A stretch of 64,000 nucleotides of DNA from Fictibacillus terranigra (GTDB lineage: Bacteria; Bacillota; Bacilli; Bacillales; Fictibacillaceae). How positions within the stretch are numbered: position 1 is the first letter of the stretch; every line of letters begins with the position of its first letter. The notes under the pieces are model-generated. The model saw nothing but the letters and a program-made list of their open reading frames with translations. It made no database searches and was not told the DNA's origin. Location of the stretch: assembly GCF_030412265.1 (NCBI RefSeq), contig NZ_JAUHLN010000002.1:620001-684000 (forward strand), written 5' to 3'. This document shows, piece after piece, positions 1 to 64,000 of the stretch. The position numbers and the translations under genes were made by a program.

Positions 1-2595
1 TTCGTTTTTTGTGCCGCCGATCACCGCTTCAGACACGATGAATAGCTTATTGAGGTCTTCTATCCCTTCAAGCCAAGTCTTCACATTTTCTGAAGGATAC
101 AAAGTGATGGATGCTGTGAGAGATTTTCCGATGACCTTCGCATTCCTCGCTTCTTCCAGTGCTTTGAGAACTTCATCACGGAGATCCATAAATCGATCCC
201 AATCTTTTAGTAATTGGTTTTCTCCAGAATAAGACACAGTATCAGGCATACTTGTTAATTGTACACTTTTCTCAGTAACTCCAGGGATATAGTCCCAAAC
301 TTCATCTGCCGTGTGGGCAAGAATCGGAGCCGTCAGTTTCGTTATAGATACGAGTGCCTCGTAAAGAACCGTCTGGATGCTTCTGCGTTTGATATCATCT
401 TCTGCTTGAATATAAAGCGTATCCTTTGCAATGTCCAGATAGAAAGAGGACAAGTCGATTGTACAGAAGTTATGGATCGCATTATATACAGTGAGGAATT
501 GATACTCGTCATACGCCTTCTTCACCCGGTCGGTCAGTTTATTGAGTTTAACCAGCATATACTGATCAATCTTGCCAAGCTCTTCAAAAGGTACGGCGTT
601 GGCTTTTGGATCAAAACCGTTTAAATTACCCAGCAAGAAACGCAGCGTGTTACGGATCTTACGGTACACTTCAGCCACTTGTTTAAGAATATCATCGGAG
701 ACCCGGACGTCTGACTGATAGTCTACAGAAGATACCCATAGGCGGATAATGTCTGCGCCAAGCTGATTCATCACTTTAATCGGGTCCATGACGTTCCCGA
801 TCGACTTGCTCATTTTTCTTCCTTCACCATCAAGAACGAAGCCGTGGCTGAGGACTGATTGATAAGGAGCTTTCCCAGTGATCGCTACTGATGTAGAAAG
901 CGATGAATTAAACCAGCCTCGGTATTGGTCAGAGCCTTCCAGATAAAGATCTGCCGGACGGGACAAATCTTCACGTTCTTCAAGTACGCTCCAGTGAGAA
1001 GAACCAGAGTCAAACCACACATCCATAATGTCTGTTTCTTTAGTAAAACGTCCGTTAGGACTATGCTCGGAAGTGAATCCTTCAGGAAGAAGTTCTCTTG
1101 CATCACGTTCAAACCAGACATTGGATCCGTGTTCGCGGAACAACTTAACAACGTGGGCAATTGTTTCTTCTGTCATGATCGGTTCACCGTTCTCAGCATA
1201 GAAGACCGGGATCGGAACACCCCATGCACGCTGTCTTGAAATACACCAGTCTTCACGATCCTTGATCATGTTGAACAACCTGGTTTCACCCCAGTTTGGG
1301 ATCCAGTTGACTTCTTTAATGGCAGCAAGCATCTCTCCACGCATTCCCTTAATGGAAGCAAACCATTGAGCGGTGGCACGGAAGATTACCGGTTTCTTCG
1401 TTCTCCAGTCATGCGGGTAGGAGTGAGTGATGAACGATAGTTTTAACAACGCACCAGCTTCTTGAAGTTTTTCTGTGATTGGTTTGTTTGCTTCATCATA
1501 AAAGATACCTTCAAAGCCAGGAGCTTCACTTGTCATCACACCGCGGTCATCAACGGGGCAAAGCACATCAAGGCCATACTTTTTACCAACAAGGAAGTCA
1601 TCTTCCCCGTGCCCCGGTGCCGTATGGACACACCCTGTTCCAGCGTCAGTCGTGACATGGTCACCCAGCATAACGAGGGATTCTCTGTCATAAAAAGGAT
1701 GCTGAGCAACAATGTACTCCAGCTCTTTACCTTTTACGGTCTTTAGAACAGAGACATCCTTCCAATCCAATTCTTTTTCAAGCTGTTCGACTAATGCTTG
1801 CGCTACCAGAAGCTTTCTTCCTTCTGCTTCAACAACCACATAGTCAAGATCAGGATGAACAGAGATACCGAGGTTTGCCGGAATCGTCCATGGGGTCGTT
1901 GTCCAGATGACGATGCTGACGTCCTGGTCGAGCACACCTTTCCCGTCTTTTACTTGGAAAGCTACATAAATGGATGCCGAACGCTTGTCATAGTATTCGA
2001 TTTCCGCTTCCGCCAATGCCGATTCAGATGAAGGAGACCAATAAACAGGCTTTAAACCTTTATAGATGAATCCTCTTTTCACCATTTCGCCAAATACTTC
2101 GATCTGACGAGCTTCATACGCTTTGTTCAATGTAATATAAGGGTTCTCCCAATCACCTCGCACTCCCAGCCGTTTAAACTGATTACGCTGGCGGTCTACT
2201 TGAGTGAGGGCATACTCTTCACACTTCTTGCGGAATTCAGCAACCGACATCTCTTTTCTTTTTACTTTTCCGCTCTTCGTTAAGGCGGTTTCAATTGGAA
2301 GTCCATGTGTATCCCAGCCAGGAACATATGGTGCATGATAGCCCGACATGGATTTATAACGCACGATCATATCTTTAAGGATTTTGTTCTCCGCATGGCC
2401 TACATGGATATCTCCATTAGCATAGGGAGGTCCGTCATGAAGAATAAAGGAAGGGCGTCCATTTGTATGTTCCTGAACTTTATTGTAAATGTCCATCTCT
2501 TCCCACTTGGCTTGAACTTTTGGTTCCCGCTGCGGCAGGTTGCCCCGCATCGGAAATTCTGTTTTCGGCATTAATAACGTGTCTTTGTAATTCAT
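1..2595 (-). CDS. ileS: Isoleucyl-tRNA synthetase, partial (N-terminal 865 residues)
   Basis: Charges tRNA-Ile with isoleucine in the cytoplasm. The frame runs open from an ATG at 2595 to base 1 without a stop, so the C-terminus lies outside the window. The family is about 920 residues, so roughly 55 are missing. The class I signature appears as HVGHAENK (HIGH-like, near residue 60), and KMSKS is present about residue 595 followed by SIGNV. The start follows a strong AGGAGG site. Upstream is a T-box leader, so expression should respond to uncharged tRNA-Ile. Position next to divIVA matches B. subtilis. Confidence 0.97.
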
Positions 2596-2640
2596 ATTTT
2601 TCCTCCTGCATCTCGAAAATCAAATCAAACTATGTCTACG

Positions 2641-2902
2641 CATATAAAAAAGGCCTTCTCGTCACTGTAAAGGGACGAGAAGGCCACCCGCGGTACCACC
2701 CTAATAGGTTCCTAAATAAGAAACCCGCTTTAAAATCGTATCGTGATCGAACGCCAGGCTTACTTTAATAGGTTCAGCCTGGAAACTCCGGGGTGATCTT
2801 CTGTACAGTCCATTTACCGGTCTTCCACCATCACCGGCTCGCTTGCAATAAATGGGTACTCTACATACTTTCCCTTTCATCGTTGCCAAATATAATAATC
2901 TT
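2641..2902 (-). promoter_or_regulatory. T-box leader of ileS
   Basis: The minus strand carries the conserved T-box sequence GGGTGGTACCGCGG (about 2688-2702). This is followed by an intrinsic terminator whose arms lie at 2651-2663 and 2674-2685 with a T-run at 2643-2650. The upstream half contains the AGCGAGCCGG and GATGGTGGAAG elements typical of Stem I. A plausible specifier triplet is ATC (Ile) at 2795-2797, followed by a purine. Uncharged tRNA-Ile would stabilise the antiterminator and allow ileS transcription. Confidence 0.95.
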
Positions 2903-2908
2903 TAAAAA

Positions 2909-2937
2909 ATTATATGCTTTGGTTGAAAAAACGTCAA
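2909..2937 (-). promoter_or_regulatory. SigA promoter of ileS
   Basis: TTGACG (2932-2937), a 17-base spacer and a perfect TATAAT (2909-2914) on the minus strand, predicting a start near 2902. It lies just after the divIVA stop codon, with no terminator between, so divIVA transcripts could also read into the T-box. Confidence 0.85.
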
Positions 2938-2942
2938 GCGTT

Positions 2943-3455
2943 CTATTTCATCTCCAGTTCGTACTCTTCCCCGCGTTCCGCTGGCTGAAGAGCATCCCAG
3001 TCTTCATTTTTAAGCATTTCAAGCTGTGCCTCAATGAGCATACGGAATCGTGTGCGGTAAACAGAAGATTGCTTTTTAAGTTCTTCAATCTCCATTGCGA
3101 TCTTACGGGATTTAGCAAGGGATTCATTAATGATGCGGTCAGCATTTTTTTCGGCTTCCTTGACGATCAGCCTCGCTTCTTTTGTTGCGCTTCGCTTTAC
3201 CTCTTCACCCGTTTCCTGCGCAACAAGAATGGATTTGTTTAACGTTTCTTCAATATTTTTAAAATAGGAAAGCTTCTCTTCCAAATTTTCAACTGTTTCT
3301 TCCAATTCCCTTTTCTCACGGATCACTGATTCATAATCTTTTATGACTTGGTCAAGAAAATCATTGACCTCATCTTCATTATAACCGCGAAATCCACGGG
3401 TAAACTCTTTATTATGAATATCCAATGGTGTTAAAGGCATTTCCGCCACCTCCAC
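2943..3455 (-). CDS. divIVA: Cell-division and polarity protein DivIVA
   Basis: Coiled-coil scaffold that binds negatively curved membrane at septa and poles, localising MinJ/MinCD in vegetative cells and helping chromosome anchoring during sporulation. The 170-residue protein opens with the conserved membrane-binding N-terminus (LTPLDIHNKEF, GYNEDEVNDFLDQV), then a long heptad-rich helix to about residue 155 and an acidic tail. Length matches the family (about 164). It lies between ylmH and ileS as in B. subtilis. A separate promoter in the 69-base gap before it is not obvious. Confidence 0.97.
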   Translation of the reverse strand: MEVAEMPLTPLDIHNKEFTRGFRGYNEDEVNDFLDQVIKDYESVIREKRELEETVENLEEKLSYFKNIEETLNKSILVAQETGEEVKRSATKEARLIVKEAEKNADRIINESLAKSRKIAMEIEELKKQSSVYRTRFRMLIEAQLEMLKNEDWDALQPAERGEEYELEMK

Positions 3456-3524
3456 TAATGATGCTTTCTATTACTAACCTAGTTTCGACAATAGTCATGC
3501 CATTCCTTCTAGACCGTATCATCT

Positions 3525-4298
3525 TTATTGTAAAATTCCGTATCTTATCCGCCATCTGTCTTTTTTTGTTTTTCCTTCCACTGCGATCAGTTTGCTGCGG
3601 CCATATCCCCTAAGCGATAAATAATCTCCTGGTTCAACTAGGAACGAGGCCTCTTCTGTGATCCTCCAGTTGACCTTGGCTTTAGACCCGGTAATGAGCG
3701 GGCTGATTTTGGACCTGGAAAGGCGATAAATCTCGGAAAGAACGACATCTAGCCGCAATGAGGAAACCGTTCCTTCTTTCTCTTCATATGCCTCTTCAGA
3801 GAGAATGAGGTCATGCTCTGAAACTTCTTTCAGTCTGACCGCCGCTTTTCCAATCCGTTCCAGGTTAAGCCGGACAAAGTCACTCACATCCCCAGCCACA
3901 ATGATCTGCATCCTGTCCTGGCTATGAAGAATATCGCCAAACTTTCCTCTCTTCATTCCAAGGTTCATCAGAGAACCGAGTACGTCCCGATGCTCGATCG
4001 TTACAAACTTAGTCGGATAGTTCACTTCCAGTACAGTAATTTCAAAGTCTGTTTTTTCCGGCTGAAAATAGGACGGATAGATCAAGGCTCTCTTTCTCTC
4101 AGAAAAAGAAGAGCCTCCCCAGAACGACAGGGAAGCTTCCGAGCCTTTTCCAATCATGCTCCCAGCGATATCCTGTTCCCGGGGATCAAGGAAATCGGTG
4201 AGTTTTACAGAATAACGTTCTTCAGCTTCAGACTTCCACTGCAGCACTTGATCGATAAATGGATATTCTTCTTTTCGAAAATGCTGATATATGTTCAT
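3525..4298 (-). CDS. ylmH: YlmH, S4-domain RNA-binding protein
   Basis: The 257-residue protein has an N-terminal region of the YlmH family and a C-terminal S4 RNA-binding domain (about 180-245, with RLDVVLSEIYRLSRSK and a VNW strand). The family binds ribosomes or RNA, and YlmH has been linked to ribosome quality control in B. subtilis. That role is taken from the family, not seen here. It starts at ATG 4298 after AGGAG, 8 bases downstream of the ylmG stop codon, so the two are probably translationally linked. It is the last gene of the ylmC-ylmH group before divIVA. Confidence 0.93.
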   Translation of the reverse strand: MNIYQHFRKEEYPFIDQVLQWKSEAEERYSVKLTDFLDPREQDIAGSMIGKGSEASLSFWGGSSFSERKRALIYPSYFQPEKTDFEITVLEVNYPTKFVTIEHRDVLGSLMNLGMKRGKFGDILHSQDRMQIIVAGDVSDFVRLNLERIGKAAVRLKEVSEHDLILSEEAYEEKEGTVSSLRLDVVLSEIYRLSRSKISPLITGSKAKVNWRITEEASFLVEPGDYLSLRGYGRSKLIAVEGKTKKDRWRIRYGILQ

Positions 4299-4306
4299 TT
4301 ATGCTC

Positions 4307-4594
4307 CTATGCCAGGTATTGGGCAATCCAGTAAACGACCATTCTTACACCGTATTGTGCAAACGACAGTGCAAATAGTGCAACGATCGGAGAAATATCA
4401 ATCATGCCGAGGGGAGGGATGATTCTCCTGAACGGCGCCAAGTAAGGCTCCACGATTCTGGCGATAAATTGGCCTATCGAAGATTCCCTTGCGTTCGGGA
4501 ACCACGACATTAATATGTAAGCTACGATTATATAGCGGTAGATAGTGAAAAGTTCAGAAATAATGTCCCCAATCTGGTATATCAAAGAAAGCAC
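4307..4594 (-). CDS. ylmG: YlmG/YggT family membrane protein
   Basis: Small integral membrane protein of 95 residues with two hydrophobic helices (about 10-30 and 65-90) separated by the conserved motif VEPYLAPFRRIIPPLGMIDISP of the YGGT family, given here only as a landmark at about residues 47-68. The family is tied to division-site and nucleoid organisation, but its molecular role is not settled. Two starts are possible, GTG at 4594 or TTG at 4585; a GAGG sequence lies just upstream of both. It sits between sepF and ylmH. Confidence 0.92.
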   Translation of the reverse strand: MLSLIYQIGDIISELFTIYRYIIVAYILMSWFPNARESSIGQFIARIVEPYLAPFRRIIPPLGMIDISPIVALFALSFAQYGVRMVVYWIAQYLA

Positions 4595-4604
4595 CGTCCT
4601 CGTC

Positions 4605-5036
4605 TTATTCGCCTTCCAGCATTTCCGATATCGAACCGGAGATATCTACGTTTTCCGGTGTACACAAAAATGTGTTAGGGCCTAATTTTTGTATATCTCC
4701 ACCGATCGCATAAACGGTCCCGCTTAAAAAATCAACGATCCGTTTTGCCTGATCATGGGGAATGCGCTGCAGGTTCATGACGACCGCACGCCTGTTTTTT
4801 AATTGATCAGCGATGTCCTGTGCTTCCGCATAGACTCTCGGTTCCACAAGGACGACTTTAGATTGCTGATGTATACTTTGAAGGCTGACAACGTTCTGCT
4901 TGTTTTTCTTCGCATGGGCAGGGGGGTATTCGTTGTTCTCTCCAGTTTCTGCACCATTCTCTTCAACCACTTCTTCATATACATATTCATCTTCCTCAAG
5001 ATCAAAAAAACGCTTGAATTTGTTCTTAATGCTCAT
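4605..5036 (-). CDS. sepF: Cell-division protein SepF
   Basis: Membrane-associated ring-forming protein that bundles FtsZ filaments and anchors them, partly redundant with FtsA. The N-terminus ([11 protein letters not shown]) forms the short amphipathic membrane helix. An acidic, low-complexity linker follows, then the SepF/DUF552 core from about residue 60 ([28 protein letters not shown]). The ATG at 5036 was chosen because AGGAGG lies 8 bases upstream and the N-terminus then matches the family; a GTG three codons earlier overlaps the ribosome-binding site. Length is 143 residues. Confidence 0.96.
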
Positions 5037-5048
5037 GATTGGCACCTC

Positions 5049-5726
5049 CTAAAATTCTTTGCCGACCAGGCTGGTCCCAATTCTCACGAACGTCGCTCCT
5101 TCCTGGACAGCTATTTCATAATCATTGGACATTCCCATGGAAAGCTCTTTGCATGGCGCAAAATCATAATGCTTAGCCTGTATGTCATTTTGCAGCTGTT
5201 TGAGTGTTGAAAATACAGAACGAAGGGTTTCCTCTTCTTCTGTATTAGGAGCCATGGCCATCAGCCCTACAATTCGAATATTTGGGTACTCCCTCATTTT
5301 ATCGACAAATGATAGGGTTGTTTCAGCAGGCATGCCGTGTTTTGTTTCTTCCCCGGATACATTGACCTGAACGAAGCAATCGATGACACGGTCTGCTCTC
5401 TTATCGATCTCCTTTGCAAGAGAAAGCCTGTCCAGTGAATGGATATAATCCACATACGGAAGAATTTCCTTCACCTTCCTTGATTGCAGAGACCCGATAA
5501 AATGCCACGTCACATCCCGGCCTAGAACATTGTACTTTTCCTTGAGTCCCTCCGGACGGTTTTCACCGATATGTGAAACGCCTGATTTCACCGCCTTAAT
5601 CGCCGTTTCTGTACTCACATATTTCGTAACGGCAATGACTTTAACGTCCTCTGGATTTCTGTTTTTTTTCTTGCATGCTTCAGAAATGTTCGTTTGTATG
5701 ACTGAAAGATTTTGCTGGATATTCAC
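5049..5726 (-). CDS. ylmE: YggS/PROSC family PLP-binding protein YlmE
   Basis: Single-domain fold-type III pyridoxal-phosphate protein of 225 residues thought to maintain PLP and amino-acid homeostasis. The PLP lysine lies in VIAVTKYVS (about residue 35). HFIGSLQSRK and the C-terminal SMGMSNDYEIAVQEG phosphate-binding region are present. Translation starts at GTG 5726, preceded by AAAGGAG. The start overlaps the end of ylmD by 47 bases, which suggests translational coupling. Confidence 0.95.
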   Translation of the reverse strand: MNIQQNLSVIQTNISEACKKKNRNPEDVKVIAVTKYVSTETAIKAVKSGVSHIGENRPEGLKEKYNVLGRDVTWHFIGSLQSRKVKEILPYVDYIHSLDRLSLAKEIDKRADRVIDCFVQVNVSGEETKHGMPAETTLSFVDKMREYPNIRIVGLMAMAPNTEEEETLRSVFSTLKQLQNDIQAKHYDFAPCKELSMGMSNDYEIAVQEGATFVRIGTSLVGKEF

Positions 5727-6558
5727 GTTCTGCTCCTTTCAAACGCCCGATATAGCTCATGATCCTGCCCGTTTTCCCGTGTTCCTTGCGATGAGAAAAA
5801 AATTGATCATTCATACAGCTTGTACAATAGGAAGTCGCAATGATGTTTTCTTCTTTCATTCCTGCTTCAATCAGGATCATTTTATTTACTTCCCTTAAAT
5901 CCAGCATATAATGTTCTTTGTTTACCTGATGGTATGGAAATTTTGCCGGATCACCATGAAGCACTTTGTTTATTTTTGTTATGACAAATTCATCAACCTC
6001 ATAGCAGCAGCTGCCGATCGACGGGCCTATAGCTGCAATGATGTCCTCGGGCTGGACACCTTCGGCATCCACCCATTGACCCACCATGTTTGCTCCAATC
6101 TTGCCGACCGTTCCTTTCCAGCCCGCATGGGCAAGGCCAACAAGTTGGTTGGCAGGACTCATAAAGAAAAGGGGCACACAGTCAGCGTAAAGTGATGTGA
6201 GTAGTAGATCCTCTTCTGCGGTATATATTCCATCGGTGCCTTTAATCGCACTTGCCAAATCTTTGGCGCCCTTTCCGGCATCCTCTTTCGTTACTTTTTT
6301 GATGATGTTATCATGCACCTGCTCAGTGCCCACCCACTGCTCCAAAGAAGCGCCAATGGCTGAACTTGCGCTCTTCCGGTTTTTCAGAACATCCTCCGGG
6401 TGGTCTCCGACATGAAATCCTAAATTTAATGATTCATATGGATGCTTGCTAAAACCATTGTGCCGTGATGTGATTCCTGCTGTTAATCCGGGATGCTGGT
6501 CCATCCAGTCAGCCAGTTTATACATGCTGCCTTGTTGTACAAATGGTTCAGCTCTCAA
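5680..6558 (-). CDS. ylmD: YlmD/PgeF (YfiH) family multicopper-type protein
   Basis: Member of the YfiH/PgeF (DUF152, polyphenol oxidase-like) family. Homologues act as zinc-dependent purine nucleoside enzymes or as peptidoglycan editing factors. Metal-binding residues are visible in SLYADCVPLFF, GLAHAGWKGT (His) and IGSCCYEV, and near the C-terminus in TSYCTS and FFSHRKE. The TTG at 6558 is preferred because AAGGAAG lies 9 bases upstream; an upstream in-frame TTG at 6594 has no such site. Length with this start is 292 residues. It sits in the ylmC-sepF operon. Confidence 0.9.
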   Translation of the reverse strand: MRAEPFVQQGSMYKLADWMDQHPGLTAGITSRHNGFSKHPYESLNLGFHVGDHPEDVLKNRKSASSAIGASLEQWVGTEQVHDNIIKKVTKEDAGKGAKDLASAIKGTDGIYTAEEDLLLTSLYADCVPLFFMSPANQLVGLAHAGWKGTVGKIGANMVGQWVDAEGVQPEDIIAAIGPSIGSCCYEVDEFVITKINKVLHGDPAKFPYHQVNKEHYMLDLREVNKMILIEAGMKEENIIATSYCTSCMNDQFFSHRKEHGKTGRIMSYIGRLKGAEREYPAKSFSHTNEHF

Positions 6559-6662
6559 AACCGCACACTTCCTTCTGTGAAAAAGTATTATCAAATGGAG
6601 ACGAATATTGGATTATTATGCTATTTATTTTATCACAGATGAGTCATGGGGTATAATGCTAT

Positions 6663-6950
6663 TTACTTTTTCAGCTGATCGAAAGGCTCTTTAATGTATT
6701 CACCGGCTTCCTGGGCATCCATATACCGTACAAGAATGACATCAGTGCCGATTTTCACAATATTTCTCCATGGTATGACGATATCACTTTCTCTTGCAAA
6801 AAAACCGAGCATTTTTCCCGGTCCCGGAATGATCAGTGATTCGATTTTTCCGGTGCTTAAGTTAATCTCCAAATCAGCGATATGTCCAAGTTTTTTGCCG
6901 TTTGCCACATTTACGACGTCCTTGACCTGAAAGTCAGAAATCTTCATCAT
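6663..6950 (-). CDS. ylmC: YlmC/YmxH family PRC-barrel protein
   Basis: The 95-residue PRC-barrel protein (KDVVNVANGKKLGHIAD, IVPWRNIVKIG) is related to the sporulation-associated YlmC and YmxH proteins. Its biochemical role is unknown; PRC barrels often mediate protein-protein contacts. A GGGG stretch lies before the tandem ATGs at 6950 and 6947, and either could start it. It is followed by ylmD after a gap of about 100 bases and preceded by the sigG terminator. ylmA and ylmB, which lie between sigG and ylmC in B. subtilis, are absent. Confidence 0.92.
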   Translation of the reverse strand: MMKISDFQVKDVVNVANGKKLGHIADLEINLSTGKIESLIIPGPGKMLGFFARESDIVIPWRNIVKIGTDVILVRYMDAQEAGEYIKEPFDQLKK

Positions 6951-7010
6951 CGTATCCCCGCCCTTCTTTTTACTATCTATATGAGCGGGCTTATGAATTC
7001 ATGTACAGCA

Positions 7011-7037
7011 AACAACCCGCTTCATCAGCGGGTTGGC
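7011..7037 (-). terminator. Intrinsic terminator after sigG
   Basis: Stem AACCCGC (7014-7020) with GCGGGTT (7028-7034), a 7-base loop and a short T-rich tail on the minus strand. It separates sigG from ylmC. Confidence 0.7.
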
Positions 7038-7039
7038 TT

Positions 7040-7822
7040 TTAACTGCTCTGTATATTTTTGTTCATCTGTGATATTGCCGCTTTTTCCAGTCGTGAGACC
7101 TGGGCCTGGGAGATCCCGATTTCATCAGCGACCTCCATCTGAGTTTTCCCTTGAAAAAATCTCATCGTCAAGATCATTTTTTCTCTTTCGTTAAGTCGTC
7201 TCATCGCTTCTTTTAACGCGATCTCTTCTATCCACTGAAAATCTTTAGCCTTATCATCACTGATCTGATCCATAACATAGATAGGATCGCCTCCGTCATT
7301 GTAAATAGGCTCAAAAAGTGAAACGGGATCCTGTATAGCATCCAGTGCAAAAACAACTTCTTCTTTTGGCACCTCAAGCACTTCTGCAATCTGCTGTGCT
7401 GTAGGTTCTCTTGAAAGCTTATTCATAAGCTGGTCTCTTACCTGAAGAGCTTTGTAGGCGATATCACGCAGAGAACGCGATACCCGTATGGGATTGTTGT
7501 CCCGCAAATATCTTCTTATCTCACCAATAATCATAGGCACTGCATATGTGGAAAATTTAACATTTTGACCAAGGTCAAAATTATCGATGGATTTCATGAG
7601 GCCGATGCAGCCGACCTGAAATAAATCATCCACAAACTCCCCGCGGTTATTAAATCGCTGGATAACGCTGAGAACCAAGCGCAGGTTGCCGTTTACTAAC
7701 GTTTCTCGTGCAGTAGGATCCCCGTTCTGCATCTTTGTGAACAATTCACGCATTTCGGGATTTTTTAATACTGGAAGCTTAGACGTGTCTACTCCGCAGA
7801 TCTCTACTTTGTTTCGGGTCAA
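7040..7822 (-). CDS. sigG: Late forespore sigma factor SigG
   Basis: RNA polymerase sigma-70 family factor that drives late forespore genes. The 260-residue sequence carries the near-invariant N-terminus (RNKVEICGVDTSKLPVLKN), region 2 (NLRLVLSVIQRF, DDLFQVGCIGLMKSIDNFD, KFSTYAVPMIIGEIRR) and region 4 helix-turn-helix (MEVADEIGISQAQVSRLEK). It starts at TTG 7822 with GGAGGG upstream. It is preceded by its own SigG-like promoter and can also be reached by readthrough from spoIIGA-sigE, as in B. subtilis. Confidence 0.99.
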   Translation of the reverse strand: MTRNKVEICGVDTSKLPVLKNPEMRELFTKMQNGDPTARETLVNGNLRLVLSVIQRFNNRGEFVDDLFQVGCIGLMKSIDNFDLGQNVKFSTYAVPMIIGEIRRYLRDNNPIRVSRSLRDIAYKALQVRDQLMNKLSREPTAQQIAEVLEVPKEEVVFALDAIQDPVSLFEPIYNDGGDPIYVMDQISDDKAKDFQWIEEIALKEAMRRLNEREKMILTMRFFQGKTQMEVADEIGISQAQVSRLEKAAISQMNKNIQSS

Positions 7823-7858
7823 TGGATTTCCCTCCTACCGGGAGTTTATTGTCAAAGT

Positions 7859-7887
7859 CAGTATTTCCCTGGCAGGATTTTTTATGC
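7859..7887 (-). promoter_or_regulatory. Forespore (SigF/SigG) promoter of sigG
   Basis: GCATA (7883-7887), a 17-base spacer and AATACTG (7859-7865) on the minus strand. This fits the -35 GHATR and -10 CATNNTA pattern of SigF/SigG promoters, with imperfect first and last bases in the -10. It lies about 37 bases upstream of the sigG start, consistent with the known autoregulation of sigG. Confidence 0.65.
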
Positions 7888-8060
7888 AGTTGCATCATCC
7901 CGATGATTGGAGGCAGAGAACGGAAATCATATGGCAGCACAGCTTAAATAAGCTGGAAATTTTTTTCAAAAGCATCTTCAGTTTATGGTCCTGATTCAGG
8001 TGAAGGGTGAAACGTCTTTCAACCATCATTATCGATGCTAACCAAGAAAAAAACGAAAAT

Positions 8061-8080
8061 AAAAAAGAGGCATATGCCTC
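8061..8080 (-). terminator. Weak terminator after sigE
   Basis: Minus-strand GAGGC-ATAT-GCCTC (8067-8080) followed by six Ts (8061-8066). The stem is short, so readthrough into sigG is likely, as known for this region in B. subtilis. Confidence 0.5.
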
Positions 8081-8083
8081 CGG

Positions 8084-8803
8084 TCAGACCATTTTATTAA
8101 ATTCCTTTTGCAGCCGTTTAATAATTCTCTTCTCTAATCTTGAAATGTAGGACTGAGAAATACCCAGCATATCTGCAACATCCTTCTGGGTCTTTTCTTC
8201 GCCTCCTGATAGCCCGAATCTAAGTTCCATGATCTGTTTCTCCCTGTCGTTTAAAGTAAATAAAGCCTTGAGAAGCAGTTTTCGATCCACATTCGCCTCT
8301 AATCGGCGTGTGATGATATCTTCTTCTGTTCCGAGGACATCCGATAATAAAAGTTCATTTCCATCCCAGTCCACATTGAGCGGTTCATCAAAAGAAACTT
8401 CTGAACGTGTTTTATTATTTCTGCGCAAATACATGAGGATTTCATTCTCAATGCACCTGGATGCATATGTAGCTAGTTTGATTTTCTTTTCAGGGTTAAA
8501 CGTGTTTACCGCTTTGATCAATCCGATGGTTCCGATGCTGATCAAATCCTCTATATTGATTCCTGTATTTTCAAACTTCCTAGCGATATAGACAACGAGC
8601 CTTAGGTTTCTCTCGATGAGCAATGACTTTGCTGCCTTGTCACCGGTCGGCAGCTTTTCAAGAAGTATAGCTTCTTCCTCCTTGCTCAGCGGCGGCGGTA
8701 ATGCTTCATGTCCGCCTATATAGTGGATTTCCTCTGTTTTAATCCCCAGCTTTATTAACAGTTTGTACCAAAGAAGCGTCAGTTTCAGACGAAGCTTTTT
8801 CAC
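8084..8803 (-). CDS. sigE: Mother-cell sigma factor pro-SigE
   Basis: Early mother-cell sigma factor made as an inactive, membrane-associated precursor. The 239-residue protein has the amphipathic pro-sequence ([16 protein letters not shown]...) and the processing neighbourhood EIHYIGG at about residue 25-31, cleaved by SpoIIGA. Region 2 ([50 protein letters not shown]) and region 4 ([21 protein letters not shown]) are intact. Start is GTG 8803 with GGGGAG upstream. It is co-transcribed with spoIIGA, 25 bases upstream. Confidence 0.99.
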
Positions 8804-8828
8804 TTTGCCATTCTCCCCTCTCTTTGTT

Positions 8829-9755
8829 CTATGAGGCTGCTATGCTTTCAATCCCGTTGGACATGACTTCTGGATGAACAATGCAAGTAAACGTATTTTC
8901 ACTGGATAATACCGTATACGTTAATCCGATAAGAACTCTAGAGCAAGAAAAGCTGCCCTGTTTACTCGTAATCACCACTTCATCGGGTTTGATGGCTGGC
9001 AGAAATTCGCTGTCTTTCCCGACCGCACGAAACGGAATGATCCGCAGACGTGATTCCCATGAATGTTCCATGATGCCTCCATCATTTAACGTCTCAATGT
9101 CTTTTGAGAATGCTGCGATTTCGGGAGGCAGATGTTCTGCATGGGTATTCAGATCCAATATCATGACCGGCACCTTGGTAATTGGATCGTGAAGCTTGTT
9201 TCCACTGTCGATCAAACCTGTGGCGTGTATGCATGTATCCTCTACTTTAATTTCAACCTTCACAATTTCCGTGTAATGAAGTTTCTGAACTTTGATGTCA
9301 TCCACTCTTCGTTTGGAAAACAGCCACACTGACGGAAACCCGATGCATACAAACGCCCAGCTTAACAAATCACCCTTTCCTGTACTTTTAGTCGCGAATA
9401 CTCCATTCATGATGGTTAGATCTGTCTGTAAAAAATAATGTGCTGCAAACAGGCCCCCTCCAGTAACAAAGGTAACAAAATAAAACATGCCGACATTTTT
9501 CGCGAAATAAGAAAACTTTTGATATCCAAAAGACACAACCATGATGATCAAGGAAAAAACAAATTTGATGAGCGGATGATACATACTGATATCCGTAGGA
9601 ATGAATAGCAGCAGAACATAAGAAGACCCGACGAAAGAACCCGCAACCAGTCTCCATTTTTGCATTTTGCGTTTTAACACCATTCCTGTTAAAACGATGA
9701 GAAGAAAATCAATGCAAAAATTAAGAAACCAAATGACATCGAGATAAAGTGTCAT
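8829..9755 (-). CDS. spoIIGA: Pro-SigE processing protease SpoIIGA
   Basis: Membrane aspartic protease that cleaves pro-SigE in the mother cell after the SpoIIR signal from the forespore. The first 145 residues hold about five transmembrane helices. The C-terminal half is the protease domain with catalytic Asp183 in GLIDSGN. Length is 308 residues, as expected. It starts at ATG 9755 after AAAGGAG, and is the first gene of the spoIIG operon behind a long-spacer promoter of Spo0A type. Confidence 0.98.
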
Positions 9756-9785
9756 TTGTTTTCTCCTTTCTTAAGAGATGAAACC

Positions 9786-9818
9786 AGTATAAAACAGGCC
9801 AAATAGAAAGTCTGTCAA
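9786..9818 (-). promoter_or_regulatory. Spo0A-type spoIIG promoter
   Basis: TTGACA (9813-9818) and TATACT (9786-9791) on the minus strand are separated by 21 bases, unusually long for SigA. The B. subtilis spoIIG promoter has the same odd architecture (22 bases) and needs Spo0A~P. A 0A-box-like TGACAAA lies at 9854-9860 and a weaker TGTCTCA at 9823-9829. I infer Spo0A control from these matches and the neighbouring gene. Confidence 0.75.
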
Positions 9819-9904
9819 TTTATGAGACAAGATATCTTTTTATTTTAAGAGATTTTGTCAGAAACTATGGCTTGAAAAATGGATGGGAATTTGTTTTAAA
9901 ACAA

Positions 9905-9942
9905 TTAAAAAAGCACCTTTCAAATCCATTGAAAGGTGCTTT
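9905..9942 (-). terminator. Terminator of the ftsA-ftsZ transcript
   Basis: A 14-base perfect stem (9910-9923 with 9929-9942) and a five-base loop, followed on the minus strand by TTTTTT. This is a strong intrinsic terminator downstream of ftsZ. Confidence 0.9.
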
Positions 9943-9958
9943 GCAGCATTGAAGTAAT

Positions 9959-9983
9959 GTCCAGCTCCAGCGCTTGTCGGACC
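9959..9983. repeat. Fragment resembling a Bacillaceae interspersed repeat
   Basis: The segment GTCCAGCTCCAGCGCTTGTC lies between the ftsZ stop codon and its terminator. From memory, it resembles the GTCCAGCTCCAGCGCC family of short intergenic repeats in Bacillus and Geobacillus genomes. There is only one copy in this window, so repetition is not shown here. Confidence 0.4.
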
Positions 9984-10010
9984 AATGCAGGGAGCTTCTG
10001 TATTTCTCAA

Positions 10011-11162
10011 TTATCTTCTGCGGTTACGGTTTCTGTTTCGAAGGAAAGTTGGGATGTCCAGTGTGTCTGCATCCGATTGTGACGGCTGAGCCGGACGGCT
10101 TTCGTTCGTTACTTCCTCACGCTGGCTTCCTTGGCTTGCTGGTGTCTTAGGAGCCTGCTGCTGGAACTTCGGACGCTGTGCCTGTGCCTGCATCGCTTGC
10201 ATATTTTCTCTTTCATCGAATCCTGTCGCAATAACAGTTACTAAAATCTCATCTTTTAAGTCCTCATTAATAACAGATCCGAAGATCATGTTTACTTCTG
10301 GGTCAGAAGCTGAGGAAACGATATCTGCCGCCTCATTCACTTCATATAGACTGAGGTTGGCTCCTCCGGTAATATTCATGAGAACACCTTTTGCACCATC
10401 GATTGAAGTTTCAAGCAATGGTGATGAAATTGCCTTGCGTGCGGCCTCAGCCGCTCTGTTTTCACCGGTAGCAATTCCGATACCCATCAGAGCAGAACCT
10501 TTTTCGGTCATGATGGTTTTAACATCGGCAAAGTCCAAATTGATCAATCCTGGTACAGCGATCAAATCTGAGATCCCTTGTACACCTTGACGCAGTACAT
10601 TATCCGCTTCACGGAAGGCTTCAAGCATCGGAGTATTTTTATCAACGATTTCTAGCAATCTGTCATTTGGAATAACAATCAATGTATCTACTTTTTCCTT
10701 AAATACACTGATACCGCCAACGGCTTGAGTAGAGCGTTTTCTTCCTTCAAAAGTAAACGGACGGGTTACAACACCTACTGTTAGTGCACCCATTTCTTTT
10801 GCAATTTCTGCGATTACCGGTGCTGCACCTGTTCCGGTACCGCCTCCCATACCGGCCGTAACAAAGACCATATCCGCTCCTCGAAGGGCTTCCTCAACCT
10901 GTTCTCTGCTCTCTTCAGCCGCTTTTTTTCCGATTTCCGGGTTGGCTCCTGCACCCAGTCCTCTCGTTAGTTTAGACCCAATCTGCATTTTGATCTGCGC
11001 TTTTGAAAGGTTTAAAGCCTGTGCATCCGTATTCACACAGATGAACTCTACTCCTTGTACTCCGTGCTCGATCATGCGGTTAACAGCATTGCTTCCGCCT
11101 CCGCCTACACCGATAACCTTAATTGTAGCTAATGAATCCATGTTCATATCAAACTCTAACAT
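10011..11162 (-). CDS. ftsZ: Cell-division GTPase FtsZ
   Basis: Tubulin-like GTPase that polymerises into the Z ring at mid-cell and at polar sites in sporulation. The 383-residue protein has the G-box GGGTGTG at 106-112, the T7 loop ([11 protein letters not shown]), a variable Gln/Pro-rich linker (about 320-360) and the C-terminal peptide [15 protein letters not shown] that binds FtsA and SepF. Start is ATG 11162 after AGGAGG, 29 bases downstream of ftsA. Transcription probably comes from the promoters upstream of ftsA. Confidence 0.99.
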
Positions 11163-11191
11163 GAGCGTTCCTCCTAGTGACTACCTGTCTC

Positions 11192-12472
11192 TTATTCAAA
11201 AAATAAACCAAACCAATTTTTCATTTTGGATTTCATGCCGCCAGCGGGTTTCTCGCTTTGCTGTTTTGCCGCTTGAGGCTGTTTCTTTCTATGCTGGACC
11301 TCTGCTCCTTCTGTAAGAGCAGAAGCAACCTCTTTTCCTTGTACCTTAATGTTGCGGTAAGTAAATTGAATAAGTCCGATACCCGTGGTATACTGCGGCT
11401 CTCTAACGCCGATATAATCCGGCAGGGAGACCCTGACATTGTTCTGAAAGATTTCCTGTGCCAGTTCAAGCAGCCCGGGCATAGCGGCAACACCGCCAGT
11501 AATAACAAATCCTCCTGGCAGATCTCCATATCCTCTTCGAACGAGCTCTTCATCCGCAAGTTCCAGCATTTCAGCAATACGAGCTTCAATAATGAGAGCT
11601 AAATCGTACTGGCTGATCTCCTGTTCTGATGAGGATCCGATCTGAGCAACAGAAAACGTTTCGTCTTTTGATGCATGGTCAACAAAAGCGTGTCCATGTT
11701 TAAGCTTTATTTTTTCTGCATCTTCAGCAGTCGTTCGAAGTCCGATTGATATGTCTTTTGATATGAACTCTCCGCCGAATGGAAGAACGGTTGTCATCTG
11801 CATTGTTCCCTGATCAAATACAGACACAGTCGTCGATCCGCCGCCGATATCGATCAAGGCTGTTCCTAAATCCATTTCATCCCTTGTGAGGGCTATAGAA
11901 GCAGTAGCCAGCGGTTCAAGGCAGATATCGGCCACTTGCAGGCCGGCTTTTTCTACACAACGCAATAAATTATGTAAGATGGTCTTGGATCCTGTTACGA
12001 TCGTTCCTTCCATTTCCAGCCTGACTCCAAGCATTCCGCGCGGATCTATAATTTCATCGGTTCCATCAACAATAAACTGCCCGGGTATGACGTCAATAAT
12101 TTCCCGTTCAGGAGGAATTGAAACCACTTGCGCCGCATCAATCACACGAGCAATGTCTTCGTCTCCAATCTCACGGTCTTCACTGGATACAGCGACTACA
12201 CCGTGGCACGGCTGCAGCTGTACATGATTTCCTTTCACACCAACAATTACTGCATTAATCGGTATACCAAGCATTCGTTCTGCCTGTTCTACCGCTCTTT
12301 TTATGGAACGAACAGTTTCATCGATATCAACAATAGATCCCTTTTTAATACCTGCTGATTTTGAGTGACCTACACCAATTACATTAAAGGATTCACTGGT
12401 CATTTCTCCAATGATAACTTTAATATTGGATGTACCGATGTCTAAACTTACATAAATCTCATTGCTGTTCAT
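11192..12472 (-). CDS. ftsA: Cell-division actin homologue FtsA
   Basis: Actin-family ATPase that tethers FtsZ to the membrane and recruits late division proteins. It is 426 residues long. Phosphate-binding loops (SLDIGTSNIKVIIGE near the start, LIDIGGGSTTVSVF about 205) and the SHS2/1C region are present. The C-terminus ends in an amphipathic helix (KSKMKNWFGLFFE) for membrane attachment. Start is ATG 12472 after AAGGAGG. The 149-base region upstream holds a SigH-type promoter. Confidence 0.98.
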   Translation of the reverse strand: MNSNEIYVSLDIGTSNIKVIIGEMTSESFNVIGVGHSKSAGIKKGSIVDIDETVRSIKRAVEQAERMLGIPINAVIVGVKGNHVQLQPCHGVVAVSSEDREIGDEDIARVIDAAQVVSIPPEREIIDVIPGQFIVDGTDEIIDPRGMLGVRLEMEGTIVTGSKTILHNLLRCVEKAGLQVADICLEPLATASIALTRDEMDLGTALIDIGGGSTTVSVFDQGTMQMTTVLPFGGEFISKDISIGLRTTAEDAEKIKLKHGHAFVDHASKDETFSVAQIGSSSEQEISQYDLALIIEARIAEMLELADEELVRRGYGDLPGGFVITGGVAAMPGLLELAQEIFQNNVRVSLPDYIGVREPQYTTGIGLIQFTYRNIKVQGKEVASALTEGAEVQHRKKQPQAAKQQSEKPAGGMKSKMKNWFGLFFE

Positions 12473-12568
12473 TCTTTGGCACCTCCTTGAGTTTAAAATG
12501 TCCGTTATATACTATTCGTCTATCCGTTATGTAATTATATCGGTATACGAGTGGGTTAATTAAGGAAT

Positions 12569-12597
12569 AAATTCCACAAGCAAGGAATATTCCCTCT
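12569..12597 (-). promoter_or_regulatory. SigH-type promoter of ftsA-ftsZ
   Basis: AGAGGGAAT (12589-12597), 11 bases, then GTGGAATTT (12569-12577) on the minus strand fit the SigH pattern RNAGGAWWW-N11/12-RNNGAATWW with one mismatch. In B. subtilis ftsAZ has a SigH-dependent promoter that raises FtsZ for polar septation. A perfect TATAAT at 12534-12539 lies downstream but has no good -35. Confidence 0.65.
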
Positions 12598-12621
12598 TTT
12601 TTTTCTTAAGTTTTTAAGAAA

Positions 12622-12975
12622 TTAAGTGTTTTTTCTTGATTTGCTCCACTTTGATATTACCAGCCGGCGAATGACAGCTATATTATTAAACAATCTGACT
12701 CCAAAAGCAAATATTGCTGCCAGATATAGATCAATTCCAAGATGGACACCTAAATAGGCAAGGCCGGCAGCGAGCAGGATGTTGAAGAAAAAGCCACTGA
12801 TAAAAACCTTATCCTCAAAATTCCCCTGCATATGGGCCCTGATCCCTCCGAAAAGTGTGTCAAGCGCAGCCAGGACTGCGATGGAAAGATAGTTTGTATA
12901 CTCCACCGGAATCCGTATTTCCGATAAAAAACCCAGCACCAGACCAATGATTAAAGCCAAGACCGGCAGCCACAT
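12622..12975 (-). CDS. sbp: Small basic protein Sbp (DUF1290)
   Basis: The 117-residue membrane protein has three or four hydrophobic segments (residues 3-20, 28-45, 60-80 and 85-100). It is the conserved small basic protein found upstream of ftsA in Bacillus. Its function is unknown. The ylxX stop and the sbp start overlap by one base (TAATG), so the genes are translationally coupled. The C-terminus is basic (RRLVISKWSKSRKN). Confidence 0.93.
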   Translation of the reverse strand: MWLPVLALIIGLVLGFLSEIRIPVEYTNYLSIAVLAALDTLFGGIRAHMQGNFEDKVFISGFFFNILLAAGLAYLGVHLGIDLYLAAIFAFGVRLFNNIAVIRRLVISKWSKSRKNT

Positions 12976-13676
12976 TATAATTCCTCCTTTGCCTGCTTCA
13001 TGTATTTCACACGGATCGGTTTATCATAGGCCGGCAGTGTCAGCTGGTTTTGTGGCTTTGAATCAATATATAGGTTCTCCCTCACAAAATCCTCCGCAGA
13101 TTGCGAAGCAATGATTTTATTTTGAAGTTTTTGGGCATCGTCTGCAATGACTTTGATTTCTATTGGAAATGAGCCAAGAGGCTGGTTATTTATGTAGGTT
13201 TCACCATTAACTTCCCTGATTGGTGTAGTCGAAATAATACGCTGGCCATCCACCGATATATCCTTTGCTTCATATCGGTTCAGTTCATTGATCAGCCGTC
13301 TGATCAATTCTGGATAGAGTTTTGGCGCTTCTCCTTCATTAAATGGTTCGACTGTAATCAGGATTCCTTGTCCGCTCACTTCTGTCAAACCTGCCGCTTC
13401 TTTTAAATCATGAAGCGCTTTTTCCATGGCTTCTGTTTTTTCCTTCTTTCGCGATTGTTCATAATCATCCAAAAGGGCTTGATACTTTTTAATTTCATTG
13501 TTGAGATCCTGCTGTCTTTGCTTTTCTTTTTCCAAGTCCGCACGAAGTTCCCACATATCTCGAGTATCTCTTGTTACGGGATTGTTCGTCGTCTGGAACT
13601 GTATGGCCAGCATCACACCAAGAACGCAGGCCACGCCGGCGAACCCTGTTTTTCTTTTGTTGTTCAATTGGCTCAT
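12975..13676 (-). CDS. ylxX: DUF881 protein YlxX
   Basis: The 233-residue DUF881 protein has a single N-terminal transmembrane helix (about 10-26), a coiled-coil stretch (40-85) and a C-terminal alpha/beta domain with GQGILITVEPFNEGE. The family is conserved beside divIB in spore formers and other Firmicutes. Its role is unknown; an association with the divisome is inferred from position. Its start overlaps the ylxW stop by four bases (ATGA). Confidence 0.92.
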   Translation of the reverse strand: MSQLNNKRKTGFAGVACVLGVMLAIQFQTTNNPVTRDTRDMWELRADLEKEKQRQQDLNNEIKKYQALLDDYEQSRKKEKTEAMEKALHDLKEAAGLTEVSGQGILITVEPFNEGEAPKLYPELIRRLINELNRYEAKDISVDGQRIISTTPIREVNGETYINNQPLGSFPIEIKVIADDAQKLQNKIIASQSAEDFVRENLYIDSKPQNQLTLPAYDKPIRVKYMKQAKEEL

Positions 13677-14365
13677 CCCTCTTTGCTTAAATAAGGATCC
13701 ATTGTAATATCATCCTTTGTCGCGATCCGTACATCAATGCCATCGTTTACAAGATCACTCACTACAGATAAATTTAACGATTTTTCCAATACAGACTTAT
13801 CACCGATCGCAGTAATGGTAAATGGAGCCGGGTATTGGTTGCCATCGACGCTGACAACAGGGCCCACGCATGCAATATAGCTGCTGTGGGAAATTCTCTG
13901 TCCGTTTACAGCAACAGCTTCTGCTCCTGAAACCAGCATTTCGTAGATAACACTTCGAATGTGCTCTTCATGAACAATGTAATTATTGGGATTATCGCCA
14001 TCCGGAACATAGGAAGAATCGGAAAGTGTCACCTCAATCCCTGGCCCTTTTACTTTTACACTTCCAACCACTTTCCTCATTTTTTTCAGGTCTTCTACTA
14101 AGTTATAGGATTTCTTCTCTTGATCAGCGAGTTTATTTTCACGTTTTTGAATCTGCAGCTGAATTTTCTTTAGTTCTCCGTTCAGTTTTCGATTCGTTTT
14201 TTGGGTACTCAATATATCGCTCCTCAAACCGTCTTCCTGTTTCCACTGACTGTTCGATTCATGGGTCGCTGCTTCCTTTTTCGTAATCTGATAGGAGTAC
14301 GATAAGAAAAAGCCTGTAACAAGCATGATAATCGAAAAGAAAACGTACTTACCTGTCGGTTTCAC
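13673..14365 (-). CDS. ylxW: DUF881 protein YlxW
   Basis: Paralogue of the following gene, with the same layout: a transmembrane helix near residue 10-28, a coiled coil, then the DUF881 domain (GPGIEVTLSDSSYVPDGD, VNGQRIS). I chose GTG 14365 because AGGAGG lies 9 bases upstream; the longer open frame to 14413 has no ribosome-binding site. With this start the gene overlaps the end of divIB by 17 bases and encodes 231 residues, matching the family. Function is unknown; position suggests an envelope or division role. Confidence 0.9.
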   Translation of the reverse strand: MKPTGKYVFFSIIMLVTGFFLSYSYQITKKEAATHESNSQWKQEDGLRSDILSTQKTNRKLNGELKKIQLQIQKRENKLADQEKKSYNLVEDLKKMRKVVGSVKVKGPGIEVTLSDSSYVPDGDNPNNYIVHEEHIRSVIYEMLVSGAEAVAVNGQRISHSSYIACVGPVVSVDGNQYPAPFTITAIGDKSVLEKSLNLSVVSDLVNDGIDVRIATKDDITMDPYLSKEG

Positions 14366-15128
14366 TCTTCGGTGCCTCCTCGTTGCCGAATTCATGGAAG
14401 TACGTACTGACATCCATATTAATTACCCCTTTTCGATGGGGGCCGAGCTGCTGGACGATGGATGGATATGACTCCATCTTTCTGGCAAAATGAGTGATCG
14501 ATGACCTGACCTCATAGCCGTCTGTCATATACAGGATAATTCGGTTGGCGTCCTTGCTCTCTTGATCTAAATGGATCTCCGAAATACGGTGTACGATACC
14601 CTGTGTAAGCTTACCCAGTTCATTTGCCATGGGTTTTAATAGCTTTCGGTCTTTCCAATCCATGATGATCGGTGCGTTGACAGGCAAGGAATCTTTTTCT
14701 ATCCCTTTCAGCAGCTTTCCGCTTTCGAGAACAGGATAATATTTTCCCTTGTCCTTTAAATAGCCGACTCTGTGATACTCCTTCACTTCGATTAAAAGAT
14801 GATTGTAGAATTTTTTATGTACATCAACAGAGGAAATCTCCCCCATCCTGAGTATGTTCTTTTGAATGTCAACATCCGAAAGGTTCAAAAAAGAGGACTG
14901 AGCACTGATTTTTCCAGCTTCAATAATAGCCTGGTCGCTGATATTCTCGTTTCCGCTTACTGTGATCTTCTTGATGTGGCTGAAACCGGATTGAAAATAG
15001 ACAAATATCAGGATCAGCAAAAAGAAAAGGGACAAGTAGATAATCATTCTTCTGTTCGTCTTTTGTTTGCGCTGTGTTTTTAATTTGGGAATACGGTCTT
15101 CAATCGTAACAACTTTATCCTTGTCCAT
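14349..15128 (-). CDS. divIB: Cell-division protein DivIB (FtsQ)
   Basis: Bitopic divisome protein that forms a complex with FtsL and DivIC and supports septal peptidoglycan synthesis. The 259-residue protein has a basic cytoplasmic segment, a transmembrane helix (about 28-45), a POTRA domain (SHIKKITVSGNENISDQAI) and the beta domain. ATG 15128 was chosen: GGGGG lies 7 bases upstream and the length matches B. subtilis (263); the open frame continues 31 codons upstream without a site. The C-terminus overlaps ylxW. Confidence 0.95.
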   Translation of the reverse strand: MDKDKVVTIEDRIPKLKTQRKQKTNRRMIIYLSLFFLLILIFVYFQSGFSHIKKITVSGNENISDQAIIEAGKISAQSSFLNLSDVDIQKNILRMGEISSVDVHKKFYNHLLIEVKEYHRVGYLKDKGKYYPVLESGKLLKGIEKDSLPVNAPIIMDWKDRKLLKPMANELGKLTQGIVHRISEIHLDQESKDANRIILYMTDGYEVRSSITHFARKMESYPSIVQQLGPHRKGVINMDVSTYFHEFGNEEAPKSETDR

Positions 15129-15182
15129 TTCCTTTCCCCCGTAAATACAAATAACTGAATACCATCCTCCATATGTAAAGAG

Positions 15183-15216
15183 GAAGGAAAACAGCTTTGC
15201 AAAGCTGTTCTCCTTC
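15183..15216. repeat. Long inverted repeat in the murB-divIB gap
   Basis: A 34-base inverted repeat with 16 pairs (one G-T in the minus-strand RNA) and a two-base centre, built around the perfect palindrome AACAGCTTTGCAAAGCTGTT (15191-15210). There is no T-run on either side, so it is not a standard terminator. It may be a processing, attenuation or protein-binding site in the divIB 5' leader. A TATAAT lies upstream at about 15255-15260. Confidence 0.6.
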
Positions 15217-15291
15217 TCCAAAAGGATTCATTCAGTCCCATTTATGTCTATTAAATTATAACATAAGTTCCAGTGAACGATGTGGCAATTT

Positions 15292-16200
15292 TTAGCTTTT
15301 CCTGCCGATTATCTCCACTTCAGTCTCGATATCGATATGGTGAAGCTCTTTGATTTTTTTCTGAATAAGGGAGATCAGCTCAAGCACATCCTTCGCCTTG
15401 GCATTCCCTGTGTTGACAATAAAGTTTGCGTGCATTTCGGAAATCTGAGCCCCGCCAACCATGGTTCCTTTTAAGCCTGATGATTCAATAAGCTGGCCGG
15501 CATAATTCGGAAGAGGATTTCGGAATACACTGCCGCAGCAAGGATAGTTCCAAGGCTGAGTGTTTCTGCGGTAATCCTTATTCTTTTTCAGTTCAGCCAT
15601 AATCGTTTCCCTGTCGCCTTTTTTAAGGGCTAAAACGGCTTCTACACAAATTCCGCCCGTCTTTTGAAGGACAGAAGTGCGGTATGAGTACTCCATTTCT
15701 TCGTTCGTGAGCCATCTAAGATCACCATCCGGAAACAGTACCAATGCTTTTTTCAAGATTTTTGACATGTCCGAACCGTGAGCTCCGGCGTTCATGAACA
15801 CCGCCCCGCCGAGGGATCCTGGAATACCAGCTGAAAATTCCAGACCCGAGTATCCTTCACGGGATAGGACGGTAGCCAGTTTCACAAGTGAGTACCCCCC
15901 GCCGACCGTAAACTCATCACCATTCCGTTCGAGAGCGTCAAGGCCGTCACCAATCTTTATCACGACTCCTTCAATTCCCTCATCGGATACAAGCAGATTG
16001 GATCCCCGTCCGATCGGGCGGAATGGGACACCCGCTTCTTTGATATAAGTCATTGCTTTCTTCAGAGATTCTGTGCTGTTCGGCTCAAAAAACAGATCAG
16101 CGGGACCTCCGATTTTTAACGTTGTATGGTTCTTCAGCGGTTCGTTTTCCAAAACTTTGCCTAAGTTTTCGTTCCGCAGTTGTTCTGCCAGTGTATTCAA
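15292..16200 (-). CDS. murB: UDP-N-acetylenolpyruvoylglucosamine reductase MurB
   Basis: FAD and NADPH-dependent enzyme that reduces UDP-GlcNAc-enolpyruvate to UDP-MurNAc, the second committed step of peptidoglycan synthesis. The 302-residue type IIb protein shows the FAD region (TLKIGGPADLFFEP, IGRGSNLLVSDEG), EFSAGIPGSLGGAVFMNAGA and the active-site segment CCGSVFRNP. Translation starts at TTG 16200 after GGGGGG. Between murG and divIB, as in B. subtilis. Confidence 0.98.
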   Translation of the reverse strand: MNTLAEQLRNENLGKVLENEPLKNHTTLKIGGPADLFFEPNSTESLKKAMTYIKEAGVPFRPIGRGSNLLVSDEGIEGVVIKIGDGLDALERNGDEFTVGGGYSLVKLATVLSREGYSGLEFSAGIPGSLGGAVFMNAGAHGSDMSKILKKALVLFPDGDLRWLTNEEMEYSYRTSVLQKTGGICVEAVLALKKGDRETIMAELKKNKDYRRNTQPWNYPCCGSVFRNPLPNYAGQLIESSGLKGTMVGGAQISEMHANFIVNTGNAKAKDVLELISLIQKKIKELHHIDIETEVEIIGRKS

Positions 16201-16233
16201 AAAAATCCCCCCTATATCTTACATAAACCACTG

Positions 16234-17325
16234 TTATTTTTTATATACTTCCATTAGCTTTACGACGTTTGATGCAGCGTGAGGCATGCCCAGTTCCTTG
16301 GACGCTTTATGCATCCTTTCCCAGTTCTCGTGGTGGAGCAAAATACGGTCCACTTCTTCAAGAAGCTGCGCCCCGCTCATATCCTTTTCGAGTATAACGA
16401 CCGCTGCTCCGTTCTGTTCAAGAGCTCGCGCGTTCTTTTCCTGATGATTATTCGTTACATACGGGCTCGGTATTAAAATACTAGGAATCCCCAGCGCCGT
16501 CAATTCCGCAATGGATGTGGCACCAGCCCTTGCAACAACAAGGTCAACACCCGCCAGGAGTTCAGGCATGTTATGGACAAAAGGAACGATGGTTACATTC
16601 GCTGGGCTTCCTGACTCGCTGACCGCCTTCAAAACGCTGTCATAATGCACGTCACCTGTGACATAGACGAACTGGTAGCTCTTCTTCTCTGCTTCTCCCA
16701 GTACATCAAGGAACGCTTCATTGATGGGTCGAGCTCCCCGGCTTCCACCTACGATCAAGACAGTCTTTTTCTTCGGATCAAGATGCAGGGACCGTCTTCC
16801 TTTTGCGCCATCTGTTCCAATCACTTCTGAAGCTCTTGGGTTTCCTGTAAAAACCACCTTATCCGTTGGAAAATAACTTGCGCTCTCTTCAAATGAAATC
16901 GCAATCTTCTTTACGTATTTGCTGAGAAACTTGTTGGTCAGGCCAGGAACACTGTTCTGCTCATGGATGAGTGAAGGAATGTTAAGGCTGCTTGCCGCAT
17001 ACACGACAGGGCCGCAAACATATCCTCCAGTCCCAACGACAACATCCGGCTTAAATTCCTTCATGATCTTCTTACAGCGGGATACACCTTTTAAAAACCG
17101 CATGACCGTCTTTGCGTTCTCCAGGGAAAGACTTCTTTTGAAACCCGTAATATGAATACTTTTGAAAGGGATGTTCTCCCTCGGTACAAGCTTGCTCTCA
17201 AGCCCTTTTTCTGTACCTATATATAAAATCTCCGCATCCGGATGAAGTTTCTTGATCTCATTTGCAAGCGCCAATGCAGGATAGATATGCCCCCCTGTAC
17301 CGCCGCCGCTTAACACAACTCTCAT
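16234..17325 (-). CDS. murG: Lipid II synthase MurG
   Basis: Membrane-associated GT-B glycosyltransferase that adds GlcNAc from UDP-GlcNAc to lipid I, giving lipid II. The 364-residue protein begins [20 protein letters not shown], the diphosphate-binding G loop. [13 protein letters not shown] and [25 protein letters not shown] provide the second G loop and the UDP-GlcNAc site. ATG 17325 follows GGAGG; the 51 open codons upstream run through a hairpin and carry no start signal. Confidence 0.98.
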
Positions 17326-17361
17326 AATGCACCTCCGCAAAACTAGATAAAATAAGACGAA

Positions 17362-17383
17362 CCCTGTCATCACACTGACAGGG
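17362..17383 (-). terminator. Hairpin between spoVE and murG, possible attenuator
   Basis: CCCTGTCA (17362-17369) pairs with TGACAGGG (17376-17383). On the minus strand it is followed by a T-rich but interrupted tail. It may partly uncouple murG from spoVE. Confidence 0.45.
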
Positions 17384-17478
17384 CATGTGAGAGACAAATA
17401 AGCTAAAGCCGCTTTGAGGACTCTGAGCTGCGGCTGTTTCACTTCTTTGTCGATAAAATTCAGCAAGTAAGACCGCAC

Positions 17479-18579
17479 TTAATACTTGGCATAACGGCTG
17501 ATGTTCAGCAGTACTCCGATCGATGCCAGCATGAGAGTCAGGGATGACCCGCCATAGCTGATCAGCGGAAGAGTAATGCCTGTGACAGGGATAAGACCCG
17601 TGACTACTCCGATGTTAATCATTACTTGAATAGCAACCATTCCAATAATGCCAATGGCCAGAAAGCTTCCGAACAAATCAGGCGCTCCGAGTGCAATTCT
17701 GACTCCTCTCCACAAAAGGATGCTGAAAAGAAGCAAGACGAGTGCACCGCCGATAAAACCCAGTTCTTCTGAAAGAATCGCAAAGATAAAGTCCGTCTGC
17801 GGTTCTGGAAGGTAACCGAATTTCTGACGGCTTTCGCCGAGCCCAAGCCCCATTAAGCCTCCAGGCCCAAGTGAATACAGTGACTGGATGATCTGAAACC
17901 CGCTGCCTAGTTCATCACTCCACGGGTCCAAAAAGGAAGTGATCCTTTTAATTCGGTAAGGAGCGGAAATAATGAGTCCAGCAAAGCCTGCAAGGCCTAC
18001 AAATCCGAGTCCCACAAAGTGGGAGATTCTTGCACCCGCTACAAAGATCATAACGATGCTTGTGCCTACCATGACGGATCCTGTACCAAGATCCGGCTGC
18101 AGCATAATCATAGCGAATGCAATCATAACAAGCCCTAAAGTAGGGAGAAGGCCCTTCTTAAAAGACGTTATCTTTTTTTGGTGTTCTGCTAGATATTTAG
18201 CCAAAAATGTAATCATTGCAAGTTTCATAAATTCTGAAGGCTGTATGGAAAATGCTCCGACACCAATCCAGCTTCTTGCTCCGCCGCGAACCATCCCCAC
18301 TCCCGGGACGAGCACGGCAACCAGCATGACGAAACAGATGATCAAGAGGATTTTTGCCCAAGTACGCCAGGTCATATAATTGACATTCATGATAAAAAAC
18401 ATAGCGGCCACTCCTACTCCAGCAAAAAGCAGCTGCCGCTTGGCGAAGAAGAACGGATCGTTGAACTTTACAAGTGCCCAATCCGCACTGGCGCTGTATA
18501 CCATAATAATACCTATGGATAATAAAAGCATAGTCGTGCCAATTAATATAATATCCGGTGTTGTTCGTGTCGCAGGCAA
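17479..18579 (-). CDS. spoVE: SEDS glycosyltransferase SpoVE
   Basis: Polytopic SEDS-family peptidoglycan polymerase needed for spore cortex, working with the transpeptidase SpoVD. The sequence closely resembles B. subtilis SpoVE (SRSWIGVGAFSIQPSEFMK equivalent, SAPYRIKRITSFLDPW, PEPQTDFIFAILSEE, LISYGGSS). About ten membrane helices. TTG 18579 was chosen because GAGGTG lies 6 bases upstream and the 366-residue product equals the B. subtilis length. The gene could also serve in vegetative division, but a separate ftsW lies at the other end of the window. Confidence 0.95.
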   Translation of the reverse strand: MPATRTTPDIILIGTTMLLLSIGIIMVYSASADWALVKFNDPFFFAKRQLLFAGVGVAAMFFIMNVNYMTWRTWAKILLIICFVMLVAVLVPGVGMVRGGARSWIGVGAFSIQPSEFMKLAMITFLAKYLAEHQKKITSFKKGLLPTLGLVMIAFAMIMLQPDLGTGSVMVGTSIVMIFVAGARISHFVGLGFVGLAGFAGLIISAPYRIKRITSFLDPWSDELGSGFQIIQSLYSLGPGGLMGLGLGESRQKFGYLPEPQTDFIFAILSEELGFIGGALVLLLFSILLWRGVRIALGAPDLFGSFLAIGIIGMVAIQVMINIGVVTGLIPVTGITLPLISYGGSSLTLMLASIGVLLNISRYAKY

Positions 18580-18634
18580 AAGAAACACCTCAACTCTTCT
18601 GTATTTGCTCGTTCCAAACCAGCATGTACAAACT

Positions 18635-19987
18635 CTACTTAAGTTTATGCACAGAGTTGATAAAGATGTCCCCTCTTTGTTCAAAAGTTTTAAACTGATC
18701 CCAGCTCGCACACGCCGGGGATAAAAGGATAATATCGCCTTCAGAAGAATTCTGGTATGCGGCAGGAACGGCTTCCTCCACATTATCAACAAGTTTAATA
18801 TCTTCTATTCCGGCATCGACTGCAGCACGTTGGAGCTTTGGCGCTGTCTGCCCGAACAATACAATGGATTTGACTTGCTTCAGCTGCGGAATCAAGTCAT
18901 CAAACTCGTTTCCTCTGTCCAGTCCGCCTGCAAGAAGGATGATCTTTTGCCCAAATGCAGAAATGGCTTTTTGAGTAGCCAGTATGTTCGTAGCTTTTGA
19001 ATCGTTATAAAATTTTCTGCCGTTGACCGTCGTTACATACTGCAGTCGGTGCTTGACACCGGTAAACGTCTTTAACGTTTCCTGGATCTGACTGTTAGTT
19101 GCTCCTGCAAGCTTTGAAGCGGCAACTGCGGCAAGGATGTTCTCAAGGTTGTGCTGCCCAGGAAGAACAATATCCTTCAAAGAGATGATTTTCTCTTCTT
19201 TGAAATAAAGGCATCCATCTTTTATGTAAGCTCCATCAAGGCATACTTCTGTAACAGAAAATGGAACCTTTACCGCTTTAGTTTTATGAGCTAATTCAGT
19301 GACTCTCTCATCATCCGCGTTATAAACTGCGAAGTCCTTTTCGGTCTGGTTCGCAAAAATCCTTCCCTTTGCTGCAGCATATTCTTCCAACGAACCATGA
19401 TAATCAAGATGAGCTTCGAAAATATTAAGAAGTACGGCGATTCTTGGTGCATATGTCACTGTTCCCATCAATTGAAAACTTGATAATTCGGCAACGATGA
19501 CATCAGATTCATTTGAACGGGCTGCAACTTCAGACAGCACCGTGCCGATGTTGCCTGCAACAACAGGTTGTCGGCCGCTGTTTTTAAGCATATGTCCGAC
19601 AAGGGTAGTCGTCGTCGTTTTTCCGTTGGATCCCGTTATGGCGATCATTTCGGCTCTGGATACCAATCCTGCTATCTCAACCTCAGTAATGACAGGGATC
19701 CCGCGTCTAACCGCCTCATTGACAATCGGATTGGAATACGGGATTCCAGGATTCTTGACAACATAATCTGTTTGACGGTCAAGCAATGATAAAGGATGAT
19801 CCCCGCAGACTACTTCATAGCCGTCTTTAACCAGTACTTTTGCCTGCTCATTCTCTTCGAGGGGCGTCCGGTCGTTTACAACAACGTTCGCACCGTAAGA
19901 CTTAAGCAGCTTGGCAGCAGCGAATCCGCTTTTAGCCAAGCCCAGTACCAATACATTTTTTCCTTGAAAAGTTTTCAATTCGTTCAT
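18635..19987 (-). CDS. murD: UDP-MurNAc-L-Ala:D-Glu ligase MurD
   Basis: Cytoplasmic ATP-dependent ligase adding D-glutamate to UDP-MurNAc-L-alanine. The 450-residue protein has the N-terminal UDP-binding fold ([15 protein letters not shown]), the ATP loop [18 protein letters not shown] (about 115-130) and the C-terminal Mur domain ([33 protein letters not shown]). It begins 2 bases after the mraY stop, with AGAGGTG as ribosome site inside the mraY end. Confidence 0.98.
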
Positions 19988-19988
19988 T

Positions 19989-20963
19989 TTATACCCACAC
20001 CTCTAAATAGATTCCAAGGGCGGCGAATAACAGGCCGACACCCCAGAAAGTTACAACGATTCTCCATTCCGACCAGCCGCTGAGTTCATAGTGGTGATGA
20101 AGTGGACTCATCTTAAATATTCGTTTTCCCCGCGTTTTAAATGACGCAACCTGCAGCATAACAGACAACGTTTCAATAACAAATACTCCCCCGATAATAA
20201 CGAGCAGAAGTTCTAGTTTTAAAATGATGGCAATGGCACTGATCGCTCCTCCAAGAGCAAGTGACCCGGTATCACCCATGAAAACTTTTGCCGGATGCGC
20301 GTTGAACACTAAAAAGCCAAGAACACCTCCAACAACAGCAACAGAGAATAGTGCCGTTTCATAGTGGTGAAGATTAGAGGCAAGTACGGCAAACGCTCCA
20401 AATGCAATAGCAGCCGTACCGGCAAGAAGACCATCGAGGCCGTCTGTCAGGTTTACGGCATTAGAAGCTCCGATCAGCATAACAACAACAAGAACCGGAT
20501 AAAACCAGCCCACGTCAAAAGAAAATTCTGTTCCCGGAACACTGATCTCGGTGGAAAAGCCTGTTTTAAGAAGTCCGATGTAGAAAATGGCGGCAATGAC
20601 CAGCTGACCTACGAGCTTTTGGCGGGAAGTGAGCCCTAGATTCCTCTTTTTTGCCACTTTGATAAAATCATCGAGAAAACCAACAATTCCGTAGCCGACC
20701 GTGACAAGAAGAAGCATGTAAGTCTCTGTCTTCATCCCAAAGAATTTAAGTGTCATAATATAGGTGGCCAGAGCCAGCGCGACAATGATAATGATGCCGC
20801 CCATTGTAGGTGTTCCCGATTTTTTCTGGTGTGATTTTGGCCCCTCTTCCCGAATGCTTTGCCCGAACTTCAATCTGCGTAAGAATGGTATAAAAAATGG
20901 CGAGCTTAAAACAGCAATAAGAAAAGAAGCAAGAAGTGTAAATAGTAAAACTTGTTCAATCAT
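19989..20963 (-). CDS. mraY: Phospho-MurNAc-pentapeptide transferase MraY
   Basis: Integral membrane enzyme transferring phospho-MurNAc-pentapeptide to undecaprenyl phosphate, making lipid I. The 324-residue protein has ten hydrophobic segments and the catalytic motifs [15 protein letters not shown] and NLTDGLDGL, plus [10 protein letters not shown] and the HHHYE loop ([11 protein letters not shown]). Its start overlaps the murF stop by four bases (ATGA). Confidence 0.99.
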
Positions 20964-22342
20964 TTCCCTGCCCCCTGAACATCGTCAATAAATGGTTTAA
21001 TGATAGTTTCCAGCGCAAGCCCTCTTGATGCTTTAAACAGAACAACAGCCTCTTGTGAAAGCAAGGAGCGGACCGCTTCAGAAGCCTCTTCTTTCTTCGT
21101 AAAAATAGCTACGTTAATACTTGGTTCACCCTTTTTCAACACTTCTTCGCCGATCCATTTTCCCTTTTCCCCTATGGCAATGACATCCGTGATAGTGTCA
21201 TCAATGTGTTTTGCCACGCCGCGGTGCATTTCTTCTTCCGACGGCCCTAATTCATACATGTCACCAAGTACAACAACTTTTCTTTTATAATTGTTTAATG
21301 CTTTTACAGCTTCGATGGCGGCAGCCATGCTGGTCGGACTTGCGTTATAAGCATCATTGATCAGAAGCGCTCCATTCAAACCGCGGTATTTTTCAAGCCG
21401 CATGTTTGTCAGCATCAGGTTTTTCAAGCCCTCATTGATCATACTGTCCTCAATATTCAAATAATGGCCGACTGCGATAGCATATGCTGCATTTTTCACA
21501 TTATGTGTTCCGAGCAGGGGAAGAGAGTACACCATATTCTCCCCTTCGAGTTCAAATGTAAATCCATCCTCATCGCCTTCTTGATTCACGATCTTGACGG
21601 TGCAGTCTTCTCCATAGCCGCACTTTAATACATTGTGAGAGGAGAGATGCTGAAGCAGGGGTTCATCACCATCAACAATGAGCAGACCGCTTTCTTTTAA
21701 TCCGTCTTTAATCTCAAGCTTGGCTTTTGCGATTCCTTCTCTGCTTCCGAGATATTCGATATGGGATTCTCCAATATTCGTGACAATCGCCAAATCCGGC
21801 TCCGATAATTTGCTCAGCAATGAAATCTCGCCAAAATTGCTCATTCCCATCTCAAGAATAATCACTTCTGTATCATTCTCCATGGAAAGGATGGTCAGCG
21901 GCAGGCCGATATGATTGTTGTAGTTCCCTTGTGTCTTGTGAGTTTTAAAAGTCGTCGAGATCACAGCCTCAAGCAGATCCTTTGTTGTCGTCTTTCCATT
22001 TGAGCCTGTCACACCTATAACGACAGGCTTAACTTTCTTTAAATACAGCTTAGCCATCTTTTGAAGAGCTTCCACCGTATCATCTACGAAAAGAAGAGGA
22101 AACGAGCTCTCAAGCTCTTCAGGAACAGGTGTACCTTTTTTCCAAAGGGAAGCTACGGCACCTTGTTCAATCGCCTGCATGACAAAATTATGTCCGTCAA
22201 ACTTCTCTCCGGAAATCGGTATATACAGTGACTGCGGAGAAGGCTGCCTTGAATCCTTGGTCACCCCCTGAATCACTGTATTTTCAATGTTTCCAGTTGT
22301 CGATATGCATATGCCTGTTAATTCTTTTAATTCCAATCTCAT
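20960..22342 (-). CDS. murF: UDP-MurNAc-tripeptide:D-Ala-D-Ala ligase MurF
   Basis: Adds the D-alanyl-D-alanine dipeptide to UDP-MurNAc-tripeptide. The 460-residue protein has the N-terminal substrate domain ([23 protein letters not shown] region), the ATP loop [17 protein letters not shown] (about 108-123), and C-terminal [11 protein letters not shown]. It begins at ATG 22342, 2 bases after the murE stop. In B. subtilis murF is elsewhere beside ddl, so its place between murE and mraY is the ancestral dcw arrangement. Confidence 0.98.
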
Positions 22343-22344
22343 TG

Positions 22345-23811
22345 CTATTTCGCTCCAATCGCTTCCGCAGCTACTTTCCGGTCATCAAAATCCAGAACGT
22401 TTTTTCCGATAATCTGGTAGGTTTCATGCCCTTTTCCGGCAATCAGAATAATATCGTTGTCTTCCGCAATCTCTATCGCATGGACGATCGCATCTTTACG
22501 GCCCGGTTTAATGATGTATTCATAGTCCTGCACGCCAGCTTTCATATCCTCGAGGATGGCAAGCGGATCTTCCGTCCTCGGATTATCTGAGGTAAAGATG
22601 GCTACATCTGAATTTTCGGCAGCAATCTTAGCCATCAAAGGCCGTTTTGTTTTATCACGGTCGCCTCCGCATCCTACGACAGAAATAACCTTTCCAACGG
22701 CAAATTCTTTTACTGTTGTCAGCGCGTTTTCAAGGCTGTCAGGAGTGTGGGCATAATCCACGATTACCGTGAAGCTCTGGCCGGCGTCCACGGTTTCAAA
22801 ACGTCCCGGTACACCCTTCACATTTTCCATTGTTTTAATAATCGAGTCAATCGGGATTCCGGATAAAAGGGTAGCTGAAATTGCGGCAAGGACGTTATAC
22901 ACCGAAAATTTGCCTACAAGTTTTAAGGAAACCGGCCTCTCTTCAAGCGGTGTTACAAGCGTAAAGGAGGTTCCTTTTCCAGTCACCTTAATATCCTTCG
23001 CCATAATATCACTTTTTTGTTCAATGCCATACGTTAAGATTTGAGCGGCTGTCATTTTTTCGAACTCTTTTGAAGCTTCGTCATCTCTGTTCAGGACAGC
23101 GATCTTCTCTTTGTTCCCGGCGTATGTATTACCGAGCTGAGCAAACAAAAGCCCCTTAGCTCTTAAATACGTCTCCATATCCTTGTGATAGTCTAGATGA
23201 TCCTGGGTAAAATTCGTGAACACAGCAATATCATAATCACAGCCCCGGACTCTGCCCATATCCAGAGCATGGGACGATACTTCCATGACTGCACTCTCCA
23301 CGCCCTGGTCAATCATCTCTTTAAACGCTTTTTGCAGGAAAAGGGATTCTGGAGTCGTGTTGGTAACTTTATGGCTTACCCCGTTTATCTTCATATCGAT
23401 CGTGCCGATCATTCCCGTTCTTTTCCCAGCATCTGAGAAAACCTGTTCGATCAGATGCGATGTAGTCGTTTTGCCATTCGTTCCGGTTACTCCGATCAAA
23501 TGAAGTTTATTTGTCGGATAACCATAAAATACGTTGGCCAGTACGGCCATTGCCCTTTTTGTATCGTTCACTATAATCACTGGCACGGAGTCCATGCCGG
23601 GAAGATGCTTTTCAGCCAATACCGCAGCAGCTCCGTTACGGACAGCCTGCTCGGCATAGTCATGTCCGTCTACCGTATACCCTTTGATGCAGACAAACAG
23701 ACTCCCCGGCCGTGCTGCTCTGGAGTCCATATCAATCGAAGTAATTTCAACGTTCGTTTCATGCTCTGTTTTATAGTTTAATAAATGATTCACTAGTGTC
23801 TTAAGTTCCAC
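22345..23811 (-). CDS. murE: UDP-MurNAc-tripeptide synthetase MurE (meso-DAP type)
   Basis: Adds the third amino acid to UDP-MurNAc-L-Ala-D-Glu. The 488-residue protein has the ATP loop [14 protein letters not shown] (about 108-121) and [14 protein letters not shown]. The motif DNPR (SDNPRTEDP, about residue 407) is the known signature for meso-diaminopimelate rather than lysine, so the wall is predicted to be of the meso-DAP type usual in Bacillus. Start is GTG 23811. Confidence 0.98.
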
Positions 23812-23845
23812 TTTATCAAGACCTTTCTAAAAGAGTTCACATCAG

Positions 23846-23873
23846 AAAAAGAAGCCAAGGCTGTCGCCTGGCT
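23846..23873 (-). terminator. Terminator after spoVD
   Basis: Minus-strand AGCCAGG with CCTTGGCT around a six-base loop (one bulged T), followed by TTCTTTTT. It lies between spoVD and murE. Confidence 0.65.
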
Positions 23874-23898
23874 ATTAGCATTCAAATCTATTTTAATC

Positions 23899-25827
23899 CT
23901 ACCTACCCGGTTTGTCACCCAAAAACAGGCGAATTACCGATCCAGGTTTGAGTTTCACTCCGGGTTCAGGCGCTTGTTTGACCACATAATTACCCTTGCC
24001 GGAGCTTTGAATTTTCAAATCATACATCAATCCCTTAACCTCTTTTGTCGACTTGCCGACAAGATTTGGCACTTTAATAAGTTCTTGATCCTGCCATGTT
24101 TTTTTCTTTTCGATCTGGTTCTTCCTCTTTTCTACCCCCATCGCCCGCAACGAGTCATCTACAATCTTACCGACCATCGGTGCAGCAACCACTCCGCCGA
24201 ACTGTATGGTATCCTTCGGATTGTCGACCGCAACATATACGACGATCTGCGGATCGTCTGCAGGAGCCATGCCAATAAAGGAAACAATATGATTGTTTTT
24301 TAGATATTTTCCGTCCTTTGCTTTCTGCGCAGTCCCTGTCTTCCCGCCTAGACGATAGCCGTCCACAAATGCAGGGCGTCCCGTACCCTCAGCGACCACA
24401 GTCTCAAGCGCATGCCGGACTTCTTTCGACGTTTTTTCTGAGATGACCCGCCGCTTCAATTTCGGCGTCTGCCTGCTCACCGTCTTTCCAGTCGCCGGAT
24501 CGACCAGCTCTTTGGCGATATATGGCTCATAAAGATAGCCGCCGTTGATTGCAGCTGAAACCGCAGCCACCTGTTGGATCGGGGTTACGGATACGCCTTG
24601 GCCGAATGCAGTCGTTGCAAGCTCCAGCGGCCCGACATTCTTTAGATTGAATAAAATCCCTGTCCCTTCTCCCTGAAGATCAATACCGGTCTTCTGTCCA
24701 AAACCAAACTTATGGATATAGGAGAACAGCTTTTCTTTGCCCAGCCGCTGGCCAAGAATAACAAACCCGGGGTTGCACGAATTTTGAACGCCTTCCAAAA
24801 AAGATTGGCTGCCGTGCCCTCCCCTTTTCCAGCAGCGCAATTTCCTGCCGCCGACTTCAATTGAGCCCGGATCGTGAAAATGATCGTTATTAAGATCTAC
24901 TTTATTTTCTTCCAGCGCCGCGGCCAACGTAATGATTTTAAAGGTGGATCCAGGCTCATAGTTCGCCCAGACCGGAAGATTGCGGTTATACACTTCAGGA
25001 GCGACACGGCGATATTCTTCGGGATTAAAGTCAGGACGGCTTGACATGCCAAGGATTTCACCGGTGTTAGGGTTCATAGCAATGGCAACAGCCCCGTCCG
25101 GATTATACTTCGCTTGAGCGATGTCCAGTTCGCGCTCAATGATCGTCTGTACCTTGGAATCGATTGTCAGTTTAAGGTTATAGCCATCTTTAGGCCTCTC
25201 ATAATCGTCCGATAATGAAGGCATTCTTCTTCCCCTGGCATCTGAGAAAAATGAAACGTGCCCCTTCGTTCCTTTTAGTTCCTTGTCATAATAGGCTTCT
25301 AACCCCATTAAACCTTGGTTATCGATGCCTGCAAACCCTAAAACATGAGAAAGATAGCTTCCAAACGGATAGTGCCTCTTGCTGTCCTCTGCGATAAAAA
25401 TTCCCGGCAGGTTAAGTTCGCGGACTTTATTCGCTTTTTCATTGCTGATCTTCCTTCCGCCCTGATCGAGGCGGATGATGGAAGACTTTTTGGTGATTTT
25501 TTTATATACGTCTAGCTGTGATATATCGAGCACAGCTGCTAATTTTTCTGACGTTTGTACAGGATCATTGATCTGCCTTGGTATGACAAAGACTGTCGGC
25601 GCACTGACATTCGTTGCCAGCGGCACATTGTTTCGATCGAGAATCTCACCCCGCTGCGGTTCGAAAGGAATATTCCGGCTCCATGAATCAAGCGCTTTGC
25701 CAGTCAGCCAGTCCCCAATCACAAACTGAACATACCCGAGTCTGACACCAATAATAAAAAAGAACAGCAGACCAAAGGTAAGAACAAAAATTAACCGCCT
25801 ACGCACTGTCACATTTGAAACACGCAC
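23899..25827 (-). CDS. spoVD: Sporulation class B PBP SpoVD
   Basis: Monofunctional transpeptidase for spore cortex synthesis, partner of SpoVE. The 642-residue protein has a short cytoplasmic tail, a transmembrane helix (about 12-32), a PBP dimer domain and a transpeptidase domain with Ser294 in EPGSTFK, SCN (about 350) and KTGTAQ (about 495). A single PASTA domain ends the protein (KVPNLVGKSTKEVKGLMYDL, QAPEPGVKLKPGS). Starts at GTG 25827 after GGAGGAGG. A hairpin precedes it in the pbpB gap. Confidence 0.97.
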   Translation of the reverse strand: MRVSNVTVRRRLIFVLTFGLLFFFIIGVRLGYVQFVIGDWLTGKALDSWSRNIPFEPQRGEILDRNNVPLATNVSAPTVFVIPRQINDPVQTSEKLAAVLDISQLDVYKKITKKSSIIRLDQGGRKISNEKANKVRELNLPGIFIAEDSKRHYPFGSYLSHVLGFAGIDNQGLMGLEAYYDKELKGTKGHVSFFSDARGRRMPSLSDDYERPKDGYNLKLTIDSKVQTIIERELDIAQAKYNPDGAVAIAMNPNTGEILGMSSRPDFNPEEYRRVAPEVYNRNLPVWANYEPGSTFKIITLAAALEENKVDLNNDHFHDPGSIEVGGRKLRCWKRGGHGSQSFLEGVQNSCNPGFVILGQRLGKEKLFSYIHKFGFGQKTGIDLQGEGTGILFNLKNVGPLELATTAFGQGVSVTPIQQVAAVSAAINGGYLYEPYIAKELVDPATGKTVSRQTPKLKRRVISEKTSKEVRHALETVVAEGTGRPAFVDGYRLGGKTGTAQKAKDGKYLKNNHIVSFIGMAPADDPQIVVYVAVDNPKDTIQFGGVVAAPMVGKIVDDSLRAMGVEKRKNQIEKKKTWQDQELIKVPNLVGKSTKEVKGLMYDLKIQSSGKGNYVVKQAPEPGVKLKPGSVIRLFLGDKPGR

Positions 25828-25913
25828 ATGATTACCTCCTCCACATGGCTCGTTTCAAATATATGCTTGTACATAGGCGATTAGAACGGAGGACCGTTCG
25901 CCCTCCCGCTTGT

Positions 25914-28079
25914 CTATTCCGTTCCGCCTCCGCTTTCATCGCTAAGATTTACCGAAGGCATTTCAGGTTTATCGAACTCCACAGTGAGGTAATCTTTATC
26001 TTTGATTACCGATCCCTTCTTCAAGCTCTGCTTGGATGCAAAGCCTGAACCTTTTACAGATGCATCAATGTCCATGATCTTTGAAAACTTCAGAACATCG
26101 GTTAATGACCAGCCGGTTAGATCCGGCATTTGAACATCTCCCTCGGTACGAAGGATGACCCTCTCTCCAGGAAGGAGTCCTGAATGGGCAGATGGCTGCT
26201 GGGAAATCACCTGGCTTCCGCTGCCAAGCGTCAGTACTTTCATACCTTTCTGCTTTAGTTGTTTCTCAGCGTCTGCAGCTTCCTTACCACTGTAGTCATC
26301 AATTTTGACGGAACTGTCTGATATTTTTCGTTTCGTTACTTTTTCATCCTCAGGTTCAATGTTTAAATATTGAAGGCTGTTTTTCATGACGGTCGTAAAA
26401 ATGTCTGAAACCGGATAAGAACCAAGCTCATTATTTTTCAAATGAGGGCGGTCCACTGCAATGTAAACAAGAAGCTTTGGATCGTCCTTAGGAGCCATGC
26501 CCATGAAAGAAAAAAGGTTCTTGCCCCATCCGTGGGCATATCTTCCGTTCTCTTTATCTACGACTTGCGCTGTACCAGTTTTACCTGCAATGGAATACCC
26601 TTTAATTTGATAAGGCTTTCCTGTCCCCTTGGTCACCACGGTTTCCAAAATATCTCGAACCTCTTTTGATGTTTTTTCTGATATAGGTGTGCCAACTACC
26701 TCTGGTTTGTGCTGCATCACCACTTTCTTGCTGGAAGGATCGACGACTTTGTCAATCACGTACGGCTTCATCATTTTACCGCCGTTCGCGATCGCTGTAG
26801 CCGCCTGAATCTGCTGAATCGGAGTAACGGTTGTACCCTGGCCGAAGGCAGTGGTCAGTTTTTCAATTTCATAGTTATAAAGGATCCTTCCGGCTTTTTC
26901 ATTTGGCAGATCGATCCCCGTAGGGCGGTCCAAGCCAAACTTCTTCAAATAGTTTAACAGCCGGTCGTAGCCCAGTTTTTCTCTTGCCAGTTTGGAAAAC
27001 AGTACGTTCGAAGAGTTTTGTACCCCTTCATTAAACGTAATCGTTCCCCATCCTACTCTATTGTGATCGCTGATCGGGCGGTTGTGGGGAATCTTATATT
27101 GGCCAGATTGATACGTTTCATTGCCGTTATAGACACCTTCCTGAATGGCTGCAGCCAGCGTGAAAATTTTCATGGTTGAACCCGGCTCATAAGGATCCGA
27201 GATGGCAAGATTCGTAAAGTCCTTAATGTTGCGTTTGTTAGGGTTGAATGCCGGACGGTTGCTCATGGCCAGAATTTTTCCGGTTTTCGGATCGGCTACG
27301 ATTCCGATTATTTTTTCTGGCTTGTATTTTTTGTTCGCCTTATCCATCGACTGCTCGAGCACCATCTGAATCTTTTCATCAAGGGTTAAGTATACATTTG
27401 AACCGTTTTTCGGTTTCTTGATCCGTTCTCTTGGATCGGGAAGCTTGACGCCTTTTGTATCACTCTTGAATGACAGGCTTCCATTCGTCTCTTTTAAGTA
27501 TTTATCCAGCGTCTTTTCAAGGCCCAAAGCCCCGGATATCTCATTCTGCCCCTGTTCGTTCGTATAGCCGATGACATAAGGTGCAAAGGTCTGGTTCGGG
27601 TAATATCGTTTGGTTTCCGGACGGAATTCAATACCTTCAATCTTCAACTTTTCGATTTTTTCTTTCTCGCTGTGGCTGATTTTCCTCCCGCCTGGCACTT
27701 GAACTTCAAACAATTTCTTTTTGCTTAAAGCTTCTTCAATGGTTGACTCATCCGCATCGAGGACACCCGCAAGCTTAGCAGCAGCTCCTGCAGGGTCTTT
27801 AATGTGCGCCGGATACTTCTTGTCAAGCGTGGCCGTTACTGTATAGGACGGAATATCTTCGGCGATCGCCTCGCCACGCCGGTCAAAGATCGTTCCGCGG
27901 TTGGCATCTAGCGTTTTGTGCCGCGTCCACTTTTCCTCTGCGTACGCTTTTAAATCGACGTTCTCAATATGCTTCGTATACGCAATGTAAAAAAACCTTC
28001 CTATCAACACAAAAAAGAGCAGGCTGAAAAATAACATGATAACCCCTGCTCCCCAATTAAATTTAAACTTATTCTCCAT
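25914..28079 (-). CDS. pbpB: Division class B PBP (PBP2B)
   Basis: Septal transpeptidase required for division. The 721-residue protein has an N-terminal membrane helix (about 12-34), a dimerisation domain, Ser301 in EPGSTMK, SSN (about 350), KTGTAQ (about 505) and two C-terminal PASTA domains (from about 590: VKIDDYSGKEAADAEKQL; and MPDLTGWSLTDVLKFSKIM). Tandem with spoVD, from which it differs by the second PASTA repeat and longer C-terminus. It lies 16 bases after ftsL. Confidence 0.97.
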   Translation of the reverse strand: MENKFKFNWGAGVIMLFFSLLFFVLIGRFFYIAYTKHIENVDLKAYAEEKWTRHKTLDANRGTIFDRRGEAIAEDIPSYTVTATLDKKYPAHIKDPAGAAAKLAGVLDADESTIEEALSKKKLFEVQVPGGRKISHSEKEKIEKLKIEGIEFRPETKRYYPNQTFAPYVIGYTNEQGQNEISGALGLEKTLDKYLKETNGSLSFKSDTKGVKLPDPRERIKKPKNGSNVYLTLDEKIQMVLEQSMDKANKKYKPEKIIGIVADPKTGKILAMSNRPAFNPNKRNIKDFTNLAISDPYEPGSTMKIFTLAAAIQEGVYNGNETYQSGQYKIPHNRPISDHNRVGWGTITFNEGVQNSSNVLFSKLAREKLGYDRLLNYLKKFGLDRPTGIDLPNEKAGRILYNYEIEKLTTAFGQGTTVTPIQQIQAATAIANGGKMMKPYVIDKVVDPSSKKVVMQHKPEVVGTPISEKTSKEVRDILETVVTKGTGKPYQIKGYSIAGKTGTAQVVDKENGRYAHGWGKNLFSFMGMAPKDDPKLLVYIAVDRPHLKNNELGSYPVSDIFTTVMKNSLQYLNIEPEDEKVTKRKISDSSVKIDDYSGKEAADAEKQLKQKGMKVLTLGSGSQVISQQPSAHSGLLPGERVILRTEGDVQMPDLTGWSLTDVLKFSKIMDIDASVKGSGFASKQSLKKGSVIKDKDYLTVEFDKPEMPSVNLSDESGGGTE

Positions 28080-28095
28080 CGTTTAACACTCCGCC

Positions 28096-28467
28096 TTAAT
28101 TTTCAAGCACTTTTACGTTTTTATCGTTGAGCGTCATCCCTAGCTTATCTTTTGCAATCTTAAGAATACGATTTGGGTCACTTAGTTCTTTGACTTGCTG
28201 TTTGTAATCATCTACTACTTTTGTTTCATAATCAATGGAGCTTTGAACCGATTCAATGCTGGAGTTGACCTTATAGATTGAGGCGTAGTTTGACACCATG
28301 AAAATAGCGCCTGCAATAAGCAGAAGGGATGCAAAAACCCAAAGGAACTTTTCTCCTTTTGTAATTCGTGAGGTTCTGACTCTCGGCTGCACTTGCGGCT
28401 GCTGAACATGTTTTCGTTTTGTTTCTTGTTGATATTGTCTCTGTGTTTGATACGCTAAATTACTCAA
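28096..28467 (-). CDS. ftsL: Cell-division protein FtsL
   Basis: Bitopic divisome protein, partner of DivIC and DivIB. The 123-residue product has a Gln/Arg-rich cytoplasmic tail, one membrane helix (about 43-62) and an extracellular coiled coil (SSIESVQSSIDYETKVVDDYKQQ region). The family is poorly conserved; the assignment rests on topology and on the place between rsmH and pbpB. Start is TTG 28467 after GGAGAG. Confidence 0.95.
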   Translation of the reverse strand: MSNLAYQTQRQYQQETKRKHVQQPQVQPRVRTSRITKGEKFLWVFASLLLIAGAIFMVSNYASIYKVNSSIESVQSSIDYETKVVDDYKQQVKELSDPNRILKIAKDKLGMTLNDKNVKVLEN

Positions 28468-28481
28468 CCCATAACTCTCCT

Positions 28482-29414
28482 TTATTTTTGTTTTTCTGCT
28501 ACACGCAGTTTGGCCGACCGTGATCGTCTATTGGTATCTATTTCCTCTTCACGTGGCAGTATCGGCTTTCTCGTGATGTTTTTTAATACCGGAAGAAACT
28601 CCTCGGGTATAATCGGTAAACCTGGTGGCAAGGAAGGTCCTGTGCTGTATTTTTTAATAATGGTTTTGCAGGCTCTGTCCTCCAGTGAGTGGAACGTAAT
28701 GACACTTATCCTTCCTCCGATGGAGAGCAGTTCTATCGAATCCTCTAAAGCTTCTTCAAACGCATTCAATTCATCATTCACCGCAATTCGGATCGCCTGA
28801 AACGTTCTTTTTGCTGGATGTCCGCCAGCTCTCCTGGCTGGTGCAGGGATCGCATCCTTAATCAGGTCTACCAGTTGTCCGGTTGTTTCAATGGTTCTCT
28901 CTTTTCGGGATGCTTCAATTTTTCTTGCGATCTGCTTGGCAAACTTTTCTTCGCCATACTGAAAAATGATTTTCACGAGCTTTTCATAGGGCCACTCATT
29001 AACAACCTCATGGGCAGACAGTGAAGCTGTCCGATCCATCCTCATATCTAGCGGCGCATCGTGCTGATAGCTGAATCCTCGTTCTGCTTCATCCAGCTGC
29101 GGCGAGGAGACACCCAGGTCAAATAGAATTCCATCCACTTTCTCGATCCCACGTTTGTAAAGTTCGTCTTGAATGTTGCGGAAATTGCTTTTAATAATGG
29201 TGAAAGTTCCTTCATATTCCTTTAGGGCAGCTTTTGCATGTTCAATGGCAGTGTCATCTTGGTCAAAAGCATACAAGTGGCCTGTTGTCAGTTTTGAGAG
29301 TATGAGTCCGCTGTGGCCTGCTCCTCCAAGTGTACAGTCAACATAAATTCCATCCGGTTTCACGTTTAAGGCATTAACAGCTTCTTCTTTAAGTACGGTA
29401 ATATGGTCAAACAT
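28482..29414 (-). CDS. rsmH: 16S rRNA (cytosine-1402-N4)-methyltransferase RsmH
   Basis: SAM-dependent methyltransferase acting on C1402 of 16S rRNA in the ribosomal P site, formerly MraW. The 310-residue protein shows the SAM motif [25 protein letters not shown], the [19 protein letters not shown] segment and a C-terminal [11 protein letters not shown]. Start ATG 29414 after AGGAAGG. Second gene of the dcw operon. Confidence 0.98.
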
Positions 29415-29455
29415 GTTGTATTCCTTCCTGTGTCAAGAGTTAGAGAGTCATTTGG

Positions 29456-29887
29456 CTACAAATCAAAATCCATGAGGCTCTCGGCAATTTCACCAAAAGA
29501 TTCCTCCGATGCTGCAAAATATTCTTCCCAGATTGATTTGCTCCAAATCTCAATTCTATTCGATACACCTATCACTACGCAATCTTTTTCGAGTTTGGCG
29601 TACTCTCTAAGCTGGGGTGCAACGTTTACTCTCCCCTGTTTGTCCAATTGGCATTCTGCTGCACCGGAAAAGAAGAAGCGGGTGAAAGCTCTTGCATCTT
29701 TTTTTGTGAAGGGCAAACTCTTCAATTTATCCTCGATCACTTTCCACTCTTCAAGCGGATAGCCGAAGACACATTGATCCATCCCACGAGTGAGAATGAA
29801 GGTCGAACCAAGGTTTTCACGAAATTTAGCAGGGATAATCATACGTCCTTTTTCATCGATGTTATGCTGATATTCACCCATGAACAT
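29456..29887 (-). CDS. mraZ: Transcriptional regulator MraZ
   Basis: AbrB-like, ring-forming DNA-binding protein that regulates its own dcw operon. The 143-residue protein has two MraZ repeats, each with the DxKGR motif ([15 protein letters not shown] and [17 protein letters not shown]). The start ATG 29887 gives the typical [16 protein letters not shown]-terminus and follows GGGGG. Five GTGG-type repeats immediately upstream form its probable operator. Confidence 0.97.
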
Positions 29888-29894
29888 AGGACAT

Positions 29895-29942
29895 CCCCCA
29901 CTTTCTACCCTAACTCTACCACAATGCCCCACTTTTCACCAC
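29895..29942 (-). promoter_or_regulatory. Five-repeat MraZ operator
   Basis: On the minus strand GTGGTG, GTGGGG, GTGGTA, AGGGTA and GTGGGG occur with 10, 10, 11 and 10-base spacing, ending about 8 bases from the mraZ start codon. MraZ proteins bind arrays of short GTGG or TGGG-type direct repeats at about one-turn spacing. The match in period and place supports autoregulation. No convincing -35/-10 pair was found beside it. Confidence 0.75.
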
Positions 29943-29961
29943 TACCAAATTATTCGCTGAC

Positions 29962-29998
29962 AAAAAAAAGAATCCTGCTGTAGGAGCAGGATTTTTTT
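29962..29998 (-). terminator. Bidirectional-looking terminator after bshC
   Basis: AATCCTGCT stem with AGCAGGAT, with T-runs on both sides. In the minus direction it is followed by TCTTTTTTTT and ends the bshC transcript before mraZ. Confidence 0.85.
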
Positions 29999-30013
29999 AT
30001 CTTTTTATTCGCT

Positions 30014-31642
30014 TTATCGCAGATACACAACCTTATGTTTGCCGTTGAAATCAAGGGGGTGGGATGCCAGCTGTTTTATCCAGTCTTTACCGTACCGATT
30101 AATGTAAGAATAAGTATTCCAAACTCGTTCTTGGAGCACGCCATCTGGAGCAAGATCACACTGGAGATGATCGAACAGAGAAAGAGGTTCTACAAATTCC
30201 CTTTTCATCGCACGATCCATTTTATTATGAAGATAGTCCAATTCACTCTTAATCCGATTGAGGTTTACTTCCGAAAGCCTCTCCAAGGACGGATCGATGG
30301 AGAGCGCCAATTTTTTCAGTTCAGAGTGTGCCTCTTCGATCTTTGCCACCGTTTCAGAATAAACCTCTTTCGTGTTATAAGGCTTGTGGCTCTCAAACCA
30401 AGCCAGTTTACTTGCTTCGGTTCCTTCTTGAAGAACATCCTCCACCTTCAACCCGGTTTCCTTAAGCTGTTTTTCATTCTTTTCCGTTACGATCGTCATG
30501 GACAGCCTTGGCACAAGAGGGGTCATTTTAAAGCCAAAAAGATGAAAGACCTCTTTAAGCGCGGACCAGTAGGCAATCTCGCCAGATCCAGCGATAAACG
30601 CCAAGGTAGGAAACAAACTCTCCTGCATAACGGGTCTTGTAACAACATTATTGCTGAATAGCTCCGGCTTTTCTTTCGCATAGGTTAAAAGCTGTTCAGA
30701 AGTGAACGAAACTTCGTCATTTTTTGTCTCGTAGTTGCCGCTTTCATCTCTGAACAATAAAAGTCTTTCCCCATTATGATAAATAAACAGGTGAGCATTG
30801 TTTTTCTGCAGCTCTACAGGAGCAGGAAAACCTTGGCGGGTTAATTGATGAACGCCTTCTGTAAAAGCGTTATCCACCTCAGAATTTCTAGCAATCATCC
30901 TTTCCAGTGTGGTTGACTGAAGCCGCTTGAACTGTGGTTCCCCCGAATCGACTAAAATCAGTCCATAATCTCCAAATAGATCGGTGATTAACTGAGCAAA
31001 TGAATGAACCGCTGTTTTGGAAGAGGTAAAGACCTCTTTCACTTTAGAAAGGATTTCCTTCGTAAATTCGGTCTCACCAAATTCCCTAAATACAGACTCA
31101 GCCCACTCTGCCGCCTTACCACTATTCCATTCCATCAATGTCGCAGAGGTCTTTAATGGGCTAATCGGTGGGAGAGACCGTTTTTCAGGCCGTCCGTTCC
31201 GTTTAATGTTCACATGGTTAATCTCATCATAATCATGATCTTCACCGGCAATCCAGAAGACAGGAACGACTGGAATACCAAGCTGCTGTTCCTGTATACA
31301 GGCAAATTGTATAATGCTGATGCATTTGTGGATGGTCAGCAGCGGGCCTGTAAGCAATCCCGCCTGTTGCCCTCCAATGACTGCAGCACTTATAGGGTTT
31401 CTAAGCTTATCAATGTTCGTTAAAGTTTCTTTTGAACAGGAAAATTGAAAATTATAATCAGAAAGATAATTCGCCAATTTATCGCGCTCATATTCTCTCC
31501 TCCCAATATCTAAAACACGCTGCTCCATCATATCAGCATTGAACCCATTGTAATCATAGAGGTTTTTCACTGAAGGATCAGCAGCTGAATATGATGCGGC
31601 TATTTGGTTTTTATCTTGAAGAGGGAATTCATCGATCCTCAT
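30014..31642 (-). CDS. bshC: Bacillithiol biosynthesis cysteine ligase BshC
   Basis: Adds cysteine to GlcN-malate in the last step of bacillithiol synthesis. The 542-residue protein matches BshC/YllA in length and motifs: GGQQAGLLTGPLLTIHKCIS (about 90-110), PVFWIAGEDHDYDEINH with the HIGH-like nucleotide-fold region, and AFIAGSGEIAYWSALKEVF. A coiled coil occupies about 400-470. Position upstream of mraZ matches B. subtilis. It has its own promoter. Confidence 0.97.
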   Translation of the reverse strand: MRIDEFPLQDKNQIAASYSAADPSVKNLYDYNGFNADMMEQRVLDIGRREYERDKLANYLSDYNFQFSCSKETLTNIDKLRNPISAAVIGGQQAGLLTGPLLTIHKCISIIQFACIQEQQLGIPVVPVFWIAGEDHDYDEINHVNIKRNGRPEKRSLPPISPLKTSATLMEWNSGKAAEWAESVFREFGETEFTKEILSKVKEVFTSSKTAVHSFAQLITDLFGDYGLILVDSGEPQFKRLQSTTLERMIARNSEVDNAFTEGVHQLTRQGFPAPVELQKNNAHLFIYHNGERLLLFRDESGNYETKNDEVSFTSEQLLTYAKEKPELFSNNVVTRPVMQESLFPTLAFIAGSGEIAYWSALKEVFHLFGFKMTPLVPRLSMTIVTEKNEKQLKETGLKVEDVLQEGTEASKLAWFESHKPYNTKEVYSETVAKIEEAHSELKKLALSIDPSLERLSEVNLNRIKSELDYLHNKMDRAMKREFVEPLSLFDHLQCDLAPDGVLQERVWNTYSYINRYGKDWIKQLASHPLDFNGKHKVVYLR

Positions 31643-31681
31643 ATAAGTACGTCCTTTCTCTATGTATACAACTGCTTATAG

Positions 31682-31710
31682 AGTATAGCAAAGTACAGGT
31701 TCATCACCAA
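31682..31710 (-). promoter_or_regulatory. SigA promoter of bshC
   Basis: TTGGTG (31705-31710), 17 bases, TATACT (31682-31687) on the minus strand, about 40 bases upstream of the bshC start. Confidence 0.6.
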
Positions 31711-31815
31711 AACGAAATGCTCGGAGAAGCGTTCTGAAGCCTTGCTTGCACAATAAGCCCTCTCAATGTAACTTATGCAGAAAAAGAAGCAACATTCAAT
31801 GCAAGCAATTCCTCT

Positions 31816-32712
31816 TTACTTTTTTCTTTCTAGAGCTTTAATTCCGAAATAGACAAACCTTGTGTAAGGAACATCCATCCCCTTGCCTTCAGCAAGCTTC
31901 AAAAGATAACCACTGATGGCCTCTATCTCCGTTTGTCTTCCTTCTTCTACATCGATCAACATGGAAGAACGGTTCTCAGCTGTGCTTCGGCAAACCCTGA
32001 GAACATGTTCCCATGCATCTGTCGTTTCGTTTATTCCTAAAATGCTGCAGGTTTCTTTAAAAAGAAGCTTTGCCAGCTCGGTCAAGAAGCTGTTCTGTTC
32101 GATGTCACCATTTTGAACACGAAACAAAGAGGTCAATGGGTTAATGACACTGTTTACGACAAGCTTTTCCTTCATAATAAATTCAAGTCGGTCTTTTCCT
32201 TCGATCCTGAAGCTTCCTGTAATCATTCTTCCCCAAAAAGCTTTGTCAATGCCGCCCCGAAAGGAGGCAATCTTAATTTTCCCCTTGCCCGTGTGCCTTA
32301 CTTCATGATGGTTTTCCTTTTGTGCACCATGTTCAACAATTCCAACGAGAATATTGTTTTGCGGAAGTGAACGCAGCGTGTCTACATGACCCATGCCATT
32401 TTGAATAAAAAGGAGCGTACTGTCTCTAAAAATTGGGCTGGACTGTAAAACCGAGCAGACTTCGGGCAGCCGGTGCTGTTTTACACAAATGATCGCATAA
32501 TGCGGGACTTCACGGTAAGCATCCACCCTTGCAGCAGAAACCCGATGGATTTTACTATAGTCCGGCGCAGCTTGGTACTTTATACCATGTGCGTTAATGG
32601 CGTCTGCCTGTTCTGCAGTTCTCGTGCAAACAGTAACATCCTGGCCTTCCTCCGAAAAAAATGCGGCTAGGAGCAGACCGATAGAGCCTCCTCCAACGAT
32701 GGCGATTTTCAT
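31816..32712 (-). CDS. panE: 2-dehydropantoate 2-reductase (PanE/YlbQ)
   Basis: NADPH-dependent reduction of ketopantoate to pantoate in the pantothenate and CoA pathway. The 298-residue protein has the Rossmann motif GGGSIGLLLA at residue 7, an ICVKQHRLPEV segment and the catalytic Lys region around VVNSVINPLTSLF (Asn about 190). Orthologue by position of B. subtilis ylbQ, just upstream of bshC. The family also contains other ketoacid reductases, so the substrate is inferred. Confidence 0.9.
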   Translation of the reverse strand: MKIAIVGGGSIGLLLAAFFSEEGQDVTVCTRTAEQADAINAHGIKYQAAPDYSKIHRVSAARVDAYREVPHYAIICVKQHRLPEVCSVLQSSPIFRDSTLLFIQNGMGHVDTLRSLPQNNILVGIVEHGAQKENHHEVRHTGKGKIKIASFRGGIDKAFWGRMITGSFRIEGKDRLEFIMKEKLVVNSVINPLTSLFRVQNGDIEQNSFLTELAKLLFKETCSILGINETTDAWEHVLRVCRSTAENRSSMLIDVEEGRQTEIEAISGYLLKLAEGKGMDVPYTRFVYFGIKALERKK

Positions 32713-32768
32713 TAACTTCTCCTATCTTTCGTCGAGATTATTTCTTTCATGGTATCATATTTGATCAT

Positions 32769-32798
32769 TAAAAAACCTCCGCCAATGACAGCGGAGGT
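32769..32798 (-). terminator. Terminator of the acyl-CoA carboxylase operon
   Basis: ACCTCCGC with GCGGAGGT around an eight-base loop, followed by TTTTTT on the minus strand, 6 bases after the carboxyltransferase stop codon. Confidence 0.9.
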
Positions 32799-32803
32799 AC
32801 CTG

Positions 32804-34345
32804 CTATACCGGATAGACCGGATGTTTTCTTTCACTGAACACCATTTCTTTTGATTCAAAGAAGACGAGCCGGTGAAAGAGCGTCTCTCTTAAAGCTGAA
32901 GGCTCAACGATGTCATCAATGATCAGTTCAGATGCCAATTTGTATACGTCAATATGTTCTTTGTATTCCTGTTGTTTTTGCTGGACATAAAGGACACGTT
33001 CTTTCGGATCTTCAATTTCATTAATCTTGTTTGAATATACTGCATTCACAGCGGCTTCTGGGCCCATTACAGCAATCTGCGCGGTTGGAAGTGCGATGCA
33101 GCAGTCTGGTTCGAACGCGGGGCCTGCCATTGCATAAAGCCCGGCTCCGTAGGCTTTTCGGACAATAACAGAGAGTTTAGGTACAGTAACATCACTCATC
33201 GCTGCAATCAGCTTGGCACCGTGACGGATAATACCTGCCCGTTCTACTTTTGTGCCGATCATAAAGCCAGGAACATCCGCCAAAAAGATGACCGGGATGT
33301 TAAACGCATCACAAAGTGTGATAAATTTAGCGGCCTTATCCGCAGAATCCACAAACAGCACACCGCCTTTGACTTTCGGCTGGTTGGCGATCAGACCGAC
33401 TGGACGGCCTTTAATCCTCGCAAAGCCGGTAACGATCTCTGCAGCAAACAGTTTTTTCATTTCAAAAAAACTGTCCTCATCAACAATCCGGCTGATGAAT
33501 TCATACATATCAAAAGGGACGTTCTGATTCTTCGGAACAATCTCTCCGGGATCTCTGCCTGAAACAGGCGGTTTCTCTTGTGTTATCGCGGGTTTATGTT
33601 TGTAATTAGACGGAAAGTAGGAAAGATATTTTCTCGCATAGGTGATCGCTTCATTTTCATCTGCTGCTAAAATATCACCGCAGCCGCTGACTGAACAGTG
33701 CATCCTCGCGCCGCCCATTTCTTCAAGTGTCACCTTCTCGCCGATAACTTTTTCCGCCATCCTTGGTGAACCCAAATACATGGACGCATTCTGGTCCACC
33801 ATGATTACAACATCACAAAATGCAGGAATATAAGCTCCCCCTGCAGCGGAAGGGCCAAAAAGAAGACAGACTTGGGGAATCATGCCGGACATTTTCACTT
33901 GGTTATAAAATATTCTTCCTGCTCCTCTTCGATTTGGGAACATGTCAATCTGGTCAGTTATCCTTGCGCCTGCAGAATCAACGAGATAGAACATCGGAAC
34001 TTTCAGCCGCTGTGCCATCTCCTGAATCCGAATGATTTTTTCGACGGTGCGCGCACCCCATGAACCTGCTTTTACCGTCGAATCGTTCGCCATCGCACAT
34101 ACGGTCTGGCCGTTAACCTTTCCAGTTGCCGTGATAACTCCATCAGCAGGAAGGTCCCCTGCTTGGCTGTTCGCGAACAGGCCATCTTCCCCTTGGAATT
34201 CACCTTCATCAAACAGCAGCGAGAGACGGTCTCTGGCAAACATCTTATTCTGAGCGGCGTTTTTGGCATGATACTTTTCTGCTCCGCCTGCTTTAATCTT
34301 GCTGACAAGTACGTCATAGGACGATTCTGTCTTCGTTGAATCCAT
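32804..34345 (-). CDS. Acyl-CoA carboxylase carboxyltransferase subunit (PccB/YngE-like)
   Basis: Carboxyltransferase subunit of a biotin-dependent acyl-CoA carboxylase, transferring CO2 from carboxybiotin to an acyl-CoA such as propionyl-CoA or methylcrotonyl-CoA. It has 513 residues. The N- and C-terminal crotonase-like halves carry oxyanion-hole glycines in FGPSAAGGAYIPAF (about 165) and RKAYGAGLYAMAGPAF (about 410), plus ADVPGFMIGTKVERAGIIRHGAK. It is the last gene of a three-gene operon with the biotin carrier and biotin carboxylase. The closest family I recall is B. subtilis YngE; the exact acyl-CoA substrate cannot be told from the sequence. Confidence 0.9.
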   Translation of the reverse strand: MDSTKTESSYDVLVSKIKAGGAEKYHAKNAAQNKMFARDRLSLLFDEGEFQGEDGLFANSQAGDLPADGVITATGKVNGQTVCAMANDSTVKAGSWGARTVEKIIRIQEMAQRLKVPMFYLVDSAGARITDQIDMFPNRRGAGRIFYNQVKMSGMIPQVCLLFGPSAAGGAYIPAFCDVVIMVDQNASMYLGSPRMAEKVIGEKVTLEEMGGARMHCSVSGCGDILAADENEAITYARKYLSYFPSNYKHKPAITQEKPPVSGRDPGEIVPKNQNVPFDMYEFISRIVDEDSFFEMKKLFAAEIVTGFARIKGRPVGLIANQPKVKGGVLFVDSADKAAKFITLCDAFNIPVIFLADVPGFMIGTKVERAGIIRHGAKLIAAMSDVTVPKLSVIVRKAYGAGLYAMAGPAFEPDCCIALPTAQIAVMGPEAAVNAVYSNKINEIEDPKERVLYVQQKQQEYKEHIDVYKLASELIIDDIVEPSALRETLFHRLVFFESKEMVFSERKHPVYPV

Positions 34346-34403
34346 CGTTATCCCTCCATATCCATTAAAGAAATGAGCGCTCGTTCAGTTTATCTTCGTC
34401 ATA

Positions 34404-34616
34404 TTAGGAAAGTGTAACGAGAACGTCTCCCTCGTTTACAAAATCTCCAACTGCCACTTTAATTTCTTCGACCTTTCCTGCCGACTCGGCTTCAACCGGG
34501 ATTTCCATCTTCATTGATTCAAGAATGACCACACTTTGTCCTGCTGATACCTGTTCTCCTTCTGATACAGCAATATTCCACACTGTGCCTGCCATTGATG
34601 CTATAACTTGTTTCAT
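34404..34616 (-). CDS. Biotin/lipoyl carrier protein of acyl-CoA carboxylase
   Basis: The 70-residue biotinyl carrier is a single hammerhead domain. The biotin-accepting lysine is Lys36 in ESMKMEIP, a variant of the usual AMKM. Small stand-alone carriers of this size accompany YngE/YngH-type carboxylases (YngHB in B. subtilis). It lies between the biotin carboxylase and carboxyltransferase genes, so it most likely shuttles carboxybiotin between them. Confidence 0.92.
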   Translation of the reverse strand: MKQVIASMAGTVWNIAVSEGEQVSAGQSVVILESMKMEIPVEAESAGKVEEIKVAVGDFVNEGDVLVTLS

Positions 34617-34647
34617 TTCACATACACTCCTAGGCTTTAGTTTTTTG

Positions 34648-35988
34648 TTAGACGACTTTTGGGTTCTCGCTCAAGAAACCGGTTGTATAAACTCCGCTTT
34701 GAAAATCAGGGTCCTCAAGAATCTTCCTGAACAATGGGGCATTTGTTTTTATGCCGCTCACCTTAAATGCCCTGAAGAACTGAGCAGCTTTCTTCAAGCA
34801 CTGTTCCCTGTTGGAATCGCTTACAATAATTTTAGCAATCATCGGATCATAGAAAGGTGAAACGGTGTTGTTCGCTTCATAACCAGCATCAATTCGAATT
34901 CCTTCCGCTTCAGGGAATACTAATTCTTCAATTTTTCCTGGCGATGGAAGAAATTTCACTGGATCCTCGGCATATAAGCGGAACTCCATGCTGTGGCCGT
35001 TCTGCTGCACTTCATTCTGCAGGAGAGGGAGCGATCGGCCTTCGGCTACATCAATCTGCCATCTAACAAGATCCAAACCCGTGGTCATTTCTGTTACCGG
35101 ATGCTCGACCTGCAGACGTGTATTCATTTCTAGAAAATAAAAATTCCCTTCACCATCCACGATAAACTCGACGGTTCCCGCATTCGTATAAGAGACAGAC
35201 CGGGCTGCTTTAACGGCAGCTTCCCCCATTTCTTCCCGCAGTTTTTCAGTTAAATAAGGAGATGGAGATTCTTCGATGACTTTTTGATGACGCCTCTGAA
35301 TCGAACAATCTCTTTCAAACAAATGAATGATGTTCCCTTGGCTGTCACCAAATATTTGAATTTCAATATGGCGTGCAGGGCTGATAAATTTCTCGATGAA
35401 CATACGGTCGCTGCCGAAGTACATCTTTGCCCTCTGCTGGCTGGAGAGGAACTGTTTTCGAAGGGTTTCTTCATCATCGCAGCGGACCATGCCGATTCCT
35501 CCGCCTCCTGCACTAGCTTTCAGCATAACGGGATAACCGATGTTACCGGCGATAACTGCCGCTTGTTCCACGTCTGCAATCGGATCTGTTGTTCCTGGGA
35601 CAACAGGAACTCCTGCTTTCTCCATGGTTCTTCTCGCCTCAACTTTGTCTCCCATCGCCTCGACTACGTCTGGTGAAGGACCAATAAAGGTAATGCCCAT
35701 TTCTTCTATTTTTTTAGCAAACTCCCCATTTTCGGAGAGGAATCCATAGCCCGGATGAATCGCATCGACCTTTTCAGACAGTGCAATCTCAATAATTTTG
35801 TCCTGGTTTAAATAAGATTTAATCACTGGCGGCTCTCCCAGATGATAAGCACGGCTGGCCTGCTGAACATAGGGAAGATCCTTATCTGCATCCGAATAAA
35901 CCACAATCGATTCAATTCCCATTTCAGAACACGTTTTAACGATTCTCCCTGCAATTTCTCCGCGGTTAGCGATCAATAACTTCTTCAT
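34648..35988 (-). CDS. Biotin carboxylase subunit (AccC/YngH-like)
   Basis: ATP-grasp enzyme that carboxylates biotin on the carrier protein using bicarbonate. The 446-residue protein opens with KKLLIANRGEIAGRIVKTC and shows IHPGYGFLSENGEFA, the glycine-rich loop KASAGGGGIGM (about 159-168), RDCSIQRRHQKVIEESPSP and EMNTRLQVEHPVTEMTTG. It is a stand-alone biotin carboxylase, first gene of the operon. Distinct from the fused pycA in this window. A near-consensus CcpA site lies 57-71 bases upstream. Confidence 0.94.
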   Translation of the reverse strand: MKKLLIANRGEIAGRIVKTCSEMGIESIVVYSDADKDLPYVQQASRAYHLGEPPVIKSYLNQDKIIEIALSEKVDAIHPGYGFLSENGEFAKKIEEMGITFIGPSPDVVEAMGDKVEARRTMEKAGVPVVPGTTDPIADVEQAAVIAGNIGYPVMLKASAGGGGIGMVRCDDEETLRKQFLSSQQRAKMYFGSDRMFIEKFISPARHIEIQIFGDSQGNIIHLFERDCSIQRRHQKVIEESPSPYLTEKLREEMGEAAVKAARSVSYTNAGTVEFIVDGEGNFYFLEMNTRLQVEHPVTEMTTGLDLVRWQIDVAEGRSLPLLQNEVQQNGHSMEFRLYAEDPVKFLPSPGKIEELVFPEAEGIRIDAGYEANNTVSPFYDPMIAKIIVSDSNREQCLKKAAQFFRAFKVSGIKTNAPLFRKILEDPDFQSGVYTTGFLSENPKVV

Positions 35989-36044
35989 TTATATCCTCCC
36001 TTCGATGACTCTTGACTTATTCGACAAAAACTAGCATTCTCCTT

Positions 36045-36059
36045 TTGCAAGCGGCTACA
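36045..36059 (+). promoter_or_regulatory. Candidate CcpA (cre) site between the carboxylase operon and ylbP
   Basis: TTGCAAGCGGCTACA matches the cre pattern WTGNAANCGNWNNCA at every fixed position except one W. Read on the other strand it also has a single mismatch. It lies in the divergent control region, so carbon catabolite control of the acyl-CoA carboxylase operon (or of ylbP) is plausible. No clear promoter could be placed for the operon. Confidence 0.5.
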
Positions 36060-36150
36060 AAACGAATATTTCTTTTTTAAAGAATTTTTTGCATAATTAG
36101 TATATACTAAAGGAAAAGATAATCAACAGTCATTTGAGGGGGAACAAAGA

Positions 36151-36636
36151 ATGAGCACCATTGACACGTATACAGTTAAACGCTTAGTCATCAACTATAA
36201 AACATTAGAAGAATTTAAGCAGTTCAAAGAATACGGGATTCAAGAGCTGTCCATGCTTGAGGACCTTCAAGATAACATTATTGAAAATGATAGTGAGTCT
36301 CCTTTTTACGGAATCTATTTCGGAGACAAACTAGTGGCCAGAATGAGCTTATATCGGATTGAGGCAGCCTACGACCGTTATTTCAGCCCTCCGCAGGACT
36401 ACTTCGAATTGTGGAAGCTTGAAGTACTCCCGCAGTTCCAAAGGAAAGGCTACGGTAAAGCACTGGTACGATTTGCACAATCTTTCAACCTTCCCATTAA
36501 AACCAACGGAAGACAACAGTCGAGCGGTTTCTGGGAAAAAATGGACTTTGAAGCCGCTACGTATAATAAAGAAAGGGACCGCGGGGAAAATCCATATGTG
36601 TACTATCCAAAGGGTGTAACAGAACAAACGCAATAA
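36151..36636 (+). CDS. ylbP: GNAT-family N-acetyltransferase YlbP
   Basis: Predicted acetyl-CoA-dependent N-acetyltransferase of 161 residues. The acetyl-CoA binding motif A is visible as LEVLPQFQRKGYGKALVRFAQ (positions about 91-111, QFQRKGYGKAL being the key part). The acceptor substrate is unknown. It is transcribed opposite to its neighbours, starts at ATG 36151 after a GGGGG site, and is orthologous by position to B. subtilis ylbP. TATACT at about 36101-36106 may be its -10. Confidence 0.88.
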   Translation: MSTIDTYTVKRLVINYKTLEEFKQFKEYGIQELSMLEDLQDNIIENDSESPFYGIYFGDKLVARMSLYRIEAAYDRYFSPPQDYFELWKLEVLPQFQRKGYGKALVRFAQSFNLPIKTNGRQQSSGFWEKMDFEAATYNKERDRGENPYVYYPKGVTEQTQ

Positions 36637-36644
36637 GCAATAAT

Positions 36645-36675
36645 AAAAAAGATGGCGATAAGCGCCATCTTTTTT
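36645..36675. terminator. Bidirectional terminator between ylbP and ylbO
   Basis: AAAAAAGATGGCG and CGCCATCTTTTTT arms around a short loop, suitable for ending both converging transcripts. The ylbO stop codon touches its edge. Confidence 0.88.
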
Positions 36676-37285
36676 ATTTTTCCAGTTTTTGTAGACCATC
36701 TACTTTGAATGTGAGATGATTGCCCCCATCCTCGTCGGTCGCCACCATTTTTCTCGCACGGTCCATGATTTCGATCAGTGCCTTATAGTCTTCACAAACG
36801 AGCTGATATTCATGATTAAGCTTTTGCAGATGCGACTGAAATTGTGCATTTTGCAGCTTCAGTTCCTCTACCTGAGTTCTGAGTTTAGCCAGTTCTTGGT
36901 CTGAACGCCGCTCTTCGGTAGATTTAAAATTCTTCAAGAAGACAATGACATCATCAAGAGATAACGACTTTTCTTTCGCAACGACATATTCATCTCTTTT
37001 ACCAGCATGCATTACATTGTCTTCCCTGCTTTCCTCATAGCCGCTATTCTTACCTTTACTCCGTTCTTTCCGCTGTCTCTTGGCTATGGCAATCGCTGAT
37101 TCGTATTTTTTTCTGATCAAAGAATTCCATCTGAACCCGCATGCGGCAGACGTCCTTGACAGTTTTTCACCCACTTCTTCAAAGGCTGCGAGCTGAGTGC
37201 TCCCTTCTCTGATATGGCGAAGTACAACATCCGCAAGCAATACATCTTCCTCCTGGTTCCAAGCATCCTGGCGAACAACAGTCAA
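36674..37285 (-). CDS. ylbO: RsfA-family sporulation regulator YlbO
   Basis: The 203-residue protein has an N-terminal Myb/SANT-like DNA-binding domain ([41 protein letters not shown], residues 9-70) and a C-terminal coiled coil (about 120-185). The family includes the forespore regulator RsfA and its paralogue YlbO. Start is TTG 37285 after GGAGGG. Regulatory targets cannot be read from the sequence. Confidence 0.9.
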
Positions 37286-37430
37286 CCTAATCCCTCCATC
37301 GTTTATGTCGTTTTTACATAGTTATGCAATTAATAGAAAAGATAGACTTTTGTTCTATTAATAAGAGGTCTCCATCGTACGATTTCCATTTCGCCAGGAT
37401 ACTATACCAAGTATGAAAGGAATGGGAAAA

Positions 37431-38195
37431 TCAATTGGTATTATTGAAAAAAGCAGCCACTGCATGGTGGTGATTTTCTGATTCCCAGAGTTTTGCGCAT
37501 GTTTTTATTTCTTCATCCACCCGCTTGTTTATTTCATGAAGGGGAAGACTCCTGAGATATACCTGCTTATATGCCTTCAATACATTGACTGAATGTTCTG
37601 TGTAGCGTCTTAAATATTTAGTGCATTCCGTTTGAATATCTCCATCTTTGATCAGATACTGTAAGAATCCTTTGTCGGCCGCCTGTTTTGCCGTTAGCTT
37701 TCCGGCGCTCCAAAGCATATCCAACGCATCCAGCTTTCGGACACGCTCCATGAGGTAAGTGCCTCCGCCCCAGCCGGTAGTAATCCCGAGAGTACCCTGC
37801 AAAAAACCTACTTTTACATTTGCAGAAGCGATTCTGATATCGCAGGCAGCTGCGATTTCACACCCTCCACCCACAGCCGTTCCGTTGATCAATGCCGCAG
37901 TCGGCTTAGGAAATAAAAACAGATGCCTTAGCACTTCTCCCATCTTTGACAGCATGGTATGCGCTTGCCTTTCTGTTTTGAGCCCTGAAAACGCCCGCAG
38001 GTCGCCTCCTGCACAAAAAGCCTGTTTTCCAGCGCCCCGGATGACAAGTATTTTCACTTTTTCATTTTTACTGGCCTCTGTTATGTAATGATCCAATTGA
38101 TCCATGACGTGAAAGTCTACAGCATTTCTGACTTCAGGACGGTTGATGGTGATCCATCCGGTTTCGTTTTCGATTGAATACGTTACTTTTTCCAT
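37431..38195 (-). CDS. Crotonase-family protein with altered catalytic Glu
   Basis: The 254-residue crotonase-fold protein carries an oxyanion hole in GGDLRAFSG and GTAVGGGCEIAAACDIRIAS, with the first catalytic Glu in GGCEIA. The second Glu of enoyl-CoA hydratases (in GQPEIxLG) is replaced: the aligned segment reads VGFLQGTLGITTGWGGG. The GWGG part resembles ethylmalonyl-CoA decarboxylase-like members (SWGG). It is therefore unlikely to be an ordinary hydratase; a decarboxylase or isomerase is possible. It separates ylbO from rpmF, unlike B. subtilis, and lies near an acyl-CoA carboxylase operon. Confidence 0.85.
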   Translation of the reverse strand: MEKVTYSIENETGWITINRPEVRNAVDFHVMDQLDHYITEASKNEKVKILVIRGAGKQAFCAGGDLRAFSGLKTERQAHTMLSKMGEVLRHLFLFPKPTAALINGTAVGGGCEIAAACDIRIASANVKVGFLQGTLGITTGWGGGTYLMERVRKLDALDMLWSAGKLTAKQAADKGFLQYLIKDGDIQTECTKYLRRYTEHSVNVLKAYKQVYLRSLPLHEINKRVDEEIKTCAKLWESENHHHAVAAFFNNTN

Positions 38196-38260
38196 CTTAT
38201 TCCCCCTTTATGTCACCCATATAGTTCGGTTTTAATATGGGAAATCCCTTTATTGTCCAA

Positions 38261-38297
38261 AAAAAAACAGGAAGCGGATGTGCTTCCTGTTTCTTTT
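38261..38297 (-). terminator. Terminator after rpmF
   Basis: AACAGGAAGC with GCTTCCTGTT around GGATGT, followed by nine Ts on the minus strand. It begins right at the rpmF stop codon. Confidence 0.9.
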
Positions 38298-38470
38298 TAT
38301 TTGCTGATTACTTCTTTTCCTTTGTATGAACCGCATTCACGGCATACACGGTGAGAAAGTTTGTATTCTCCACATTGTGGACATTTTACCATACCAGGCA
38401 TTTCAAGCTTGTAATGAGTACGGCGCTTTGCTTGGCGGGTTTGGGAAGTTCTGCGAAAAGGTACTGCCAT
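38297..38470 (-). CDS. rpmF: 50S ribosomal protein L32
   Basis: Small zinc-ribbon ribosomal protein, 57 residues. The start at ATG 38470 gives [22 protein letters not shown], the standard N-terminus (given as a landmark; key part AVPFRRTS). Four cysteines in CPQCGEY and CRECGSYKG form the zinc ribbon, so this is the Cys-containing (C+) form. Co-transcribed with ylbN from a strong promoter. Confidence 0.98.
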
Positions 38471-38530
38471 GTTATCCACCTCCTTAAAATGGGGTATTGG
38501 CATTGTCTGAATCTGCATCAGATTTCCAAT

Positions 38531-39052
38531 TTACGATTTGTCTTTGTCAAAAAACTTGGCAAGATCCGCAAGTCTAGGATCAATCTTGTTCTTGCGTTCT
38601 TCCTCTGTAACGACCTGCCATCCTTCTCCTTCAGGCGGAGCCTTTTTATCCTTGGCATCAGGCGAGGCTACCACTTTGATCGGCTTTTCAAGCAGAATAT
38701 GCTCTTGTATATAAGGCATCAGATCGAGGAAATGCCCTCCAACCGTATGAAGGTTCTCTTCTTCAACCGGTACCTTATATGAGGGATCCAGAAGAAAGAT
38801 TTCGGTTGTCTTTATCGAAAATGGAAAATGGACATCGGCCAGCGTATTCGAGCAAGGAAGAACCATTTCTCCCTCAATTTTCAGGTAGAATGTGGCCTTT
38901 TGCTGTGTTACATCGGCATGTCCGCTAACATGAACAGGCGGTATATCGCGAATTTCTTTATCAAGCGATTTAATTTCACTTGCATCAACATACTCATCAA
39001 ATTCAAGCGGTTTTCGATAAAAGTTTTTTAATTCCTGTAGTGACCATTTCAT
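38531..39052 (-). CDS. ylbN: DUF177/YceD family protein YlbN
   Basis: The 173-residue DUF177 protein is conserved upstream of rpmF in most bacteria and thought to act in 23S rRNA accumulation or large-subunit assembly. The visible core is VHVSGHADVTQQKATFYLKIEG, with the conserved CSNTLADVHFPF. The tail is acidic/lysine-rich. Starts at ATG 39052. It is first in the operon with rpmF, behind a perfect-spacing SigA promoter. Confidence 0.92.
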   Translation of the reverse strand: MKWSLQELKNFYRKPLEFDEYVDASEIKSLDKEIRDIPPVHVSGHADVTQQKATFYLKIEGEMVLPCSNTLADVHFPFSIKTTEIFLLDPSYKVPVEEENLHTVGGHFLDLMPYIQEHILLEKPIKVVASPDAKDKKAPPEGEGWQVVTEEERKNKIDPRLADLAKFFDKDKS

Positions 39053-39080
39053 CTATTTTCACCTCAAGGCAACAGTAATA

Positions 39081-39109
39081 ATTATATCGGCCATAAAGAG
39101 AAATGTCAA
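39081..39109 (-). promoter_or_regulatory. Consensus SigA promoter of ylbN-rpmF
   Basis: TTGACA (39104-39109), 17 bases and TATAAT (39081-39086) on the minus strand, a full consensus match, 29 bases upstream of the ylbN start. Such strength fits a ribosomal-protein operon. Confidence 0.92.
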
Positions 39110-39200
39110 CATAATATCTTTACAGCATGTTCTTTAAAGAAACAGTAAATAGCGTTAAACTAGAAGTAACAAGAAGGCGATTCAAAAAGGAGGTTAATCC

Positions 39201-40442
39201 GTGAAGGCCTGCGGAATTATTGTTGAATATAATCCTTTCCATAATGGACATTCTTATCATTTGCAACAATCAAAAAAACAAACAGAAAGTGACATAATTG
39301 TTGCCGTCATGAGCGGAAACTTCCTACAGCGTGGTGAACCCGCCATCCTTTCGAAGTGGGACCGGACAAGAACAGCCCTTATGGGAGGCGCTGACCTGGT
39401 TATTGAACTTCCTTACCTGTTCGCCGTCTCACCTGCCCCCGTTTTTGCCCAATCCAGTGTCATTTTGTTAAATGAAATGGGTGTTGACGCTGTCTGTTTT
39501 GGCAGTGAATCAGGAAACATGGATACATTCTACCACACCATTTCTGAACTGGAGAAGCAGAAGACACTGTATGATGATTCTTTTCGTTCATACATTAAAC
39601 AAGGTCATTCCTATCCGAAGGCGTCTTCCCTTGCTGCTGGGGCACTTTCATTAGGTGATCAGGCATTGGATCTGTCCAAGCCTAACAACATTTTAGGCAT
39701 TGAATATGTGAAATCCATTCTGAGCCATCAATTTCCAATCAGGCCAGAGACGATCAAACGGATTGGCGCTGCGTACCACGATGATCAGATCACTGCACAT
39801 AAAATCGCAAGTGCTACCGCCATCCGAAAAACATTATTGGAATCTGAAAAAATAGACATCACAATGATTGATGAAGCGGTTCCTGGCTACACGCGGGATA
39901 TACTAATAAAACATTTGAAGGAATCTGGCACTTTTACCACTTGGGAAAACCTGTACCCGTTGCTAAGATATAAATTGCTCTCATCAACACCAGAGCAGTT
40001 GAGAGAGCTGTATGAAACAGAAGAAGGCTTGGAGCATCGTCTCCGTTCAGTCATCACCGGGGCCAATCATTTTCATGAGTTTATGTCCGCATTAAAAACA
40101 AAGCGCTATACATGGACGAGGCTTCAGAGGATGTGCCTTCATATTTTGCACAATGTGAACAAAAGAGCAGCCGCAGAATGGATCAGCCAAAAGCCTCCCT
40201 ACATTCGTATCCTCGGGATGAGCGATGAAGGACAGCAATACTTGAAAACACGCAAGAATGAAGTGAACGTTCCGATTGTCTCGACCGTTTCCCAGCACAA
40301 TCACCCGATGCTTGAACTCGAACAGCGTGTTTCATCGATCTATTATGCAGGATATCCGCAATCCGTTCTAACAAAAAAAATAAAGGAAGAGTACAGTACC
40401 CCTCCTTTACGTTATGACAGGAGCAGAGGCCTCTTTCAATAG
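39201..40442 (+). CDS. tmcAL: tRNA(Met) cytidine acetate ligase TmcAL (YlbM)
   Basis: Makes N4-acetylcytidine at the wobble position of elongator tRNA-Met from acetate and ATP. The 413-residue protein opens with a nucleotidyltransferase fold: GIIVEYNPFHNGHSYHL contains the HNGH variant of HIGH, followed by MSGNFLQRGEPA and WDRT. A C-terminal helical tRNA-binding part follows. GTG 39201 starts it with GGAGG upstream. Divergent from ylbN. Confidence 0.94.
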   Translation: MKACGIIVEYNPFHNGHSYHLQQSKKQTESDIIVAVMSGNFLQRGEPAILSKWDRTRTALMGGADLVIELPYLFAVSPAPVFAQSSVILLNEMGVDAVCFGSESGNMDTFYHTISELEKQKTLYDDSFRSYIKQGHSYPKASSLAAGALSLGDQALDLSKPNNILGIEYVKSILSHQFPIRPETIKRIGAAYHDDQITAHKIASATAIRKTLLESEKIDITMIDEAVPGYTRDILIKHLKESGTFTTWENLYPLLRYKLLSSTPEQLRELYETEEGLEHRLRSVITGANHFHEFMSALKTKRYTWTRLQRMCLHILHNVNKRAAAEWISQKPPYIRILGMSDEGQQYLKTRKNEVNVPIVSTVSQHNHPMLELEQRVSSIYYAGYPQSVLTKKIKEEYSTPPLRYDRSRGLFQ

Positions 40443-40455
40443 GCCTCTGCTTTTT
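40423..40455 (+). terminator. Terminator of ylbM
   Basis: GCAGAGGCC (40423-40431) pairs with GGCCTCTGC (40442-40450), followed by TTTTTATTTT. The ylbM stop lies inside the loop. Confidence 0.88.
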
Positions 40456-41497
40456 ATTTTAATTTCTTCAGATAATTGAGGGCGTCATCCATTTTTTTAA
40501 CGGGTACAATTTTCATATCCGTATTAATATCCTTCGCTGCTTTTTTAGCATCCTTATAATTATTGGCGCTGACTGGCGCAAAGAAAATTTCAGCGCCAGC
40601 TTTATCCGCTGCCACAATTTTCTGCTGTATGCCCCCGATCGGGCCAACTTCTTCATTAATATTTATTGTCCCTGTTCCTGCAATCCTATGGCCTTTGGTC
40701 ATGTCTCCTTTTGTCAGCTGGTTCAATATTTCTAAAGAAAACATTAAACCTGCTGAGGGGCCGCCGATTTCACTTGTTTTGATGTTAATGGGCGGATCCA
40801 CTTTGATCTCTACATCTGTTACAGGGTATGTAATACCGATACCGGACTTCTTTTCATTATTCTGGCTGAGCTTCTTAGGGAATTTGGCGAGGGCTACAGT
40901 CTTTGTGAACGATTTTTTCCCTCTGAGCACTTTTAATTGTACTTTGTCTCCCGCTTTTTTCCCGCCAAGGGTTTCCAAGAGTTCTTCTGTTGTTTTAACC
41001 GGTTTTCCATCCAACTCTGTAATTTCATCTCCGACTTTTAGTTTACCTTCCGCAGGCATTCCTGAAATAATTCCAGTGACATATACTCCTTTGCTGATGA
41101 TCTTTACACTTTTCCCTGCTTTACGATAAGCAACAACAGTTGCAGCATGCTGGGAATCCTGCATCATTTGAAGCTGACGCTGGTTGTACTCTTCATCGGT
41201 TTCATCATCAGAACGCACTTCTTTTGCCGGAAGGAGTTCCCGGTAATCGCTTACTTTTGCATATAAATATTGCGGAATATTGGCTTTTCCAATTCGTACT
41301 GTGGTCAGCATGAAACTTCCTTTTTCTTTGTCTCCATCTTTCACGTGAATAATGGGTGCAAGTTCATTGGCGCTTCCTGGCGAAGTCACATAGTAGGGCA
41401 GTGGATAAAGTGCGATGACAAGTGCCAGCACGATAACCCCGAGAAGTGACAGCTTACTGATCCGGTTCGATCTCCGGGGATTTTGATAGTCTTTCAT
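40454..41497 (-). CDS. ylbL: PDZ-Lon-like secreted/membrane protease YlbL
   Basis: S16-type serine protease with a PDZ domain, 347 residues. A basic N-terminus and membrane helix (about 14-34) precede the PDZ domain (about 140-205: GIISGMPAEGKLKVGDEITELDGKPV region) and the Lon-like catalytic domain with Ser in GGPSAGLMFS and Lys in VAADKAGAE. In B. subtilis YlbL helps remove the checkpoint inhibitor YneA. ATG 41497 was chosen after AAGGAG. Overlaps ylbK by 44 bases. Confidence 0.93.
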   Translation of the reverse strand: MKDYQNPRRSNRISKLSLLGVIVLALVIALYPLPYYVTSPGSANELAPIIHVKDGDKEKGSFMLTTVRIGKANIPQYLYAKVSDYRELLPAKEVRSDDETDEEYNQRQLQMMQDSQHAATVVAYRKAGKSVKIISKGVYVTGIISGMPAEGKLKVGDEITELDGKPVKTTEELLETLGGKKAGDKVQLKVLRGKKSFTKTVALAKFPKKLSQNNEKKSGIGITYPVTDVEIKVDPPINIKTSEIGGPSAGLMFSLEILNQLTKGDMTKGHRIAGTGTININEEVGPIGGIQQKIVAADKAGAEIFFAPVSANNYKDAKKAAKDINTDMKIVPVKKMDDALNYLKKLK

Positions 41498-42281
41498 GAT
41501 TGTTCTCCTTCCAAGTTTCAATTTTCCTTTTAATCATCCCAATTTTACTCTTTCCTGCTTCTTCACCAATCGAGATGATTTCATTTACATTTTTAAAAGC
41601 AGTCGAGCTGTATTGTTCAACCATTGGCCTGATCATAATATCAGCAGAAATTTCATGATATCGGACAATTTCTCTTTGCATGATATCAATGCTCTGGACA
41701 ATAACGTCCAGAATGGAAGCCATCTCCGGCTGTGCTTTAAAATGGGAGATATCAACAGCGATCACAATATCCGCCCCCATTTCCCTTACAACAGCTGCCG
41801 GCACTCTTTCAATCACTCCTCCATCAACAAGCAGTCTGCCGTCTATTTTTTCTGGGACAAAAATGCCCGGAATGGAAATACTTGCACGAACCGCCTCTGC
41901 AATCGGACCGTTTCTGAAAACAACCTTTTCACCTTTGATCAAATCTGTGGCGACAATTGAAAGCGGGATGATCGTGTCTTCTATCTTTTTATTTTGTGTG
42001 AGCAGACGGACAAGTTCCTTAATTTTTTTCCCAGAAACAAATCCCATTTTGGGAACCGTATAATCCATATAATACTTTCTTTTAAACAAAGTTGCCATTT
42101 TTATAAGATTCTCATTGTTATGCCCCATTCCGACCATAGCTCCGACCAGGGCACCCATACTGCTTCCAGCGATCATATCAATCGGTATATCCGCTTCGCG
42201 AAGGGCTTTGATCACCCCTATGTGAGCAAACCCCCTAGCTCCTCCTGACCCAAGTGCCAAACCGATGATCGGCCTCTGCAT
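41454..42281 (-). CDS. ylbK: Patatin-like phospholipase YlbK
   Basis: Predicted serine lipid hydrolase of 275 residues. The oxyanion motif GSGGARGFAHIG (11-22), nucleophile Ser41 in GSSMG and the catalytic Asp in DGG (LLVDGGVIERVP) give the full patatin dyad. Activity on a specific lipid is unknown. ATG 42281 follows GGAGGAG; a TTG immediately before it also reads in frame. It is the upstream partner of ylbL. Confidence 0.9.
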   Translation of the reverse strand: MQRPIIGLALGSGGARGFAHIGVIKALREADIPIDMIAGSSMGALVGAMVGMGHNNENLIKMATLFKRKYYMDYTVPKMGFVSGKKIKELVRLLTQNKKIEDTIIPLSIVATDLIKGEKVVFRNGPIAEAVRASISIPGIFVPEKIDGRLLVDGGVIERVPAAVVREMGADIVIAVDISHFKAQPEMASILDVIVQSIDIMQREIVRYHEISADIMIRPMVEQYSSTAFKNVNEIISIGEEAGKSKIGMIKRKIETWKENNHERLSKSPEIEPDQ

Positions 42282-42405
42282 CAAAGACTCCTCCTAACCT
42301 ATTGTCCTTTTTAAGATATGGTCTAATTTACTTGTCTATACGTATAAATATATAGATGGACAAGGGACCGCTGATCGGTCTCTCTTGATGAAACGGGGGA
42401 TGAAA

Positions 42406-44144
<1,739 letters not shown>

Positions 44145-44702
44145 TTATTCGTCTCTCTTCAAGTACAAAGAGAGCTTCGTGCTCCCATACGTCTCTTCTC
44201 TGACTCTTTCTAAACTTCCGATCGAGGAAGGAAGAATTACCCCTGGATCATGTTCTGCAACGACCTGAACCCCATCACCTAACAATCCATATTCATCCAG
44301 CTTTTCCACGTCGTCAGCAATCCGCTGCTTTGCGTAAGGAGGATCAAGAAGAACGAGATCAAATTGAAACTCCCTTTTTTTTAATGCTTTTAATGCCCGA
44401 TGGGATTCAATTCTATATACTTCAGTCTTCTCTTCATAACCGCATGCTTTAATATTGTTTTTTATCGTCTCTGCGGCTTTAGGATCACGGTCTACAAAGA
44501 TCATTTTATCCATTCCCCGGCTTAGGGCCTCAATCCCGAGCCCGCCGCTTCCTCCATACAGATCCAGTCCGGCCCCGCCTGCAAAATAAGGACCGATAAT
44601 ATTAAAAAGCGATTCTTTAATTTTATCTGTTGTTGGACGTGTCGATTGTCCAGGAACAGCCTTTAAAGGTCTGCCCTTGCATTCTCCTGAAATAACTCTC
44701 AT
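44145..44702 (-). CDS. rsmD: 16S rRNA (guanine-966-N2)-methyltransferase RsmD
   Basis: SAM-dependent methyltransferase for G966 of 16S rRNA, YlbH in B. subtilis. The 185-residue protein starts MRVISGECKGRPLKAV and shows the SAM-binding DLYGGSGGLGIEALSRG and the catalytic DLVLLDPPYAKQ (DPPY). ATG 44702 was chosen over an upstream in-frame ATG at 44720. It is 24 bases upstream of coaD, as usual. Confidence 0.97.
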   Translation of the reverse strand: MRVISGECKGRPLKAVPGQSTRPTTDKIKESLFNIIGPYFAGGAGLDLYGGSGGLGIEALSRGMDKMIFVDRDPKAAETIKNNIKACGYEEKTEVYRIESHRALKALKKREFQFDLVLLDPPYAKQRIADDVEKLDEYGLLGDGVQVVAEHDPGVILPSSIGSLERVREETYGSTKLSLYLKRDE

Positions 44703-44826
44703 TTTTTCCACACCTAACATGAAGTAATAAAATGGTCTCGCAACGGTCTATGCCGTCATTTCTTCATTATCCTATCACATTTATTTTAGAATAAACAGAA
44801 ACTGACAGTAATTTTGTCCGTTGAAA

Positions 44827-44855
44827 GTATAGAAAATCCGGCTGGGGCCATACTA
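44827..44855 (+). promoter_or_regulatory. SigF/SigG forespore promoter of the csfG-like RNA
   Basis: GTATA (44827-44831), a 17-base spacer and CATACTA (44849-44855). The -35 is perfect and the -10 fits CATNNTA exactly. The preceding GG also fits the SigF form GGNNANANT. This predicts forespore-specific transcription starting near 44861. Confidence 0.85.
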
Positions 44856-44860
44856 AAGAT

Positions 44861-45015
44861 AACAACATCCCTAACTGATGTTGTTGCCAACCGCGGAGAA
44901 GACTTACTTCCCCATAAGTTCTTCCTCCGGTTTCTCCTCTCCCATCGCCTTAAAGATAGTAAAATTGTTTTTACTTATCCTTGGGCAACCCGCAGAAGTT
45001 CTGCGGGTTTTTTTT
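44861..45015 (+). ncRNA. csfG: CsfG sporulation small RNA (probable)
   Basis: No coding frame occupies this 155-base stretch between rsmD (ylbH) and ylbG, the known location of CsfG in Bacillus. It begins with a perfect nine-pair hairpin (44861-44869 with 44877-44885). A long imperfect stem follows (about 44890-44931), whose loop is CTTCCCCA. Next come a pyrimidine-rich linker (CTCCTCTCCC, 44934-44943), a hairpin at about 44955-44979, and an intrinsic terminator. The forespore promoter, length, location and C-rich unpaired segments all fit the CsfG family as I recall it. The C-rich loops could pair with Shine-Dalgarno sequences; that is inference. Confidence 0.85.
44987..45015 (+). terminator. 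Terminator of the csfG-like RNA
   Basis: AACCCGCAGAA and TTCTGCGGGTT form an 11-pair stem with almost no loop, followed by eight Ts. Confidence 0.93.
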
Positions 45016-45094
45016 ATGGAACAGGGCTGGCTTTCACTTTTCAGCCTGAGCCTTGTGTGCTAAAGTCAAAGATAGAAAGGGGGCATCGAATCGT

Positions 45095-45472
45095 ATGATT
45101 CAGCGTTTTATAGAGCTTGGAGAAGGCTACTCGGATATTTATGAACTCATGGAAATTGCTGAAACAAACAAAAGAAGAGTCAGTCAGCTGCTCTGTCTGA
45201 GAACAGAGATTCATGGCAATCCAAAAGCTTCATTCATTGTCGTTCTGGATCCTGCAAACGAAGGGAATTTTCAGCCGCTCTACATATGCCGTGAAGGAAT
45301 TCCTGCCGATTCAAAACGTTTTAAGCTTTTTGAAGAGCTCTCCCGAAAACTTGAAAAAGAGATCATCATGTTTGACGTGAAACCTTCTGGCGACTTTGGA
45401 GAGAAAGAGCTGTATTACCACTATCTGACCGGTATTTTGCGCTTAAACTATCTTATTCCGCCATTGTCATAA
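45095..45472 (+). CDS. Conserved hypothetical protein, possibly DUF7147
   Basis: A 125-residue cytoplasmic protein starting MIQRFIELGEGYSDIYELME and ending in LRLNYLIPPLS. I recall similar proteins at this locus in several Bacillaceae, without known function. It is alpha/beta in look, with no membrane segment or cysteine motif; a conserved-looking EKELYYHYLTGILRLN region lies near the end. ATG 45095 follows AAAGGGGG at 11 bases. No clear promoter of its own was found, so readthrough past the csfG terminator is possible. Confidence 0.8.
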   Translation: MIQRFIELGEGYSDIYELMEIAETNKRRVSQLLCLRTEIHGNPKASFIVVLDPANEGNFQPLYICREGIPADSKRFKLFEELSRKLEKEIIMFDVKPSGDFGEKELYYHYLTGILRLNYLIPPLS

Positions 45473-45498
45473 GTAAAGCGCATTGCTGAATCTGAGCA

Positions 45499-45534
45499 TA
45501 AAAAAAGATGACCCAATCCTGTTTTCGGGTCATC
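45499..45534 (-). terminator. Terminator of ylbG
   Basis: GATGACCC (45507-45514) pairs with GGGTCATC (45527-45534), followed by TTTTTTT on the minus strand. Confidence 0.85.
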
Positions 45535-45539
45535 CTACT

Positions 45540-45815
45540 TCATAATCCCATCTTATAATCATATTCCTTTGCTTTATCCGGAATCTTGCTCTCATATTCT
45601 GTTTTAATTTCATGTTTAAAGGATCGTTTCACTTCTTTTACGAAATGAAGAGATTCAAGTTTACTCGCAACATCTTCTATTTTAGAACCATCGCAATAAA
45701 TTACCGCATATTTCATCCGTTTAGAAATGTAATGCACATTTCCATATCTTCTCAGCTGCTTAGAAAATTTCAATGAATGCAAATAAACCGCAAGCCCCAT
45801 TCGGTTTCCAATCAT
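45540..45815 (-). CDS. ylbG: YlbG family protein (UPF0298)
   Basis: Small cytoplasmic protein of 91 residues, UPF0298 family, conserved next to ylbF in Bacillales and lactobacilli. Function unknown. The core [19 protein letters not shown] and the C-terminal EYDYKMGL are characteristic. ATG 45815 was selected because AAAGGAG lies 6 bases upstream; the frame stays open to 45881 without a good site. Confidence 0.9.
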
Positions 45816-45909
45816 AAAATACTCCTTTACCACCATCATTTTTTTTAGTCTAGCACGATTATGATCAGTCTGCAATTTCATCCCATTTAATAAAGGGAGG
45901 GATTTCCTT

Positions 45910-46227
45910 ATGGATCTGGATCACATCTGGAACAGTTTCCTCGAGGCCATACGGCAGACGCCCTTTGTCCACTCGGCCGAAAAGAAACTGATCACCGGTT
46001 TGCCCTTCCTCTATATTAGAACGGATGGCACGGCGGATCGAACAAAAATTGAGGAAGAGCTGAAGAACCGCTCGATGCAGGCCATGAAGGGCAGTAGGCT
46101 AAATGCAGAATTATCCTATGTCCGGACAGATTCTGATTTATATGTATTCCGATTTCGTTTTCTTGTTCCTCAAATGAAGATGTTTTGCTGCGGCAACCTT
46201 TGTGAGGATTGTATCCGCTATCATTAA
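45910..46227 (+). CDS. Small Cys-rich hypothetical protein next to ricF
   Basis: I do not recognise this 105-residue protein. The first 90 residues look like an ordinary alpha/beta fold ([19 protein letters not shown], then two beta-rich stretches). The C-terminus carries a compact cysteine cluster CCGNLCEDC (Cys93, 94, 98, 101), suitable for metal or an iron-sulfur cluster. ATG 45910 follows GGGAGG. It is transcribed between and opposite to ylbG and ylbF (ricF), whose product also ends in a Cys cluster. The strong start signal supports it being real. Confidence 0.8.
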
Positions 46228-46232
46228 TATAG

Positions 46233-46258
46233 GAAAAATAGAGCTCCGTGAAGAGCTC
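46233..46258 (-). terminator. Terminator of ylbF
   Basis: GAGCTC (46241-46246) pairs with GAGCTC (46253-46258) around a six-base loop, followed on the minus strand by TATTTTTCC. Confidence 0.7.
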
Positions 46259-46699
46259 TTAACTGCAGCTGCATCCTCCGCCGCTTCCGCATCCTCCGCT
46301 GCAGCTTTTCGAATCAAAAAATGGATTGCCCGTAGGTACTTTGATATGCTCCGAAACGCTGCCGGCGATCAGAGAACTGCATTCGTTCAACAGACTTTCC
46401 AGTTCCTTCTCGGCTTTTTTGAAACCAGCGATGGTCTCATTAAAATCAAGTTCCCTTTTTAAAACCCTTACCTTTGTTGATACGGTCTTATAATCAGGAT
46501 GATATTTTCCAAAACGCTGCACTTCTTCATACAATTCTTTTGCTTTATTGAATTCCATGATAAGTTTCTGTGCGTTTGCGTCTTGTTCAAGATTATATTT
46601 AAACACTCGGTATTGTATGGCAGCTTCAGATTCAGCTATCATTTTTCCGAGAGAATAGGATTCATCCAGCAATTCAATATCCAGCACTGATCCCAACAT
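46259..46699 (-). CDS. ricF: RicF (YlbF), Y-complex subunit
   Basis: Member of the YlbF/YmcA family. With RicA and RicT it forms the Y-complex, which stimulates RNase Y-dependent mRNA processing and promotes competence, biofilm formation and sporulation. The 146-residue protein is mostly helical and ends in CSGGCGSGGGCSCS (Cys133, 137, 143, 145), the segment tied to iron-sulfur binding. ATG 46699 follows GGGAG by 8 bases. A TATAAT upstream (about 46749-46754) may be its -10. Confidence 0.94.
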   Translation of the reverse strand: MLGSVLDIELLDESYSLGKMIAESEAAIQYRVFKYNLEQDANAQKLIMEFNKAKELYEEVQRFGKYHPDYKTVSTKVRVLKRELDFNETIAGFKKAEKELESLLNECSSLIAGSVSEHIKVPTGNPFFDSKSCSGGCGSGGGCSCS

Positions 46700-46794
46700 C
46701 CCTCTCACTCCCTGCAATGATTACTTATTCTTTTTCGTTTCATCCTATTATAGCTGAATTTTTTACGAGATAAAAGAAAATCAGCCAAATAACG

Positions 46795-46824
46795 TTGACT
46801 CCATTCGTTGAAAAAAAGTATAAT
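46795..46824 (+). promoter_or_regulatory. SigA promoter of the ATP-grasp gene
   Basis: TTGACT (46795-46800), 18 bases and TATAAT (46819-46824), about 38 bases upstream of the ATP-grasp start codon. Confidence 0.8.
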
Positions 46825-46861
46825 ACTCTCGTTTGAAAGACTTGGAGAGCGAGGATCCCAA

Positions 46862-47632
46862 ATGAAACTTGTGACGTTTAATCCTTTTAGAACGATTGGA
46901 ATACCTAATATACAATATGTGAAGCCCGATAACATGTTTAAAGAACTCGATAAGATTAAAGCAGCCGACATTCTTCTTTTCCCCGAAAATTGGCAGGTAA
47001 ATTCACTGGTCTATGGTATGAAGAAAAAAATATTTCCTAGCATTGAAAGCATTCAGCTCGGGTACAGCAAAATGGAAATGACACGCGCGCTGTGGACGGT
47101 TTGTCCAGAAAACCTTCCCTACACCGAAATCCTCGGAAATTCCAGAGAGAACAAGCGGAAAGTGCTGGAATCGTTTCCATTACCCTTTGTTGCCAAAGAA
47201 ATCCGGAATTCGATGGGAAAAGGTGTGTTTCTCGTTCATAACGAGCAGGAATTTGATGAGTACGCACAAGCAAACGATGTTTTCTATGTACAGGAATATC
47301 TACCGATCGACCGTGACCTTCGAGTATGTGTGGTTGGCGATGAGATTATCGGCAGTTATTGGCGTATAGGCAGCAACGGCTTTCATAATAATGTAAGCCA
47401 AGGCGGAACCATTTCATTTGATGACATTCCTCGAGAAGCATTAGAGCTTGTCCTTCGTGTGTCTAAAGAACTAAATATTAATCATGCCGGCTTTGATATC
47501 GTTGCGGCGAACGGCCGTTTTTATATCCTGGAATTCAATGTTCTGTTTGGCAACCAGGCGTTTAACCACATCGATGTATCTCCAGAGAAAAAAATCCATG
47601 ATTACCTTTTATCTTCCGGAAAGAACCGGTAG
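46862..47632 (+). CDS. RimK-like ATP-grasp ligase
   Basis: Predicted ATP-dependent carboxylate-amine ligase of 256 residues in the RimK-like ATP-grasp group. Visible elements are PLPFVAKEIRNSMGKGVFLV (ATP-binding Lys and Gly loop), VQEYLPIDRDLRVCVVGDEIIGSYWR and EFNVLFGNQAF, where the metal-binding E-x-N is seen in LEFN. Substrates are unknown. ATG 46862 follows GAGGATCC. A SigA promoter drives it in isolation between ricF and ylbE, where B. subtilis has no such gene. Confidence 0.85.
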   Translation: MKLVTFNPFRTIGIPNIQYVKPDNMFKELDKIKAADILLFPENWQVNSLVYGMKKKIFPSIESIQLGYSKMEMTRALWTVCPENLPYTEILGNSRENKRKVLESFPLPFVAKEIRNSMGKGVFLVHNEQEFDEYAQANDVFYVQEYLPIDRDLRVCVVGDEIIGSYWRIGSNGFHNNVSQGGTISFDDIPREALELVLRVSKELNINHAGFDIVAANGRFYILEFNVLFGNQAFNHIDVSPEKKIHDYLLSSGKNR

Positions 47633-47679
47633 ATTGGATTATTCTTTTTATACGATGAATAGAGAAGCCTATAGCAGGC

Positions 47680-47925
47680 CTATAGGTCTTCCCCTTTTCC
47701 CATCATACTCAGAAAATCAATCATTAAGCCTACCGTTTTCACTTGGTTGTGAAACTTATCGATCCGCTGGCCAAATGTTCTTCCAAAGAACACATTCGCT
47801 TCATTTTCCATAACTTCCAGCAAGAGAGGATTCCTCGAAAGATCGCGATACCATCGAGGCTGTTCCCGAATAAAAAATTTGAGATCCGGCCTTGTATTTA
47901 AATAATCGATAATTTCTCTTCTCAT
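47680..47925 (-). CDS. ylbE: YlbE-like protein
   Basis: The 81-residue helical protein of the YlbE family shows EIIDYLNTRPDLKFFIREQPRWY (key part FIREQPRWYRDLSRNP). Function unknown; the family is confined to Bacillales. ATG 47925 follows GGGGTG; an in-frame ATG three codons earlier overlaps that site. It lies 12 bases downstream of ylbD and is probably co-transcribed. Confidence 0.88.
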   Translation of the reverse strand: MRREIIDYLNTRPDLKFFIREQPRWYRDLSRNPLLLEVMENEANVFFGRTFGQRIDKFHNQVKTVGLMIDFLSMMGKGEDL

Positions 47926-47937
47926 CCGGCACACCCC

Positions 47938-48375
47938 TTAGTCTTTAAAGATAGAAAAATAACTTTCACCTGGTTTGGTCGGCGGACCCTGAACGGGCTT
48001 GCTGCCCTGAAATTGCTTTAGCAGCTGATGAATGCCTTCGATTGCCCCGCTGAACTGGGCAATGTGCTGCTGAAGCTCACTGACATTGATGTCCCGAAAC
48101 ATGGAGAAAACATCGCCGACTGTAATCTCTTTTTTTGGCGGTTGGTCAGCTGGTGCCTGTTTCTGCTTTCTTTCTTTCAGCCCCCTGAAATGATCGCTCT
48201 TTACCGCCTCCTCATCTTGAACCGACTTGAACGGATCCCAGCTTTCATGTTCTTCTCCGAGGAAATACCAGTCTTCATAAACATCCCTCCACGAACGTTT
48301 ATTTGAACGGACTTCACTTATCAGCTTAGGATGTTTCTGAACAAATATTCGGAATGCCTCAACGTCTTTTTTCAT
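47938..48375 (-). CDS. ylbD: YlbD family spore-coat-associated protein
   Basis: The 145-residue YlbD family protein has an N-terminal helix-rich core (FRIFVQKHPKLISEVRSNKRSW, DVYEDWYFLGEEHESWDPF as landmarks at about 8-47) and a Gln/Pro-rich C-terminus. Family members are annotated as putative coat proteins; evidence for that is limited. ATG 48375 follows GGGGGTG. No clear SigE or SigK promoter was seen in the 185 bases upstream. Confidence 0.88.
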   Translation of the reverse strand: MKKDVEAFRIFVQKHPKLISEVRSNKRSWRDVYEDWYFLGEEHESWDPFKSVQDEEAVKSDHFRGLKERKQKQAPADQPPKKEITVGDVFSMFRDINVSELQQHIAQFSGAIEGIHQLLKQFQGSKPVQGPPTKPGESYFSIFKD

Positions 48376-48560
48376 CTTCTCACCCCCGGCTGTCCTTCAA
48401 CGACTAGAATTCACCTACTACATGATACAGTTCCGCCTATAAAAAGGTGCGCCTATTTTTGCAGTGCTGATGGTTAAACATCATTGTTATCCTTTGCTCT
48501 TTATGTCAAAATTGAAGAGCAGCCGGGTGTTGCAACTAGACAGAGAGAGAGGAAATAAAG

Positions 48561-49040
48561 ATGGGACTTTACGATGAATTGGCTTCCTTCCTAGCAGAAG
48601 CCTCAGATGAAGAAATTCATCTACTTTCAGGGATAATGAAAAGCCTAAAAAATAAAAGGGAAAATACACGTTCCTCTTACATATCGAGCCTGATGGATAT
48701 GCATTTGAACATCATTGACGAACATAACCTGGAAATTACCATACCGATTACTCCATTATTAAGCAATACTTTAGGAATGGTGCATGGCGGGCTCACGGCA
48801 ACTCTGTTGGATACCGCTATGGGTACAGCAGCAAGCCTGACTCTTCCTGAAGGTTCAGCTGCTGTTACTTTGGAAATGAAAGTAAACTATACTTCACCAG
48901 GGACAGGAAAATTTCTTCGGTGCAAAGCGGAAGTACTCAGCCGCGGTAAAAAGGTTATTGTTATGGAAGCTAAAGTATACGGAGACCAAAATCAATTAGT
49001 TGCCGTCTCGACCGGAACATTTTTTATCATTAAAAAATAA
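48561..49040 (+). CDS. PaaI-family hotdog thioesterase
   Basis: Predicted acyl-CoA thioesterase of 159 residues. The hotdog core starts about residue 45, with the PaaI signature GMVHGGLTATLLDTAMGTAAS: the HGG turn and Asp on the central helix are the catalytic features. A helical extension of 40 residues precedes it. Substrate unknown. ATG 48561 follows GAGGAAAT. Inserted between ylbD and ylbC relative to B. subtilis, opposite in direction. Confidence 0.88.
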   Translation: MGLYDELASFLAEASDEEIHLLSGIMKSLKNKRENTRSSYISSLMDMHLNIIDEHNLEITIPITPLLSNTLGMVHGGLTATLLDTAMGTAASLTLPEGSAAVTLEMKVNYTSPGTGKFLRCKAEVLSRGKKVIVMEAKVYGDQNQLVAVSTGTFFIIKK

Positions 49041-49060
49041 GGGAGAATCCTCTCCCTTAT
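49031..49060 (-). terminator. Terminator of ylbC
   Basis: AAGGGAGA (49039-49046) pairs with TCTCCCTT (49051-49058); the minus strand then reads ATTTTTTAA. It also overlaps the 3' end of the converging thioesterase gene. Confidence 0.8.
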
Positions 49061-49066
49061 CCCTCA

Positions 49067-50092
49067 TCAAGGCGTAATAAAATTCTGAGTAAAATTGCTC
49101 CTATAAACTCCTACACCCAGCCGGCTATATTCCTTATTTAAGAGCGCTTCCCGGTGACCTTGGCTATTCAGCCATCCTTCGACGGCAGCCGGGCCATCTG
49201 TATACTTTGCCGCGATGTTCTCACCAGCTTGTGTATACTTCACTTTTCCCGCATCCAGGCGGTCAGCCAAATCACCGGAAGCTGGGGACGTATGAGAAAA
49301 ATAGTGGAGATCTTCCATTTCCTTGCTGTGAAGAAACGCTACGTTCGCTGCCCTGCTATCCCATTCCAAAGGTTCCAAACCATGTTGTAGGCGAATAACG
49401 TTCGTAATATCCAAAATCTGCTGTTCTTGGCCTTTTTCTATTTTTCTTTGCTTTTCCCTTGAAAATGATGGCTGCTTTTTCAAGCTTCCTCTATATACGA
49501 CAGAATAAGGCCTTTGTATCAGCAACGTTTCTTTATCCAGATACCTGATACTCGAAAGCTCCTGTGTAAATTTATCAAAATACAGCTGGGCGTATATACC
49601 ATGAAAAGGAATCAGCGGCCGGGTATTCATTTCTTCCTCCGAAAGTTCAAAACGGAAGAAATCATGACTCTTTTTAACGGTTACCTCACTTTTTACGGGA
49701 ACGCGCTTAAGAATGGAAGTTACAGGCTGGCCAATCTTAAACGGCTTATTCGGCACTCCATCCCCTGCTGCAAAAATGGTAACAACTTTACTGTCTTTCA
49801 CGCCAGCCTGCAAATACTGGTTTTCTGAACTGGAATAAACATACCAGTCATAACCATAGGACGATGGGTCGATCCGGTCAGGCGGCCCGAGCCGTTTGGT
49901 CAGATAGCTTTCGCCTTTGCCCACCAAATTAGCCACAGTCGACTTTTCAATTTTCAACGGGTGAATACTCTCCTGGGGAATCTTATGCCGCTCTTGTCTT
50001 CCAGGGTCGTTATACGTATTTTGATCACAGCTGTCCAAAAAGAAAAAAGTAATGAGAATTCCTAAAAAAGTTAGAATTGCAGTTTTCTTCAA
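49067..50092 (-). CDS. ylbC: CAP-domain secreted protein YlbC
   Basis: Secreted or membrane-anchored protein of 341 residues: signal or anchor helix at residues 5-22 (LTFLGILITFFFLDSC), a CAP-associated N-terminal domain (about 45-200, with LVGKGESYLTKRLGPPDRIDP) and a C-terminal CAP/SCP domain (about 225-341). The latter has LDITNVIRLQHGLEPLEWD, HFSHTSP and AGENIA. Function unknown. TTG 50092 is chosen (GGGAG 8 bases upstream); the frame is open to 50137. The Cys in LDSC could be a lipobox, but the context is poor. Confidence 0.88.
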   Translation of the reverse strand: MKKTAILTFLGILITFFFLDSCDQNTYNDPGRQERHKIPQESIHPLKIEKSTVANLVGKGESYLTKRLGPPDRIDPSSYGYDWYVYSSSENQYLQAGVKDSKVVTIFAAGDGVPNKPFKIGQPVTSILKRVPVKSEVTVKKSHDFFRFELSEEEMNTRPLIPFHGIYAQLYFDKFTQELSSIRYLDKETLLIQRPYSVVYRGSLKKQPSFSREKQRKIEKGQEQQILDITNVIRLQHGLEPLEWDSRAANVAFLHSKEMEDLHYFSHTSPASGDLADRLDAGKVKYTQAGENIAAKYTDGPAAVEGWLNSQGHREALLNKEYSRLGVGVYRSNFTQNFITP

Positions 50093-50161
50093 AAGTGGTT
50101 CTCCCTTCAAAACATACCTGTCATAACTGTATCTCACAAATGTGGAATTTGTCTATAAATT

Positions 50162-50190
50162 AAAAAAGCACCTTAATTAGGCGCTTTTTT
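50162..50190 (-). terminator. Terminator of ylbB
   Basis: AAAAAAGC with GCTTTTTT arms and an inner CC/GG pairing around TTAATTA; T-runs on both strands. Confidence 0.75.
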
Positions 50191-50210
50191 ACATAACCTT
50201 TTCTTCTGAT

Positions 50211-50639
50211 TTACTGAAGCTGATCTCTATGTTCCGATATTTCACTTAATGCGATACCTGCTTTTGAGTCTGTTTCTTTGTGGACTGCGATGTCACCAAG
50301 CGAAACAATTCCAACTAATGTGCTGTTCTCCACAATCGGCAAGCGGCGTATCTGATCCTTGGACATAAGTTTGGAAGCTTCTTCGATGGTCATGTCGGGG
50401 CTGCCTGTCACGAGTTCACTGCTCATAACATCTGTCACTCTCGTTGATCCTTGTTTTTTTTCAGCCACCGCCCTGATTACGATATCTCTGTCCGTGATCA
50501 CCCCGAGAAGTTTCTTTCCTTCACATACTGGAATGACTCCCACATCATCCTGTTTCATTTTCACTGCAATATCATAGATAGTCTCCTGAGGTGAACAAGC
50601 ATCCACGTTTGTTGTCATAATGTCTCTCATTGTTTTCAA
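50211..50639 (-). CDS. ylbB: CBS-domain protein YlbB
   Basis: Two tandem CBS domains (about residues 8-60 and 72-125: GVIPVCEGKKLLGVITDRDIVIRA and LPIVENSTLVGIVSLGDIA regions) form a likely adenosyl-ligand sensing module. Target and ligand are unknown. The TTG at 50639 is preferred, with GGAGG 8 bases upstream; an ATG three codons later is the alternative. Length is 143 residues. Single gene with its own terminator. Confidence 0.9.
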   Translation of the reverse strand: MKTMRDIMTTNVDACSPQETIYDIAVKMKQDDVGVIPVCEGKKLLGVITDRDIVIRAVAEKKQGSTRVTDVMSSELVTGSPDMTIEEASKLMSKDQIRRLPIVENSTLVGIVSLGDIAVHKETDSKAGIALSEISEHRDQLQ

Positions 50640-50806
50640 AAGTAATCCCTCCAAACAGATTTTTTATCAGGAATAGTGTTCACTTTAGCAGACATTCTAT
50701 ACAACCTTCATTAAAGGGGAAATATTATGACAACGATTGCATCTTGAACGCTTTCATACTATCATAGATAGGTAAAGGTTTACATGAACAGTGGGAGGTT
50801 AAGGAA

Positions 50807-51154
50807 ATGTTATTTGAAGAAAGCGGCCTGAAGGGGCAAGTTGTCCAATTTTCAATTCTTGAACATATCATGCATAACCACGGAATTATCCGGGCAGGAC
50901 AATGGGATTATGAAAGAATTACATACGATTATAAGTTCGAAGATATGACAAATGGTGATGTATACTACTTGCGTTTCCCATGCCGTGTGACAGAGGGCGA
51001 AGTTGAAACCCCTCACGCAAAGATCGAACTCTCTGATCCTTACCTTGGGAAACATTATTATCCTCATGGGGTAGAATATGATGAAGAGTTTCCTAAAAAT
51101 ATTACGGACCATTGCAAAAGACTGATCAATCAAGTGATTGAAGAAATTAAATAG
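50807..51154 (+). CDS. ylbA: YugN-like family protein YlbA
   Basis: The 115-residue protein of the YugN-like family shows WDYERITYDYKFED and DVYYLRFPCRVTEGEVE. Function is unknown; no membrane segments. ATG 50807 follows GGGAGG. It ends at a bidirectional terminator shared with the nucleotidyltransferase gene. The orthologue marks the boundary with the cta cluster in B. subtilis. Confidence 0.88.
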   Translation: MLFEESGLKGQVVQFSILEHIMHNHGIIRAGQWDYERITYDYKFEDMTNGDVYYLRFPCRVTEGEVETPHAKIELSDPYLGKHYYPHGVEYDEEFPKNITDHCKRLINQVIEEIK

Positions 51155-51166
51155 AGCCTGCATGAA

Positions 51167-51198
51167 CAAAAACCCTTTCCTCTTGGAAAGGGTTTCCT
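51167..51198. terminator. Bidirectional terminator after ylbA
   Basis: AAACCCTTTCC with GGAAAGGGTTT around TCTT. The plus side is followed by CCTTTT and the minus side by TTGTTC. Confidence 0.8.
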
Positions 51199-51199
51199 T

Positions 51200-51916
51200 T
51201 TATTCATGTTTTCCGAGTGAATATCCTTCAAAAAGCCGTCCGCCATATGGCTCGAGAACATGATCCGCAAAACGTACCACATTCTCTTTATCCCTGTTTT
51301 TATAGTAGGAATCGAACACCTGAACGAATTGCAGCGCAAACTCTTCGTCAAATTCCTTTAAAGCCCTTACCATCCATTTCCCTTCTCCAATCCAGCACCC
51401 ATTCACACGAAGCACGAATTCATGAATCATTTCGGCCAATTTTGAAACGATGAAAAGATCCTCGAATGGATTGTTGGATCCATCAAGATCATCGAGGAGA
51501 TTTGAGATTCCATAACGGGCAGCATCTACTTCTTTGGATTTCCAAGGTAATGGGCCTCTTTTTAACAGAGCTAAAGATTCGTTTTTAATCGCAGATGCCT
51601 GTCCATTGTCTTTCAATATAATACCTTCAGCACACATCTGAGGAAGTGAAGGCCTCGCCCTTTCTCTGTTTTCCTTAAAGAAGACCTTATAGGATTGAAA
51701 GCTGTGAACGAAAGCTTCGATTGGCCATCCGTACTCAACATATGATTTTCTATACGAATGGTCTGCCAAAGCATCAAAAATAACAATATCCAGATCTGAG
51801 CTTTCTGTACCCTCTCCTCTGACGATGCTCCCTGCTAGAAAAGCAACCTCACCCGAAGGAAAATAATGATCAACAAATTTTTTGGCGGCTTCAATGGCAT
51901 TTTGTTTTTTTGGCAT
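51200..51916 (-). CDS. Nucleotidyltransferase-domain protein
   Basis: The 238-residue protein has an N-terminal Pol-beta-type nucleotidyltransferase fold: FLAGSIVRGEGTESSDLDIVI (about 24-44; key part GSIVRG and SDLDIV with the metal Asp pair). The C-terminal half is helical. Antibiotic-modifying enzymes and other NTases share this arrangement, and the substrate cannot be told. ATG 51916 follows AGGAGAAGG, 13 bases after the upstream GNAT gene, so the two likely form an operon. Not present at this place in B. subtilis. Confidence 0.8.
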   Translation of the reverse strand: MPKKQNAIEAAKKFVDHYFPSGEVAFLAGSIVRGEGTESSDLDIVIFDALADHSYRKSYVEYGWPIEAFVHSFQSYKVFFKENRERARPSLPQMCAEGIILKDNGQASAIKNESLALLKRGPLPWKSKEVDAARYGISNLLDDLDGSNNPFEDLFIVSKLAEMIHEFVLRVNGCWIGEGKWMVRALKEFDEEFALQFVQVFDSYYKNRDKENVVRFADHVLEPYGGRLFEGYSLGKHE

Positions 51917-51929
51917 CCTATCCTTCTCC

Positions 51930-53117
51930 TTAAAAAAAGTCATAAATAAAAGGTGTATGCTCTGGGAGCAGTGACTCAAACAATGTAATATCTTCTTCTT
52001 TTCCGTAAATCCTTCCATGAAGCAATAGATCTTTCGGTTTTTTATAATTAAAGAGAATGGCAGACAACTCCCTTATTCCAAGGGTAATTCCCCGTTCAGG
52101 TGTCACTTGGCATGACTTTTCACCCGCTTTGGCAGGAAAGAAATTTATGTTTGGCCGGCTGCCTTCTGCTGTAATGGCATAGGTTCCTGCATTCCATTCC
52201 GCAAAGGCATCTTCCACGTGAAGGAATAAGGTCCCGCCTTCAATCTGATTGAACGGATAATCCTTTAAAGCCTCAAGGACGTTTACAATTCTCCCCATAA
52301 AATAACTATGCTGCTCCTGATGTATTTTTGGATCTTCTAAATAATAGCCCAGTTCATCATCGGGAGGAGCAATGATAGTGGCCTCCTCCATCATCGAATC
52401 ATGATTCCTGATAAAGTTCCAAAGCCCTTCCCAGCTTTCTCGGTCCAGTGCAACAAACTCGTCGATCTCCATCACTTTGTCTTTTATGGAATAAAGGATG
52501 TAACCTTTCCCTTCATTGTTTTTTCCTCGGTATAGCGCAATTTTCAAGTCACGAAGAACATTATTGTTCCACCAGGCTTCATTCCGCTTCAACGAGCCGT
52601 TATAGCGTTCTGAGAAACGTTCGTATATCGGGTATAGGATGTGCCCATCATTGGAAGTGAGCCGTTCCACGCTCCCACAAACCTCGTGGAAGGGCGGGAA
52701 TTGAGTTTTATGTATTTTGTATTTCTTGTAATCACACGTTAGTTCCCATCCAAAGCTCCTGTAAAATTTCACCGAAAACGGATGAAGCATAGATAGATAG
52801 GTTCCTGAGCTATTCATTGCCTCCAAAGAATGTCTGAGCAGTTCCCTGACCAGTCCCTTTCTTCGGTTTTCCGGCCAAGTCGCCACTCCCGCCAAGCCGC
52901 CCATTTTCACGGATTTTCCTCCGAAGTAAGCCTCGAAAGGCAGCAAGTGCAGTTTAGCCAATAGCTTTCCATTTTCGTCAAAAGTACCGTAAACTGTAGC
53001 AGGATCGAGATTGTTAAGTCTCTTTTCGATTTCTTCTTTTGATAATGTGTACCTGAATGCATATTGAGAAAGCTCAAGAGATTGCATCAGTTCTTTCTTT
53101 TCAAGATTTCTTATCAC
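51930..53117 (-). CDS. Eis-like GNAT acetyltransferase with sterol-carrier-like domain
   Basis: The 395-residue protein has an N-terminal GNAT domain (about 1-130; acetyl-CoA loop GVATWPENRRKGLVRELL), a second GNAT-like middle part, and a C-terminal SCP2-like domain (about 290-390, GTLFLHVEDAFAEWNAG). This three-part layout is that of Eis-type acetyltransferases, which modify amines and some antibiotics. Substrate unknown. Start is GTG 53117 after GGAGG. Paired with the nucleotidyltransferase gene downstream. Confidence 0.85.
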   Translation of the reverse strand: MIRNLEKKELMQSLELSQYAFRYTLSKEEIEKRLNNLDPATVYGTFDENGKLLAKLHLLPFEAYFGGKSVKMGGLAGVATWPENRRKGLVRELLRHSLEAMNSSGTYLSMLHPFSVKFYRSFGWELTCDYKKYKIHKTQFPPFHEVCGSVERLTSNDGHILYPIYERFSERYNGSLKRNEAWWNNNVLRDLKIALYRGKNNEGKGYILYSIKDKVMEIDEFVALDRESWEGLWNFIRNHDSMMEEATIIAPPDDELGYYLEDPKIHQEQHSYFMGRIVNVLEALKDYPFNQIEGGTLFLHVEDAFAEWNAGTYAITAEGSRPNINFFPAKAGEKSCQVTPERGITLGIRELSAILFNYKKPKDLLLHGRIYGKEEDITLFESLLPEHTPFIYDFF

Positions 53118-53183
53118 TGGTTTTCCTCCTTATTCTCTCTAGTTAAACATTCGACATGATCGGTTTCAACACTTTTTTTTCCA

Positions 53184-53213
53184 CAAAAAAAGTTAACCGG
53201 CTTGCGGTTAACT
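53184..53213 (-). terminator. Terminator of the cta operon
   Basis: AGTTAACCG (53191-53199) pairs with CGGTTAACT (53205-53213), followed by TTTTTTT on the minus strand. Confidence 0.93.
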
Positions 53214-53221
53214 TCATGGCT

Positions 53222-54073
53222 TTATGAATTATTTGCTGCACTCATCTTGATCAGTGCCAAGTCTTCCTTGTCCTTCGCCCGTTCTCTTTTCACCCATTTA
53301 TAAAAAATGTGTCCAAGAACAAAGCCGTAGACCACCTCTTGAAGAATTTTCATCACAATTCCACCCGTCATTTGGTCTTCCATCGGAGGCAGGAAAGAAT
53401 ACAGCTCTGGAACATGTGCGTAGGTGGCATAGAGCAAATCATTGGCAAACATGATCAGAGCACAGGCCGGTGTAAGTAATACACCGCTTGCAAATACATA
53501 TCCCACTTTCTGCAGGTCAGATAATGTATTCAACTCTTCAATTGGACATAAAACAGGCCACCACATGGTAAAAGCAGTAAGGAGCAAAATCGTATGGCTT
53601 ATTAAAGCGAGTAACCCGTTTGCCATAACTGCATCAAAGATTACAGGCATATGGTAAATGGAAAAAAGGGTTATAAATAACAAGATCGCGATGAGCGGCT
53701 TGGTTAAAAAACTAATGGTATTCATTAGCTTATTTTGCCGGCTGAACCACTTTCTGTAAAAACCATGCGGCATTCCAAGAATCATCAGCGGAGGAACCGC
53801 TAAATAGCTCACTGCCATTTCAACCATATGAACGCTGAATAAATAATGATGGCCGATCACATTCAAAGGACTGCCCTTAGCGACATATAAAAAAACAAGG
53901 CCTGCAGTAAAAAAGAATTTTTGAAGTTTTGTCGTTTGAAAATTGGAGGTTCTGCTGCCATAAAATTTATAATATAAAATTCCAACCATTAATATTAACA
54001 TAAAAATATCCGGCCGATAAAGGCTGTAAAAACTAAAATCACTGATTTTTTCATGTGCCATCGTATGACCCAT
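53222..54073 (-). CDS. ctaG: Cytochrome oxidase assembly factor CtaG (caa3 type)
   Basis: Integral membrane protein of the caa3-CtaG family needed for active cytochrome caa3, probably in copper delivery to CuB. The 283-residue protein has seven hydrophobic helices; HYLFSVHMVEM, the SIYHMPVIFDAVM segment and YATYAHVPE carry conserved His residues. ATG 54073 follows AAAGGAG. A strong hairpin separates it from ctaF, so its level may differ from the structural genes. Confidence 0.93.
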   Translation of the reverse strand: MGHTMAHEKISDFSFYSLYRPDIFMLILMVGILYYKFYGSRTSNFQTTKLQKFFFTAGLVFLYVAKGSPLNVIGHHYLFSVHMVEMAVSYLAVPPLMILGMPHGFYRKWFSRQNKLMNTISFLTKPLIAILLFITLFSIYHMPVIFDAVMANGLLALISHTILLLTAFTMWWPVLCPIEELNTLSDLQKVGYVFASGVLLTPACALIMFANDLLYATYAHVPELYSFLPPMEDQMTGGIVMKILQEVVYGFVLGHIFYKWVKRERAKDKEDLALIKMSAANNS

Positions 54074-54118
54074 TATATAAACTCCTTTCCATGGAAAGCA
54101 GGGATATTCAAAATTTAT

Positions 54119-54149
54119 GGAAAATGGCTGCACTAAGCAGCCATTTTCC
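54119..54149 (-). terminator. Hairpin between ctaF and ctaG
   Basis: Perfect 13-pair stem (54119-54131 with 54137-54149) and a five-base loop, followed by CATAAATTTTG rather than a clean T-run. It could be a leaky terminator or an mRNA-stabilising structure. Confidence 0.6.
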
Positions 54150-54152
54150 TAT

Positions 54153-54494
54153 TTAAGACGTCCAGATCATGCCTGCGATACCAACCACTGTGATGGCAGC
54201 AACAAGAATTCCAGCAGCCATTCCCCAAAGCGGGAAGTCATGGCCCTTATGACTTAAATGCATCCAGATATACAATTGAAAGAACACTTGAACAACTGCA
54301 AGTACCAGGATAAATAGTACTGCAAAAGAATCAGCTACTTTATCACTCCAAATGGCGTAAAATGCAATCAGAGTTAAAAGGATCATCATGATGAATGAAA
54401 CATTATGGTGTTTTCTCTCTTCTTTAAACGCCAATTTACGCTGCAGTGCCTCGCTGCGGTGAACATTGGTTTCAGGGTTGCTGTGATTAGCCAT
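54153..54494 (-). CDS. ctaF: Cytochrome c oxidase subunit IVB
   Basis: Small subunit of the caa3 oxidase, 113 residues with three membrane helices (about 33-52, 57-76 and 88-110) and the HLSHKGHDFPLWG loop. The start ATG 54494 lies 3 bases after the ctaE stop. Family and place fit CtaF. Confidence 0.95.
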   Translation of the reverse strand: MANHSNPETNVHRSEALQRKLAFKEERKHHNVSFIMMILLTLIAFYAIWSDKVADSFAVLFILVLAVVQVFFQLYIWMHLSHKGHDFPLWGMAAGILVAAITVVGIAGMIWTS

Positions 54495-54497
54495 TTC

Positions 54498-55118
54498 TTA
54501 ACCCACCTTCCCCATAAGATACACAACAGTGAAAATGAATACCCAAACGACATCTACAAAGTGCCAATAGAGGGCAAATAAATAATACTTAGGCGCGTTT
54601 ACAAGTGTAATTCCGCGGTTCCAGTTGCGCACGAGCAGTGTAATGATCCAAAGGCAGCCGAATGCTACGTGGCCTCCATGGAATCCTACCAATGTATAGA
54701 AGGCAGAACCAAAAGCACTGCTTGTAAAAGTATGCCCTTCATGAACATATTCCATAAATTCATACACTTCAAGGCCAAGGAACCCAAGCCCTAGTAACAA
54801 GGTTACAAGGAACCACCCCTGAAGATTTCGGACACGGTTTTGTTTCAATGCGAGTACAGCATACACGCTCGTTAAAGAACTCGTTAACAGGAGCATAGTT
54901 GCCAAAAATACAGTAGGAAGCTTAAACAGCTCCTCAGTCGTCGGTCCGTCCATGTTCATGTGGCGAAGACCTAAATAGGTACCGAACAATGTTGCAAATA
55001 AAACGGTTTCTCCTCCAAGAAAGAGCCAAAAGCCTAAAAATTTATTTTTGCCTTCAAGGGTGGCTTTTTCGGGATGTTCTGGAAAGTTAGCATCATTTAA
55101 TCGTTCATCCGCGTGCAT
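54498..55118 (-). CDS. ctaE: Cytochrome c oxidase subunit III
   Basis: Subunit III of the caa3 oxidase, 206 residues with five membrane helices, typical of the short Bacillus form. Conserved features are FGTYLGLR, the Glu/His-bearing YTLVGFHGGHVAFG and YWHFVDVVWVFIF. It overlaps the ctaD stop by one base, indicating translational coupling. Confidence 0.97.
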   Translation of the reverse strand: MHADERLNDANFPEHPEKATLEGKNKFLGFWLFLGGETVLFATLFGTYLGLRHMNMDGPTTEELFKLPTVFLATMLLLTSSLTSVYAVLALKQNRVRNLQGWFLVTLLLGLGFLGLEVYEFMEYVHEGHTFTSSAFGSAFYTLVGFHGGHVAFGCLWIITLLVRNWNRGITLVNAPKYYLFALYWHFVDVVWVFIFTVVYLMGKVG

Positions 55119-56962
55119 TATTCTTTAACCCCCTTTAAATCAGCTTCAACTTCTTCTTTGTGAATATGGAAGCCATGGTCGTCAATGATTGAACGTAAGA
55201 ACATGCAAATAAACGTGGCGACTATTCCCATGATTGTTACCGTCATATGATTATAAATTAATCCTAACGCTGCGATAAAAAGCCCGATTGACATAAAGAG
55301 CGGGAGGATGGATGGATTAGGCATGTGGATATCCCCCACTGGTTCTGCAGGCGTCATGCCTTTATTCCCAGCTGTTTTTTCAATCCAATAGGCATCAAGT
55401 CCCCGAACCAATGGTGTTTGTGCAAAGTTATATTCAGGTGTAGGATACGGAATGGCCCATTCCAATGTTCTTCCATTCCAAGGATCGGAAGAAGGTGCAT
55501 ATTTTTTTGAAGCTGAGATGATAATGTTGATAAATAATACAATCGTACCGATTGCCATCAAGAAGGCACCGATTGAACTGATAAAGTTCAATTGATCCAG
55601 CTGCTGCCCAGAAAGGTATGTAAATACACGGCGCGGCATACCCATGAGGCCCAAGAAATGCTGAGGGAAGAATGTAAGATGGAAGCCGATAAAAAACGTC
55701 CAGAAATGAATTTTCCCAAGAGTTTCATTCAAAACCCTGTTAAACATTCTAGGATACCAATAGTACAGGCCTGCAAATAGTCCAAGTATTACCCCACCCA
55801 CAATTACATAATGGAAATGGGCAACAACAAAATAGCTGTCATGGAATTGGTAGTCTGCTGAAGGTATGGCAAGCATAACTCCTGTTACCCCACCCATTAC
55901 GAATGTCGGGATAAATCCAACCGCCCAAAGCATGGCTGTTGAGAATACGATTCTTCCGCCCCACATCGTAAAAAGCCAGTTAAAGATCTTAACACCTGTA
56001 GGAACAGCGATAGCCATAGTTGCTACGGCAAAAATCGAGTTAGCTACAGGACCAAGGCCTACCGTAAACATATGGTGGACCCAAACCATGAATCCTAAGA
56101 AACCAATCAAAACGGTCGCGAACACCATGGCACTGTATCCGAAAAGACGTTTTCTTGAGAATGTAGCAACTACCTCACTGATCGCACCAAATGAAGGCAA
56201 GATCAGGATATAAACTTCCGGGTGTCCGAAGATCCAGAAGATATGCTCCCAAATCAAGATATTCCCGCCATTGTCCGGGTTAAAAAAGTTTGCATCAAAG
56301 ACCCTGTCAAAAGATAACATAAATAAACCAATCGTTAATGGAGGGAATGCGAATAGAATCAAACCTGATGTAACGAATGCGGTCCAGGTAAACAAAGGCA
56401 TACGCATGAATGTCATACCAGGTGCACGCATGTTGATGATCGTTACAAGGAAGTTAATCCCCCCTATAAGGGTTCCTATACCCGATATCTGAATTCCGAG
56501 TACATAAAAGTCCACTCCTGGTCCTCCGGACGTTGTTGACAGAGGCGCATAAGCCGTCCAACCAGCATCAGGAGCTCCCCCTAAGAGCCAGCTTAAATTC
56601 AGTAGTACTCCACCGAAGAAAAACAGCCAGAACCCCAACGCATTAACAAATGGAAAGGCAACGTCCCTTGCACCGATCTGCAATGGGACTACAGCATTCA
56701 TAAAAGCAAAAATCAACGGCATGGCTGCAAAGAAAATCATGGTAGTGCCGTGCATTGTCAGCAATTGGTTAAACGTCTCGGCAGCGACAAAGTCATTTTC
56801 CGGTTTTATCAACTGAATACGCATTAACATCGCTTCGATTCCTCCAATAATGAAGAAGAAACCGCCAGCTATAAGGTATAGAATACCGATTTTTTTATGG
56901 TCAACAGTAGTGAGCCAGTCCATCAGCCCGCTTCTCTTTGTGTGACTTGCGTGAGTAGACAC
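55118..56962 (-). CDS. ctaD: Cytochrome c oxidase subunit I
   Basis: Catalytic subunit containing low-spin haem a and the haem a3-CuB centre where O2 is reduced and protons pumped. 614 residues with about 12-14 membrane helices. The CuB and cross-link region is visible in FGHPEVYILILPSFG, the HH pair in VWVHHMFTVG and HFHYVIVGG near the haem ligands. Start is GTG 56962 after GGAGG. Second structural gene after ctaC. Confidence 0.99.
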   Translation of the reverse strand: MSTHASHTKRSGLMDWLTTVDHKKIGILYLIAGGFFFIIGGIEAMLMRIQLIKPENDFVAAETFNQLLTMHGTTMIFFAAMPLIFAFMNAVVPLQIGARDVAFPFVNALGFWLFFFGGVLLNLSWLLGGAPDAGWTAYAPLSTTSGGPGVDFYVLGIQISGIGTLIGGINFLVTIINMRAPGMTFMRMPLFTWTAFVTSGLILFAFPPLTIGLFMLSFDRVFDANFFNPDNGGNILIWEHIFWIFGHPEVYILILPSFGAISEVVATFSRKRLFGYSAMVFATVLIGFLGFMVWVHHMFTVGLGPVANSIFAVATMAIAVPTGVKIFNWLFTMWGGRIVFSTAMLWAVGFIPTFVMGGVTGVMLAIPSADYQFHDSYFVVAHFHYVIVGGVILGLFAGLYYWYPRMFNRVLNETLGKIHFWTFFIGFHLTFFPQHFLGLMGMPRRVFTYLSGQQLDQLNFISSIGAFLMAIGTIVLFINIIISASKKYAPSSDPWNGRTLEWAIPYPTPEYNFAQTPLVRGLDAYWIEKTAGNKGMTPAEPVGDIHMPNPSILPLFMSIGLFIAALGLIYNHMTVTIMGIVATFICMFLRSIIDDHGFHIHKEEVEADLKGVKE

Positions 56963-56997
56963 CTTTTTACCTCCTTTTTACAAACAGCTCCTAATGT

Positions 56998-58014
56998 CTA
57001 TTGAAGTTTTAGACTAAGAAGATAGTCAGCTACTGCGTCAACTTCTTCATCGTTAAGGGGCACGTTCGGCATGTTATTGCCTGGCTTTACTTTTTGAGGA
57101 TTTTTAATCCATTTTTCAACGTTCTCTTTGTTGTGCTCAAGTACACCGGCAACACGCTGTTTATCACCGAAACCAGTAAGGTTAGGACCGGTGTTTCCGC
57201 CGTCTTTGCCTACCGCGTGGCAAGATAAACAGTTCTTTTTAAATATTTTTTGTCCTTCAGCAGCATTTCCTGTAGCATTGCCGCTTGCCTTCTTGAATGA
57301 ATCTACCCAGGCTTCATATTTTTCTTTGGAAACGACTTTTACTTTGAAATCCATGAGGGCATGAGAAGCACCGCATAATTCAGCACATTTCCCTTTATAC
57401 ACCTGTTCTTTCTTTCCTGTTTCGATCCACATGTAGTTCTTGCTGCCATCACCTGGGTTGGTGTCCGTTTTACCGGCAAGGGATGGAATCCAGAAAGAGT
57501 GGATAACATCAGCTGATGACAGCTCGACGTGTACTTTTGTGTTCACTGGAAGCACGAGTTCCTGTGATGTAATAATCTCTTCTTTCGGATACTCAAATTC
57601 CCACCAGTACTGATGGCCGGTAACTTTTAAAGATAGCTCTCCCTTTTTAGGTTTATCTTTCGCAGACACATCGAAAGTCTGCATAACCGTTGGAACCGCC
57701 AGAATAATCAGTAAAAGGATTGGAATCGCAGTCCAAAGAATTTCGAGCAGATGGTTTCCCTCCACTTGTTCAGGAATCGTGTCATCGCCCTTGCGCTTTC
57801 GAAATTTCACTAAAACAAATACATAAATGATAAAAACGACCAACAATACAAAAATCATAATTGCCAGGCTCAGCACCATTAAAGAGTATTGTTTGGTGGC
57901 TACTTCACCTTGCGGCAGAAGCGCAGACAGAGTTGGATCACCACAACCCATCAGCAGAAGCGCCAGCATTGCAAACAAAGGGATTACCCGCCCTTTACGC
58001 AGCAAATTTCTCAT
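56998..58014 (-). CDS. ctaC: Cytochrome c oxidase subunit II with fused cytochrome c
   Basis: Subunit II of the caa3 oxidase. It has a lipoprotein signal (LALLLMGC, Cys about 24), two membrane helices, the CuA domain with CAELCGASHALMDF, and a C-terminal cytochrome c domain with haem motif CLSCH (about residue 258). The fused cytochrome marks the caa3 type, which accepts electrons from menaquinol via cytochrome c. Length is about 338. Starts ATG 58014 or GTG 58017 both fit the GGGG site. Confidence 0.97.
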   Translation of the reverse strand: MRNLLRKGRVIPLFAMLALLLMGCGDPTLSALLPQGEVATKQYSLMVLSLAIMIFVLLVVFIIYVFVLVKFRKRKGDDTIPEQVEGNHLLEILWTAIPILLLIILAVPTVMQTFDVSAKDKPKKGELSLKVTGHQYWWEFEYPKEEIITSQELVLPVNTKVHVELSSADVIHSFWIPSLAGKTDTNPGDGSKNYMWIETGKKEQVYKGKCAELCGASHALMDFKVKVVSKEKYEAWVDSFKKASGNATGNAAEGQKIFKKNCLSCHAVGKDGGNTGPNLTGFGDKQRVAGVLEHNKENVEKWIKNPQKVKPGNNMPNVPLNDEEVDAVADYLLSLKLQ

Positions 58015-58077
58015 CACTTCATAAAACCCCACTTTCTCGTTGTAGTTCAGCTACTAAAATCTATTACCTGCTTGTTA

Positions 58078-58146
58078 TAAACGGCCAGGGCCCGTTTACA
58101 TTAAGCAGCAAATAGCAAATCAATGTAAGCCCTTTTATATAAAAGG
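58078..58146. repeat. Two inverted repeats in the ctaB-ctaC gap
   Basis: TAAACGG (58078-58084) with CCGTTTA (58092-58098), and the perfect 16-base palindrome CCTTTTATATAAAAGG at 58131-58146. Neither is followed by a clean T-run. The minus strand TGTAAACG half matches one half of a cre site, but the other half is poor. Confidence 0.45.
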
Positions 58147-58201
58147 TCTTAAATATATTCATCCAGCCGAAACCAAGGGTTGGTCCTGACTGAAATCGAT
58201 A

Positions 58202-59137
58202 TTAGATGTTTACGAGAATCATAGCGACAAATAAGATGGTCAAGTAATTAAGAGAATAGACAAACATCTGTCTTGCCCATTTGATGTCATCATTCGTCCA
58301 GATGCCCGATAAACCAAGGATTAGCCAGCCGATTCCCAAAACAGCGGCTATAGTGGTAAATACCTTTCCAAATGGGTACAAATACAAGGAAACCGGGATG
58401 AGAGCAGCTACATACCAGATCATCTGGCGCTTTGTCATTTTAAATCCTGAAACGACTGGAAGCATCGGAATTCCTGCTTTCCTGTACTCTTCACATCTCT
58501 TCATGGCTAGTGCCAAAAAATGCGGAGGCTGCCATAGAAACATAATGAGAAAAAGTATCCAAGCCATCAAATCGAGGTTTGCATCGACTGCGGCCCATCC
58601 GATCAGCGGCGGCATTGCTCCAGAAATCCCCCCCACAACTGTATTGATAGAATGAGATCTTTTTAGCCACATCGTGTAGACCACCACATACACAAATAAA
58701 CCAATAAGGCCAAAAACAGCGGCTGTTAGCGTTGTCATTGCAAGGAGAATGACACCAATGGCAGATAAAATAATCCCCATCCACAATGCTTGATGGGCCT
58801 CAATCTTTCCAGTTACCGTAGGTCTGTCCATTGTACGATCCATCAAACCGTCAATATCGCGGTCTATGTAATTGTTTAAACAGCAGCCTCCCGCGATCAC
58901 CAAGGCCGAGCCAACAACAGCAAGAACCAGCACGTTCAGCTCATCTGCAAAAAGAAGTCCGTTAAACTTTATGGCAAGAAAAACACCTGCAAATACAGTG
59001 ATAAGATTTGAAATAACGATTCCCATCTTGGCAATTGTGAGGAAATCTTTCCACGTACCTGTCGGACTAGCTTCCGGTAAAGAATCAGCCTTGATCACGT
59101 TGTCAGCATCATCAAATGTCGTTTGAGTTTTGCTCAC
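58202..59137 (-). CDS. ctaB: Protohaem IX farnesyltransferase (haem O synthase)
   Basis: UbiA-family prenyltransferase that farnesylates protohaem to haem O, precursor of haem A for the caa3 oxidase. The 312-residue protein has about nine membrane helices and the Asp-rich motifs [19 protein letters not shown] and the second loop near KMTKRQM. GTG 59137 follows AAAGGAGG; an ATG at 59173 lies upstream of that site. It is first gene of ctaBCDEF. The haem O to haem A enzyme ctaA is not beside it. Confidence 0.95.
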
Positions 59138-59285
59138 CGTATACACCTCCTTTACAGGCAAGTTTCCTTCCATTTCTGGTTTTTGAGAAACTATCCAGGT
59201 AAAATGCCATATTTTATTCTAAATAGTAATGAATCGGAAATCAATATGTAAAACGCCTTTCTTTTCTCACATATTTGCGAAATTT

Positions 59286-59305
59286 ATCACAAAATGTTGT
59301 GATAC
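59286..59305. promoter_or_regulatory. Palindrome upstream of ctaB, possible redox-regulator site
   Basis: TATCACAA and TTGTGATA flank AATG in a perfect 20-base inverted repeat. Half-sites TTGTGA resemble those of Rex, Fnr and ResD, but their order and spacing fit none exactly. It lies about 150 bases upstream of ctaB. Confidence 0.4.
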
Positions 59306-59432
59306 GGCAGACATGTTTCTAAAACATTATAAAACAATTTAAAAGGTTTGTATACTTCGACTCGGATAGACAGATTCCTATATTATTCCTATGTTTTGGC
59401 AAACTTTAGTATAAGGCTGAAATTTAACAAAT

Positions 59433-59441
59433 TTGTGAATT
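59433..59441 (+). promoter_or_regulatory. ResD-like site upstream of ctaB
   Basis: TTTGTGAAT is an exact match to the reported ResD consensus, inside a near-palindrome (TTAACAAATTTGTGAA). ResD controls cta genes in B. subtilis. It is distant (about 300 bases) from the ctaB start, in the 428-base region 59174-59601 that otherwise holds only the 59286 palindrome, the pycA terminator and the pycA 3' duplicate. Confidence 0.4.
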
Positions 59442-59466
59442 TTCTTTGAACTGATAGATCCTCCAT

Positions 59467-59503
59467 AAAAAAAGCATTTCTCACAAAAGAGAAATGCCTT
59501 TTA
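59467..59503 (-). terminator. Terminator of pycA
   Basis: GCATTTCTC (59475-59483) pairs with GAGAAATGC (59490-59498), extended by A/T pairs; the minus strand continues with TTTTTTT. Confidence 0.88.
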
Positions 59504-59550
59504 AAGAAGCTATTCTGCTGTTTTAATATCAAGGGATTTATTCAAGTATC

Positions 59551-59601
59551 TTACTTAGCCAATTCAATCAATAAATCCCCAATAGATTTATGGGTGCAAT
59601 C
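59551..59601 (-). pseudogene. Second, in-frame copy of the pycA 3' end
   Basis: Directly after the pycA TAG the same frame continues for 16 sense codons and TAA. The last nine residues, GDLLIELAK, repeat the exact C-terminus of PycA, and the four codons that differ are synonymous (ATC/ATT, GAG/GAA, TTA/TTG, GCA/GCT). The seven or so residues before it do not match. This looks like the leftover end of another pyc allele or paralogue after recombination. Readthrough of TAG would add a 16-residue tail; there is no evidence that it happens. Confidence 0.75.
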
Positions 59602-62600
59602 CTACTTTGCTAACTCGATCAATAAATCCCCTGGTGCTATTGCTTCGCTGTTGGATGCGTGGATTTCTTTAACAATTCCATCGTATGGTGCCTGCACGGT
59701 GGTTTCCATTTTCATCGCCTCTGTGATCATCAAGTGGTCACCTTTGTTAACTTTTTCGCCCTTTTCTACCAATACCTTGACGACAGTTCCAGGCATGCTT
59801 GCGCCAATATGGCCCGGATCGGACGGATCTACTTTTCTTTTTACGGCGACTGCCGATTTGATGCTTTCATCTTTAACGACAACTTCCCTTGGCTGTCCAT
59901 TGAGCTCAAAATAAACGACCCTCGTACCGTCTTTTTGCGGTTCTCCGATAGATACCAATTTTACGATAAGGGTTTTACCTTGTTCAATTTCAACCTCAAT
60001 TTCCTCACCCAGCCTCATGCCATAGAAGAAAGTCGGGGTATCAAGTACTGAAAGATCGCCAAACTGATCATACATTCTCTCCCTATCCAACAAAACCTTC
60101 GGATAAAGTGCATAGGATATCGCATCAAAACTGGTCACTTGCCTGTTCAGCTTATGGAACAGTGTCTCTTTAATGTCTATAAAGTCAGCTGCCTCCAGCA
60201 ATTCACCAGGACGCTGAGTGATATACTCTCTTCCTTTCAGGATCAGCTGCTGAAGTTCTTTAGGAAAGCCCTGATACGGCTGGCCGATATAACCCTGGAA
60301 AAACTCAACGACGGAATCAGGGAAATCCAGCTTTTCTCCTTTTTCATACACATCATCTTCTGTTAGATCGTTCTGAACCATAAACAATGCCATATCTCCG
60401 ACTACTTTTGAGGATGGAGTCACCTTTACAACATCACCGAACATATCGTTGACGCGGCGGTACATTCTTTTCACATCATCCCATTTTTCTTCAAGTCCAA
60501 CCGCTTTTGCCTGTTGCTTAAGATTGCTGAACTGTCCGCCAGGCATCTCATGCTCATATACTTCTGGATCAGGTGCGTTCATTCCGCTTTCAAATCCTTG
60601 GTAATACTTTCGCACATCCTCCCAGTACGAGCTCAGCTCCTGTAATTTGCCGATATTGGCATCAGGCTGGCGCTCATTTCCTGCAAGGGCGTAGTAGAGC
60701 GAGTTCGCTGAAGGCTGGGAAGTCCCCCCTGCCATTGAGCTCACAGCAACGTCTACGATGTCCACTCCTGCATCTATCGCTTTTGAATAAGTGAATATTC
60801 CGTTCCCGCTTGTATCATGGGTATGCAGGTGTACAGGAAGGCTGACATTTTCTTTTAACCGTGAAACAAGCTCATAGGCAGCCTGGGGCTTCAGCAGACC
60901 CGCCATATCCTTGATAGCAAGGATATGCGCACCAGCGGCTTCTAATTCTTTTGCCATTTTAATATAATACTCTGCATTATACTTCGTCCTCGAAGAATCA
61001 AGAATATCGCCTGTATAGCATAGAGCTGCCTCAGCTATTTTTCCGTTCTTCCTGACTGAATCGATCGCAACTGTCATTCCCTCAACCCAGTTCAAACTAT
61101 CAAAAATACGGAATACATCAATTCCGGCTTCTGAAGATTTTTCTACAAATTCTTCAATGACATTATCAGGATAATTTTTGTAGCCTACTGCATTGGAAGC
61201 CCGCAGCAGCATTTGGAATAAAATATTTGGAACTTTTTCACGAAGCTTGAGGAGACGATGCCAAGGGTCTTCGTTCAGGAAACGATACGCTACATCGAAG
61301 GTAGCTCCTCCCCACATCTCAAGGGAAAACATAGAAGGCCATAGTTTTGCTGTTGGTTCTGCCGCATGAAGCAGGTCGTTCGTCCTCACCCGGGTAGCCA
61401 GCAGTGATTGATGCCCGTCCCTAAAGGTCGTATCGGTCAAAAGAACCTTCTTCTGTTCTTTAATCCAATTCACAAGGCCGTCTGCACCATGCTGTTCAAG
61501 GATCTGTTTCGTTCCGTCTGCAGGCTTTTCAATTGTCTTCACATTTGGGAGACGCGGTTTGAGAAACGCAGGTTTTTTGATTTTTTCCATGCCCGGAAAA
61601 CCGTTTACAGTTGTGGACCCGATATACGTTAGCATTTTCGTTCCCCGGTCTTTCCTCTTAGGGAAAATGAACAGCTCATTTGATGTGTCAATGAAAGACG
61701 TATCATAGTTCCCCGTAAGAAACGACTTGTGCTTTACAACATTCTCAAGGAATTCAATATTCGTTTTTATACCGCGGATACGGAACTCTTTAAGGTTCCT
61801 GAGCATCTTAGCAGCCGCTTGATCAAAGGTCAGAGCCCATGTTGAAAGCTTAACAAGCAAAGAATCATAGTGCGGTGTTATGACTGCGCCCTGAAAGCCG
61901 TTCCCAGCATCTAAACGGACGCCAAACCCCCCGCCCGAACGATAAACATTAATCTTTCCTGTATCAGGCATGAAATTGTTGGCTGGATCTTCTGTAGTTA
62001 CCCGGCACTGGATCGCATATCCGTGACAGGAGATATCCTCTTGATGAGGAATGGCAATCACATCACCATGAAGCTGGTTCCCCTGCGCAATCAGGATCTG
62101 TGTCTGGACGATATCAACGCCGGTAACCATTTCGGTTATCGTATGTTCTACTTGTACACGCGGATTTACTTCAATAAAATAGTATCTGCCGTCATCCGTA
62201 ACGAGGAACTCTACCGTTCCAGCGTTTAAATAGTTGATATGTGTCATCAATTGAACAGCCGATTCGCATATTTCCTGCCTTAATTCCTTGCTGAGTGAAA
62301 CACTTGGCGCCACTTCGACCACTTTTTGGTGCCTTCTCTGTACAGAGCAGTCCCTCTCGAACAAATGGACGATGTTAGCATCTGAGTCAGCAAGAATTTG
62401 AACTTCGATATGCTTTGGCTTTTCTACAAATTTTTCGACATATACTTGATCCTCACCAAACGCAGCTTTCGCTTCTGATTTGGCTCTTTCGTAACCTTCC
62501 GCCAGTGAATTCTCACTTCTAATGATCCGCATTCCTCTTCCGCCGCCGCCTAGAGAGGCCTTGATGATGATGGGATAACCATGTTCCCCGGCAAATGCCC

Positions 62601-63048
62601 TTACTTCATCAAGGCTGTTCACCGGCCCGTCTGAGCCTGGAATAACGGGAAGCCCTGCACTAACAGCAACTTCTCTTGCTTTCACTTTATCACCGAACAT
62701 AATAAGGTGCTCCTGCTTCGGTCCGATAAATGTAATATTTTCTTCAGCGCAGCGCTTTGCAAAATGGATGTTCTCCGATAAGAACCCATAGCCGGGGTGA
62801 ATAGCGTCGATCCCGTTCCTTTTTGCAATGGCGATAATACCTTCAATGTCCAAATAAGCATCAATCGGTTTTTTACCTTCTCCAACCAAATAGGCTTCAT
62901 CTGCTTTGTATCGATGATAGGAACCTGAATCTTCCTTGGAGTAAATCGCTACCGTACGGATTCCCAGCTCAGTACATGCGCGAAAAATGCGGATGGCAAT
63001 TTCTCCGCGGTTTGCAACTAAAATTTTTCTGATTTGCTGTTGTGACAT
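59602..63048 (-). CDS. pycA: Pyruvate carboxylase
   Basis: Biotin-dependent enzyme converting pyruvate, bicarbonate and ATP to oxaloacetate, the main anaplerotic step. 1148 residues, equal to the B. subtilis protein. Domains: biotin carboxylase (1-455; KASLGGGGRGMR loop), carboxyltransferase (about 530-830; TTFRDGHQSLLATRVR, HLHTHDTSGNG metal site), allosteric region, and biotin carrier with Lys1113 in EAMKMET. ATG 63048 follows GGGAGAG. It lies 30 bases after ftsW and ends at TAG, with a duplicated 3' end beyond. Confidence 0.98.
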   Translation of the reverse strand: MSQQQIRKILVANRGEIAIRIFRACTELGIRTVAIYSKEDSGSYHRYKADEAYLVGEGKKPIDAYLDIEGIIAIAKRNGIDAIHPGYGFLSENIHFAKRCAEENITFIGPKQEHLIMFGDKVKAREVAVSAGLPVIPGSDGPVNSLDEVRAFAGEHGYPIIIKASLGGGGRGMRIIRSENSLAEGYERAKSEAKAAFGEDQVYVEKFVEKPKHIEVQILADSDANIVHLFERDCSVQRRHQKVVEVAPSVSLSKELRQEICESAVQLMTHINYLNAGTVEFLVTDDGRYYFIEVNPRVQVEHTITEMVTGVDIVQTQILIAQGNQLHGDVIAIPHQEDISCHGYAIQCRVTTEDPANNFMPDTGKINVYRSGGGFGVRLDAGNGFQGAVITPHYDSLLVKLSTWALTFDQAAAKMLRNLKEFRIRGIKTNIEFLENVVKHKSFLTGNYDTSFIDTSNELFIFPKRKDRGTKMLTYIGSTTVNGFPGMEKIKKPAFLKPRLPNVKTIEKPADGTKQILEQHGADGLVNWIKEQKKVLLTDTTFRDGHQSLLATRVRTNDLLHAAEPTAKLWPSMFSLEMWGGATFDVAYRFLNEDPWHRLLKLREKVPNILFQMLLRASNAVGYKNYPDNVIEEFVEKSSEAGIDVFRIFDSLNWVEGMTVAIDSVRKNGKIAEAALCYTGDILDSSRTKYNAEYYIKMAKELEAAGAHILAIKDMAGLLKPQAAYELVSRLKENVSLPVHLHTHDTSGNGIFTYSKAIDAGVDIVDVAVSSMAGGTSQPSANSLYYALAGNERQPDANIGKLQELSSYWEDVRKYYQGFESGMNAPDPEVYEHEMPGGQFSNLKQQAKAVGLEEKWDDVKRMYRRVNDMFGDVVKVTPSSKVVGDMALFMVQNDLTEDDVYEKGEKLDFPDSVVEFFQGYIGQPYQGFPKELQQLILKGREYITQRPGELLEAADFIDIKETLFHKLNRQVTSFDAISYALYPKVLLDRERMYDQFGDLSVLDTPTFFYGMRLGEEIEVEIEQGKTLIVKLVSIGEPQKDGTRVVYFELNGQPREVVVKDESIKSAVAVKRKVDPSDPGHIGASMPGTVVKVLVEKGEKVNKGDHLMITEAMKMETTVQAPYDGIVKEIHASNSEAIAPGDLLIELAK

Positions 63049-63078
63049 CGGTATCTCTCCCTCTAATTATTCCTGGAA

Positions 63079-64000
63079 TTACACCGCGTGAAGTTTCCCT
63101 TTTGCAGGTGCAGATTCCGGCTTCTGATGCTTTCTTTTATAATTAACATGACAGGAAATATTGACTAAAATCCCCATGGAAATTAACAACAAGACTAGAG
63201 ATGAACCACCATACGATATAAAAGGCAAAGGGACACCTGTAATGGGCAGCAGACCGATGGCAGCCCCCAGATTAACGCAGGATTGGATTCCAACCATCCC
63301 TGATATTCCAAAAGCAAGCAGGCTTCCATAAGTATCCCTGCTCCTTAGGCCGGTAATGAATCCTTTAATTACGACAAAGCCGATCAACCCGATAATCAGC
63401 GCGACTCCCCAAAAGCCAAGCTCTTCTGCTATGACAGCTATGATGAAGTCCGTATGGGGCTCTGGAAGAAAACCATACTTCTGAATACTCTGGCCAAGCC
63501 CGTTACCGGAAACGCCTCCAGAACCAATGGCCAAATATGAATTGACGAGCTGGAAACCGTCACCTTGAGGATCTTTGAAAGGTTCATAAGCTGCCGTAAA
63601 GCGTGATTTCTGCTCTTTCGTTAAAACCTGTGAACCAAGTCCAATAATCAGAAGTGCTGATGTAATCAGGATCAGTTTATGGCCTGGCTTCATTCCTGAA
63701 CTTAGAATAATGATGCCCGTAGTCGCAGCAATAATCAGCCCGGTGCCTAAATCCGGCTGTTTCATGATTAAAATAAACATGACAGCAAATACGCTCAAAG
63801 GCGGAGCACTTGCCGCAAAGTTTTCGAGCTTGTCCTGTTTTTTTGAAAAGATCGCTGCAAGGTAAATCGCAAGTCCAAGTTTTACAAATTCTGCCGGCTG
63901 GAAACCGACAGGTCCTATGTATATCCAGCTCTGTGCGTTGTTTGTTGTTTTTCCGATAAACAAAACCGCGATGAGCAGCATGATGGATCCGAAAACAATG
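63079..64000 (-). CDS. ftsW: SEDS division protein FtsW, C-terminal part
   Basis: Septal peptidoglycan polymerase of the SEDS family. The open frame runs from the stop at 63079 past base 64000, so only about 307 C-terminal residues are seen. SWIYIGPVGFQPAEFVKLG, PEPHTDFIIAVIAEELG and PFISYGGSS are SEDS motifs. It is distinct from spoVE in this window and stands before pycA, as B. subtilis ftsW (ylaO) does. The gene is partial because of the window edge, not because it is broken. Confidence 0.95.
   Translation of the reverse strand, partial: IVFGSIMLLIAVLFIGKTTNNAQSWIYIGPVGFQPAEFVKLGLAIYLAAIFSKKQDKLENFAASAPPLSVFAVMFILIMKQPDLGTGLIIAATTGIIILSSGMKPGHKLILITSALLIIGLGSQVLTKEQKSRFTAAYEPFKDPQGDGFQLVNSYLAIGSGGVSGNGLGQSIQKYGFLPEPHTDFIIAVIAEELGFWGVALIIGLIGFVVIKGFITGLRSRDTYGSLLAFGISGMVGIQSCVNLGAAIGLLPITGVPLPFISYGGSSLVLLLISMGILVNISCHVNYKRKHQKPESAPAKGKLHAV

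Follow-up and report, generated by a model that had tools for sequence, protein, structure and literature searches.

CsfG has C-rich regions in common with RoxS/RsaE and FsrA, trans-acting small RNAs of Bacillus (PMC8216469, PMC4409812). In RoxS, one such region prevents initiation on one mRNA (PMC4409812). RoxS/RsaE and FsrA are under the control of ResDE and Fur and not of forespore sigma factors (PMC8216469), and they also differ from CsfG in that the latter has no established target; as of 2021, the account of CsfG in PMC8216469 gave no known target or role and described the RNA as highly expressed. Unpaired C-rich regions of the RoxS type are present in CsfG by prediction. Disruption of sporulation small RNAs, among which CsfG is discussed, gives no obvious sporulation defect according to the section of PMC9147052 that covers them. 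The northern blot presented in PMC3574147 detects only the strand opposite to that of the Rfam family RF00516, and the transcript is identified there as CsfG, which Marchais and others described in 2011. RF00516, named ylbH leader, covers the same DNA as csfG, but on the opposite strand, and is filed as cis-regulatory.

The csfG gene of Fictibacillus terranigra was found in a 64 kb stretch of DNA, the whole of which is called the window here, and is an already known RNA in another genome. It resembles CsfG (S547) of Bacillus subtilis in its place between ylbG and ylbH, its strand, its sigma-F/sigma-G-type promoter and its C-rich unpaired segments. Positions 44861–45016 of the plus strand are almost certainly csfG, the sigma-F/sigma-G small RNA gene beside rsmD (ylbH), because the RF00516 match, the location, the forespore-type promoter and the anatomy agree. 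The first-pass annotation had proposed a CsfG-like RNA here and would have abandoned it if no covariance model matched; the match is present. RF00516, an antisense model, gives the single Rfam match over csfG at the gathering threshold (80.3 bits, gathering 50), at 44891–45017 of the minus strand. The divergent neighbour rsmD lies at 44145–44720 on the minus strand (TIGR00095, 182.3 bits), and ylbG, recognised by its family match (DUF2129), at 45540–45881 on the same strand. The expected location between ylbG and ylbH holds, with a DUF7147 gene, whose ATG is at 45095, standing between csfG and ylbG. The gap from rsmD to the DUF7147 gene, earlier given as 391 bases free of a good coding frame, measures 374 nt from the start of the longest rsmD ORF (44720) and 392 nt from an inner ATG, and the two ORFs that lie over csfG (44814–45098 and 44878–45063) gave no Pfam match at E values up to 0.1.

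On sequence grounds, csfG is a free-standing unit with a putative forespore-type promoter and a terminator, between which three hairpins and two exposed C-rich segments are predicted. All the parts that had been named in the earlier reading of this DNA could be located. The −35 element GTATA (44827–44831) and the −10 element CATACTA (44849–44855) are separated by 17 nt, and the RNA, as delimited by the Rfam match, the fold and the terminator, probably starts at 44861, about 6 nt after the −10 element. A predicted 5′ hairpin of nine pairs (44861–44885), whose sequence is replaced in some families, is followed by the central stem-loop (44889–44932) with its AACC...GGUU basal helix. The long central stem is capped by the predicted C-rich loop CUUCCCCA (44907–44914), which is two bases shorter than the commonest form in the other csfG loci read, CGUUUCCCCA. 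The second pyrimidine-rich segment is the tail UUUCUCCUCUCCC (44931–44943), which the comparison across loci shows to be nearly invariant. A variable third hairpin (44947–44985, predicted) and a strong intrinsic terminator (44987–45016), with its stem at 44987–45009 and a run of eight T at 45008–45015, complete the gene. Elsewhere in the window, a sigG gene is located at 7052–7813 on the minus strand, 37 kb from csfG (G000:C9:627052-627813), and a T-box leader (RF00230, 132.6 bits) at 2668–2889, also on the minus strand.

The exact GTATA/CATACTA pair with a spacer of 16–18 nt occurs once in the window on both strands together; 40 mononucleotide shuffles gave 0.05 on average. The looser pattern GHATR-N16-18-CATWHTA, which we take to be the sigma-G consensus, occurs twice against 1.3 expected, so that this pattern alone is unremarkable. 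The promoter of csfG in the window fits this sigma-G pattern at 12 of 12 positions. In 97 of 160 csfG loci, which are related to one another, the best match upstream of the tail to this consensus reaches at least 11 of 12 positions; the same score was reached in 6 of 160 mononucleotide shuffles (one per locus) and in 6 of 160 reverse strands. The RNA folds with −52 kcal/mol (z −7.2 against 200 shuffles), but a good fold is predicted for the opposite strand as well (z −5.6), so that folding alone does not decide the strand. The stem is kept in 50 of 59 alignment rows; in these rows, read on the csfG strand, G-U fills 39 cells and A-C or C-A fills 8, as would be expected if the csfG strand is the one that folds. 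At three loci of one genus (L049, L051, L052), csfG lies on the rsmD strand, and promoter and terminator read as turned along with it; the same placement on the rsmD strand is seen in Bacillus sp. PAMC26568 (L230). The core is identical at all four loci. Promoter conservation, the G-U asymmetry and the four turned loci agree with the northern blot that the csfG strand is the transcribed strand.

These results bear on the Rfam label, according to which the element would be a cis-acting leader of ylbH (rsmD), and on the related idea of a cis-antisense control of rsmD. The close association of the two genes speaks for such a role: rsmD adjoins csfG at 150 of 153 loci with the exact 15-mer GGTTTCTCCTCTCCC, divergently at 147 and on the same strand at 3. 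The remaining three 15-mer sites (L182, L194, L197) lack csfG neighbours and were read as chance matches. Among at least 119 named loci that match a 44-base stretch with 43 fixed bases, orientation was read at 80, of which 78 are divergent, one is on the same strand and one lies at an edge. The northern blot, however, detects the csfG strand only (PMC3574147), at the four turned loci, where the core stays the same, the strand modelled as a leader runs opposite to rsmD, and cis-antisense pairing does not require base identity. We consider the cis-acting reading very unlikely and largely refuted. Rfam release 15 still files 44891–45017 of the minus strand as a cis-regulatory ylbH leader. In addition, among 20 csfG loci picked mostly for divergence, RF00516 passes its cut-off at five. 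A small protein gene on the opposite strand, starting at GGAGG-N8-ATG GGG AAA, would have a good-looking start site, and its frame is open to the end of the examined stretch at 36 of 160 loci. The frame, however, varies in length from 3 codons upwards, ATGGGG is missing at 12 of 160 loci, and the window reads ATG GGG AAG TAA, which refutes the candidate for this genome and leaves it a negligible probability in general.

Covariation was counted in 59 sequences (alignment A1), with 16 central-stem pairs named from one, canonical, sequence. In the central stem, 87.5% of the cells are paired compared with 80.9% in shuffles, and the covariation score was reached by none of 500 shuffles. Eleven of the 16 pairs are changed on both sides, a number reached by 9 of 500 shuffles. 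Sliding the stem partners against each other lowers both the pairing and the covariation score. With the partners displaced by −2, 12 pairs show changes on both sides, and the cells with such double changes number 40 at −2 and 50 at −1, against 40 in the unslid stem; because these values are equal or higher, neither of the two counts discriminates. RNAalifold found no consensus structure for alignment A1. The first-pass annotation had suggested a covariation analysis of the two C-rich loops. What covaries is the stem between them; there is very little variation in the tail, and six of 160 loci lack the CCCC of the loop.

The tail UUUCUCCUCUCCC is exact at 159 of 160 loci, 47 of which had been picked by an exact match to the 15-mer. 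Among the 113 loci that were not picked by exact match, 112 have the exact tail, the exception being L223. These 113 consist of 100 RF00516 matches, mostly the higher-scoring ones (L001–L100, all exact), two weak matches (L130 and L131, both exact) and 11 loci reached through rsmD, of which 10 are exact and all had been recognised as csfG by a search that tolerated changes in this tail. The loop carries CCCC at 151 of 160 loci; it is missing at L104, L179, L188, L189, L190 and L223, and L191 has three C. The tail stays where the stem has been rewritten (for example L027, L095, L115, L117, L121 and L219). Since the tail is fixed despite rewritten stems and CCCC has been lost at several loci, this comparison suggests that the tail is the core element and the loop an accessory. 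Both segments are predicted to be largely accessible. The tail has a mean unpaired probability of 0.81, with values above 0.7 in 92 of 124 distinct cores and a predicted value of just 0.56 in the window itself, and the mean for CCCC exceeds 0.7 in 114 of the 117 distinct cores that possess it. A further C-rich loop recurs in a divergent group of loci (L162–L187 and L189–L191), where the loop of the terminator is often ACCCGGG.

As a regulatory RNA tied to sporulation, CsfG is deeply conserved. RF00516 matched every one of the 34 genomes in the family, above the cut-off in 32, and 273 of the 299 in the order, above it in 269. The matches listed for the 44-base stretch include Bacillus, Cytobacillus, Brevibacillus, Aneurinibacillus, Kroppenstedtia, Melghirimyces, Shimazuella and others. 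In the class, the 15-mer is present in 234 of 398 Bacilli genomes, eight of which have two copies, and the reversed 15-mer matched four of the same 398 genomes (rows read by eye in both cases). A sigG match at E ≤ 1e-100 was found in 266 of the 398 genomes, 238 of them over the curated cut-off. All 234 genomes with the 15-mer are among these 266 (lists matched by eye, remainder by arithmetic), 32 have sigG without the exact 15-mer, and 132, again by arithmetic, have neither. Taken with sigG as a proxy, the pattern in the 398 genomes suggests that CsfG is confined to endospore formers. Several matches outside the recognised loci were discarded. The second 15-mer copies L360, L362 and L364 were, by reading alone, unlike csfG, and the weak second RF00516 matches in four genomes (L126–L129) are purine-rich, lie near gene ends and look like chance. 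The 13-mer gave five matches in 23 mostly csfG-negative genomes, none of which was read as csfG or had a csfG neighbour gene; L225 is the least clear of them.

The genomes with sigG and without a recognised csfG fall into several kinds. Of the 32 in the class sample, 23 belong to one family, f49, whose members match sigG weakly (E 1e-112 to 1e-120); csfG was not found in the rsmD region of G378 (sigG 389 bits against a cut-off of 457), the single f49 genome that was read. The other nine include seven with a changed csfG beside rsmD and two in which rsmD was not found. In the order sample, 26 genomes gave no RF00516 match, and 20 of these were listed. In eight of the 20, the sigG-like matches are all to other sigma factors; one genome, 80% complete, is ambiguous; and 11 have a sigG match of 446–470 bits, eight of these just under the cut-off. 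Among the 11, G072 carries a divergent csfG, and in seven others csfG was not found when they were read at rsmD. Eight genomes with a sigG match in which csfG was not found beside rsmD are represented by L105–L111 and L350. Some sigG-bearing genomes thus seem to do without csfG, sigG being the sole indication of their sporulation, and they fit the lack of an obvious sporulation defect stated in the relevant section of PMC9147052. In one genus of a family that otherwise has csfG (L213–L216), csfG is absent from all four loci read; sigG is absent in three of the genomes and likewise in the fourth, as judged from its non-listing in the class sigG search.

As the best-supported explanation we propose, with a probability of roughly one half, that the tail and the C-rich loop pair with purine-rich translation starts and that CsfG acts as an antisense RNA on several mRNAs, by analogy with RoxS. 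In the proposed pathway, RNA polymerase with sigma-F and then sigma-G would make the csfG RNA in the forespore, and the RNA would act in trans. The tail UUUCUCCUCUCCC, aided by the C-rich loop, would pair in several mRNAs with purine-rich, GGGAGAGGAGA-type starts and prevent initiation, as RoxS does at a ribosome-binding site, and the central stem would keep loop and tail apart and open. The complement of the tail, which is Shine-Dalgarno-like, followed by the complement of the loop, AUGGGG, would fit one translation start in antiparallel order. The tail contains CUCCU and not CCUCC, which suits AGAGGAG-type starts better than canonical Shine-Dalgarno sequences. Summed by hand over 101 genomes, sites of the form GGAGAGGAGA-N2-9-ATG number about 255 and those of the reversed pattern about 76, an excess expected of any Shine-Dalgarno-like pattern. 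The genes at the 30 of these about 255 loci that were read are diverse, and none recurs beyond one genus; the repeats L135/L136 and L146/L147 each stay within one genus. A single dedicated target was also considered and rejected: AGAGGAG-N1-14-ATGGGG has three unrelated matches in the F. terranigra genome, of which one was read as lying inside other DNA and the others as belonging to a small zinc-finger-like protein and an acetyltransferase-like one.

The same C-rich segments could make CsfG a general anti-Shine-Dalgarno decoy that damps all translation in the late forespore. The segments are predicted to be exposed, and the high expression of CsfG (PMC8216469) would suit a decoy, but by inspection the CUCCU of the exposed tail makes just five Watson-Crick pairs with AAGGAGG, and the CCUCC of the csfG RNA is located in the central stem. 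We therefore regard the decoy as improbable.

The behaviour of the tail also raises another explanation. At 112 of the 113 loci that were not picked by exact match, no C of the tail has been exchanged for U or the reverse, although G-U pairing would tolerate a change from C to U. The constancy of every tail C and U is thus stricter than pairing needs, and a protein partner stays plausible. CsfG would then be the RNA half of a ribonucleoprotein, in which the 13-nt tail binds a conserved protein and the RNA sequesters or guides it; Hfq, a KH protein such as KhpA, a cold-shock protein or another protein may be considered. This explanation, which we hold as a tentative second choice, agrees with a tail in which each base is kept although the stem beside it may be rewritten. 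PMC3574147 reports that CsfG is recovered together with Hfq on purification and that its level is modestly lower when Hfq is missing, and KhpA is described in PMC12456014 as an RNA-binding protein with a possible sporulation role, the portion concerned reporting no link to CsfG. On the other hand, no protein is known to depend on the tail, the seeds of multi-target antisense RNAs can be frozen too, and some sigG-bearing genomes lack csfG. A more specific form, which we likewise hold to be less likely than not, would have CsfG as the RNA half of a dedicated forespore ribonucleoprotein that predates the split of the spore-forming Bacilli, with the tail as the contact and the rest as scaffold; only lineages in which late forespore development was rewired would have abandoned it.

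For pairing with translation starts as for a protein partner, the comparison divides a near-fixed part of 13 nt from the changeable stem, loop and 5′ hairpin, and it points out sigG-bearing lineages without csfG, which may reveal a partner lost together with it. It also shows that the Rfam entry lies on the opposite strand and misses many divergent csfG members. The map of constraint, the lineages without csfG and the strand of the Rfam entry make it easier to test what CsfG binds.

Parts of csfG were also met in phage DNA. The sequence CCGGTTTCTCCTCTCCC occurs in five viral contigs, two of which (L355:5760-6070 and L357:1360-1660) carry AAATAAGTTCTTCCTCCGGTTTCTCCTCTCCCTTT, followed by an apparent hairpin and terminator. 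In both, the csfG core lies 97 bases after a tyrosine integrase ORF (phrog_1), which is just 138 aa long in L355, and is flanked by copies of a GCGCACAAAA-rich arm-like repeat whose starts are 242 bases apart. A core between arm-like repeats beside an integrase has the layout of an attP site, and csfG is therefore probably the integration target, i.e. the attachment site of temperate phages like L355 and L357. As an alternative, these contigs may carry a phage-borne CsfG-like RNA, with which a helix of 10–11 pairs enclosing the csfG core in both would agree. Two further contigs of the five look like chance matches. A search of the collected loci with the L357 integrase gave, besides these contigs, L319 only, in which the integrase lies about 6 kb from csfG, and an integrated copy was not seen. 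The whole csfG RNA found no match in 50,697 phage records. The remaining viral contig of the five, L358, starts within the 3′ half of csfG (L358:1-70), near an endolysin-like gene, and this start is possibly a prophage end at csfG. The plasmid search with the whole RNA returned one partial match, covering 58% of the query at 89.2%, in an 807-kb Bacillus velezensis plasmid record.
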